From Pontederia crassipes (lineage: Eukaryota; Streptophyta; Magnoliopsida; Commelinales; Pontederiaceae), in the NCBI GenBank assembly GCA_030549335.1, contig JAUKPH010000017.1, forward strand, positions 14,035,501 through 14,099,500: a stretch of DNA of 64,000 nt, written 5' to 3'. Of this stretch, positions 1-64,000 are shown piece after piece (within the stretch, counting starts at the first letter, position 1; each line of letters starts with the position of its first letter). Under the pieces are notes generated by a model. That model searched no databases and was not told the origin of the DNA. It saw only the letters and a program-made list of their open reading frames with translations. Position numbers and translations under genes: made by a program.

Positions 1-3000
1 TGGCCACTCGCACATCGTCTCTGGCACGCTCGATGATCGTGGTTGTCGCGCAGTCGGCCGTGTTATTGCCGAACCACGTTGCTCCCTGCTACCGAACCTC
101 CTTGCTCCTGAACCGCCTCCATCCTCCACCCTAAACTGGCATGCACAGATCCCGTCCATCCATCTTAGATTGGATGGTCTTGAAAGTGTGGACGCATGGT
201 GCTACAACAGTGGCACCCTAATATTCCTCATATATAACATTAGCAAGGGAAAGAAAACTTGAAAATTATCATTGGACTTAAGTAAAAGTTCAATATTAAA
301 TTACATGGTAATTTATTTGAAATGTTAGTTGTTTTATTTAAAACGTTTGCGTCTTCCAAAATTATTGTACTTGATTATAATAAATTACCTAAAAATTTGT
401 TCTTCCAATAGCTCAAGCCTAATTAGTAATATAAATATAATAAAGGTGACTAAGGACGCAGATTTTTTATATTTTGATAAAATTATCCCCTCTGAATCAA
501 ACAGCATAGTTCAATTTTATAACTCATTTTCTTATTATTTTTTTATAACAGTACATGATTGGTGACAATAAGATAACTTTTTATGACACCTTACTAACAA
601 TAGTGTCAATTAAATTTAAATTGATTAGTAATTACCAAACATGATAATGTGGTATCACTGATGATTTAATGGGTGATTACAAACATGATAATCTTTTATG
701 TAATCAAAATTGCACTTTTACATCAAATTAGTTTACTCTTCTTAGCATACTATTTTGAATATTAGATTTATAATAAATTTATGTGAAATATTGCATTAAT
801 AAATTATTTAAATCTAATAAAAACATAAGTTTACTTTTCACTGCATATGATTCCATATGAGATGGTGAAGTCATCGTGATTTGCTATTAAATAAGAATGG
901 TAAATTATTAACATATGTTTAGAACATATTATTTTCTAGGAAATTGGATATGAGTTCATTTCGAAAGAACAATCACATTATTATTAATAATGGTATGTAA
1001 TGATCATGGAGAACAATTATAATGGCTAAGGAAAGAATATTACATAATTTATTTATATTGTAATCATATTATGAATATAATTATATAGAGACATTGTCAA
1101 ATATACAAAAGTTAAGAAATGTTCAAAGATACATATATGAAAAGTCAAAATTATGATTTTTCTATTTGAATAAGTATCAAATTCATCCTGTATATTTGAT
1201 GATAAATATTATTACCTATCAATTAAGACTTGACATTCAAATACTACACTAAGATTATTTTGTCATGTAAGAAAATACTTTGGATCTTCATTATTGTCAC
1301 ATTGAAACATATAAGATATGAAATGAATGTAACATTGTTCTTACTTATGTTAAATCAAAGATTGAAGTATATAAAGTCATCTTGTGGGATACCAAAATCA
1401 TTGATATCCTAATGTAACAAATCTTGTTGTATAAAATTAATATCTTATATATTCAAACAATTATTTATATCGCAAGAGGGTAATAGAAAGACATATGTCA
1501 ATTGAATAATGACCATAAGTTGAACATCAATTCACTAAAGTATAGTTTAAAATTTTAATGGTCAATTGTTCATAACAAGATTTCATTATTTGACATTAAT
1601 TCAATTATTTTAATTATAAATTAATATATTTTTTAAAAAATGTTGGACCTTTTGAAAGCATATCGTAAACTTTAACTATATAATTTTTCTTATGATTACA
1701 CAAGATTTTAGTGGGAGAAATATAATTTTCTCATAATTGTTTATGAAACAATACATGTATGATTCAATAAAATTAAAGTATGAATGTCATATGCATAAAT
1801 CCTTTAATCAAAATATAAGAGAAATTTTTTTGAACATCGACATCTATAGTGATAGGTTTCGATATTCAATATATTCTATTAATAAATGTGTAACTCATTA
1901 CTAAAGTCGTGTAATGTATGATGACATCTTATTAAAAAGTTCAATATTAATTGTTAAATAGTTTACTAAAGAACATTTTCTATATTTTGAAGGTTGATAT
2001 ATAAATGTTATATCAATTCAAGTATACACGTTCATTCTTAATAGTGGAGTCATTTCTTTTAATGACTAACATGTTGTGTTAGAATTTATAAATCATTGTG
2101 TTGATGATGATTTTATTTAAAAACTTGAATATCAAGTTAAGATCTCATCAAAAAATCGTATTATGAATTTTAAATATACAACTTATGACCATGAGTATTG
2201 AATGTCCATACTAATTCCACCTAACTTAGGCAATTGAGTTGTTTGACACCCATGACATGAAGTATTTTATGCGATTGCCACACAGATAATAAGTGATAAT
2301 ATTTGAAACTTATTAAATATTAGATATCTATATAAGTTTTGTGGGGATGTGTATACCTTAAATATAACAAAATACTCTAAGTTACGTCAAAATAATGAGT
2401 TTAAATAAAATATAAATAATATGATATGATCATTATAAAAGTTATGCTTTGATCAATTTAGATTGATCCCAACTTTTGTGTTATGATAATAATAAAAATT
2501 AATTAAATTGTTATGTTTTGATCAATTCTGATTGATTCAACTTTTGTGATATGACCATAACAAAAATTAATTAAAATATCAATCTTATAAAATTATTAAC
2601 ATTTCTCATAATATGTCAAAATACTAAATTCGTGACATTGTCCATTAAGTATGAATATGATAAATGTGATATGATATAATCATAAGATGAGACACATTAT
2701 GTCTATTTCAAAAGTTATTCATTAGCTGAAGGATTGATGATATAATAACTTCAATTTAGTAAGATGATTGTGTAGATCGTTGGTCAAAAGTTTGACGATA
2801 TTAGTTCTGATTATGCATCATAACAAACACATTGGTGCTTGTTCGAGAATAAGATTATTGAATTGACTCACATGAAAAACTTTTTTATTTGACTTTAGCA
2901 AGTTTTTATTTAATATGATTGTATGTATGGTCTTTTGACTTGAGATACTATTAATATCTTATGTATTTCTGAATATTCTTTAATTGATGATGATAAAAGA

Positions 3001-3240
3001 TCATTGAAAAATAAATTTCTAATTAGTCAAGATACATGAAAATATATGAGTATTTAAAATGGAATCCACAACTTTTATAAGAAGAGACGTCAAATATAAT
3101 AGTAATGACAAAATTTGTAATACGAGAATGAGTTCTCAATATTCTTTGAACAAAATATTTATCAATCTAATTATGTAGTGAGATTAGAGATCTAACATTT
3201 CACCGTATTCTATTAATCTGAATCAAGACATAGAAAATAT
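1..3240. other. AT-rich repeat-relic intergenic DNA, no gene recognised
   Basis: The first 230 bases are GC-rich and look like the broken end of some coding or repeat sequence, but I cannot assign it. The rest is strongly AT-rich with only short chance reading frames. A direct tandem duplication of about 66-69 bases sits at roughly 2443-2508 and 2509-2577; both units contain TTTTGATCAATT and end in AAAAATTAATTAAA. I see no gene. Confidence 0.5.
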
Positions 3241-3249
3241 AGAAGGACT

Positions 3250-3835
3250 ATGTATATCATATTATATGTTGACTAATATTCACACTATAACCTAATAGGT
3301 CACATACAAATAATATTATTGAGAAGATTTTTGGATTAATGGATTTCAAATTAATCATTTATTACGGTGTTTAGCAGATGCCTAATTTGTTGTGCAATAT
3401 AATGAAAAATCAATTAATTCGATCCATAATGAGATATATATTAGATCACTATTTTATTTTGAGAACATGAATTAGTGTATATACTAAAGGTGTATTGAGT
3501 TAGTGCAAGTAGGAGTTCTTAGACAATGGGCAAAATGTGTGCCCTAAGATCAATCAGACAATCTCGATTGAATGATCATTCAATCGAATCATGGATCGAA
3601 CAACTAGATATTACGATGATGATACAATAAATCTAGGCCATCGATAATTAAATTATTATATAATGATAGGTTTAACTAGGAGGCATAGTTGTTTTGTTCC
3701 TAATTGGAACATACTCCTCTCTATCATGAATGAGGAGAGAATGAGAGAGAAGTTACAAAATTCTTTTCCTCATTATTAGTCTTGAACATAGTGTGGTTCT
3801 CTCTCTCTCTCATTCTTCCTCTTCACATCTCATCT
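3250..3835 (+). repeat. Direct repeat A, copia-like LTR/3'-end relic
   Basis: This block is repeated at 3915-4460 with the same order of segments: a GTTGACTAATATTCA head, a GAGAAGATTTTTGGATTA segment, a GCAAGTAGGAGTT segment, then a GCCC..GATCAATCA segment and a CTCCTCTCTATCATGAATGAGG tail. The GCAAGTAGGAG..TG order resembles the junction between internal region and 3' LTR of many copia elements. The copia assignment is inference. Confidence 0.5.
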
Positions 3836-3914
3836 TCTTTTTCACAATGGTTGTAGTGTAAAAAGGTGCGGAATTCTTCTTGATATCTTGGCGTGTATAT
3901 CATTACTATGCATG

Positions 3915-4460
3915 TATGTATATCATATTATTTGTTGACTAATATTCATACTACTCAACCTAATGGGACGCACACAAATAAGATTATTGAGAAGATTTTT
4001 GGATTATTTGATTTTAAATTAATCTCTTATTAGGTGTTTAGCACATGCCTAATTTGATCACGTTTCGACTATAATGAAAGATCTATTGATTAGATCAATA
4101 ATGAGATATGTATTAAATCACTATTTTATTTTGAGAAGATGAATTAGTGCATGTACTAAAGGTGTATCGAGTTTAGTGCAAGTAGGAGTTGTTAAATGTA
4201 TGCCCCAAAATCAATCAAATGATCTTGATTGAATGATAATTCAATCGAATCTTAGATCGAATAATTATATATTACCATGATGATGCAATAAATCTAGGCC
4301 ATCGATAATCAAATTATTATATAATGACAAGTTCATACTCCTCTCTATCATGAATGAGGAGAGAATGATGGAGAAGAAGTAAAAAATTCATTTTTTCATT
4401 CATTATATAATATTGTATTAATCATGAACATAGTGTGACTCTTTTTCTCTCATTCTTTAG
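3915..4460 (+). repeat. Direct repeat B, copia-like LTR/3'-end relic
   Basis: Second copy of the block at 3250-3835. It is shorter because a segment before the ATGAATGAGGAG motif present in copy A is missing here. Both copies are old and hold no readable protein. Confidence 0.5.
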
Positions 4461-4800
4461 TAACATCCTCCAGCTCAATTAAGATATTATTCAATTTAGT
4501 CTAGCGGTTGCACAAATTTAAAACACATCTTAATAGGTGTAAGTATATATAATCTCATGACCACTTTTATGTTTTGTCCATATAGGACTATTCAATCAAT
4601 ACTCTTGGTCCTTTCAATATCTGATACCATTTTGTAACATCTCTCAGTCCAATCAAAATATTATTTATTTTGGACTCTTGATCCGTACAAATTAAAACGT
4701 GTCTTAATAGAAAAAGAGAGTAGCTACATATAACCACATGATCGTATTCGTATCTTGTCCATGGGAGAGACTATTCAATCAATACCCTTAGTGCTTAAAC
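4460..4800 (-). mobile_element. Very short LTR-primer site-LTR relic (TRIM-like)
   Basis: Two similar segments of about 160 bases (about 4460-4619 and 4633-4800) each begin near GTAACATC and share an ACTATTCAATCAATAC tail. Between them TCTGATACCA (4620-4629) is the reverse complement of the initiator-Met primer-binding motif TGGTATCAGA. Read on the minus strand this gives LTR, primer site, LTR with almost no internal region, the layout of a TRIM or of a collapsed element. No coding capacity. It is an old, degraded fossil. Confidence 0.5.
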
Positions 4801-5425
4801 CTTGGTTCGTTGCATTAGACATCTTAAAAAAGCATATACATATGAAATTATTTTGTTTACCATGCAAGAAGCTTATGTTGATTCGAGGAAGATATTTTAT
4901 GATGTAATCAATTAAAAATGTGCATTTTATTTCTAACAAATAGAAAATTTAATGTGTTTCTTTACATGTTTGTTTCTTATTATGTGGTGCAAATGAGTTA
5001 TGAATCGAAAATAAGTATTTTTTTTTTTTTGTTTATCTTCTTTGTTGACTTGTGAACTAATATCTAAGAAATTTCTATCTATTTTTTTTTCTAAAATGGT
5101 AGGAACAACTTACCTGTTTTATTTAACTCAAAAATGGATCTTGAATTTTATTCTGAGTTCAGGAAATATGTATTGGCTAGTCACTCATTTTTATTAGAAT
5201 AATAAATCTGAAATGTCATCAAACCGTAAAAAAACTGAATTTGAATTGTAAAATTGATGCTATTTTCTATTTATTTGATTATATATTTATAATAAAAAAA
5301 TTACTCTTCAAAGTGAATTATATTGCATTAACTTAATTTTATCAAGAACTTTAATAGTGGTCAAAGCATGCAATATAATGATGTGGTGCAGTTTAGGAAA
5401 GGAAATTGCAAAAATATGGTTAGAG

Positions 5426-5968
5426 GTATGGGTGAAAGTAGTTCGGGTCAGGTCGAATTTTCGATTTTAAAAAAAAATCAATCGTTACTATTCGGATCGA
5501 TTTTAAAAAGTAAAAAAATCACCCTAAAATCATTTTGAAAAAATTAAAATCACCTTCTAATATGTCAGTTTTTTCGGAGCTCTACTTTTATATAATTGTA
5601 TTTTAAAATATATTTAATAACTTATAATTAATATAAAAATATTTAATTTTATATTAAATATGAAATATATTACTAAAATTTTAAAGTTATTAAATTATAG
5701 TTTGATAATGTGATAAAAAAGTATGAAATTTTATAAAAAAATATTATATCTATAATAAAAGAATTAATAACATATGTATCAGTTATATAAATAAAAAGGG
5801 GCTCCACGGTCCTTACGAATTTTTCGGGTGGATCCTAATTTTAACAGCTGAATTTTAATTTATTAAAAATTATCCTAAATCATATTGGAATCTCTAATTT
5901 TCTTTTTTTATTCGATTTTTTCGAGTCGGATGAATTTTTCAAGTGGGTCGAGTTTTTCTTACACCCGA
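5426..5968. mobile_element. hAT-type MITE
   Basis: A non-coding AT-rich element of 543 bases with imperfect terminal inverted repeats (TATGGGTGAAAG at the left; the right end reads TCGGGTGTAAGA on the other strand). It is flanked by a perfect 8-bp direct repeat GGTTAGAG at 5418-5425 and 5969-5976. An 8-bp target duplication points to the hAT superfamily. No transposase is encoded. Confidence 0.72.
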
Positions 5969-5976
5969 GGTTAGAG

Positions 5977-6475
5977 GGAAAAGGAGAATGAAATAGTATT
6001 ACTCATTAACGAACTTAATACTTTATATTTTTATGTTTTATACAAAATAAAAAAAAGATAAACAGTTTAAAAAAAAGGTAGTATTAAGATTTTGTTAGTG
6101 GTACAATTAATATAAATTAAGAAACGAAGAAAGAAAAAGGGCAGACAAAACGGCAATCTACGGCTATTTGGGGACATCATGTGCATTAAATTCTGCATTG
6201 TCACATGACAAGTTTGGTCCTTTCATGTTTGAAAAAATATTGACAACAGCGTGATGTCCTTTAACGCACATTGAACTAGAATCTAATTTATCTTCAAAAC
6301 ATCAGAAATGTTTAATGCATTTCAATTATTAATTCACTTATCAAACCATCTAAATAAATAATATATTTAAATTATAAAATTTAATCACTCGCAATAAGTT
6401 GATGAACAAATCAATAATTGAAATGTGATCAACATCTCTCTCAGACCCTTGTTATGATGGTTTTTAATGTCTTAG

Positions 6476-6516
<41 letters not shown>

Positions 6517-8160
6517 CAACTAAATTGCACTCGACAATTCAGTGTTAATTATGTAGAGATTAATCAAAATATATTCTATGCAACTGCGTTGAAGTCACAC
6601 TTGACTTTGATCATCTTGCTATTTTCATTCTTTTACATTGGATCCTGATGTGACTTTTAAAAAATATAATGTGATCAAGTTAAAGTTTTTACATGCATGA
6701 TAAATTAAAGTTGAGGAAAATGCAAGGTGAAGTAGGAGAGAGAGAGAGAGAGGTTGCCTGCCGAATGCATGTGCGTGGTACTGCTGTCACGAAATTAATT
6801 ATATAGGAGACGAAAAGAGCTAGAGAAGAAGAAACTTAGAACTTGTACGATGTGGAAATAGTGCGATAAATAGGGTGCGTGGTATTAAATGCTTACAAAC
6901 TGAGGTGGTAGCACATTACCATTATATTTGCGTGCTGCTGGCTCTTAGTTGCATGGGGGGCACCACTAGAAGATGTTAGAAGTTGGAACAGTAGGTATCA
7001 TAATGTCTTTAAATGGTGCACAACTAACCAAGAGTGAAGGTTGCTGTTAGATCTCACGTGTCGTTCTCATTCTAGCTAGGTCTATTGAAGACGTACACAG
7101 TCATCATAGTTTATAATTAATAATTTGTTAGATTTTGTAAGTTATAAGATAAAATATATAGTTTGTTACTGTAGAAAGATGAATCAAAGCTTTAAAACAA
7201 ATTTCGAAGATTTTATTGTGCATGAAAATTTTATTCATATTTTCTTTATTATTTACAAAAATAATAATATTATGTAATATTCCTTTTTTTTTAAAAAAAA
7301 GAAAGCTAGCTGTACAAAAAAGTGATTGTTGGCTGCTTTGATCTGCAGCAACACTTGGGATGATGTGAAGAAAAGCAAAAAATAAAAATGACCTGCTTCA
7401 CTGATATCTATCAAGAAAAGCAACTTTAATTTGTTTTTTCTTTCATCAAGTCATATTTCTCCACAAAGCATCCTTTTGAAAAGTTACTTCGAGATTTAGG
7501 CTTATTGATCTAAAAAAAACACCAGCTTATTTAAATGTGAACTAGCATCAGAAACTTCTTAATTCAACTTCTCATCTCGTAACCCTCTCTTCTGCTTTTA
7601 AACTATAGAGTAATTTTAATTATTTGAGTTATTTCGTCTAACCATCCCTGAACTATCGCGAATTACCACATTTAACCTCAGACTACGAACTTTATTTTTT
7701 GGGTACTTAAACTATCGCGATTTTTCTGATTTAATCCTTCCGTCCAATTTCGTGAACTTTTCAGTTAACTTCAATTTTTTAATTTTTAAAAAGACCATCG
7801 TACCCCTTTCTTAAATATTAATCTATTTTTACATAAAATAATAAATAAAAATATAAAAAAATAATTAAAAAAAGGACGGGGTGTGCCATTGTAATTTATA
7901 TTAATATAACTATAGTCAACTCTTAATTATTCAACATTGTAATTTTTTTATTTAACAATGAAACAGGGATCAAACAAATATCATTAAACAGGAAATGAAG
8001 TTCAACATTCAGTCCAAATCACGAAAAGCATCAAAGAAGAATAAGAACAAAATACGAAAGTCATGATCAGCATCCCCCGGCCACTAGTTGGCTAGTTAGT
8101 TACACATTATGAAAACTAGAAAAGAAGGAAAAGAAAAAATGAAAATACAAAAGAGAAAGA
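5977..8160. other. Intergenic DNA with (TA)n run and unassigned repeat
   Basis: A (TA)n microsatellite lies at about 6476-6512 and a short (GA)n run at about 6738-6752. At about 7610-7790 the motif AACTATCGCGA occurs twice within a stretch that looks like the end of a dispersed DNA transposon (MULE-like ends are one possibility), but I found no partner end. No host gene is visible. Confidence 0.45.
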
Positions 8161-8165
8161 AGAAG

Positions 8166-9660
8166 GATGGTTGGAAAAACGCGGATTACCGACGGTTCGA
8201 ACCGTCGGTAATCAGTCCGAAAACCGTCGGTAACGTAATTACCGACGGTTTTTCAGTCGGAATCGATCCGTCGAAAAAACGCTCGTCGCAAACGGATTTG
8301 CGACGGTTGAAAAAATTCGTCGAAAATATCGACGGTTCTGGCCGTCGGAACAGTCCCCGGCGGTTCGACCCGTCGAAAATTTTCGACGGTTGCAACCATC
8401 AGAAAAGTCCCCGGCGGTTCGAACCGTCGAAAAGGCCGGCGGTCCGAACCGTCGATATTTCCGACGGTTGCAACCGCCGAAAAAGGCCGGCGGTCCGAGC
8501 CGTCGAAAAGTTGCGACGGTTGCGACAGCCGAAAAAGGCCGGCGGTTCGAACCGTCGTAACTTTTCGACGATCGCAACTATCGAAACTTTGGACGGGCGT
8601 CGCAACCGTCGATCTTTTGACGGTCGCAACCGTCGCAAATAATTTTTTAAATATAAAAAAAATTAGCGGCCGGATCCGGCGCCAGACGGCCGGATCCGGG
8701 CGCTGGAGGCCGGAACCGGCCCGCCTGGCGGCCGATCCGGGCGCTGGAGGCCGGATCCGGCAACCTGGCGGCCGATCGGCCGCTGGGGGCCGGATCCGAA
8801 CGGCCACAGCCGGATCCGGCCGACAGCAGAGAGGGAGAAAGAGATGCCGGCGCGGAGCGGGAGAGAGAGATACGCCGGCGCGGGCGAGGGTCGCCGACGT
8901 TCGGCGCGCGGGAGAGGCCGATCCGGTGCTCGCGGCCGGGAGAGAGAGAGGAGAGGAGGGAGAGAGAGAGGAGTGGAGGGAGGAGGGAGAGAGAAGAGGG
9001 AGGAGGGAAAATATATAAAGGAAAAAAGTGGAAAGAAAGCGGAAAAAGGGAAAAAAAAGCGGGATAACGAAATTTTAATTACCAACGGTTTCGGCCGTCA
9101 AAAACGTAAATATTAAATATTTTTTATTTTATTTAGTTATATATAATATTTATTTTTTATTTTACCGACGGTCAAAACCGTCGGTAATTGCGACGGTTTG
9201 GACCGTCGCTAGTTATATTAATAAAATACTCTTATATACGGTTCTGGATTTTGCGACGGATGGATATCCGTCAGAAATATCGACGTTCCTAATCGTCAAA
9301 AAATTAAATAATAATATAATTAATTATATAATTAATTTTTTTATTTCCGACGGTCGTGTCCGTCAGAAAATCCGTCGAAAAAATTTAATAATAATATTAA
9401 AAATATATAATTTAATTTTTTTATTTCCGACGGTCGTAACCGTCACAAAAGTCGTCGAAAATTGCGACGGATGGATATCCATCGAAAATATCGACGTTCC
9501 TAATCGTCAAAAAATTAAATAATAATATAAATTATTTCCGACGGTCATAACCGTTGAAAAATCCGTCGGAAACGGAATCGTCGAAAAATCCGTCGCAAAT
9601 TGCGACGGATTTAGAACCGTCGGAAATTATCCGTCGGAAAATCGCGATTTTCTTGTAGTG
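8166..9660. mobile_element. Non-autonomous CACTA-like transposon with palindromic repeat array
   Basis: The right end is ATTTTCTTGTAGTG, which on the other strand is CACTACAAGAAAAT, the classic CACTA terminus. Just inside it is ATCGCGATTTT next to CCGTCGG. Near 8171-8193, GGAAAAACGCGGATTACCGACGG resembles the inner part of the same inverted repeat, so the left end probably lies there with its outermost bases lost. Between the ends are dozens of CGACGG/CCGTCG units, often as palindromes, in two blocks (about 8190-8640 and 9085-9640), as in CACTA subterminal repeats. They flank a very GC-rich core (about 8665-9000) of GGCCGGATCCGG-like units and purine runs. Open frames on both strands here are by-products of the array. 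No transposase is seen. Confidence 0.72.
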
Positions 9661-12106
9661 GGTGCAGCCTCATCTCCAACCTCCTTTAGCAAAGATCCAG
9701 AACTCAGCCAATATTCGGACCCTATGGAACCAAAACGTCCCTTCAAGGTTGCTTCGAGCCCCCTTTTATAGCCTCACTTCTACTGCTAATTCCCAATGGC
9801 ATTTTCGACGTTTAGTGCCTCTAGATGCTTTACAGGAAGTTTCCTTCTTTTTGGATCATCTCTGTCATTTTCCAGTCAAAGAAATCTATTGTAGCCCCTC
9901 CTACCCCTCTTGGTCTGCCACTTGTCCAGAATTTGCCAGCAAAAAGGAATCTTTATTGTAGTCTTACATTGTTGTCTTTTCCTTAGCTTGTCACATGTCC
10001 ACTGTCAACTATTTTGCAGCCTTTTTGTTGTCCACATCTACCCATAAAGGTGTAGAGAAAGCTTCCTTCCTCTAGTGCAAGAGATCCGCTAGGTTGACGT
10101 GGAACAGTACCATTTCCTTTGCTATTTGTTGCTTTGGACAGCTGGACTGGTGAACTATGTCGTCTGCTTTCAAATTTGTCTAAGTGTCTGAGTTGGAAGA
10201 ACACACCATGTTCCCCATATGCATATGTGTGGGGGCATACACTTGAATACCACTATGAATTACCGATCGGGATTTCTGCATGGAAAGCAATTAACACAAG
10301 TAATAATATCCTAAAAATACAGTATTTAGAAAATAGATGTGGAGAAATAATAGAAGTTATGTTTCATAATACTAAAGCATGTGTTCAAGCATGAGAATAT
10401 AGTAAAACATGGAATAGATGCATATTGAACATAGATGAAAAGTATACATAATTTCTCAACAACAATTATGCATGCTTAAGGTCTCTAGATTTTCATAAAT
10501 GATCATGATGTTAGGATCATATTGGCATAATTCTAGAGTACTATTAAGCTATGCATGAAATGGATTATTTTGAATATTATATGTGCTCAAAGGATCTCTG
10601 GAAAACTTGTCTTAGTTACTGGAAATTATACATGAATGATTATATTTATGAATTATGGATTTTAAGTGAAATGAAATTGCATACATATGATCTTATGCCC
10701 TTATGATACTTATGATGAATATGGACATAAAAGTGATTTCATACGATCTCTAAATTATATTTAATGTTAGGATTAAGTTTATTGGTGCTTATGAATGTGT
10801 GTTATAAAAAATGCTTGAAAACTTAAGGACATTGTAATGATTTGTGGCTCTACCGAGAGAAACGAACGACAAGTCCCATGATCAGGCGTCTGCTCCTTAA
10901 TTTTCAATAGAAGATAGAGAATATCAAACCGGATGATCGATTTGATGATTGGTGCTTTGAGCACTCGACTGTGAACTCACATTGGTCGACCAGTATTAAT
11001 AAATCAAACTTGAACTATATGACTTAGACAGATCGAACAAATAGTTAGAGTTTCAAACGTTCGAAACTCACAATTGAAAGTTCACACTTTTTATCCAAAG
11101 AAAATTAGGCATATGCTTGATTTGTCGGACGTCAAAATTTCACTCAATGGACTCAAAGATAAAAATTAGACTGAATGTTTGCCCAGTCTTTTGAACATCC
11201 AATGAACTTTACAGGTGACTGCTCAACCCAATAGTCATAATGAAGTTGGATAGAGGACTAAATATGATTTAAGCTTAATGAATATGTCTTCATTTCTCTA
11301 TCCACATGATTGTCCTTACACCTCTTACAATTTCTCATGATAACCTAGAACTCTTGCTCCTAAAATCTTGATTGATCCCTTAAAAGATAAAATGATAGGT
11401 TAAGAATAATAAAAGATGAAAAGAATGATTGTCATTGCCTACCTAAATGGGAGGTTATCAACCTTGGATGAGCCTTATGTGAGGCACACCCCTTTTTTAA
11501 GATTATCAATCTTGTGTGAGGTCATCCTCCCTTTCTATGGGAACACCATCATGGCACTGGTCATCTACTGGCCTATTCATGATTTAGGTAATTACACTTT
11601 AGTGTGTTTACATGTCATACCATAAAAGTATAGAGCTTTTCCAATTATATAAAAAGAAATAAAATGAATGGTTAAAGATGATAAAAGGACTATGACCTTT
11701 ATAAAAAGAAATGGAACAATGATAAAATGAATTCCTTCTGAAGTGAAAGATGAATGCTCATATGATCCATATGAATGATGATATTTCCACTATGGCCCAA
11801 GTATATATGATCCCCATGAATCTTAAATGGAAATTTCTTGTATTTCTCATGCTTATGATTTATGGATCATGCTTATGATTTATATTGTAATCACATTTAG
11901 CTTTGAGCTAATGGGAAGGTTTTCTCTCCTATGTTGATCGTCAAATATACTTGATTATCCTGTGCAGCTCTGGTCGATGTGTGTGTGGTGACTTCTGTTC
12001 GAGTGCCATGCGCACATGGGTAGGATGTTGTCTATCTTATATTTATGTTACATGGAGTGTTTCATTGTCTTAAGTATTGTATTATGGCATGGACCATGAA
12101 CCTCTT
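9661..12106. other. Intergenic DNA, no gene recognised
   Basis: There are a few reading frames of 60-100 codons (for example 9662-9961 plus and 11416-11625 plus), but none shows a domain, signal peptide or splice structure I recognise. AT-rich sequence dominates after about 10.2 kb. Confidence 0.4.
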
Positions 12107-12497
12107 TATTATGATGTCATGTGATGCATCAAGGACGATGTGTTGTATTTATTATCATTGAACTTTTGCATTATGTGCATTTTATTCATATGCATCGTTT
12201 TAGGCTTTTAGGTTCTGCTTTTATATTCAAATGTTGTCATATTTTATTATTAATAATTTTCATTGATGTGGCATCCAGCTCATGAATGGGTTAAGGATGA
12301 CTGAAAATCATAACAACTCGAAAGAACATTTCGTCACATAGCCATTCTGAAAAGCCATCATTCATTTAATATTGATACATGGCTCTAAAATGATTGGCAA
12401 TACTACTAAGATCATAAAATATATCACCACATTTTATCTTCTTGAACTCGACTTTGAATTCATTAGTTGTCCTTAAATTATGCAATAATAAAAAAAT
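12107..12497. repeat. Tandem duplication, copy 1 (unit about 386-390 bp)
   Basis: Starts at TTATTATGATGTCAT and runs to a CAATAATAAAAAAATTAT tail. It is repeated immediately downstream with very few differences, including a 4-base indel near the start. It is non-coding and its original function is unknown. Confidence 0.88.
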
Positions 12498-12884
12498 TAT
12501 TATGATGTCATACATCAAGGATGATGTGTTGTATTTATTATCATTGAACTTCTGCATTATGTGCATTTTATTCATATGCATCGTCTTAGGCTTTTAGGTT
12601 TTGCTTTTATATTCAAATGTTGTCATATTTTATTATTAATAATTTTCATTGATGTGGCATCCAGCTCATGAATGGGTTAAGGATGACTGAAAATCATAAC
12701 GCCTCGAAAGAACATTTCGTCACATAGCCATTCTGAAAAGCCATCATTCATTTAATATTGATACATGGCTCTAAAATGATTGACAATACTACTAAGATCA
12801 TAAAATATATCACCACATTTTATCTTCTTGAACTCGACTTTGAATTCATTAGTTGTCCTTAAATTATGCAATAATAAAAAATTA
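12498..12884. repeat. Tandem duplication, copy 2
   Basis: Near-identical copy of 12107-12497, directly abutting it. The high similarity indicates a recent event, probably unequal exchange or replication slippage. Confidence 0.88.
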
Positions 12885-14875
12885 TATAGATGTAAGAGAC
12901 ATGCTTTGGATTAATTTTATATGCATAAGTCATAAGAGGAATGTTGAGTATACATTGGTGCATGACCTTCACTAGATGTGGCACGTTTTAGCAAAATTGG
13001 GCACGTTAAGGCTTAGTGGACAATATCACATATAGTAAAAAATATTACATATGGTATCGGAACCACTCCATGTGGACTTATGTGCATGATGAAATGCGAT
13101 CATTCAATAATGTTGAAATTTGAAAGTTTCAAATTTCAAATATATTACTTTATGAATATTAAAAATGTGTTCATACTAATTAATTAAGTATGAAATATAT
13201 AATCACATCTTTTCATCAATGAAGTGTTACAATATTGAATGAAATATGTTATAAGTGAAATGATGTCATGAATGAGTTATCTCATTAATGTAAATGACGA
13301 GTCGCATCACTTCATAAGTGAAGAGATATGTTCACATTTGAATAAGTGTGTTCATATTTCAAGAGTTATATTCGCATTTGAATATATGCATCATTTCATC
13401 ATAAGATGTATCTCTTGATATGTGTTCACATACCAATAGATATGTCCTTTCATCATAAGGTGTGTCCTTATATGAAAAAGAATTAAGTGAACCTTTTCAT
13501 TAATATGTGCGTCTTTTGAACGAAAAGACACTAGACGCATCCCTTCGTGAAGTATCATTTTAAGTCATTGCAAATTATTAGAATAAGAGACTGAGTTCTT
13601 CAACAGTTGCTAGTTTGTGAACTCGTTAACTTCGTTGTATCTTGAGAGTATTATTGACCCAAACCCAATAACAAACTTAGTGTGGGGATAAATAATTCTC
13701 TAAAAATAACGATCTATCGTGCCTCGAAATTTTGATCTTTATTTTTTTTTTCTTTTCATCTACCCACTATTTTCAACAAACAAAAACGTTAAGTCTTCTA
13801 AGAGAAAAAGGATGCAAGAGGCGTCTCTTAAATTAATCTCACATGCATAAGTAAATATGTTAAATATTTACGAGAATATGATCTTGATCATGTCTGACAT
13901 TTTTTTGACAAAATCGTTCAAGTTAAGGACAATATTATTCACATGGTATCTTCTAATGAAATTTTGTTCATATATGCATACATATAAAGTTAAAATAAGA
14001 TGCATTTCTTGAATACACGGTGCATCCCAAAGATAAAAATAATAATAAGTGAAGACATGATCCTCATTTATCAGGACCCATGTCAATAAGAGCCCACATG
14101 TTTTATATCCGAATGCCCTTACTTTATCTTTATTTATAAGTCATACTCATATCGAAATTTAGTAACAAGAATCTCAAAACTTTATAAACTTTAATTTCCT
14201 CAAAATTTGAAGTCCTTCAATTTGTCATATAAATGGTAATGAGGTGATCCCACGTATGTTGCAAGTTTTAAAAAAAAAACAGCTAAAATAATTTTACCTA
14301 TTGCGTTCTTGAGACTATGCATATTCGTCGAGTGAGTCCTATCATGCAATTAAAAGAAAAGAAAAAGTTAAGTGAAATATTTTATTATAAAGTTTTATCT
14401 TGAATCAAACTGACACGTTAAGCTAATGTTTTATCTTGAATATTATAAAGTTTTATCTTGAATCAAGTTAAGCTAATGTTTTATTTTAAATGTTATAAAT
14501 ATTAAAATAAAATATTTTAAGTACAAAAATAATATTTGAAAAACCTATTGTTTGCTTTAAAATAAATAATATAAACAAAACAAAACATGATGATCTCCCA
14601 CTCAAGTTGAGATGGGTAAAATTTGTCCTTTGAAAAGGAAGGAGAACGAGCAATTGCATAATTCACATCCGGCCTCGTCAATTTTAAACCAATGGAAACA
14701 TATTTTTTATAAAACAACCTTACAAATCGTGATATCATCGTTATATTTCAACAAACAATAAAAAAAATTTAATTCGAAGGAATACATATATTTTCATTAT
14801 TTTCATCTTTTACTATTTCTTTTATTTTATATAATTTAAATTAGATTAATGCATTTAACCTTATTCAAAGTAAAG

Positions 14876-14913
<38 letters not shown>

Positions 14914-15400
14914 TAGTGGTAAAAGCGTGACAAATTGTATCATAATAAGGTGTCAAATTTTTATATATGATAATATATATACAAATTTAATTTAATTTGT
15001 TTAGAAAATAAAGATTATCTTATAATAATTTGTTGTAATAAAAATTAAAAAATTTTAAATTTATTAATATAATTTGGTACAAGTAAATAAATTACTTTTC
15101 AAAATAAAAAAATATAAAATAAAAAAAATAATTTGAGACAAATTAAGATTAATCTTAAAATAACAAAGACGGATTAGAGTTATCCTCCAGCTGCTACTAC
15201 TTTCAAGTCAGTACAAGAATAAAAAGACAGACAACGGAATTCAGATGTTCAAGTGAAACACATCAACACGTTCCAATTTAAATGCATACAAGACATTTCC
15301 GGGATATTTCCTAAGAATTGTGAAGATTATAGTTGGAACTCCAACGGAATGCTAGGCAGTATACTGTTTCATGATATACTTTTCTTATTCTTTTTCTAGG
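12885..15400. other. Intergenic DNA with LTR-like relic and (TA)n run
   Basis: At about 13035-13065 a TTACA end is followed by ATGGTATCGGAACC, close to an LTR end plus initiator-Met primer motif, so a degraded LTR element may lie here; its limits are unclear. A (TA)n microsatellite lies at about 14879-14911. No host gene is recognised. Confidence 0.4.
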
Positions 15401-15522
15401 GAATGAAATACCCATTTTCTGCGCATCCAAGAAAACGCAGAACTTCATACAGAATGTGCTACTGCACCATGCTTCACGATTTTAACTGGAAGCTGGAAGC
15501 ACCAGGGGGGTTTCAATCCATT

Positions 15523-18500
15523 TTAGTAGGGCCGGAACTTCCTTTCCGCTCTCAGTTGTTGTATCCTCTTCTTGTCCTGCTCGAATCTTTGCTGCAACAT
15601 CATCAACTCTGCAATCAAACCCACAAAGTGAACTTTAAACCACAGGAATGTCAGCTCGTGCTACTTAAATTAATTCCAACACTTATAGCATTAAGAAAGA
15701 TCCTATAAGACTAGGTTTAATTAAAATTTAATTGCGGAATACTGTAGCCTAAGCTCTCTTTGTGTTTATTTAATAGATTATCAACTTGAGCAGTTTAATT
15801 AGACATAATAACCTAATATGACCTTAAGGATTCTTAGAAATCATTTAAACATAATGTGAAGTACACATCCTAAGATAGTTATTGAACCAAAAACTAATTG
15901 CAAAAAACCTATGATGAGATGTAAGACACATGACACGTAAGAGACTGTTTTTCTTTTCTACTGTTAACTTCAGTATTTAAAGTAGTTTTCCCTTTTGAGA
16001 AGAAAAAGGATGACTAGCAAGGAGGAAGTCATCCAGAGTTTACAGAGCAAAAGTGTTTAGCTTACATGAGCATGCGGTAAAGAAAGAGTGCATACAAAGT
16101 ATTTGAAGTAGTTATATGTTTTCCTTTCATATCAAGAACACATTTTTTCAGGGAACACAAAAACTCAAGACAATTAATACAACTTGTATACTAGGTGGTC
16201 TACCAGTAAACAGTAAACTAACATATATGATTTGCATGGATTTTATGCATTATAATATAGAGATAAGTTTGACCAAAGTACCATTTCTTTGTGCTTCCCT
16301 CTTTTGAAATCTGTAGAAATTTAGAGGAACTTCTTTACTTTTCTTTTTGGACATATTATCCAGCACAGCAGCTTGTGCAACTGAACCTACAGTAATTCCA
16401 CTTTCTGTGTCTGTTGTTTTCTTCCTGCCTTTATGATGCACCACAACAGTCCACCCACCTTCAGCAGCACGTTCTTCTCTTTCTTTTCTCTCCTATCAAA
16501 ATAAATAGATATGAAGTGAATCTCTCATACAACAACAACAAAGCCTTATCCCACTAGGTGGGGTCGGCTACATGGATCATACGACGCCATTCCGCTCATT
16601 CGTTGATCCATGTTCATAAGATTCGACAGGATTTTATGCTGACTGTCGGGGCCTAACACAACCCTCCTCCTTTATCCGGGCTTGGGACCGGCTATAAAAT
16701 ATAGGCGGAGTTGAAGTGAATCTCTCATACTACCAACAATTTGTTTTTGAGGACACTATCAACAAATATTATACATTATATGGATTATGACTTGGCAATG
16801 TTTATGTTCTTTTTGTTTCCAGAAAGACAATTTGGGTGTTATTACTAGTTAGTTTCTTAACATATCAACCAAATCACAAGCACAAAATACTATTGTTTCT
16901 CTGTATTAATTGTTCCTTTGCATCTCAATTATTAAACAACCAATCTTTTTTAGAACGTAAACAACCAAATTATGCAATGAAAAAGATATACTACTTCCAT
17001 TTTTTTCCATAATCACTTCAACATTATGATTTTCCTTTATGCATATAAACAATAATAGGTCCTTCGAATTGCAGCACCTGCTCTTGTTTCTCTTCATATG
17101 CAACTATGAATTCGTCAATTTGTTCTTGAAGTATCTCCAAGCCTGGTCTACTCTCCTTGTAGTTAAGAAGCCATTCTGTTCAGGGGATGCAAGTCAGTCA
17201 TACACTATAACACAAGCTATTTCTTTGAAATATAACACTGTTGGAGTTTAAAGCATGATGTGCAAAAATCAAAGTACAAGATAGACATGAAATAAAAAAT
17301 GAAGAGATAACCAAAAAACCGTCATATAGATGAAAAGTCATGATTACTTTGCATTCCTCTTGAAGAATCTTCATCCACTGATGAGATGTTATACACCTCT
17401 TCCTCATCAACTTTACTAGGGAGCTTGTCCAGTCCACTTTTCTTTTGATATAAATGAACATCATTCTTTGTACTCTTTCTTGTCTTCTTTACCTTTTCTG
17501 CCAATACCCGACACACAATAAAAGGTTAAAATTGTTAAATGAATATATATTCTAATAAGATACAAGGTTATAAGCTCACTTATTTTAATTCTTTTCCCAT
17601 TGTCTTCTTCTTCATTCCCATGAGAGGCAGCAATCTCATTCTGCGGTGGAGTTTCAGTAGAACTCTTTTCAGTATGTGCTTTTTCAAGACTTCCATTGTG
17701 TTGTAGTTTTTGTTTCTTCCTTCTAGATTTCACAGCCTTCTCACTAACTTTTTCTTCTCGTCCAACGCTCTTATCTATCAAAAGGAAAAGAAGTATTTTA
17801 CCATCAGAATCTAATTTCGGGTGGATTTTTACATGCTCATTTGATATCGTAATGTGACAGGACGTTCTACCATTCAAGACTTCGGGACTAAGTTCAGATC
17901 TAGAAAGTTCAAGACTTCCTTTGTATTGTAGTTTTTGCTTCTTCCTTTTAGATTTCACAGCCTTCTCACTAACTTTTTCTTCTCCTCCAACATTCTTATC
18001 TATCAAAAGGAGAAGTACTTTAACATTAGAATCTAACATTGGGTGGAGTTTTACATGCTCATATGATATTGTAATGTAACAGGAAGTTCTACCATTCAAG
18101 ACTTTGGGACTAGGTTCAGATCCAGAAAGAGAATCATTGACTTCAGATGCCTCACTTGATCTTTCTTCTCTTTTCAACTTCTTCTTTTTCAACTTCAGAA
18201 TGCTTCTTTTGCTAACTTTTGCTCTACTCGCTTCCTTATCTATATTAACAAGAAAAAACATGCTGAGATGTCCATTATAACAGAAAGTCGTATAGGAAAC
18301 AAATGCGGATATTGAGAAAAAAATTTGAAATCATTAATAGAATATAAACCTATGTGATATAGCAGTAAAAAATAGGCAAGTTATTTGTACAGAAAACAGG
18401 CGGCAGAGGAAGCCCTACTGATCCTATTCAGATTAATTTCCTACAAGATCAATATGATAAAGGAGAATATGCAGTTAGATTTTGAATCGGAAGTATACAG

Positions 18501-18834
18501 AAAAAAAATAAAGAACTCCTCAAAAAAGTATACAGAAAAGAAAGATGTACATTCACTAAAAGAATATAAATTGAACATTTTTCTTTTGGAGGCGCAAATG
18601 CAATACATGAAATTTTAATCACCCTATGCCACATCATATATTGACACTCAAGCATACAAATATTTAAGTACTGAAAAAACATCAAAAATAGAAACCTTTG
18701 GCCATTTATAGAGAAATCCAAGTTGCAACTTATCAGCACACAAATGCGCAAAAGAATTTGTGATTTCTTCAGTGCTAGTGAAGTTGACAAATCTACTCAC
18801 CTGAATAAAAAAGACTAAACATTAGCTTCTTCAT
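15523..18834 (-). CDS. RRP7: RRP7-like ribosomal RNA-processing protein
   Basis: Minus-strand gene. Exons supported by splice sites and phase: 18093-18239, 17871-17999, 17580-17774, 17348-17497, 17078-17175, 16282-16492, 15523-15608 (stop 15523-15525). A possible first coding exon is 18801-18834, ATG at 18834: its 34 bases fit the phase and would give 349 residues, but it is the weakest part. The N-terminal half is Lys/Arg-rich. The C-terminal half has SRPGLEILQEQIDEF, GGWTVVVHHKGRKKTTD, FYRFQKREAQRNE and the end DKKRIQQL..RKFRPY, matching the conserved RRP7 C-terminal domain. The family acts in the nucleolus in early 18S rRNA processing and small-subunit assembly. Two introns (18000-18092, 93 bases; 17775-17870, 96 bases) are multiples of three without stops. 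A SINE lies in the intron between 16492 and 17078. The 5' UTR is unresolved. Confidence 0.88.
16531..16711 (-). mobile_element. Au-type SINE in an RRP7 intron
   Basis: A 181-base element whose minus strand ends in the sequence CCACCTAGTGGGATAAGGC followed by TTGTTGTTGT, typical of Au SINEs; the plus strand shows GCCTTATCCCACTAGGTGGG near its start. It is bounded by perfect 19-base direct repeats TGAAGTGAATCTCTCATAC at 16512-16530 and 16712-16730. The perfect target duplication indicates a fairly recent insertion. Confidence 0.93.
17700..18130 (-). repeat. Tandem exon-intron duplication inside RRP7 (period about 222 bp)
   Basis: The 3' tail of exon 18093-18239, the intron 18000-18092 and the head of exon 17871-17999 are repeated as the tail of 17871-17999, the intron 17775-17870 and the head of 17580-17774. 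Both donors follow coding for VLNG, both introns end in TTTTGATAG, and both downstream exons begin ATAAGA and encode EEKVSEKAVKS. This adds a second copy of a basic segment to the N-terminal half of the protein. Confidence 0.85.
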
Positions 18835-19441
18835 TAGTTCACAAACTATATAGGCACACCATAATATGAAGCTTAACACGACCGTCGAAATAAAGAATTT
18901 AGTAAAACAAGACAGAAGAAATTAGAAACACAATAGAATCAAGTTCAGAATTTCACTGTTGCCATTTTTTATGATGAACTAAATGTAATGGTCTTCGTTT
19001 CGTCTATTCAAGCTCCACAGTTCCCTATAACATCTCCCCAGCCCAAGACAGAGATAAGAGAAAAAAATAGAAAAACTCCAATCTGGAAGAAGGATGCAAG
19101 ACCTTGGACATTCAGATCAGTGACACAAAGCTCGTAATTTTGGTGACGGAGTCGAGGGCATGCATAGAAGAAAAATCTAATGCCAAGAAATCTGAGTTAC
19201 TGTGGCACACTGTGCGGTGTGAGGAATACCGGACCGCGGGGAAGGAGCCATGCCGATTGGGAATGAGTTCTGACACATCGATTGCTGGAGCGGAGGAGAA
19301 CAGAACTGCCCTGGTGAGCGAGCGGCGGTGCAGCTGTGTGGAAGAGGTGACCGGAACGCGAGCTTGACAAAGACGGAGCTCGGAAGACTACCAGGACGAG
19401 GGCAAGGGAGAAGACGACGGCGCTGGGAAAAAGGCCGCCGA

Positions 19442-21512
19442 AAGGGTTTGCGCGGTGTTTGGGTTTTTGGAGGGCGCCTGTGAAGATCGAGGTCGACAGG
19501 ATCTGCCCACCAAAAGTTTCGAATCCGCTCTATGGTTTTGGGCACCTTGGTTTGGTTTGGTCAAGGGTCGCACATTCTTGTCGTGTGAGGCATTTGGTTC
19601 ACCTTATCTTCTCTGCCTGCGGCCTCGTCGTCCTCCTAATCGTCAACGAGCTCTTACCAAACCAAAACTCCTCAAACCCTCCAGCAGCCGCCACTGTCGG
19701 CGAACTCCGATCACGTCCCATGACGATCGGCGAGAAATTCCGGTACCCGGATCGTACGCTGTAAGGATCTTTCTACATCTCCTGAATCAGCAAATGCTTT
19801 CATCAAATTTTCCCTATTACTCAGTAAATTTGTACATTACTATCGAAGCTAGAAATTTTCTAATATATGGATAATTTGTCTTGAGTTAGTTCTCCAAATT
19901 TACTGGAGAGGGAGATATCATCTCACTTTGGATCCATTTTCTATCAAATTTATTTCATGTCTTCTCCATCTCTCTCTCTCAAATTTTTCCTATGTGTGTA
20001 AGAAAATTGACAATCTTTGATTTGTTTGATCGCTAACCAGGCAAGGAAGGGGCGAAAATGTTGGCTTTTCGAGCTTTTTTGAACAGTCCCTTCGGGCCAA
20101 AAACAACCCACTTCTGGGGACCCATTGCCAACTGGGGCTTCGTCCTTGCCGTATGCCTCCTCACTTAATCTTGTATTCCATCTCTTTTGTTTTTGCTTAC
20201 ATTAATTGTGAGTGATATCTGTAAATGTTATCATTTATGCGCTGCAAATTCCATATCCAATCTTGAAAAGATAATCCACATTCTTGCGTAGATTATCTGC
20301 ATTCGTCTTCATAATCTGCATTTTAGGTATTTAGGTCATTTTCTTTTCTCAAATTGACAAATTATTTATAATCTATAGAGTTAAATGCCTTATGTTTGCC
20401 ACACTATAATTTTGAGAGTTAATCAGTTGACATTGAACAGCCACTGTGAGAGCTGCTGAATAAGTCTCCTGAATAAATCGAACACAGTGATAAAATGTGT
20501 TTGCATGCATTTCTCTGTGTCAATTGCATAATGAACAAAATAAGGACTATTCTATGCATTTAATATAGCAGAGTTGTCAAAATCAACAATATCCTTGCCG
20601 CCGGATATCTGTGTTGTAAACGGATAATTGTCATTAACAATACCACTTTCATCTACATGAATAAATCGTTATGTTTCATTCAGAAATTGGGACAATAATA
20701 GAATTCTACCTTTCAAAAAATAATAGAATTCTAACAAATCAGGAGGAGTCGAGGTGGATGCAATAAAACTTTCTTAATGTGATTGTTCACAACAATTGTG
20801 ATACTTCAAATAATTCCATTTTGGATTTTATCCACCCTCAAGAATGTAGCTCATGGTTAATTCTATATAGGAACATGATTTCCAGTCAATAAACTCACAA
20901 TCACAGTCCAACCTCCATGGTAGATTTTCGGTCCTTGGTAGAAGATATATAAATACTCGTTCTAATAAGGAGTGCAAAGTGAAAATGCATTATGAGAACT
21001 TGGAAAATGACCGATACCAGATCCAAAGTATCATGAGGTTGAGCATAGCAGAGAGCCAAGAACTCATTTGGCATGTAGAGATCAACAATGATTATGGCTC
21101 CCTTGTAATCATTCATACACATGAGCATGTGACCGCTGCGCACTCCCGAACCTCATTAGTTAATCAAATCCTTATGGTGCCATTGTATAGGTCATCAATA
21201 AATTTCATGTGTTACCAAAACCTGATAAATACATCTAAAAGAAGGCTACATGAGACAGGTTCACTCTGTCTCTTTTCTGGTTCACCTGTTGCTACTTTGA
21301 GGATACATTCTGCAAAGTTGTGTTCTTGGTGATATATTAGCAGTTTAGATTCATGTGTATGTGTTGTCTTTTTTCAAAATACATTATAATCACTGACAAA
21401 AAAGAAACGCATTATGCAAATTTTGAAAATGACCGGTGGCAGAACCAATTTTTTTTCCAGGTTGGCATAATGGAAAATCAAGACTCCATTTTTACACTTG
21501 GTGATTTCAACC
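19442..21512 (+). pseudogene. MPC1: 5' fragment of a duplicated MPC1 gene (exon 1 only)
   Basis: This block repeats 28060-30290: upstream region, 5' UTR intron (about 19761-20040), coding exon 1 (20058-20150) and about 1.35 kb of intron 1. Exon 1 encodes 31 residues beginning [20 protein letters not shown], against [20 protein letters not shown] in the complete copy, and keeps a GTATGC donor. Exons 2-4 are absent; homology stops where a MULE-type element begins at 21513. Unspliced translation would end after a few intron codons, so alone it cannot make a carrier. It might still serve as an alternative first exon for the downstream copy, which is inference. The usual start residues and the conserved promoter side suggest it was once a complete gene. 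Confidence 0.85.
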
Positions 21513-22460
21513 AATGTTGTCAAAATCGCATCCCAGCAGGTAAAAACGTATGTTTTTACGATTCTACGTCGGAAAATCATGCTCAATCCCACTCTGGATC
21601 ATTTCCAGCCAGCATGCGATTGGGATCGCTGGTGTCCAGCAATCCCTTTTTTTTTGCCGCCCCACTTTTTTGTTTGCCGCCCGATTAATGGCTCACGCAA
21701 AGGAAATAAGGAAAGCAAAACCCGACGATGCCCTGGTTTACCTCCACTAGCTGCGGCCGGTTGCTGCCGCCTCTTGCCGCCCGCCGCTGGTTGTTGCCGC
21801 CTTCCGCCTGCTGCCGGTTGTTGGCAGGCGTCTCCTCCCTCCCTCAATCTCTCTCTCTCTCTCTATCGCCGCTCTTTCTCTCTCTCGCGGTCTGCTCCTG
21901 CTCACGCGACTCGCCGTCTCTTGGCGCCTCCCTGCCCACGAGCAGGGAGCGCCAAGGTCTCCCTGCTCGTGAGCAAGGAGCGGCAGAGCACCGAGGTTTC
22001 CCTGTTCGTGAGCAGGGAGGCCTCGCCGAGGGAGGTGCTGCTCGTGAGCAGGGAGTGCTGACTTGTCAAAGATGATGAGCATTATGATTCGGAATTAGGA
22101 TTTAAAACTTAAATTAGGAATTAGGGTTATATAATTGCATGCTTAGTTAGATTTTAATTAGTGTATGCTTTGTTACTATTGTATGCATAGATAATAGATT
22201 TAGTGTTACAGTCACAGATTTAGGTAAAGAATGACATCTGGTTAAAACTTATTTTAGTTTTGGTAAGTTGGAATTGATCCTTTGACATGTTGCTTGATGT
22301 TTTGGTAACTTGATGAAATATAATATTATATTCAGTTTTGTGCTAAACAATATATTAAAAAAATAATCCGGTAGAATCGGCCGTGCCGTGTTACGTGTTC
22401 ACAATTTACGTTTTTTCCTGGCCCTCCATGTCGTGTCCGTTTTACGAGTTTGACAACATT
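21513..22460 (+). mobile_element. MULE-type non-autonomous element with GC-rich cargo
   Basis: A 948-base element with terminal inverted repeats AATGTTGTCAAA / TTTGACAACATT and a perfect direct flank GATTTCAACC (21503-21512 and 22461-22470). A 9-10 bp duplication points to the Mutator group. The interior (about 21640-22060) is unusually GC-rich, with CTGCCGCC-type repeats, CT runs and repeated CTGCTCGTGAGCAGGGAG palindromic units. No transposase frame is recognised. It cuts off the MPC1 fragment to its left. Confidence 0.8.
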
Positions 22461-22623
22461 GATTTCAACCAATGTTGTCAAACACCTGATACGGACACGA
22501 CACTGAACACGTAACACACGACTCCGCCGGTTCTACCAAAAATATGTTATTTATATATTAATTAGCACGTACCTAAATATAATATTGTAATTTCTTCAAA
22601 ATAAAGCAAAATTCTGGACTTCA

Positions 22624-24867
22624 TGTAACGACCCTGATTTTTCAGGATTTAATAAATAGATATTTTATTATTTTATTTTGGGAAATATTGTTATTAATAT
22701 TACTATATTTAATAATTCCGAAAATAAAATAAAATCGAGAGGAGTTTGATTAGTGATAGGATTATTCAATTAAATTCGGAATTTATCTAATCAAATATTA
22801 GAATAAATATGGAGTGGTTAAAGGGATAAATTAGAGGATTAAATTTGAATGGGATTAGATAATATGGTTAGAGAATAATTAAAAATCTATAAACACTATA
22901 AATAAGAAATTAGAACCGACCATCCGAAGGGATTTGTTTTTCTTCATGCGTGTGGTGTCCTTCACGGCGGCGACCGGCGTAATCTGGCAACGAACGTCGT
23001 GTGAGTTCCTTTCGTGAAATCGAAGGTACGTAGGGGGGATTTGTTTGCTATTGTAAATCGTTTTACGGTCTAGTTTGCATAGATTTATTACGGCCGCAAA
23101 ATTCTTTCGCCGCGTGATATACGCACCAAAAGAAAAAAAAAACATAAGATTTTTTACGGTCGTAAAAATGACTAGAGAGAATAAGAGGGAAGAGTTTTAC
23201 GGCGTAGAGATGGAGAGGAATAGAAGAGGTAAAAAGATATTTCTATTTACGACCACAAAGGAATAGAGAAAAAGAAATTAAAAAAATAATAATAATAAAG
23301 GGAATCGAGTTGCGGCCGTAAAATACGATGGAGAGAGAGAGGTAGAGAGAGAGAAAGATGTAAAAAAAAGGAGAGAAGGAATTGAATTTACGGCCGCCAA
23401 ACGAAGGAGAGAGATAAAAAAGAAGAGGGAAAGGGTGTTTACGGCCGAGAAGTAAGGAGAGAGAGAAAAGAGAATAGTACAAAAAAAAGTGAAGACGTCT
23501 TGCACCTGAATACAAAAAAAAAAGGGAAAGAGTTTGGAGTTTACGACCGTAAGGGATGAGAGAAAATTTCATTCGCGGCCAGGAAAGAAAGAAAAGAAAA
23601 ATTGTGATCGTCCTTTTTCATTCATGACTTTTCCGACAAGGAAAATTTAATTTTTGAATTTCTCGGTCAGCAAATAACCATGAATTATTTAAGGTTGGCA
23701 ATTTTTAATTTTTAATTATTGATGATTGTCTTACGGTGAATTATTGATTATATTAATTATTGAATTTTATGATTATATTATTATAATTTTTTATCTTATT
23801 GTTGATTGTATTGTTGGCCTATTTAGTTTTTGGTTCAGGTCTTGTCTAACCTAGTTGATAATTTATCAAAGATAGACATTTTAGGTAAACAAGATAAAAG
23901 CCGAAAGGGGCCCATGTCTACTGATTGCCACTAAACCGGGTCCAATTGAATTGAATGGGGCAGATAGTGTAAAAGCTATGGCTATCCCGTGTATGGCCAC
24001 TCGTCCCCCACCATATACGAACCCATTGAATTGTATCGGGCTTGCCGTGGCACTGATCCCCCGCTGGCCTGCATGAAAGTGGCATGGTGTCCCTTAATTG
24101 ACTGACACTCCTCGTTGAATTAGATAACTCCGAACATTGTAAATCGAATTGAATTGAATTGAATTGAAATTGAAATTGAATTGAATAGAATTGAATAATG
24201 GTCATTTGGATATATTGGCATTGAGTTGGCAATTGTTATCGCCCTATCGAATCGAATTGTTATTGGCCAATGACCATTGATTATTGAATTGGAAATTGTT
24301 AATTGAACATAGATTTATTGATCAAGCAATTGATAATTGTTAATTGGAAAATTGTTATTGATTTATATTGATCTTTTGACCATAGCCTGATATATTGTTC
24401 ATATTGATAAATTGTTAATTGATTATTGTATTGATTGCTCAATTGACTCATCATTGATTACACCTTATTTTCGATTGGGCATATTGATTGTCTTTTAGAT
24501 CCTACGTACTGAGTATTTTTATACTCGTGGATATTTCCCTGTACCTGGATCCGTGCAGGTGAGAGAGCTATAGATGATGGTTCTGCAGGTGGCTACGTTC
24601 AATGACAGACAGATGTTGCACATGGCATTAGATTGAGTTATTTAGTTTTATTATTTCCGCACTCATTAGAATTGTACACTTATGGATGTTTTAGCATTTT
24701 GATTATTATGGATTATTAGTTATTATTTTTTAAAAGTCTTCCGCATTTTATGGTTTATATTCCGCATTTATAGATTTTATTCCACAAAAATATTTTATAA
24801 AAAATTGTGTAGCGCCTCTGGGACAACTCTGAGCACGTGAAAGTCACGTGAGTCTCGGGGCGTTACA
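22624..24867 (+). repeat. 5' LTR of the truncated gypsy element
   Basis: It begins TGTAACGACCC and ends GGGGCGTTACA, followed at once by the primer-binding motif. It contains purine-rich blocks broken by TTTACGGCCG-like motifs (about 23090-23580), GAATT-rich short repeats near 24145-24195, and a CCTACGTACTGAG segment. The solo LTR at 48470-57587 belongs to the same family in the opposite orientation. Confidence 0.85.
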
Positions 24868-27255
24868 GAAGGTATCAGAGCCTAAGGAGAGGCACTTCTT
24901 AGCTGTCTCTAATAGATAGAATAGAATCCATGTGCAACGGTCACGAGCAACCACTGCAGCCATCCAGTAGGGTCAAGTAAGTATTGAATTGTGCTATTGA
25001 TTATTGAGCTCACTTATGGATTTTATTGATATTGTTGTGTGAGAACAGATTCCTCCTACGATGGTATTTCCGAATCAGATACCACGAGCTCCCAGGAGTG
25101 GGTCACAGCGTGCCGATCAGGAGGCCCAAGGTTCTCAACCTAATAATCAATGTGTTCTGAGCCAACAAATGAGTAGACAACAAGTGCATGGCTTCCAACT
25201 GAATCAGGCCCAGGCTAATGGGTACCGAGAGGAACAATTGAGACAGGGATTACTACCGTCTGAGTTCCACTCTGTGCACACTGAGTACTCGAGTCCCGAT
25301 GTGCCACCACATCATGATCGTAAAGACACCATTGAGAGGTTCCTCAAGTTGCAACCCCCTCGGGTTCAACGGGAAGGGTGACTTTGAGGATGCAGAGGAA
25401 TGGATTGAGGAGATAGAACAGATATTCCTTGAGATGGATTGCGGCGAGGACCGCAAGATAATCTACGCCACAAGGAAGCTGACGGCAGATGCTAGAGATT
25501 GGTGGAAAGCCGCCAAGCTCACTACGTTCTCCGGCCAAGACCACATCACCTGGGGAGATTTCAAGAAGGCATTCGAGAACCGTTACATACCTGCAGAAGG
25601 AGTACCTGACGCTCCAACAAGGTACTATGACTATTAAGCAGTACCTCACCAAGTTCCTAAACCTAGAGAAGTACTCCACCTTACAATAGCCGAAAATTGA
25701 TCGAGTAAAGCGTTGGGTTGATGGCCTGAAACCCAACCTCAGAGAAAGAGTGAAGGAGGGTAACTGTCAGACCCTCCAATTTGCTGAAGAGTTCGCGATT
25801 CATCTAGAAGATGGCGATAAGACAGATGACAAGCAGAAAATTCAAGCACCAACCAATCAGTATCGGAACAGATATGGAAATTGAGATAGAAGGCAGGCTA
25901 GGCGAGATCCCCGCCGCAAAGATGATCGCAATCGGAGAAGACCATATCCAGCGAGGAATGAGCCTCAACCGCCTAGAGCACCGTGCAACTACTGCCACAA
26001 GATGTATCCCGGTGAGTGCTACTGGAAGACTGGAGCATGTCTGAACTGTGGCAAGGTGGGCCACTTCGCTAGAGAATGCAAAGAGCCGAGGCATGCCGAA
26101 CCTCCTCCGCAACGTAACGAGGGACCATCTAGAATGGTGCAAGGCTGAGTATACAACATGAAGCATGCAGATGAGCAAAGGGCGAATGACACCATCCAAG
26201 GTACGCTAAAAATTGATGGTGTTCATGCTAATATTCTCTTTTATTCAAGTGCTACACATTCGTTCATTTCGGAGCAATTCGCTCCGCTATTGAGCATGAA
26301 ACCACAAGCGACTAGTTTTCCACTTGACATTGGCACACCTCCGAGGTCCATCGTTACCCAGAAGTACATCCCCATGGTGCCGATCGAAGTGGAAGGCAAG
26401 GACTTCTCGGCAGACCTGATGGACTACGATGGGGTGTTGGGTATGGACTGGTTGTCCTACCATGACGCCTACCTAAATTGCCGAGCAAAGAAGAACAAGA
26501 TCTAGTGTCAGCTTTAAAGGCACAAAAGAAGCTGAAGAAAGGATGTTGGGGTTTCCTGGCAAGTGTCATCACGATAGGCAGAGTTGAAGTAGATCGAGAT
26601 AGCATTGCTGTGGTGAAGGAGTTTCCGGACGTCTTTCCATATGACGTCTCAGGATTGCCACCATGACGGGAGATTGACTTCCACATTGACTTGGTGCCGG
26701 ACACGGCACCTATATCAAAGGCTCCTTATCGAATGGCTCCAGCGGAAATGTTGGAATTGAAGACCCAAATCCAGGAGTTGCTGGATAAGGGATTCATTCG
26801 ACCGAGCGTTTCTCCGTAGGGCACTCCGGTATTGTCTGTAAAGAAGAAGAACGGGTCTATGAGGCTGTGCATAGACTATCAGATGTTGAACAAGGTCACA
26901 ATCAAGATCAAGTATCCACTACCAAAAATCGATGACCTGTTCGACCAATTATTTTCAGCAAAGGTATTCTATCTGAGAAGTGGCTATCATGTGCCAAAGA
27001 CTGCTTTCAGACCAAGATACGGGCATTACGAGTTCTTGGTGATGCCATTTGGGTTGACCAACGCCCCCGCAGCTTTCATGGACTTGATGATCAGAGTGTT
27101 CGGACCATAATTGGACAAGTTTGCACATCCTTATCTATTCGTGCAGCCGAGAAGAACACAAGGAACTTCTAAGAGTTGTGCTACAGATCTTACACGAGCA
27201 CAAATTGTACGCCAAATTCTCAAAATGTGAGTTTTGGTTGAAAGAGCAGTGAATA
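22624..27255 (+). mobile_element. Truncated Ty3/gypsy LTR retrotransposon, nested in a MULE
   Basis: Fossil with a long 5' LTR (22624-24867, 2244 bases, TGTAACG...CGTTACA), a primer site GGTATCAGAGCC from 24871, a gag region (about 25060-26090) with a CX2CX4HX4C zinc knuckle near 26040-26085, a protease-like region (about 26200-26460) and a reverse-transcriptase region (about 26700-27240). The element stops there; RNase H, integrase and a 3' LTR are absent, and the coding parts that remain are broken in several places. The long LTR and iMet primer suggest a Tekay/Del-like chromovirus group, which is inference. With no second LTR it cannot be dated from an LTR pair. Confidence 0.85.
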
Positions 27256-28059
27256 TAGGTAGATCCTGCAAATACAGGGAGACCTCATACAGGGCTCAAG
27301 CACGTGAGGGCTCCCTGCTCGCGAATAGGGAGCCTCGCGTGTACAGTGAGCAGGAAGCGCGCGACAGAAAAGAAGGGACCCTTGCAGAGGGAGAAAGAGA
27401 CTGAGGGAGGGAGGAAGGGACGGAGTACCAGTGCGTGACAATAGCAGCAGGGTGCGAGGGTAGGCGGCAGCAACTCACGGCGAGCGACAACAGTAGCAAA
27501 CAGCAGGCAGCAGCGCAGGGCGGCAGACGGCAGAAACGCACGGCGACCTTTGCAGAGCGAGAGAGAGATTTAGTAGGGAGTAACAGTGGGAGGGAAGAGA
27601 GAGGGAGTACCGGCGAGTGTGATAGTTGCAGCGCGCGATGGTAGGCGGCAGCAACTCACGGCTAGTGAAAACAGCAGCAACACACGGTGGCCGCAGCAAC
27701 GTCTAGCGGCAGCATCGCACGACGGCAAGAAGCAGCAACGCACGGCGGCAGGTGGCAAAAATGCACGGCCGCAGGAACAGTAGGCGAGAACGACCACCGA
27801 CGTAAAAAGTAAGGAACGGCGGAAGCTTAGGGCATCGGGTGTGTTTGCCTGGGTTTTGAACTCACGTGGCCTCACATGACTGCCTTCTTGGGTCAAAAAA
27901 AAAAAAGTGGGATCGGTGAGCACGGGTGTGCCAACCGATCCACACGATTCTACCACGTACTGATCAAAATCGAACCCAAGTGGAATCGGGCACGTTGTCG
28001 TGAGGTAGACTCGTAGAATTATCCGATTCTATTGAGTCAGGACGGGAGTTGACAAGATT

Positions 28060-28771
<712 letters not shown>

Positions 28772-31700
28772 ATGTCGGCTTTTCGAGCTTTCTTGAACAG
28801 TCCCGTCGGACCAAAAACTACCCACTTCTGGGGACCCATCGCCAACTGGGGCTTCGTCCTTGCCGTATGCCTCATCACTTAATCTTGTATTCCATCTCTT
28901 TTGTTTTTGCTTACATTGATTGTGGGTGATATCTGCAATGTTATTATTTGAGCGCTGCAAATTATATATCCAATCTTGAAAGGATAATCCACATTCTTGC
29001 GTAGATTATCTGCATTCGTCTTCTGAATCTGTATTTTAGGTATTTAGGTCATTTTCTTTTCAAATTGACAAATTATTTCATAACCTGTAGAGTTAAATGC
29101 CTTATGTTTGCGACACTATAATTTTGAGAGTTAATCAGTTGACATTGAACAGCCAGTGTGAGAGCTGCTGAATAAATCTTCTGAATAAATTGAACACAGT
29201 GATAAAATGTGTTTGCATGCATTTCTATGTGTCAATTGCATAATGAATAAAATAAGGACTACTCTATGCATTCAATATAGCAGAGTTGTCAAAATCAGCA
29301 ATATCCTTGCCGCCTGATATCTCTGTTGTAAATGGAGAATTGTCATTAACAGTACCACTTTCATCTACATGAATAAATCGTTATGTTTCATTCAGAAATT
29401 GGGACAATGATAGAGTTCTACCTTTCAAAAAATAATAGAATTCTAACAAGTCAGACGGAGTCGAGGTGGATGCAGTAAAACTTTCTTAATGTGATTGTTC
29501 GCAACAATTGTGATACTTCAAATAATTCCATTTTGGATTTTGTCCACCCTCAGGAATGTAGTTCATGGTTAATTCTATATAGGAGCATGATTTCCAGTCA
29601 CTAAACTCACAAATCACAATCACAGTCCAACCTCCAAGGTAGATTTTCGGTCCTTGGTTGAGCTAGCGCGACAAAAGAAGATATATAAATCCTCATTCTA
29701 ATAAGGAGTGCAAAGTGAAAATGCATTATGAGAACTTGGAAAATGACCGGTACCGCATCCAAAGTATCGTGAGGTTGAGCATAGTAGAGAGCCAAGAACT
29801 CATTTGGCATCTAGAGATCAACAATGAGATTATGGCTCCCTTGTAATCATTCATATACATGAACATGTGACCGCTGCACACTCCCGAACCTCATTAGTTA
29901 ATCAAATCTTTATGGTGTCATTGTGTAGGTCATCAGTAAATTTCATGTGTTACCAAAACCTGATAAATACATCTAAAAGAAGGCTACATGAGAACAGGTT
30001 CAATCTGCCTCTTTTCTGGTTCACCTGTTGCTACTTTGAGGATTGTTGCCAACATTCTGCAAAGTTGTGTTCTTGGTTATATATTAGCAGTTTTGATTCA
30101 TGTGTCTGTGTTATGTCTTTTTTCAAAATACATTATAATCACTGACAAAAAAGAAATTCATTATGCAAATTTGGAAAATGACCAATAGCAGAACCAATTT
30201 TTTTTTTCAAGGCTGGGCATAATGAAAAATCAAGACTCATTAAAAGATCCTCTCAAAAAAAAAATTTACACTTAGTGATTTCAAGTTTTCAATCATTGGA
30301 GATTATGACTCCCTTGTAATAATTAATACACATGAAAATATGACTTCTATACACTTCCATAAATCCATTATCCTTGTTGTAATTCATACACATGAAACTA
30401 TGACTGCTTACAGCCCCATAAATTCAGTAATGAATAAAATCGATATTGTATTAGTGTATAGATCATCATTAATTTTATAAGTTTTCTCTCAGAAAAAAAT
30501 TGTGTTATCAGAACTTCATAAATACATCTAAAAGAAAGCTACTTGAAAACATGTTGATAATTTTTCTTTTTCTGGTTCATCAGATGCTACCTTGATTATT
30601 GTTGTCCAACACTCTAGAAAGTGATGTTCTTGATTGTGTATCAGCAGTTTAGATTTCTCTTTTACACCTTTTTCCAGGGTTTAGTAGATATGCAGAAACC
30701 TCCAGAAATGATTTCAGGCAACATGACTGCAGGTACATGTCAAGCTAGAGATTTATTGTATATTGTTTTTTATGTGGTACTAATACAATATTGAGTTCAT
30801 TGCAGCCATGTGTGTCTATTCTGGACTCTTTATGCGGTTTGCCTGGATGGTACAGCCTCGGAACTACCTGCTTCTAGCATGCCATGCTTCCAATGAGTCG
30901 GTTCAGCTCTATCAATTATCTCGTTGGGCAAGAGCCCAAGGGTAAGATAATTTAAGGGTTTTGGAAGTTATTTTATGCATTCAAAGAGACAAGCTCTTGG
31001 ATGAAAGATCAGATGTGCCATCCATGATTGAAATTAGAAATTATGCGTCTCGTCAACATTCCATCTCTGTTTTTTTTTTATTTTACATTGCATACTCATA
31101 TAACTCATCAACACTTCGTGCACTGGTGTTAACAAATAGTATGGATCTCTCTACAAAAGGAAATAGTATGGATCTATTAAATGATGTTACTATTGTTAAC
31201 GTAAAGTGGTTACGTGACATGCATAATGTGGTTACCTTTTTTGAGAAGATAATGTGGTTGACATGCATGATGTGGTTATTTTGTTGGCAACAACTTCCTA
31301 ACACGGATAAGTCATATCATTGCACGTATGTATGCTATTGTAGAGGTATACCATCCAAGTGGTTACAAGTAAATTTGAATTAGATCCGTGTATAAACGAT
31401 CTAATTATCAAGTGTTCTTTTTCCCTTGAGTATCATAATAAATTGTAGTCGAAATTTCCTGCCCTTGTTTGTTTTATGTATGCTTATTATGGAGTGACAA
31501 GGAGCAGACAATATTGCAGCGACTTCATGCAAATAGAATTTATTTACCACAATGCATGAAATGAAATTTCACCATGTCTATGTGTTGCCTTAACTGCCCT
31601 ATAAATGTTCATCATTTAAAACAATAAATAAAAACTGCCCTATAAATTGAAACCTCAGAACTCTGCTTTTGTAAGAAAGAGGAAACAGCGTGTTGATTAG

Positions 31701-31781
31701 TGATATTACTTAATTCTTGTGGTATCACGTCATTTTCATTGCAGATACCTGGAAAAGAAAGAGGCAGAGGCAAAGGAGTAG
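28772..31781 (+). CDS. MPC1: Mitochondrial pyruvate carrier 1 (MPC1)
   Basis: Four coding exons with consistent phase: 28772-28864, 30678-30732, 30806-30941 and 31745-31781 (stop 31779-31781), total 321 bases, 106 residues, the usual family length. MPC1 pairs with MPC2 in the inner mitochondrial membrane to import pyruvate into the matrix. The protein has the family head [18 protein letters not shown], then [17 protein letters not shown], a hydrophobic [13 protein letters not shown] stretch, [16 protein letters not shown] and a basic tail ending KKEAEAKE. All introns are GT-AG; the first is about 1.8 kb. The start is fixed by the conserved [11 protein letters not shown] beginning. A partial copy lies about 8.7 kb upstream. 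There is no disruption in the exons, so it looks functional. Confidence 0.96.
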
Positions 31782-34700
31782 AGCTTGTTGTGTAACATCT
31801 GTTTTGATCCCCCAAGTGCATTTAAAATAAGTTCTGTTGTGTCTCAAGCCTTCTGCTTCTAAAACAGCAGCATCGTGGTCCTTTTTTTCTCTGTCGAAAC
31901 AGCGTCGTGTTATGTTGAAATCACAATTGATGAAAGTTGCTACATAAATTCATGTGGTTGTTGGAAATTCAATCATACTTGATGAACAGCATGTTACATT
32001 TCTTTTGCATTCCTGTGGAACAATTTGGATCCTCTCATCACAGATTGCTAATGCTCCGGGGATTAAAAAGTTTGGCTGATAGAACCTTTTCCTAGTCCTT
32101 GAATAAAATTACAGTAAATAGACGATTTTTTTTAAGCATTGACAGTTTGTTTCTATATTTTGGCTAAACAAAAACGAGATCTCAGTTAGAAAACTTGGCT
32201 GCATTTCAAATTGTCTTCTTTTTGGGTACAATCATTGTACATTTTCTTCATAAACTTGGTGATTCCCAAAAATTGGGAAGGACGACAGAAATTGTTATTT
32301 CATCAGAACATTCAGAAATAGATTCCGAGACTAAGATAAGCCGATTCAGAAGCAGCCAACACTGAGGCACAGTGTCGTTGAGAATTAGAAGACAAGGCTG
32401 CAATGGAACATAAAATGTTCAGGTAATGTTAGAAAATTAAATTTGACTAATTCTGTAGAGCATGACTGGTTCACAATTTGAACGCTGAAAGTACTACCAG
32501 AAACCGAAACAGTGTCCAAATGCAAAATTTAAAAATTTACAGGTAGAGTAATGAAACTTTTGGCAATTTGAAATGAAATAATCGCACCGGAAGGTCCTGC
32601 ATACAATGCAAGTAGAACAGTGAGGACAAAATGGTTCTTATGGACTGTTGCAATTCAAGCAAAGCCTGTTGGACTTGTCTCTTCAGAGCTTACGCATCAT
32701 TTTTTCTGTCTATTTTTTCCCTGTCAACTTACACGACAGGCCATCTACAGTTAAATCCCAAGTGGATCTCTGCCGTCTGCTTGCAAACGGTGCTGAGTTG
32801 GAGATGAAGATGGGATTTTGTCAGATCCACCATGACAACTTTAGATGCTGTCGCTGTTGAAAATCTCAGAGCTGACGCTGTTAGCTGTCTCTGTTCTGCA
32901 GAGCAGGGTGGCGAATAAATCCAACTCTCACATGCCCTCGGACGAGAGCTGCACAGTTGTTCTTGGCTTCATCTACTGATTCGTCCATTTCAGCCTCTGG
33001 ACGGTGTGCAGATTCTTTTCCCACACTACATATTCCTTTTTTTGTCTTAATTGTATTTTATTATTATTCTTTCGTCATCATAACAATTACAAAAGCCTTG
33101 GTCCTTCCAAATTTATATCTGTGGTTTTCTGATTCTCTTTTTTTTTTCTCCTAGCAATATCGAATTAGTTATTGTAAGTAGCTACACATACTGCTGGGTT
33201 TATTGAACTTTCGATCGAAAACAGATAGCACTGCACTGAGCAAATGGGCCAACCAGTTGAATCTTAGAAGTGCTCATTTCTGCAATGTTTGGAAGGTACA
33301 TCGTGTGTCTTTATGCATATGCCTTGAAGCTAAGGGAAGCCCCCTCATATCATTCCATTCAACTTGTCAGAATAATAAGAAGAAGAAGAAGAAAGAAGAA
33401 AGAAGAAATGGTAACAATAATATTAATAAAATATAAGATCCTATTTAGGCTTCCAAATATCCAAGTTTTTTTCTTTCTTTCTTCATGTTGGTGTGTGTAA
33501 GTTCTCTTTTAGGCATATGCTGACTTGTAGGTTTCTTGATTGGTAATAAATTATTGATGGATACTTTTAACTTTTAATAATTGAATTGGAAAAAAGGGGA
33601 TCATTACATAAGTACAAAATAACATAAACATGTTTAAGGATGTAATTTATGAAAGGGGATAATGAGTGTACAATAGACCTTACAATAAGTCGATCAATTT
33701 ATTGTATCATAAAAATTCATAATATTTTTTTATACCCAATTGGGACGTTTGGTGTCTAGAATTATTGGTGTAGTGTCACTTCAAAGATAGATTTCGGAGC
33801 TACTATGTAACTCATTTTAACCAATTGCGACAATCAACGTTGATTACTGAATACTTATTTTACTTTTTATAAAATGCATAGATTATATGCATAATTTGTT
33901 TATAATATGACATGATGAAAGATCAGGTAGCATGCTCAAGTAACCAAAAATTCATGTTTATATGGAGAAAAATCACAGTAGAAGTTTAATAAGGTTTTTT
34001 TTAGCATGGATTAAAGAGTCAACTGAGAAAGAAACGGGTAAAATAAAAATGAAAACTTTGAAGAGGTTAAAATGATCCCTTTTTTGTATTGCCAAAACAT
34101 GTTCAAGTAATGTCACATATGGAATGAATTGCTAATGTTTCATGCATGTGAAAGTAGCACCAATGAGGTAGAAAATAGAAAGGAAAAAATCAACATCTTC
34201 CCCTACTTAATCTTCAATTTCTAGATTGCGAAAAACATGTGTATAAATTATCATGATTCTATTAATTGTTTGCAACATATTTGCTTATCTCTTTCCAATC
34301 ATGGGATGATTGGTCATTATTTTTTTTTCTCCCACAAGTTTATTTTTCTCTCGCAATTTTTGTTGAACATGGAGTCTTGTGAGGCACCAGCACTAACAAT
34401 AATAGTACCAAACCTTCCAACCTATGGAATAAGCAGTTTCCTCCAACGAATTAATTTTCTCTTTCTTCACTTGTATATGTTTTTTAAAATAAAAAATTGA
34501 ATATTTTCTAGTTCTTTTGATGAAAACTCCATGAGATCATTATACATTTTAAAAATTTTATTGTTATATTAAAAGTAAAATATTCAGTTTGTTTTTTTTT
34601 TACATTTTTTGCATAGTTATTTGTATTTTCAGAATCTAAAATGGTAAAAAAAGTTTATAAAACATATTAAAATGAATTAATTTGAGTGGGAAAGAATCCG

Positions 34701-36500
34701 AGTGTCAAAAGCCATAGCTGTATTAGTAACATGGTTTCAAAATATCTATAATAATATTCATTTCTTGCACTCAGGGAAGAAGTGCCGGTTCAACTCACAC
34801 GACGCTGATAGTTATATGCACTGTCCAAAGGTTATTAAGCTCAACTAATTCGGTAAGATCACGTCGCGTCGCGTACTTAGGTGAGACTCCTAACAAAAAA
34901 AATTTACATTCACAAAAAATTTAAACTCAAAATATGCTTAAGTGAGGTGGAGCCGTTTATCACTCCATTCCATTATAAACTTTAGAGAGAACTTATTCTT
35001 AAGAGCAAGTGCTATTTTCTTAAACTTAATTTAAAAATATTACCTCAAGAATGCTATTTAATGAAGAGGAATTCATAGGACCTCTAACGATACCCACATC
35101 AAGACACTAGGAAAATTTGCATCATTCTTACACCACAACTATTTATGAGGAAGAAAAAAATGTAGAGAGAATAACGAGAGAAACGGCCATCAGCCACCTT
35201 TATTATTAGATCACTCTTAATTATATAATAAAATTCATAAAAATTTGTAACCTCCTCTTTATTATTTTCTTAGCACATTAAAATGAGGGGACAATACAAT
35301 TATGATTATCAAATAACAATTTGAATACTAGTTCGATTACTATCATATGTTCTAGTCGTTCGATCAACACATTCAATCGAGTCCATTCAATTGAGTTTAG
35401 GACGATTTTGTCCATTGTTTAACTATATATATTTGAAAGTGGTGTGGATTGTGTGGGTCTTAGATGCGGAAAAGTACCCGATTCTCTTTAAAAAGTAACA
35501 CAATCATGTTTCTTTTTTTTAAAAAAAATATTTGTTTGAAGTCTACATTTGTACGTGTGACAAAATTAAATAATATTTGTATCTTCAAAATTAGGATATA
35601 TCAAATTTAATGGTGCTTAACACAAGTAGTATAATACTATCTAATTAAGTAGGTAGTCACTCCATTAAAATCCCAGATTCACTCTCTAAAGTCAGCTCTC
35701 TTGATTAACAGAAAAAAAAAAAAAGGAAACAAGAAAAAGAAAACAAAAGCATAGTGCAACGTTGAGATCTTTTGCTTTATGCCTTTTTGGCCTTTCAAAG
35801 CTCACTTTTTCCTCTCTCTTTTTTCTGATTGGCATCTTTACTGTGTGTTTGACAGCCTGCTGCCTGTGCGAGGTTTTGCTTACCACCAGCATTTGATTAG
35901 GTAAAAAGAAGGTAAAAAAAGCCCAAAAGCATGAGGCACACATGATGACATGATTCCCTTTTTGCATGTGGATGCAATATATTATTTTCTTCCACTTTAG
36001 ACTGCAAAACTATCCATTTCTCTTTTTCTCTTTTTTTTTTCTCCCCCTAAAAAGGAGGCTAAATCCTAGTAATATGTTTAATCAATTAAAGCTGTGTGCC
36101 CAAAAAAGATTGGGTTGATTTAATTTGTCCCCTCGTTAATAGCTTGCATATACTTTGGCTTTGGAATCCTACAATAAAATAGTTGACAGTCAGCATTTAG
36201 TTATCACAATTTTGTTTGTCAAATTATGTGTTACGTTATTATAAAATCAAATATTAAAAATTAGCATTTTCCCGTAAGAAAAATAATGATTTTCATTAAG
36301 CTATTTCTGCATTTAACTTGAAACTACAAACTCGATCCCTAAGTGTCTAGGTTTTGTATCCTTTTATCTCATTTCATTGAGTTTTTCATAACTAAATGCG
36401 ATATTGATTTTACCCCTCGTGTACTATATTATGCTGCAATAAATAAATTTAAGAAAATTCAAAATAAACAATGAAAAAGGGGAGATTGTCCCCTCCTTAG
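31782..36500. other. MPC1 3' flank and AT-rich intergenic DNA
   Basis: The first few hundred bases probably hold the MPC1 3' UTR; an AATAAA occurs near 32103 but I cannot fix the poly(A) site. GAA-rich microsatellite sequence lies at about 33378-33408. Frames up to about 90 codons (for example 35692-35967 minus) lack recognisable domains. No gene is supported. Confidence 0.45.
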
Positions 36501-36508
36501 TGTGTCAA

Positions 36509-37052
36509 TAGGGTTGGAAATAAGTAGGGCTGAAAATAAGGTGGCTCGACCTTATTTTAGCCTAATTCGACTTGACTTATTTTATTAAAATAAGTCAAAC
36601 TGAAAAATATAAAAAAGCCTATGTTCTTAAAGAGTCTTGACCTCTTAATAATTGATCTAATCTTATAACTTATGAGTCTAAGATTTATTAGTATATTATA
36701 TTTTATATATAATTTTGAAAAAAAATTTAAACTTTTGTAAATCTTTATTTTTGAATTCACTACTTCTACTTTTATTATATGTTCAAAAAAAATAAATTAG
36801 TGATACCTTTTTTATTTAGTTCATATTTATTATTTTTTAATAAATAATATTTATTATATTTAATCTAGTATACCAACGGCTTGATACACTAATAAGCTAG
36901 GTCAGATATTAAAAATTAATCAAATAAGTTAAGCTAAACTTATGTCTTTGACTTGTTACAGACTATAGGTCAAGCTTAAATATTTTTATTTTGTAGCAAA
37001 TTTAGCCTATTTAGTTGTAAGTCTAGCTCGATTTAGCTCGTGTTCAGACCTA
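36509..37052. mobile_element. Probable hAT-like MITE
   Basis: The left end TAGGGTTGGAAATAAG (with a near-copy TAGGGCTGAAAATAAG right after it) matches the reverse complement of the right end, TAGGTCTGAACACGAGC. Flanks TGTGTCAA and TGTGCCAT match at 6 of 8 positions, as in an old 8-bp target duplication. Non-coding and AT-rich. Confidence 0.5.
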
Positions 37053-40000
37053 TGTGCCATCTACATCCATTTTGGTTAGAGGTGTTCTCGGAGTTGGGAT
37101 AGGAGTGTTTTGACACAATCCAATCTCGGCGTCCTTTGGTTATAGAATATTTTTAAGAGAATAATAAAATTTATTCTAAAGAATATAAATATTCTTCTTG
37201 TATTTTTATTCTTATTTGTGTTTGGTTTAAAAAAATAAATTTTAAATATATAATATTTTATAATTAAAATATTTTATTATAAATACATCACATTTTTATT
37301 ATTTTTATAAATATAATAATACCTGGCTAAATTATAGAAAATAAAAAAATAATTAAAAGGTGAAAAACGTGAGAATAGAATTTATTCTTTTGTTTAGATG
37401 GAATACAAATATTGGGATATTGTAGATTATGATGGCAATTTTTCTATTTTCAAGATGATTTTACTAAAAATAAAGTTTGACCATTTATCCCTATTCCACT
37501 ATCTCTTGGCGATATTCGTCCAAATAACTATTTATTCACCGAGATAACCTTCATCCAAACGATCCCTCCCTAAGAGTATCATGACCATCTCCATCCTTAC
37601 CAGTTCTATGAATGCTCATGGGTTGGGTTAGACCTGACATAATCCCAAATATGATTGAATCATATTAATTTTGATCGTTGAAGACTTTTGGGTAGCAGAC
37701 TCGATCCAACCCGATTCGAAGCGGATCGAGTGATTGGATTATTTGAACACCACCCCCCTTTTATTTTATAGTTTTTAATTTTAATGTTTTACATTTTTAA
37801 TATAAAAAATATATTTAATATTTTATTTTAAACCATGAAAAAATATTTTATTTGTTCAATACTTTTCTATATTTTAAGGACTTTATTTTCACATATTTTT
37901 TTATTTTTAATCACATAAAAACTCTAAATTTAATAAAATAGGCTAATTTAAAAATAAAAAATAATCGAATCATCCGGTCACATCATGTCGCCTCATGTCC
38001 AACTCGACCATTGGTCATGTCGTGTTTGGATCAAATCGGACTCTGACCATATCATCAACCCGTCGAGTTGAGTTGACGGGTTCACCGAATCGACCACACC
38101 TAGTCATCTCTGTCCACTTAAGTCGGGCTGCATTTGGGATAGCTAGTTAGAAAAATAAATGTAGAGAAAAGCTCTTACGACCCAAAGGAGTGAACTATCT
38201 GTGACCAAAAGTAAAAAAAATTGTTGCGGCATGTAGAAAATTTTAGGAAAAAGCAATAAGAGTGTTTTTACCAAAAGCAAATGATCTTTCTTGAAAAATA
38301 ATTTCTGCACAGCTCTCCCAAACGCGACCTTAGTGTACCATCTCCATCTATTGGGATAGAAGTCTTCTAACGTCGATCGAACCTATATTGAATTGGGTTT
38401 TATCGTTGATCATGAGTCGGATCAAGTATTAATTTAAAAGTCTCAAATCAAATATATTGCTAAATAAAAAAATCATTTTCTAGTTATATTATATTTTTTT
38501 GTTTCAAACTTATGTTGTATGTAAAAATTGAAAACTTATGTCTTAAAGGTGGAGCATAGTTCTAACCTTCTATTCTATGGGCAAGTTGGTCGCAAAGGAA
38601 TGCGATTATTTTCAGGAGTGGACAATGTTAAATGGAAAATATTGCCATGCAACTTATAACATTTGTAACATATGGTCATGCGAGAAATGGTGATGATAAA
38701 AATGCAACATACATTCATTCTTTAATGTAATTATGTTGTAAACTCTTTTGACCATTAAATATATTTGGATACTACTAAACTAGAAGTCATCAATTTTTGT
38801 CTAAAAAATAAATAAAAACTATTAAAACAAAATACTTTAAGTGTGAAAGCATTACTTAAATATTTGGAAAACTTCCTTTTATACTTTAAAATTAATACTA
38901 TGTCACATTTTATATTAAATAATACAATAATAGAAAATTGAATCGAGATCATCCGACTTCACTCCAACTCAATCCGAGTTTAATCATGTCCAAGGCCAAT
39001 TTTAAAGGCAAACTGTTCCAACCAAAATTCATATTGGAAGTTGGGTGAACCCTATGAATATACCTATGTCTGAGATGCCCAGTCAAAGACAAGTCGCCAT
39101 CCTCCATTCCTAACAAAGGTATGAGGTGCCCCCAACCCTCTTCTCTTGTTTCCTCATTGAAGAAGGAATGCGAGTGAGGATTGTGGTGGACTATTTTCTC
39201 CTTTCAAACAAGGGACAATATGTTAAAGCTAACTAGATTGATTGGCTATGTTCAATCTGACTCGATAAAATTCAATATAAAGTTGGAAATACGTTCAGAT
39301 CGAGAAAAAAATTGGTTGAACTAATAAGAATCGATGAGTCAACGAACTAATCGAAATACTTTATTCAATTTAAAAAGTAAAAAATCAAATCAATGAAGAA
39401 AGTAAGCATTTGAAAATGAAACTCAGGAGAAGATTCAAATCAGGAATTGAAAATTAAGATGATGAAAATGTTAAAAAGGATATTCACATAAATAATTAAT
39501 GGTGAGAGAGCAATAAATGAAAATAAAAAGAAAAGTTGAAAAATAGAGTGAAATGGAAAATAAGAAAAAAGTGGATTATGGTAACAATCAAATTGACATA
39601 TCATCAAAAGTATTAAATGATAAATAAATGTTTAACAATATCAAGAGTCATTTCCTTATAAATAGTAATATTTTAAAAATAAATAAATAAATAATATTAT
39701 TTATGTTAATATTTTATTATTCAGATATTATTAACCATTTTCTTACATTCTATAGTATTTAATATTTCATATCATATAAATATTCTAAATAATATTACTT
39801 TAATAAAATTGGATCTAGTCCAATTATAAAATATTGATGATGAGAGGAGATAGGGATTCTCAATCATCCATTTCAATTTCATTTGTTCAGGATGTCCAAA
39901 AAATTATTCCAATTCCGGTAGGTCAAATCGAGATAAAAATCAGGATATTTTTTATTATTCCGATTTGATTATAAATAATAAAAATTAATATAATAGTAAA

Positions 40001-43000
40001 AAAATAATACTATTATATAAATATAATAATTAATAATTATATTATATCATGAGAACATAATGTATTGTATGTTTAATATATATAATAAAAAATAAAATTT
40101 ACTTCAAAATATAAACATAATATTTTAAAAATAATTTAATATATTAATATAATATATAATATCGAATCAAGACAAATTCGAGTTATATACTCCGATGAGG
40201 TGTCAGGGAGGATGGTCAAGAAGGAGATGCAGGTGACGTCACCCCCATTGGGTTGATGACATGTCATGGGAAAGTCCCTTGTACTTATTTGACATTTTTT
40301 AAAATCGTTATATTTATATTTTATAAGTGTGTTATAATATAAAATAAGAAGTTATGAGCGATAAAAATATCATTTCACAAACTAATAAAATATGATTTTG
40401 AATTAAAAGTTGGATAAACTGACACTACAAGAAAATACATTTCGCTCTAATTTAATACATCTTTTAGTATCAAACATGAATAAATAGGGATACAAATTAT
40501 AAATCTATTATTCAAAATATATAAGAAAGAATTCAAAAGACAATGCACATAAAAAATCAAGCAATGTAAAAGGAAGTAACTCGGCTACTGTCGGACAGAT
40601 TTTCGACGTAAAAAATCATTCATTGTAATTCTTACAATTATTTAGGAAAAAAGAAAAATCACTCTTTAATAGGTCCATTGTTTTAGATGATTTTTTGGAC
40701 TCCTATTTTAGTTGAATAATATTAAAAAATATCTAATAGATTGAAATTAATACTAAAATATTTAATTTTATAATTAAATATAGGATATAGTATTATAAGT
40801 ATTAAATTAGATAGGAATATATTAAACTATATACAAAAAGTATTATACCAAAAATAAAATATTGATTACTTATGAACTAATTATATAAATAAAAATGAAC
40901 TTCACGGATGTCTACCATTTTTTTGGATGAGACACTAGTTTAAGTGGGTTAGTTTGGCTCTATAAAAGAATTATCATAAATCGTATTTGGTCCTCTAATT
41001 TTTTTATCTTTTCGTTTTGATGTTTTCAAGTAGTCAAATTGTTGTTAAGCCCCTAATATTGGTCACCCACTTTAATATTTCAGAAATTCAGTTGGCTCTT
41101 ATTAATTCATTCGAAATTAGGAAGTCACATTTGAATGTTGAGAATCAATTGATTATTATAATAATGGATAACACTACTGCCAATTTAAAAATTACTATTG
41201 TGATTTTATCGAGCTGCAAATACTTTTACTCTTATTTGATGAAACACAATGATAAAAATATTATTGAGAAATAATAATACCACCTTACAAGAATGCGATA
41301 ATTATTAATCTTTAAATTGATGCAAACAATAATCATTAATATGATTGTTGCCGCTACCATTATTATCAAACAACTTGATATATTATAACTGTAATCAAGG
41401 GGTAGAGTGAGGTGGTATGGTGAGTGAAGAGGTAATGAAGTATATGTGTCATTAGAAAATTTATGTTTAAATAATAAATTATAAAAAAATTTAAACTGGG
41501 ATAAAGAATATCTTATTTGTGTAAAAGTTATTTTTACCTTTCGGTATATATTAAAATATTTATCACTTATTTTATTTTCCTTCTAATTTTTGTTTGACCT
41601 ATTTTTTATATTTTTATCATTTTTTATATAATTATTTTATTAATCTATTTTAAAAGTTTAAAATGGAATATAAATACAAGTTAAATATAAAATATAAATA
41701 AAAAATATTTTATCATAATATTTGTGTAAGAATATGAGGAGGAGGAGAGAAAAGGAGGAGGAGAGGTGAGAGGAGAACTGATTAATTTGATCTATAATTA
41801 ATATTTTTTTCTTATTTCATCGATTTTATTGAATAAAAAATATGATGTCAGAGGACTTAACTATTCTACATCTCCTAACTAATATGAAATAATTACCCAA
41901 ATAAAACTCACACCATATTTCGCCCCACTCTTCAAAATGCTCAATCCAAATAAATCTTTTCCAGAGAATCAAATTATAAATAAATACGCCAAAAAAAAAC
42001 TTAGAACACAGTAAAAGTAGTTCCTTTCTGTTGTATGCAGGGTGCAGGGCACGCAGACCAACAGCTAACCTCAACAATTCATTAGTTAATTAATTAAACA
42101 AGTTGGGCTTTGGGATTCTTATTTAAATAAATAAATAAATAAATAAATGGGAGAACATGCATGTTGTCCGAGCCAAGGCGTACGTGCAGGAATGTTTGGT
42201 GCTCGTAGATGCAGTTAGTTGCATATTCTCATCGGGATACACACATAAGAATGTACTTTCAGACATACTAGTGTTATTATTAAAGCACGTTCTCCATTAG
42301 CTTACACTAATTTGATTTAATTTAGACTAAAGCATGAAATTTAACCCATCTCATTCATCATCCATGCAAAAGAATGAAAGATGGAGGGATTAGGTTTAGG
42401 TGCCGTGAGCAAGAAACTCTCTGGATATCTGGAGTCTGGACATGTCCTCAAGCTGGAACACATACAGAAACACAGAGCTCAAACAATATCCAGACAATCA
42501 ACAGGGTTCTGAAGCGAGCCACTGCAAGTCTGCAAGCACAAATCATGGGCGTTCTGTTGGTTGCAAGACCTCGACTGTTCTTAGCCTTCTTATTCTACAT
42601 GCATGCATGCACCACCATCACCCCTTGAGCCATGGATGAAATCTGTACAGTACAGCTTGCATGGTATGCTCTGCTGCTCCCTGGTGGGGGTGCATCGTGG
42701 TGCCATGGACCCGAGAGGGGGCATGGGGGGCTCAACAACTCCCAAGTGTGAATCTCTCTCTTCTGCAAGAGCAATTTGTTTAGCGTGTCACCTCCTAGTA
42801 TTCTCTCCTTCCAATAGGAGCCCCCTGTGCTCCAAGATGCCAACATTTACCGAACCCCTCCAAGAAGCCATGTCTTTGTCTTTTGAGCTGTCATCATCTT
42901 TGGCCACCATCACAGCTCAAAAGAGAGGTGCTGAACACATTCCCACCCCTCTCGCTCCCCTCCTCCATCATCATCTTTGGCCACCACCATCTTAAGCTTT

Positions 43001-43680
43001 TTTATCCTCAGGGTGTGATGTGGTGCCAATGAGGTGCGAGAGTGAAGGATCTGTAGATATCCTCAACCTTCAAGCTACACTGGTTTAGCATGGTCCTTTT
43101 ACTTTAATCACATGGTTTGGTTAAGTAGTGTTATTATTTTTGGAGAACATGAACCGTATAAATTCTACACATGTAACTTTGGAAACAAAATTAATCGTAA
43201 TTTTAGGTGTTTATTTGAGTTTCATCCATTTTTTTTCTCGGGAACAATTCTTTATTCACAGATTTAAGAAAAGAAATGGTGGAGCTTCAAAAATAAATAT
43301 ACCATTTTTTCAATAGTAATCCTGATATTTTGAAATAAGACTATCATTAATCTTTAATTAACTCAATGTAAGATGAGAATGTTAACAACTACTTTAACTG
43401 AAGGTGTCCAGCTTCATTTTCTTCATCCTTCCTCAACAAATATTGATAGTTCTTTTGAGAAATCTAATCGAATTAAAAACAAAATGGTCGACGCCTTCAA
43501 CCATTTTTTTAATCAGTCATGGAATTTTCGTTGGCCCAGTTCCCAAGTGAGTTGCTGAACTGCCCCAACATTGGAATTTTTCTATTTATTAAACAGAACA
43601 AGTATCCGCACACAGATGAGAGATATATAGGAGACCCCCTTCTTTTTAAAGTTGAGTTTTTTTTTTACTTGCTTAGCTTT
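37053..43680. other. AT-rich intergenic DNA upstream of NIK
   Basis: Mostly AT-rich with short inverted-repeat-like MITE remnants (for example around 37640-38110 and 40560-40950, the latter sharing a TTCACGG motif with the MITE at 5426-5968). CACTACAAGAAAAT at 40425-40445 is an isolated CACTA-type terminus with no partner seen. A more GC-balanced stretch at 42370-43000 has frames of 80-130 codons on both strands but no recognised domain. Confidence 0.45.
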
Positions 43681-44057
43681 AATTGCCAAATAATATACTT
43701 GTATTCTTACGCAACAGAGGGTGGCAGACGTTTTTGTTCCCTGCGTCTGTTTCTTCTGTTTCTTTTGCTTCTTCCTCGGTCACTGGGATTAGCCAGAGAG
43801 AGAGTGTGAGAGCGTGAGAGAGAGAGAGAGGAAAAGGCTGCAAATTTCTACTGAGCAGATGATTAGACTCTGGTGAGAAAGCAGAAAAGGAGTGTGTGTG
43901 TGTGAAGTGAAGATAAGAGTAGAACACATCAATGATATGCTTCCTGACTGCCTTGGAGTCTTGGACCATTCCTGAGAACTTCAAATATACTCCCTTATAG
44001 TAGCGACTGTGCTTTCGTGGACGAGCTACTGCTCCTTGGAGTCAGGGGTTTGTTTCA
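43681..44057 (+). promoter_or_regulatory. Upstream region / 5' UTR of the first NIK gene
   Basis: It contains GAGA runs (about 43798-43831) and a GTGTGTGTGTG run near 43893, common in plant 5' UTRs. The last 45 bases before the ATG align with those before the second NIK gene (shared CTGCTCC.TGGAGTC), which supports both start codons. The transcription start is not determinable by eye. Confidence 0.45.
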
Positions 44058-47000
44058 ATGGGACCTGCGCTGTTCCTCTTGCTGTTCCTTCGTTCATGGG
44101 TTCTTGCTGCTGGCGTTCTCTCCCCCAAAGGTGTCAACTTTGAAGGTAAAGTTAGGCTGCTGGCCATGTCTGCTCACAGTCTTCCTTCCCTTCTCTTGAT
44201 TCATTCTTATGTTCATTGTAATTTCCTGCTTTGCCAGTGCAAGCTCTGATGGGTATCAAGGCCTCCTTAAGGGACCCCCACAGTGTCCTTGAGAACTGGG
44301 ATCAGGACTCTGTGGATCCATGCAGCTGGACTATGGTTACATGCTCGCCTCAGAACTTGGTCGTTGGCCTGTGAGAACTCCCAGTGTGTTGCTTTCTGTT
44401 CTTCTTCTTGCAGCTGTTTGCGAACAGAAGCGATCTGAAGTCTCATCCCCCTTTATGTTTTGTTTATGTTTCAGAGGATCCCCAAGCCAAAACTTGTCTG
44501 GCACACTCTCTCCAAGTATAGGGAACTTGACCAATCTTGAGATAGTGTAAGCTCTCATCATGATTCATGCGGTGGCTTTGGCTTGTTGCCCTTCATTTTC
44601 CCCTCCAGTTGATACAGATGCCTCTTGTATCTAACCGTATGAATTTCATCTGAATCTTTCTTTGTTCAGTCTTCTGCAAAACAACAATATCTCAGGGCCA
44701 ATTCCTCCAGAAATTGGAAGACTTTCGAAACTCATTACACTTGACCTGTCCAACAACTACATAAGTGGTGCGATCCCCAATTCTATTGAACAGATGACAA
44801 ACCTTCGATACCTGTAAGCCAAAATTTCACAATTTTTTTTCTGAGCGTGTGAAATCTGTAAAAAAAGAAACTGTTTTTGTTCTGAGTTTATGGAATCCGT
44901 GAAAAAAATAATGGTAAACATCCTGGTTTAAGACTGATATAATTTTGGTATTGTGGGATCAGGAGGCTCAATAACAACAGTCTATCTGGAGCATTGCCCC
45001 CGCCTTTGGTTAACCTCACGCACCTTTCTTTTCTGTAAGTTCCAGCGGAATCTCTGTATTAAGTTTTTTGGCCTTACAATCTCTTTCTGAACAAAGGAGT
45101 TGCTTATTTTCTCCAGGGATTTGTCATACAATAACTTGTCCGGTCCTGTACCCAGATTTCCGGCGAGAACATTCAAGTAATGCCATTGGAGACTTCTTTC
45201 TAAGTTCTCTCCATTTTATTTAAGACCTGATTTTACTGATTATTCAAGAATCTGGTTTGTTATTTAGCATATGAGAACCCTGTAACAAATAGCATATTGT
45301 TATATAAAATGCTTGAGACAATTTCTTGGACATTTCTGTGTATGCGTTTTAGTTAGTGTGCTTCAGTACTTTCCTTCGCACTTAATTATAATGCTTACTC
45401 TGGCCATATCCATTGCCAAAACTATGTACTGTGGTGAAAAATGATTCATCTGCATTGTTTCAACCTTTTTTTTTGGATGCCGGCTCGGGTCACATTGTTC
45501 CAACTTATTAATACAGAATGATGTCTATAGTAATAAATAATTATATTTCATAGTTTCTTAATATTGTTTTTTCTTTTGTTGTATGTACTGTGATTTTGGT
45601 CTTACAGCTGTTGTGACATTTTCCTTGCAGCGTTGTAGGAAATCCTCTTATTTGTGCTACAGGATCCGAGGGCGAGTGCTTTGGGACAATTCCAATGCCT
45701 GTGACCTACAACTTGAATAATTCACACGGTACTAACTTCTGTGAGGGATCAAATGGAATATGTTGTGTTTTGCTGTTACTCCTTTCCTTTCCAATTCTCT
45801 GTGGTTAATAATGTACACGGGTCTTCGTTCCTAGTTTGGTGTTATCAGACCTCCGGACCTTTTTGAACCGTAATTAGGATTTTCATTCTAGTTTTGGAAG
45901 ATAGAGAAGCCTAACAAGAGCATACTCAAAGGCAAAAAAACAAACAAACGCCTATATAGTTTTTATCGTGATGAATGAATTATTGGCAGTAATGTGATGT
46001 ATTCTTCATAACTAGTTTAATTTGTAGATTGCAAACATTTCTAGAAAAAAAGATTGATTGATTTGATTCTTGTAATGGCAATCCTTTCTAACTCTAGTTG
46101 CGTTTCAAGTTTTAGTACATCATGTCTTTTTTTAGTTATGCAGAATCAGAACTTTCCAAAAAGACTTATTACAGATTTTCCTCCTGTTCCAAAAAGGTAT
46201 TTCAACCCCAGGAAAATCTGGAAATCATAAAGTTGCTATGGCATTTGGATTGAGCTCTGGAATATTCTGTGTGCTTGTGTTGGGTGTTGTTTTGCTGTTC
46301 TGGTGGAGGCAAAGGCATAATCAAGAAGTCTTCTTGGATGATGATGGTTAGTAACAATGGCTGACTTGTGAATGCAAATGTCTACATTTAGAATGTGAAT
46401 AATTACAAACGAGTTGACTCCATGACATTTTTGCTTTTGTAGAACAAAATAACGAGGACATTTGTCTTGGGAATATGAGGAAGTTTCACTTCAAGGAGCT
46501 CCAAATGGCGACGGATAACTTTAGCAGCAAGAACCTACTAGGAAAGGGTGGTTTTGGAAATGTATATAGGGGCCGTTTATCAGATGGAACTCTTGTTGCT
46601 GTGAAAAGACTGAAAGATGGAAGTGCCGCGGGCGGTGAAATCCAATTCAAAACAGAAGTAGAGATGATAAGCTTAGCAGTGCACAGAAACCTATTAAGGC
46701 TTTATGGATTTTGCATGACTACTTCGGAGAGGCTTCTTGTATACCCGTATATGCCTAATGGCAGTGTTGCCTCTCGACTGAAAGGTAATGAAAATCAAAA
46801 GCCCTGGGGCCCAGGGGGGAGACTACAAATTTTTTGTTCATAATTATCCATGATGTGGATTTCCTGTAAAGGAGGAGGATAACTCCGCTTATGTTTTATA
46901 GCCGGTCCCAAGCCCGGATAAAGGAGGAGGGTTGTGTTAGGCCCCGACAGTCAACGTAAAACCCTGTCGAATCGCATGAACATGGATCAACGAATAGCCG

Positions 47001-47925
47001 ACCCCATTTAGTGGGATAAGGCTTTGTTGTTGTTGTTGTTGTAATTATCCATGATGTGGATTTCCTGTTTCTGCCTAGGCTTATAGACATAATGTTGTTA
47101 CCCAGAAAGATAATGTTTTCTTTTGCTTTCCTTAGGAAAACCGCCACTGGACTGGATAACCAGGAGACGAATTGCACTTGGAACAGCACGAGGTCTACTG
47201 TATCTCCATGAACAATGTGATCCAAAGATAATTCACAGGGATGTAAAGGCTGCTAACATTTTGTTAGATGAGTATTGTGAAGCCATAGTGGGGGATTTTG
47301 GACTTGCAAAGCTTTTAGATCACGGTGAATCACATATAACCACAGCAGTTCGTGGTACTGTAGGACACATTGCTCCAGAGTATCTTTCTACAGGACAATC
47401 TTCTGATAAAACAGATGTCTTTGGCTTTGGCATACTCATCCTTGAATTAATTAGTGGCATGACAGCTCTAGAATTCGGGAAGTCAGTAAACCATAAAGGA
47501 GCCATGCTTGACTGGGTAAGGACAACCGATAACTGGAGAACTTAGTTATTCTTCTGCTTTCATAGCTTAGTTTGGCATTAATACATGGTTTTTTGCTTCA
47601 GGTAAAGAAGATGCACCAAGAGAAGAAATTGGATGTGCTTGTAGATAAGGATCTCAAAAACAATTACGATCGTATTGAGCTTGAAGAAATGGTCCGAGTG
47701 GCGCTCTTGTGTACACATTACCACCCAGGGCATAGGCCCAAGATGTCAGAAGTGGTGCGGATGCTCGAGGGTGATGGACTTGCCGAGAGATGGGAAGCAT
47801 CTTTGAGAGTGGACAGTCACAAGTTCAAGATGCCTGATATCACCTCCTCAGAACGCAGCTACTCTGACCTCGCAGATGACTCGTCACTCTTAGTTGAAGC
47901 GATGGAGCTTTCTGGTCCGAGATAA
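44058..47925 (+). CDS. NIK1: NSP-interacting kinase (NIK)-type LRR receptor kinase
   Basis: Eleven exons, all in phase: 44058-44145, 44238-44370, 44475-44546, 44670-44813, 44963-45034, 45117-45176, 45631-45728, 46197-46346, 46443-46784, 47136-47515, 47602-47925; 1863 bases, 620 residues (Arabidopsis NIK1 is about 638). Order: signal peptide (1-25), LRR N-cap with [16 protein letters not shown], four to five LRRs encoded by 72/144/72-base exons, transmembrane segment about 235-259, kinase from about 300. Visible residues: glycine loop [12 protein letters not shown] lysine (about 327), [12 protein letters not shown], and activation-loop [10 protein letters not shown], where NIK1 carries its key threonine. 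The C-terminus [16 protein letters not shown] is NIK-like. The family sits in the plasma membrane and in Arabidopsis triggers an antiviral translation-suppressing response bound by geminivirus NSP. Assignment among NIK1-3 is not settled. Confidence 0.95.
46868..47041 (+). mobile_element. Au-type SINE in NIK intron 9
   Basis: A 174-base element with TAGCCGGTCCCAAGCCCGGA near the 5' part, GTGGGATAAGGC near the 3' part and a (TTG)n tail. It is bounded by perfect direct repeats of about 27 bases beginning TAATTATCCATGATGTGG (46841-46867 and 47042-47068). It lies in the intron between 46784 and 47136, in gene sense, without touching the splice sites. Confidence 0.95.
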
Positions 47926-48469
47926 TTTTGGTATCGAGCCTAGATGATTAGTTCCCCAGATCATCATCATCTATGACACTGCGAGATTTAGTTGTACAGA
48001 AGAGGCAAAAAGTACAGAATTTGGTGCACAAGTGCCATAGGAACTGTGATGCCAAGACTGCACTGTGTGAGATTTCATTTTAGATGCGCAGGTGCTCAAT
48101 CAGTGAAGAACTTTGCCACTGCTCACAAATTTGGTCTAATAGTAGAAAAGTTCTTGCCATGGGTCGAAATTGACTCATGAAGTTATTACTTCCCTTTTGG
48201 GGTTGTTTTTCTTATGTGGAAGTAAGGATTTCTGTTTTGTCCTAGAGGAACTTGTGTGTTTGAGCAAACATGACTGCCTTGATGAAACAAGGAGACATGC
48301 TTTCACAAGCTCTCTTGTAAATAAGACTTGCATGCCGTGACATGATCAATGATAATATTAGTATCAGCAAATGGGAGGCAATTCCTATCATTGATACACT
48401 TGTTATCACTATTCTCTGAATTGATTATCTCAGTGTTGAAAGTTGAAACCAAGTCGTGTATGCTCATAA
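47926..48469 (+). other. 3' UTR / downstream region of the first NIK gene
   Basis: Unique-looking sequence between the NIK stop and the solo LTR, probably mostly 3' UTR. No clear AATAAA is seen, though AAATAAGA near 48319 is close. The LTR target site CATAA at 48465-48469 ends the block. Confidence 0.4.
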
Positions 48470-49297
48470 TGTAACGTCACGAGATTTTTTTTTGCCTGGT
48501 CAGAAGGCTATCTCGGCGACGTCATTCAATTCTATACCTTGACTTTGACTAGTCAACAAATTGACTTACATAAGCGGAAGACTAATTTATAACATTCTAT
48601 TACAATATACGAAAGCTATTATACCATATCTAATAACTTGTGAGTTAGGGTCCACGCCTATACAGTAATGGACCCTATATTCATGTGCATGTCATCCGTC
48701 AGAGGAGTCACCAACCGTCTCACCATCGCCATCACCATCACCAGGGGCAAAGCCCAATGAGATAACTCAGTACGTAGGGTCACCCATAATATTTATATAA
48801 ATCATGGTCAATATCAATATCAATACTATTAATAAATAATTATCCATAACAATATATAATTGATCAGAGGTCAATGAAGACTACAATTCAACAATAATTC
48901 AATTAATAATTAACAATTGATCAATGTTCAATTGGCCAAAAGTCGATGAAGGCCACAATAACAATTATCAATTCAATTCTATTAATAATTTATCAATTTA
49001 TCTATCAGGCACAAAGACCGTAATTTATTATCCATTAGCCATAATGGTACAATTCAATTTTTTTCCATCAGCCATAAGTGCGAAATCGATAGTCTATCAA
49101 CCACTAGGGCGAAATCAATTGTCCATCAGCCACTAGGGTGCAATTCAATTAATAATTCGATCATCAATTCCATCTTTGGAGTTATGATCAACCCTTTCGG
49201 GCACAATAAGAGAGCTCTTTATTATTATGGGATACCATGCCACTTCAATCAATAAGTTTGAGTATGATGGAGGACGAAGGATCACACCAAAACAGTT

Positions 49298-49490
49298 AGC
49301 CCGAAGGCCCTATCAACCCGAAGGTGTAGTTAGCCCGAAGGCCCTATCAACCCGAAGGCACAATATTAGCCCGAAGGCCCTATCAGCCCGAAGGCGCAAT
49401 ATTAGTCCGAAGGCCCTATCAACCCGAAGGTGCAATATTAGCTCGAAAGCCCTATCAGCCCGTAGGCGCAATTAGTCCGAAGGCCCAATC
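49298..49490 (+). repeat. Minisatellite of 34-36 bp units within the solo LTR
   Basis: Five to six units of the type AGCCCGAAGGCCCTATCA followed by A/GCCCGAAGG and a variable GCGCAATATT spacer. Each unit is itself two related halves around CCCGAAGG. I do not see this expansion in the LTR at 22624-24867. Confidence 0.85.
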
Positions 49491-50837
49491 AGTCCCAGTG
49501 GCAAACGGTAGACATTGGCCCAATACATTTTCAATTTTATCTCAATTACCTAAAATGTATCTTTAACAATTATCTTAGGTTGATCATGACCCAATCGAAA
49601 AATCACTATTAATTAATAATATGATCAGATAGGATGACGGTAAATTGGATACGATGACAATTTGATCAGGATCAATCAATAATGAGGTCAATGAATCAAT
49701 ACCATAATCAATATCATGATTGAGTGTAATGCCAATAATAATCAATATGATGACAATATGATCATAATAAAATCAGAGATGTTAATCAAATGATCGACAA
49801 TGATCAACGATCTTAAGAATCCAATAAACTATAAATCAATTCATAAAAATATGTTTTCTATTCTAGAACACAATCCGTGTTGATCATTAACCGAATCATG
49901 CTAAATAGAATTCAAGCCATGTCAGACAGAACCCCTACCGGATTATGTCACCATCAAGAATTGTATTTCCAATATAATTTTCGGAGGTCATATCTATGTC
50001 ATTCAATATTCAATCGATGCAAAATAATATATAATTTATGTATAATGAAGAAGAGTCCTGGGGTCCATGTCGCGGAAAAATCGACGCCATGGGGATCCCC
50101 CTACGTACCTCAAGTTGATTGAAAAATAACTTTGTTTCTGATCGTAAATTGATTGTACCAATGTTGAATTTTGCCCGAGCAATTACTCAAATCCTTTTTC
50201 TCTATATATTCTATTTTTCTTTTCCTGGTCAAGAAATTAAATAAATGAATTATCATAAATGAAAGAAATAAAATATCTATTTTCTACGTTCTTCATTTTA
50301 TTTCTTTCTAGACCCACGTCTTCTTTTTTGACATCTTCTCTCCCTATTTTTTTCGACCTATTTCTTTTTTTTTAATTCTCTCTCTAAATCTTCCTCCTAT
50401 CCATTATGGCCGTAACCTCCCAACTCTTTCTTTCTTTTTTTTCCATAGTCGATCGGTTTTTGGCCGCAAACGGCCAATCCGTTTTGGCCTTAATATCCCA
50501 CCTTTATTATTATTTTTTTCCTTCACCTTTTCTCGGCCCGTAATATGCACATGTCCCCTTTTATTTTTTTAACCTCTTCTATTCCTCTTTTTTTCTCTTT
50601 TGATTTTATCCCTCTCTCATTCTCTTTCTACCTCTTTTGCGGGCGTAACAAACTCTTTCCTTTCTTTTAAGTTTTCTCTCTCCAATCAACCTGCATGCAC
50701 ACCTTTTTTTTTCATGTTTTACTATTTCTATCTCCACCTTTTTTTTTACATCTTTCTCTCTTCCGGAGCGCCCCCGGCGGCCCTTGAAAATCCGGAGGAT
50801 CGAGTGCCGACGTCGCCCGGTCGTACTCATAAAGAAT

Positions 50838-50908
50838 ATGACGTCGTATGATCCATGTAGCTAACCCCACCTAGTAGGATAAGTCTTTGTTATTGTTGTT
50901 GTTGTTGT
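50838..50908 (+). mobile_element. 3' fragment of an Au-type SINE
   Basis: GACGTCGTATGATCCATGTAG, then CCCCACCTAGTAGGATAAG and a TTGTTGTTGTTG tail match the 3' half of the SINE at 16531-16711 (read on its own strand). The 5' half is missing and no target duplication is clear. It lies near the left junction of the mitochondrial-type block. Confidence 0.75.
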
Positions 50909-53900
50909 CTTTCTATTTATTTTGGCCTTCGCCTCTTTCCCTCTATCTTTGTCCTTCCCCCTTCGAAACTCTCCTAGGTGGGGTTACCTCGTCACCTCCC
51001 CTGTCAGTTAGCAAGCCGAACTCGCTACAGCAGCACAGGCAGGAAGAAAATATTCACGAGTCTTTGCCGCTCCGCCCTTTTGTTGTTAGCTCTTCGACTT
51101 GTCTCCTGTCAGCTACTCTCGCTTCGTCCCCGCCACTGCAATCGAAAGCGCCTCTGCTCTTCCCAAGTCAGCTCTAGTCTCTCGTCACTGGTCCAGTAGA
51201 AATAACCTCAGCTTCTAGCAAAAAATGAGCTATACTCAGCCCTTTTTTTTAGGCCTTGAATTCGATTGACGTGGTTCTAGCTCGTTTTAAGGAGCTTATA
51301 GCGAGTTTTGCATTGTCCCTCTTAACGTCGCTGGTCATCCCAACTCTATTAGCTATCGAAAGCCGTACAACCCTTCCCGCTTGCCACAAGTAATCGCTAC
51401 AGAAAGCACCACAGCCACAAGCACAGTAATCGGAACAGCAACAGGTCTTTTGTCACTCTCCCTGTAGTCAAGACGTAGGGAGTATTATGACCAGCTTCAC
51501 TGACGTCTGCTTTTGTCTCTCGTCCTTCGTCCGCTATGCTTCCTAGTAGGTATGATGCCCAGCAACAGGCGCACAAGCAGGACTAGCAACTCGGTCCACT
51601 GGTTGTAGCAAGAGGAGCTGGAGCAGGTCTTGAAGAGCCTACTACTCGCTCTCGTATGTATATAGCAATCGTAATATTTGCTGTAACTCCCCTCTGGTTA
51701 GCAAGCAAGCGTAACCTTACCTTCGAAAGGGGTCAACGGGCTCCTACTCTTCCTAACTTGACCTTCTCGAGCTGCCTGGCACAAGAGCAAGCGCTGTACT
51801 CTATCCGCACTCGTCCCTGCACCCGCCACAGAAAGAGCTACACAAGCATAGTCACCTTCGAGCGGAATACGCGAGCCCAATGAGTTGAATAGGAAAGAAA
51901 GTCCGAATTGATGGATCGTTTCACTTGTTACTCATATTGGTGGAAAATGAAGAAAACCAGATCTCACTCGCAAGATGCTATGGAAAAACTGCTTTCAACT
52001 ATTCCCTTTGACGATTGAATCAACCTTTATGGTCCCATATTGAGTACTTCCTGAACTGAGAAAAACGATGTTTATGGAACTTCTTTTTCACTAACACTGA
52101 TAAGGACCCTCACGGGTTAAAGCTTAATTCGGCTACCGTACCAACTTGTAATTCCTGTTTTCCTCTCCTACAATAAGGGTCCAGCCCTACATATCAAGTT
52201 TTGGGCCTATGTTTTTCTTTTGAAAGGGAGTTCCCTGTTCACTATCCGATAGTCTGGCCAGCTTCCCTAGCTTTCCCTCCTTTCCTTATTGAAGAGAGGC
52301 TTTCGCTTTGCTTGTAGTCTTCGATTTCAGTGCTGTATGCTTTGCTTGCTCGCTGGAATGGAGTGCTCCCCGGGGCGGGAAATCCAATTCCAATCAGACG
52401 GAAATGAACCTGATTAGCAGAGGATTGATTGGCCACTCCAGAAAAATGATTGTTGAGTCTCAACAACTAGAATAGGATCCCACAGAGAATAGAAGGGATT
52501 TAGATGTTCCGTTGACACAGAGGGAAAGCCCACTTAGGGAGGTGACACAGACTTATCAACGAACGCGGTGGTCGGACAGCAACAAACCAGCAACATACGG
52601 GAGGTTGAAATCAACTCAATCAATGAGAAAAAAATGACCAAAGTGAAATGTTACAAGAAGATCTACCACTACATCAGGTTATACAATAAGGAAGACAAAA
52701 TGATTGACAAAGATGAAGCGAGAAAATGGAAAGCGAGAAAACGGAGCGCGTGGAGGCTTTCGAGCGCCCCTTTTCTTTGAATTACTCATTACTGAGAAAC
52801 TCGCAATTTGAAAGTGAAAACTCGCACCCGAGCGGTCGAAATGGCTAATGATTCCGACTGATACATCGAAATTGCCCCCTACGTTACCCGACGAGACAAA
52901 AAAGACCGGTATGAACTGGTTATCTTATGAAGAAACTTCTCCTGAAACATATTCGGCTTAGGGAATAGAGAGAAACTTCTGAAAATGAGTAGAACAACAA
53001 CAGATTGCAGGAAATTCGACTGGGCAGCCGCCCCGAATACCTACTGGAGTCGCTTTCAGTGGTGTTGATCCTCATTCCAACAACTGCTTACTTCCTACTA
53101 TCGCTTGCCCTGATTCGGAAGAAGAGAATGAGGGCCTCAACAGGACTAACGACTCCCAACTCTCGCAACTATATTTGAAAATGGAGCATACCATTTTATT
53201 CTGGCGAATTCATTAAGATCTCAAATCTATATGGACCACCATTGGAACGTTTCAAAAAGGAATGAATGAAGGGGGCAGGGACAGACAGGAATTAGGTAGT
53301 AGGGGGCCGTCTGCACGAGTATGCGATTAGTGCGGGATTCGGTACGGATGACCGGACAGACGCGAGAGATGTTTTCCCCCCGCCCTCTACGAATCCATTC
53401 CTTTTATCGCGACTCGATACCTTAAGACCGATTAGCGGATTCCGAGTGGGGGACGTTTTTTTTATGCTCGGCTGGAGACGAAGACCGTGCTCCAAGCCGG
53501 TGTACTAAAGCCTATTTATATCTGGTACTATCCTTTAAGCAAGACCCAAAAATGAGTATATGTGCTCCCGGTACAAAGTACTATGGAATAAGACTTCTCC
53601 TTCCTAAAGCATCACTTCAGCGGTAGCTTCCCCCGACCTTCTACTCCGTACTATGAGATGGAGGAAGGCAAGACTTTGTAATTGCAATGCACTATCCTCC
53701 AAATCTCCTTTCCGCGTTAGCGGACTTTTTTCATTCTTCACCCGCGAATATGTATGCTACCAGTTGATCGGATCTTCGGGCAACCAATTTAGCTCTATCA
53801 TTCCTTCCCCACCCAATGTCTCTGGTAGTTCGAGCTTGCTTTTATACTACCAAACGGGGAATCTATTCCTCTCCCATTTATGGGGACTTCCCTTCCATCT

Positions 53901-54660
53901 ATACTGAATGGATCTTTTGTCCCCTTCCGAAAAAATGGCCCATCAACAACAACTGGCCTACAACAAGAACAACAGGAACTGGCTGAGACCAACGATTGGG
54001 CACATCTGACTCCGGAAAGACAAGGGCGCTCCCCTTCCGTTAGTCTGATCAACTTACAGGATTCCTATGCTATTTCCTTTGCATAAGGGTAGGCTGTGTG
54101 CCCGCATAAGGAGTTCTTTTCCAACTAAGGAAAGGACAGGTCATGGGATAAGCATAGCCTACGAGTTGACCATGGTTTCGGGCCGCTACCAACAACCGTC
54201 ATAGGTCGGTCGTCCTTCCCAATCCTCTGGAAAGAGATCCATTGTCCTAAAATGAAAGATCCCCATCCACTACCTAACTTAACACGCCCCATGCAAGCAC
54301 AACCAGGTGAACCTACCATCGGACAAGGCGGAAAGACATTGGAGAAGGAACTCATCCAGCCGGAGACCAAGACAGCAGCTAGAGAGAGAGTGTTGGCGAG
54401 CTATGGGACAGGGATAAAGACAGTCCTCTGGGAGTGATAGATATCACGCCGCGCCGGATGATTTGTCCCAATTCGACATCAACAAGCTGAAAAGCACCAT
54501 TCACAACAAATGACTTAAGTTATACGTGCGGCTGCATGATGGATAGAGTGCGACGCGCTGGACGAGAGGAAAACCTAATCGCCGAATAGCTGAACGGTCA
54601 CAAGTAAGCTATTGAATGGAGGGCTGTCAGAGGTGGGTGGGGACAAGAGTAATTGACTAC

Positions 54661-54927
54661 TCACCTGACAAAGACAAAGAATCGACTTGAGGTCTTCCTA
54701 TAGTTGATGTCGGTTTGGAAAACGATCTCGGGTGGACCCAGAAAGGCCAATTCCGCAACGTAGTATGAAGAAAACCACCTATGGGCGATTGACTTCAAAC
54801 AAATATTGAGCGCTCGACCCTCTCGATCCCGCTTTTTCTGCAACTGCTTTAATGCGCGGGGGGTTAACAACTTTAGCAAGTGTTTTAAGACCTTGCCTTT
54901 TGAGCTGGAGAACTTTGTGCCATCCAT
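54661..54927 (-). other. Unassigned open frame within the mitochondrial-type block
   Basis: This frame of 88 codons is rich in Lys/Arg and includes KVLKHLLKLLTPRALK and a WFSSYY stretch. I do not recognise the family. Mitochondrial intergenic DNA often carries such frames, and in the nucleus it would be translated only if a promoter had been gained. Listed because it is one of the more protein-like frames in the block. Confidence 0.2.
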
Positions 54928-56461
54928 TCCTGCCTTTCATTTTTTGACAATACCGTATACCAGCTCCCCCGACGACCGAGATTGAGCCCTCGCCTTCTGA
55001 TCTCCTTCCTGACTCACAAAGAACAGGTCTTGACTTGGAAACAACTGAGCATCCTGGCTCAGACGAGAGAAAGCTAACGATATACTTCTCAAATGCAAGT
55101 GCAAGTCGAACGAGATACCTCTTGTTGTATTAATCACTCGATGCCTTCATCTGCCGAACCATCCCTGCCTTGGTCTTCCCTTTGTCTCTGTCTTCGCTCG
55201 CTTGGCTCGGCTCGGTATTGAAGAATACAAACTCTCCTTTGTTCGAGCTTTGCTGGTCTATTTCTAATGAAGACTACTTTGGTACATAAAGAGGTTAATA
55301 AGTTTATACACTTTAGACTTATTCTTCCAATCCCTCTCTTATCGAATGAGCAGGTAAGTACATTCATCTTCCCCCCTGACTAAGCATGATCCCCCGGTCG
55401 ATTGAGTCGAAACTTCCCCTTTGTACCGATTCCGGAATGTACCTAGGTAGCGAGTGATTAAGACAGCTCGAGTTGCTAAGAAGTCAAGAACGTTGTTTAT
55501 TATCCCCTTTCCTTATATCTTCCTTCTATCGAGCGAGATTGAGAGATGAAGCGGGCAAGCAACATCGTGTATTTAAATAAGGAGTGCGAGTAGGTTAGAT
55601 CATAAGGAGAAGAACTCATAAGAGAGTAAGAAGAAAGAGATAGAGCAAAGGGCTTAGCAGGTCGCTCAGCAGACTCAACAGATCATAGCTCGGAAACAAG
55701 ACTTGGAAAAGGCACTGAGCAAACATCGGTATCTGCCTTAGATGGCTTTGATTGATTTCCACCCGAGCCGATAAAACGGAAAGCAGCGACGCGCTCCGAC
55801 TTTCGAGCGCTCCGACTTTTGAGCGCTCCTTTCCCCTTGATGGACCTTGTTGAACTTGAAGACTGCTCAACTCCCCCAGAACAAGACTATATAAGACAAG
55901 CATCAATGCCCGGCCCCAGTTAAGCAAAACACCCTGCCAGGACGGGCATATCATACCAGTAAGTTTGAGCTGGTTCAGAATCATCAAATATTGATGAAAG
56001 CATTGATGCTGGCTTAAAGTCCTAAACAAGGCTAGGCACGAACACGAACATCAGTACCTGGGTCAGGCTCAACAGATCTTGTTGGGTCAGGAGATCCTAG
56101 TGATTCGGAAGGAGAAGAAGAAGGCTCGAAAGCAGGCGTGGAACACATCAACAATTCCAACCTAGAAAAGAGATAGATCTCCTATAGGCTATACAAGAGA
56201 AGCATATCTTGTCTCAGAACTAGGCAACTAATAAGGAATGAAGAAGAAAATAGAAGAGAAGTCAGTTCCTCTTTCTCGTTCGAGGGCAGGAGGACTTGTT
56301 TCTCACTATTCTAATACAGGACTTTATTACCGCTGCTCGAATCCTTCTTTTCTAACCCGATGTTTGGGATCCGAACCAAGGCATTCCGGCATCTACGCTA
56401 CGCCCCTGGTCTCACCCTCTGAAGCAAAGTCGGACAAGGGGGAAAGACATGGAATTGATAG

Positions 56462-56534
56462 GGAACCGTAGCCAAGTGGCTAAGGCAGAAGTCTGCAAAA
56501 CTTCTATTCGTCGGTTCGAATCCGACCGGTTCCT
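56462..56534 (+). tRNA. trnC2: tRNA-Cys(GCA), bacterial-type mitochondrial (trnC2-like)
   Basis: A full cloverleaf is visible. The 7-bp acceptor stem GGAACCG/CGGTTCC pairs perfectly, the D arm is closed by GCC/GGC, and the anticodon stem GAAGT/ACTTC carries loop CTGCAAA with anticodon GCA at 56495-56497. The variable loop has 5 bases. The T arm GTCGG/CCGAC has loop TTCGAAT. Base 73 is T, as tRNA-Cys requires. CCA is not encoded. The stretch TAGCCAAGTGG.TAAGGCAGA.GTCTGCAAAA closely resembles bacterial tRNA-Cys (Bacillus type, from memory) and differs from the native plant mitochondrial trnC, so it fits trnC2, a horizontally acquired gene reported in several angiosperm mitochondria. No stem mismatch is seen, but expression in the nucleus is unlikely without internal A/B boxes being recognised. 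Confidence 0.93.
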
Positions 56535-57904
56535 GCAGCGCCATTCCATCCATCCTTTTGTTATATTGTTAGTGGATAGAACGTTGTACCAGGCGAAACC
56601 CTGAGAATTTCTTGAGTGAGAGTTGCATATATATGGACAGAAACAAGCCTCCCTGATTCAAGTTTCATTCATTTATACCAACGATATCCACGCTAAAGAT
56701 GAGGGCCTTCTTTCTTTTGCAGTTCATATCAGCTCCAGTAGAGTCAGTTTCGTTCATAAACTGGGCCGAAGCAGTTAATTAGATAGGGCAGAGACTCGCT
56801 GGCTTGCGAGTTGCCATCTCCGTAGTTGATTGCTAACCAGAGGATAGTGACAACTAATATTCCTATTCCTGCTTGTGTGCTTGTTTGCTATTCTTCCTGT
56901 TCCTGTTACGAGACGACCTCGGCTCAAGCTGACCCCACACCGCAAAATGTTTTGCATATGTCACACAGCAAAATAATGTTGCGACCGTAATAAAACTATG
57001 CAAATCATATTACACCGTAGAACGACGTCACAATACGTACCTATGTGAATCTTTGCCTTCTTCGTTGGGAAAGTTGCGACCGTCACCGAAGAACGCCACG
57101 CACCGAAATAATTTCTCTCCCTTTTTTTTCGAGTTTAGCCGGCCCTATCTCTTTATTTATAAGATTTATAATTCTCCATTAAACTCTAAGTATCTTTTGT
57201 AATCCAACTTCAATTTAATCTCTTAATTAATCCATTTAACTAATTCAGATTTATTTTCATTAAATAAATTCCAAAATTCATTAAATAGTATTATCCTTCC
57301 AATTTTCCTTTATTTTCGGAATTATTTAATTTCATAATATTTTATCATCTAATTTTCAAATTAATGACTAAAATATTTTTAAGTCATAAAATTATCAATC
57401 CTATTCTACGTGGAAGTAGTATATTCATTAATATATCTTTTGAATCTCAAATCAAATTGAAATACCTAATCTCAGTCTAATTATGATTTTCACTCTTAAT
57501 GAAATTTAAATTTTCTTCAATCCATCAAATACTCTAATTAAATTATAAAATTACTATATTATCATGATAGAATCGTGGGATGTTACACATAATGTTGTCT
57601 CTGACTGATCCGAATGTCCTATTTTCATTAATCTTCTTATGGCTTTTGTACTTCATGTTTTTAACTAACAGATGAAAAAAATAATAAAAATGTTTCTTCG
57701 TTTACAGTAAAAACAAAATTTTGGAAAAAAAATGTTTTCTGAAAACAAAACAAACTTGCTTAAATGTACAATAACATTTATGATCCGATTATGACACAAG
57801 AAAAGTAAATTTATTGTCGCATAAAAAAACACGTTCACAAAATTGTGTGGATCTTTCAGAATCAGAGTTCACGTGGTGGATCCACAATTGGATTGGTACG
57901 TAAA

Positions 57905-58245
57905 TGATAGGATCCTATTTTCTAATAATAATAGGATTAATTTATTTTCTTTAACTAGGATTAGTTATTTGCTTCTACTTTGATTAGCACTCTAGTTATT
58001 TACTTCCTAGTTTGATTAGCACTCTATTTTTTTTATTTCTAGTTCTATTAGGACTTGTTTGGGTTACCCTATAAATAGGGCCCCCTTGGAACTCTTTTTA
58101 ATGAGATATATGAGAATACAATCTTCTTTTGATATTTGCTTGGAGCAACTATCTTGGAGGCTTGACCCCCTCGAAGTGGTCTATTGGAGGCTTGATCCCC
58201 TCGAAGTGATCTAATTAGGATCCTAGTTGGACTAGGAACCTAACA
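57905..58245 (+). repeat. 5' LTR of the gypsy element
   Basis: It begins TGATAGGATCCTA and ends ACCTAACA, with TATAAATA at 58070-58077 and repeated CTTGA.CCCCTCGAAGTG units near the end. It is about 23 bases longer than the 3' LTR because of a local duplication after GGATTA. Confidence 0.92.
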
Positions 58246-61200
58246 ATTGGTATCAGAGCTGTTCGATCTTTTTCGGACAATTGTGATATCTCGGGTTTTT
58301 GGTTGGACCAATAACCTAGTTATCTCCATCTTCCGCTGCCATCTATCGCATCCGCTGCTGCCACTATATCGCCATCACTACCGCTTACTAATATTCATAA
58401 TCTAATATTTCAAATGTGCAGGAAAAATCTATGGCTTCACAGGATTTATCGACTTCAGAAATTTTAACACTAGCCGATCGTCTTACTCGAATCGAAGAAC
58501 GATTTCAACAAATTTTACTAGTATTCAACGACGACAAGAAATATCAACGAGTAAACAAGGGAAATCACGTAGAAGATAAGCTTGCAAATATTCAACAATT
58601 AAGTACAGTCGAGGAGTACCAGACTCGTTTCGAATTATTATCAAGTCAAATTAAAAATTGGAGCGAACATCGATTGGTGGAAACTTTTGTTGAAGGACTT
58701 CTCCCCGATCTTCGACGAGAAGTAAAAGCTCGACGGCCCATTACTATAGTTGCTGCAATTTCTTTTGCTCGATGGGAAGAAGAACGTTTAAATGAAGAGA
58801 GGCATAGATCAAGTCGACACTTGAACAAATCATTCCGAAGCACAAGTGCAATAATATTTTCATCAAATGTAGAAGAGTCCAACACTTCAATTTCTTCAGA
58901 AATTTTTACGAAAACTTTATCACAACAAGAAGCGAAGGATATTGAAAATAATTCAGTCGAAGTTCAAGCTTCAGATTCATCTGTTGAGACATCTTTTAAA
59001 GATGAGACATCTATAATTCTACCGTCAAAGGAGCAAACAACTTCTGAAGAATCTAGTGCAAAATACATTGAAGAATCATATATTAATAAGGACTTATTCA
59101 TGACGATTAACTCATCCTCAAGAAAATTTGAAGATTGCGGTACTCAGAAGGCTCAAGGTCAATTTTATTCATGCGAAAAGAATTTGATCAATTTCAAATT
59201 CTCTTTCTTCAATGAATGCAAGCTTGTTCCAATGCTACCGATGCATAGTCAAAGCTACTCTCTGAAGAAGGATCTCTATTTTACTCAAGTTATTAAGAGA
59301 CTTCGTCTGATCAAGCATCGAAAAGAAAAGTTCTCTCACATGTTTCTGTATAGCCTTGAGGAAGTTGTGCTCGGTATTGAGTAGTTACGTACATTGGGAG
59401 AAATCACTTGGGACTTCTCAAAATTAATAATGAAATTTGAATTGGAAGGCCAAAATGTGATATTAAAAGGAAAACGTTGCAAGGTCAATTCTATATCAAA
59501 TCATCGCATGGAAAAAATACTTCGAAAGGAAAAAAGGGGTTATATTGTTCAACTCCAACTTATGGGAGTAACACATTTACCATCAACTGTTGATAATGGA
59601 CTTGAGCTCTTGCTTTCAGAATTTTTAGATATATTTGCAGAATCAGAAGGACTGCCACCTCAACCATCACATGATCATCGAATACTCCTCTTATCAGGTT
59701 CTTCTCCGACTAATGTTCGGTCATATCGTTATCCTCATTTTCAAAAGGCTAAAATTGAAAAAATAGTTCAAGAAATGCTTGAAGCAGGAATAATTCGTCC
59801 TAGTGTTAGTCCTTATTCTTTTTCGGTGTTATTGGAAAAAAAGAAAGATGGTTTATGGCGTATGTGTGTGGATTATAGAGCTCTCAATAGAGTCACTATC
59901 AAGGACAAATACCCTATTCCAGTGGACGATGAGTTGCTTAATGAACTTGGAGGTGCAAAGTTATACACTAAGCTCGACCTGCGTTCTGGGTATCATCAAA
60001 TTCGGGAGCACCTATCACATTTGAAGATAATTTTTACTATACTTCGGGAGCATAAACTATTTGTTAAGAAATCTAAATGCAGTTTTGGTCAACCGCAAGT
60101 AGAGTACCTTGGTCATATTGTCTCTTATGAGAGCGTTTCAGTGGATCAATATAAAATTCAAGTAATGCTTGAGTGGCCCGTTCCTCATACAGTTAAAGCA
60201 CTTAGAGGATTCTTGGGCTTAACATGATACTATCACAAGTTTGTGAAGGATTATGGTAAGATAAGTGCACCACTGACATCTTTGCTGAAGAAGGATTCCT
60301 TCAAGTGGAATGATGATGCAAAAATGGCTTTTGATCAACTTAAGCTTGCTATGTCCACAACCCCAGTCTTAGCTTTGCCAAATTTTGATAAATTATTCGT
60401 CATTGAATCTGATGCTTCAGGAGTCGGGATTGGTGCTGTGTTGATGCAAGAAGGACGACCAATTGCAAATACTAGCAAGGCTCTGACAAAAACACATCTC
60501 AGTTGGTCTGTGTATGATAAAGAGATGCTTGCCCGATTTCAGATTCGTACAGATCATAATAGTTTAAAACATATATTAGAGCAAAGAATCACTTCTATGC
60601 TACAACAAAAGTGGGTCTCTAAATTATTGGGATATGATTATGAGATTACTTATAAAAGAGGAACTGAAAATCTTGTGGCTGATGCTCTCTCTCGTCTTCC
60701 TGAGCATGGAACCTTATCTGCTATATCTATTTTGTCCACTGCCCTTTTGGATTCTATTCGTCAAGAATGGTAAGAGGATGCTGCTATCAAGACCTTAATT
60801 CAAAGGTTACAAGATGAACCTCTTTCAGTTTCACGGTATTCTTGGCACTCTAGAAATCTTCTATATAAAGGTAGAATGATTTTAGTGCCAAACTCAGCTC
60901 ATAAGTTAACATTACTAAAGGAATTTCATGGTTCCCCAATGGCTGGGCATCCTGGTGTACTTCGCACATATAAGCGTAATTCTCGATAATTCTTTTGGAC
61001 ATGCATGAACAATGATGTCAGGAATTTTGTTGTTGAATGTGATGTTTGCCAGCGTCATAAAGGGGAAACAATTGCAAGTCCAGGTTTATTGCAGCCACTT
61101 CAAATTTCTATTGAAGCATGGGTAGATATATCTATGGATTTCATTGAGGGTTTACCCTCTTCGCATGGAAAAATTACAATATTTGTGGTAGTGGATCGCC

Positions 61201-62206
61201 TTACTAAGTATGCCCACTTTTGTGTCATGTCTCATCCATATACGACAGTTACTGTTGTTAATGTTTTTGTTAAAAATGTTGTCAAGTTGCATGGGGTGCC
61301 ACGATCAATCGTAAGTGATAAAGACAAAGTCTTCACTAGCCAATTTTGGAAGGAACTTTGTCGTTTACAACAAACCCAGTTGACAATAAGCACCGCTTAT
61401 CATCCTCAAACGGACGGACAAACTGAAGTTGTCAATAGATGTTTGGAATCTTATCTTCGTTGTTTCTCAAGTGATAGGCCTAAAAATTGGGTGAAGTGGC
61501 TTCCTTGGGCAGAGTGGTGGTACAACACAACTTTTCACTCTTCAACAAAACTTACTCTTTTTGAAGCTATGTATGGATATCCTCCTCCTGCTATTGCCCA
61601 ATATTCAACAGGCGCTACTACTGTTAATGCTGTGGATATTAAATTACGTGATCGAGACCAAGTACTAAGGCTATTAAAGGATAATCTTACTAGTGCTCAA
61701 TCTCGAATGAAACAACAAGCTGACAAAAAGCGAACTGAGAGGGAATTTCTAATTGGAGACTTAGTTCATTTACGTCTGCAGCCATATAAACAACTTTCTG
61801 TTACTGTTCGGAGTTTAATGAAATTAGCACCTCGATTTTATGAGCCTTATAAAGTTTTGGAGCGAATTGGGCCAGTAGCTTATCGTCTTGATCTACCTTC
61901 AACATCTCGTATTCATCCAATGTTCTATGTTTCTTGTCTTAAGAAGAAGCTTGGGAATAATATTTCTGCGCTACATCATCTTCCTGAATTGGATTCAGAA
62001 GGTAATGTTCGTGCAATACCTGAAATGGTTTTGAAGCGTCGTTTTATTCAACAAAAGAAGCATGCAGTTACTGAATGATTAATTAAATGGGAGAATTCGC
62101 CAGTTGAAGATGCTACTTGGGAACGTTATCAATCTCTACAAAGAAAGTTTCCTGAGTTTGTTGCTGCTCAGCCTTGAGGACAAGGCTAATTTAAAGGAGG
62201 CGGGAA

Positions 62207-62524
62207 TGATAGGATCCTATTTCCTAATAATAATAGGATTAGTTTATTTGCTTCTACTTTAATTAGCACTCTAGTTATTTACTTCCTAATTTGATCAGCA
62301 CTCTATTTCTTTTATTTCTAGTTCTATTAGGATTTGTTTGGGTTACCCTATAAATAGGGCCCCCTTGAAACTCTTTTTAATGAGATATATGAGAATACAA
62401 TCTTCTTTTGATATTTGCTTGGAGCAACTATCTTGGAGGCTTGACCCCCTCGAAGTGATCTATTGGAGACTTGATCCCCTCGAAGTGATCTAGTTAAAAT
62501 CCTAATTGGACTAAGAACCTAACA
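62207..62524 (+). repeat. 3' LTR of the gypsy element
   Basis: It begins TGATAGGATCCTA right after the purine tract and ends ACCTAACA. TATAAATA lies at 62349-62356 in the same direction as the NIK gene that starts at 62762. Confidence 0.92.
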
Positions 62525-62761
62525 ATCCAACCAGTTTCACCTTTAAACACCTCTACGCGCAGTTTTTGGATCTTTTATGCGTTTGGCTTGGCCTTTTCTC
62601 CTTGCATCGTTAGGTCTGCAAATTTCTTTGCAACAGATGACCAGACCGGTGATTCAAGCACTGAAAGAGGCGAAGGGAAGGGAAAGCGACCAATGGTTCG
62701 CTTCCTGTCCGCGTCGGACGACCTGTAGATGAACTCCTGCTCCATGGAGTCTGTGGTTTTA

Positions 62762-64000
62762 ATGGGAGAAAAGAGGACCGGACCTCCGCTGCTCCTCTTG
62801 GTGTTCCTTCTTTTCTGGGCTGCCGCCGCTGGCGTTCTCTCCCCGAAAGGCGTCAACTTTGAAGGTAAAACTGTGGCTGTTACCCGTGACTTTTTCATTG
62901 GATCCCTTTTCTTTTTTTCTAATTCAACAGGACAGGAGACTTGAAATGGAATTCTTTCTTCACGGGGATCTTTTTGCTTTACCAGTGGAAGCTCTGATGG
63001 GCATCAAAGCCTCTTTGAGGGACCCTCACAGTGTTCTCGAGAACTGGGATCGGGATTCTGTAGATCCATGCAGCTGGACCATGGTCACTTGCTCTCCTCA
63101 GAACTTCGTTATTGGGCTGTGAGCACTCCACTCCGCCGCATTGCCTTCTTTTCTTCTTACTTGCAGCTGCCTGTGAGCAGAATCGACCTAAATTATGTTG
63201 CGACTTGTGAATTCCTTTCAGGGGATCGCCGAACCAGAACTTTTCTGGTACACTCTCCCCGAGCATAGGGAACCTGACCAATCTCGAAATAGTGTAAGTT
63301 CTCAGCCTAGGTTCATGCAGTGGCTTTGAGTTGTTACACTTTTTTGTCCCTTCATGTGTGTTGATTTTATCTGAATCATTTTTTTTTTGCTTGTTTAGTC
63401 TTCTGCAAAACAATAATATCTCAGGGCTAATTCCGCCGGAAATTGGAAGGCTCCCAAATCTCTTAACGCTTGACCTGTCCAACAACTACTTCAGTGGAGT
63501 AATTCCCAGTTCTATTGGCCAGCTGACTACCCTCCACTACTTGTAAGCCAAGGCTCGCAAATTTTTGGCTTTATGTACTTTATGGAAACTAAGCTGCATT
63601 CCTTCTTCATGTCTGTTTTTTTTTTAATTCTGAGATCAGAAGAATTAATAACAACAGTCTCTCTGGAGCTCTGCCCCTATCTTTGTCCAACCTGGCACAT
63701 CTTTCTTTTCTGTAAGTCCTAATAAAATCTGCAGTAAGCTGAGAGTTCGTTGAATCCTTTACTGAACAAAAGAGTTGCTTATTTCCTCAGGGATTTGTCT
63801 TACAATAATTTGACTGGTCCTGTACCCGGATTTCAAGCGAGGACATTCAAGTAAAATAATCGGACCCTTCTTCCTATCCATGTTATTTCTTGAATTAAAG
63901 TCTTGTGTACTAGTTACTCTGATCTTTTTTTTTCTTTTGAGAGGAAGTTATTCTGATCTATTTCACATTCTAATTATGATGTATCAATTAGCACATTGAC
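62762..64000 (+). CDS. Second NIK-type LRR receptor kinase, 5' part
   Basis: Tandem paralogue of the gene at 44058-47925, cut by the window edge. Exons seen: 62762-62864, 62986-63118, 63222-63293, 63399-63542, 63640-63711, 63791-63850, with the same sizes and phases as the first gene except a slightly longer exon 1. It encodes the signal peptide, the LRR N-cap with [16 protein letters not shown] and four to five LRRs; the transmembrane and kinase exons lie beyond the window. The start MGEKRTGPP is chosen because sequence on both sides of it aligns with the first gene; an upstream in-frame ATG at 62729 is not conserved there. No disruption is seen, so both paralogues may be active. A gypsy LTR ends 237 bases before the ATG. 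Confidence 0.92.

Follow-up and report, generated by a model that had tools for sequence, protein, structure and literature searches.

A bacterial-type tRNA-Cys gene, probably trnC2, within a mitochondrial-like nuclear insert of Pontederia crassipes

How does an intact tRNA-Cys gene that resembles bacterial genes come to lie in a plant chromosome, and is it there as a working gene or as a copy left by an organelle? The question is raised by a stretch of 64,000 nt in the assembly of Pontederia crassipes (C17:14035501-14099500, the whole of which is here called the window), and the genome searched was this assembly of 1.13 Gb in 43 contigs. The only tRNA gene that ARAGORN found in the window is a tRNA-Cys(gca) at 56461-56536 of the plus strand, and the Rfam model RF00005 matched the 73 bases given in Table 1 from end to end on the same strand (67 bits, E 2e-12). 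All stems are paired, the acceptor stem (GGAACCG/CGGTTCC) at 7/7, the D stem (GCC/GGC) at 3/3, the anticodon stem (GAAGT/ACTTC) at 5/5 and the T stem (GTCGG/CCGAC) at 5/5 positions, and the discriminator base 73 is T, so that the cloverleaf, the GCA anticodon and the U73 of a tRNA-Cys are all present. The sequence folds with a minimum free energy of -29.2 kcal/mol (z -4.5, equalled by none of 200 shuffles), the D and anticodon arms of this MFE structure being unlike those of the cloverleaf. A 50-base pattern covering the 5' part of the tRNA was found a single time in the window and in none of 100 shuffles (at most three mismatches allowed). A permissive Rfam search of 49000-58500 gave two other matches, both far below gathering, and a scan for bacterial promoters and terminators gave none, which is irrelevant to Pol III.

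Native mitochondrial and plastid trnC sequences of the same genome were located with reference genes as queries, which gave five native-type and 12 plastid-type matches. Three native mitochondrial pieces are identical to the window tRNA at 42/73, 40/73 and 42/73 positions and a plastid piece at 48/73, while the reference genes gave 48/75 (E. coli), 56/73 (B. subtilis), 49/73 (plastid) and 43/73 (native mitochondrial). The identity to native trnC is near chance, since the native reference gene, when shuffled 300 times, averaged 0.49 against the window tRNA with a maximum of 0.60. The best bacterial tRNA-Cys, from Nitrospirae, reached 62/74, and the set to which it belongs (118 genes from 120 loci) had a median identity of 0.767 and a lowest of 0.726, these values being biased upward by the choice of the loci with a pattern made from the D arm and anticodon arm of the window tRNA (29 fixed bases). 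The pattern itself was found at 117 or more loci in bacterial genomes and on three viral contigs. Of 99 genomes drawn from one bacterial phylum, among which only G003 had been chosen by pattern, 82 matched the window tRNA, the best with 90% over query bases 7-68; among the 20 matches listed for plasmids the highest-scoring had 88.7% over query bases 7-68 and among the 20 listed for phages 88.1% over query bases 8-66. Judged from these alignments the window tRNA is of bacterial type, neither native-mitochondrial nor plastid, and closer to bacterial tRNA-Cys than to either organellar gene. A preliminary description of the locus had read perfect stems, the anticodon GCA and T73 from the letters, all of which were confirmed by ARAGORN, Rfam and the letters themselves; its assignment to the bacterial type agrees with the identities above (up to 62/74 among the pattern-selected bacteria), and a closer likeness to the native or the plastid trnC, which it had named as speaking against itself, was looked for and is absent. 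Titles of records with a window-type D-loop name Deltaproteobacteria and other sulfate reducers, Nitrospirae, Clostridia, Armatimonadetes, Methylomirabilota, Omnitrophota and Elusimicrobia, and the donor lineage cannot be named because 73 bases are too few to choose among them.

A horizontally acquired mitochondrial tRNA-Cys of eudicots, trnC2-GCA, was reportedly described by Kitazaki et al. in 2011. In the literature a bacterial-like trnC is given for Beta, Vigna, Citrullus and Spinacia and as missing from Liriodendron (PMC3646698), and likewise given for quinoa (PMC6336861) and Agrostemma (PMC8662596). The window gene is like trnC2 in being a bacterial-type tRNA-Cys(GCA), unlike native mitochondrial and plastid trnC, in plant mitochondrial-like DNA, but differs in being nuclear; it is probably trnC2, and descent from trnC2 is most likely what this likeness reflects. 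We consider it highly probable that the window tRNA is a copy of trnC2 within a numt, and what carries this reading was observed directly: a tRNA of bacterial type, an insertion site seen empty in other repeat copies, decay at polarised sites, and related inserts on other contigs.

The tRNA lies in a mitochondrial-like block whose ends were set by other copies (Table 1). A copy on C14 (L143) matches from the left end onwards and differs in the sequence leftward of it, while copies on C18 (L141), C13 (L148) and C14 (L147) match up to the right end and then share a continuing sequence that is absent from the window.

Table 1. Features of the insert and of its nuclear site, in positions of the window
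Feature	Position	Strand	Basis or remark
Left part of the interrupted dispersed nuclear repeat	48470..50762		84-90% matches of >370 bp (L153-L156)
Piece with (TTG)n tail within the nuclear repeat, left of the block, which we take to be SINE-like	50763..50908		Missing from L154
Last nuclear bases left of the block, CTTTCTATTTATTTTG, matching the repeat	50909..50924		Alignment
Mitochondrial-like block, ~6.0 kb	50926..56942		Ends from other copies; BLAST extends the match of other copies to 56945
Bacterial-type tRNA-Cys(GCA), probably trnC2, T73	56462..56534	+	ARAGORN, Rfam (67 bits), comparisons
Anticodon GCA	56495..56497	+	ARAGORN, letters
Short filler or ambiguous bases	56943-56946		Between the block and the right part of the repeat
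Right part of the interrupted repeat	56947..57590		Repeat copies; L156 match begins only at 56967

Both flanks of the block are matched by four repeat copies elsewhere (L153-L156), among which only the L154 match extends to the end of the left part, and part of the SINE-like piece (50838-50899) is found again, inverted, elsewhere in the window. In three of the four repeat copies the same 18 bases stand in place of the block, the fourth (L156) being without the stretch, which identifies the empty site of a nuclear insertion; these 18 target bases were lost on insertion, and no target duplication was seen at the block junctions. The loss without duplication would fit end joining. An assembly error, with a mitochondrial contig wrongly placed inside a nuclear scaffold, might be suspected from the window copy being the most intact of nine tRNA matches in the genome (the next have 96% and 93% identity to it) and from a COX1 search of the assembly that found no mitochondrial contig but six COX1 pieces, all of them lying over 7 Mb inside their contigs. 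The block, however, sits exactly between the two halves of one nuclear repeat copy and has 45 private changes with an excess of C>T, and diverged copies of it lie on other contigs, so that a misjoin, rejected on the empty site and the private decay, is very improbable. Because of the empty site, the private decay and the diverged relatives on other contigs, the block is a real nuclear insert and not a misjoin. The move into the nucleus that the preliminary description had proposed is upheld by the same three observations, and the misjoined mitochondrial contig against which it had warned was not borne out on examination, the repeat halves flanking the block and the private changes being at odds with it.

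For the decay of the block a site was taken as polarised when at least two other copies had a base there and all others agreed, which was the case for 4270 of the 6020 positions in 50926-56945 (L146, which is the window itself, was omitted). At these sites the window block has changed privately in 1.05% (interval 0.77-1.41%), and the 45 changes consist of 29 C>T or G>A, 10 in the reverse direction and six transversions, which is the private C>T/G>A excess of nuclear decay (29 against 10, p = 0.003). Among the longer copies the private change amounts to 1.4% in L143 (45/3250), 2.8% in L141 (17/600), 4.2% in L144 (86/2064) and 7.3% in L145 (273/3739). If plant nuclear DNA changes at 6.5e-9 to 1.3e-8 per site per year, the age of the block in the window would be about 0.8-1.6 million years, and less if some of the private changes are mitochondrial variants or if methylated inserts mutate faster. 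A recent second move had been suggested earlier on the ground that the stems are unchanged; it is the polarised sites across the block that speak for recency, whereas the stems do not bear it out, as 40 stem bases would on average gather only 0.42 changes at 1.05% and would stay unchanged with a probability of 0.66. The intact tRNA is uninformative on recency because of this probability at the block's own rate, and intact stems were rejected as a clock; the intactness is what young age alone would give.

Of the nine tRNA matches, window included, eight were fetched, one being the window and seven being examined. ARAGORN calls a tRNA in one of these seven, the copy on C18, which differs at 3/73 bases of the tRNA (4.1%) and at 38/884 aligned bases (4.3%), and in these small numbers no extra constraint on its tRNA is visible; constraint on the tRNA above that on the flanks was thus not found in this copy, and the window copy is uninformative on the point. 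A search of the genome with 52500-57150 (40 of 363 candidates scored) gave 45 matches, one of them the window, 15 the nuclear repeat alone and 29 other copies of block pieces, and at each junction the other block copies continue with different sequence.

These comparisons bear on the possibility of a functional transfer, in which Pol III would transcribe the gene from its A and B boxes and so provide a tRNA-Cys for the cytosol or for import into the mitochondria. The cloverleaf is intact, an A box (TAGCCAAGTGG, at tRNA base 8) and a B box (GGTTCGAATCC, at base 52) are present which we take to fit the consensus, and a TTTT (56556-56559) begins 22 bases downstream of the tRNA. Against this, intactness is to be expected at 1.05% (P 0.66), the bases of both boxes are largely common to bacterial relatives and the only other full-length copy has changed at the background rate, and a functional transfer appears most unlikely. 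Equally slight is the chance that the nuclear trnC2 copy would be transcribed by Pol III and matured, its product being charged by an organellar or cytosolic CysRS; if true, the Pol III-matured copy would be a bacterial tRNA gene turned nuclear tRNA gene via the mitochondrion. No sign of nuclear selection on the window tRNA was found, nor any evidence in its sequence for a function of the nuclear copy.

As to the source of the block, we infer that it derives from mtDNA of Pontederia crassipes, to which point the type of the tRNA, the composition and the scattered copies of unequal extent and age. The GC content is 0.465 in the block (51000-56945) against 0.347 in positions 1-48000 of the window, and CpG observed/expected is 0.80 in the block. 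No Pfam family was found in any of its six read-through frames, and a protein-collection search with one 116-aa ORF of the block gave no relative (12 candidates, none scored). The genome holds numts, as exemplified by L161:3581-7984 on C13, a nuclear insert containing cox1 (in two frames) together with rps13 and a nad1 exon accompanied by a group II intron. Neither this numt nor the native trnC loci L174-L177 match the window block. Beside the start of the block in the C14 copy L143, 85 bp have 94% identity to a stretch ~1.4 kb upstream of the L161 cox1, a weak link as the stretch is itself a repeat, to which 14 of 48 matches in one search are due. With Pfam, 48 of the 85 ORFs of at least 85 aa in six further loci gave mitochondrial genes only in L161, and in five related loci the full set of 81 ORFs (75 aa or longer) gave Integrase_H2C2, RVT_1, Atrophin-1 and DUF3915, one each.

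A direct transfer from a bacterium to the nucleus, or bacterial contamination, would dispense with the mitochondrial step and would suit both the bacterial type of the tRNA and the indirect nature of the evidence for a mitochondrial source of the block. Against it, the surrounding 6 kb are devoid of a Pfam gene in all six frames and pieces of the block recur at many sites of the plant genome; long patterns of the tRNA had 0 matches in genome_contigs and viral_contigs, and on this result and the recurrence of block pieces contamination was rejected, leaving this origin with a very low probability. Least probable of all is a plastid-derived trnC that diverged within the mitochondrion, which is suggested by the core CCAAGTGG..TAAGGC common to plastid trnC and the window tRNA and by the trnC(GCA) of unknown origin filed with the chloroplast genes in a figure of the soybean mitogenome paper (PMC3576410), but which is rejected because the identity is 48/73 with plastid trnC and 62/74 with bacteria. 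Moreover, the extra D-loop base (GGCTAAGG) is present at 117 or more bacterial loci (the pattern required that base) and missing from the plastid pieces.

With the window tRNA as a numt copy of trnC2, the favoured reading, the mitochondrion of a eudicot ancestor would have gained a bacterial tRNA-Cys gene, a step taken from the literature, and ~6 kb of this plant's mtDNA carrying trnC2 would later have entered a break within a dispersed nuclear repeat and have been sealed in there by end joining, at the cost of 18 bases and without target duplication. Since then the insert would have been drifting in the nucleus as a pseudo-copy subject to C>T decay. Both the end joining and the absence of function are what we infer. 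Foreign tRNA genes gained by plant mitochondria are not confined to trnC2, and Knie et al. in 2015 are said to have described chlamydial-like tRNAs in early vascular plants. Fungal-derived tRNAs are reported for orchid mitochondria (PMC11827590); the window tRNA is like both cases in kind, but their donors are other than its own. Numts are described for sugar beet (PMC10409277) and soybean (PMC3576410), and the window insert is like them in being mitochondrial-like sequence in nuclear DNA, with C>T decay and copies of differing age, but unlike them in bearing an intact tRNA gene which had itself arrived by horizontal transfer, and in that its match to mtDNA is a presumed one. From these sources trnC2 in mitochondria is already known and numts are common; among the titles and beginnings of abstracts listed, mostly from outside subscription journals, no report of a nuclear trnC2 copy was found, which is a weak indication that none has been described.

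Should the reading hold, a bacterial gene would have resided in a plant at two places one after the other, the mitochondrion and then the nucleus, and the nuclear step can be dated roughly from the surrounding block. For annotators it would be a caution that an intact bacterial-type tRNA-Cys on a plant chromosome is not necessarily a contamination or a functional gene, since a young insert of organelle DNA can also account for it. The copies of graded age (~1 to 7% private change) could help to infer the mitochondrial trnC2 region of Pontederia crassipes.

The flanks of the block in the window contain transposons, for example a Gypsy-like LTR element at 57903-62526 with terminal stretches of ~89% identity (57903-58247 and 62205-62526) and matches to gag, RT and integrase. 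Elsewhere in the plant nuclear DNA, a match to the type-P1 twister ribozyme was found on C16 (L164:3789-3848, minus strand; Rfam, 68.2 against a gathering threshold of 67.2 bits). Several of the other trnC2 copies have peculiarities of their own. The copy in L142:3230-3869 (C12) is split after acceptor base 5 by 449 bases, which contain a tRNA-like stretch (Rfam, 42.1 bits) presumably resembling plastid trnW, and since this stretch sits inside the split copy, two organellar-type tRNAs are nested here. L149 (C12) and L150 (C11) carry an identical piece of trnC2 of 30-31 bases, from the anticodon loop to the T stem, in similar surroundings on both contigs, which looks as though one chimeric unit had been copied. 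At tRNA bases 65-68, where CCGG stands in the window and in the copy on C18, L123 (C12) and L124 (C17) share CTAG, which reflects either shared descent or repeated CpG decay.
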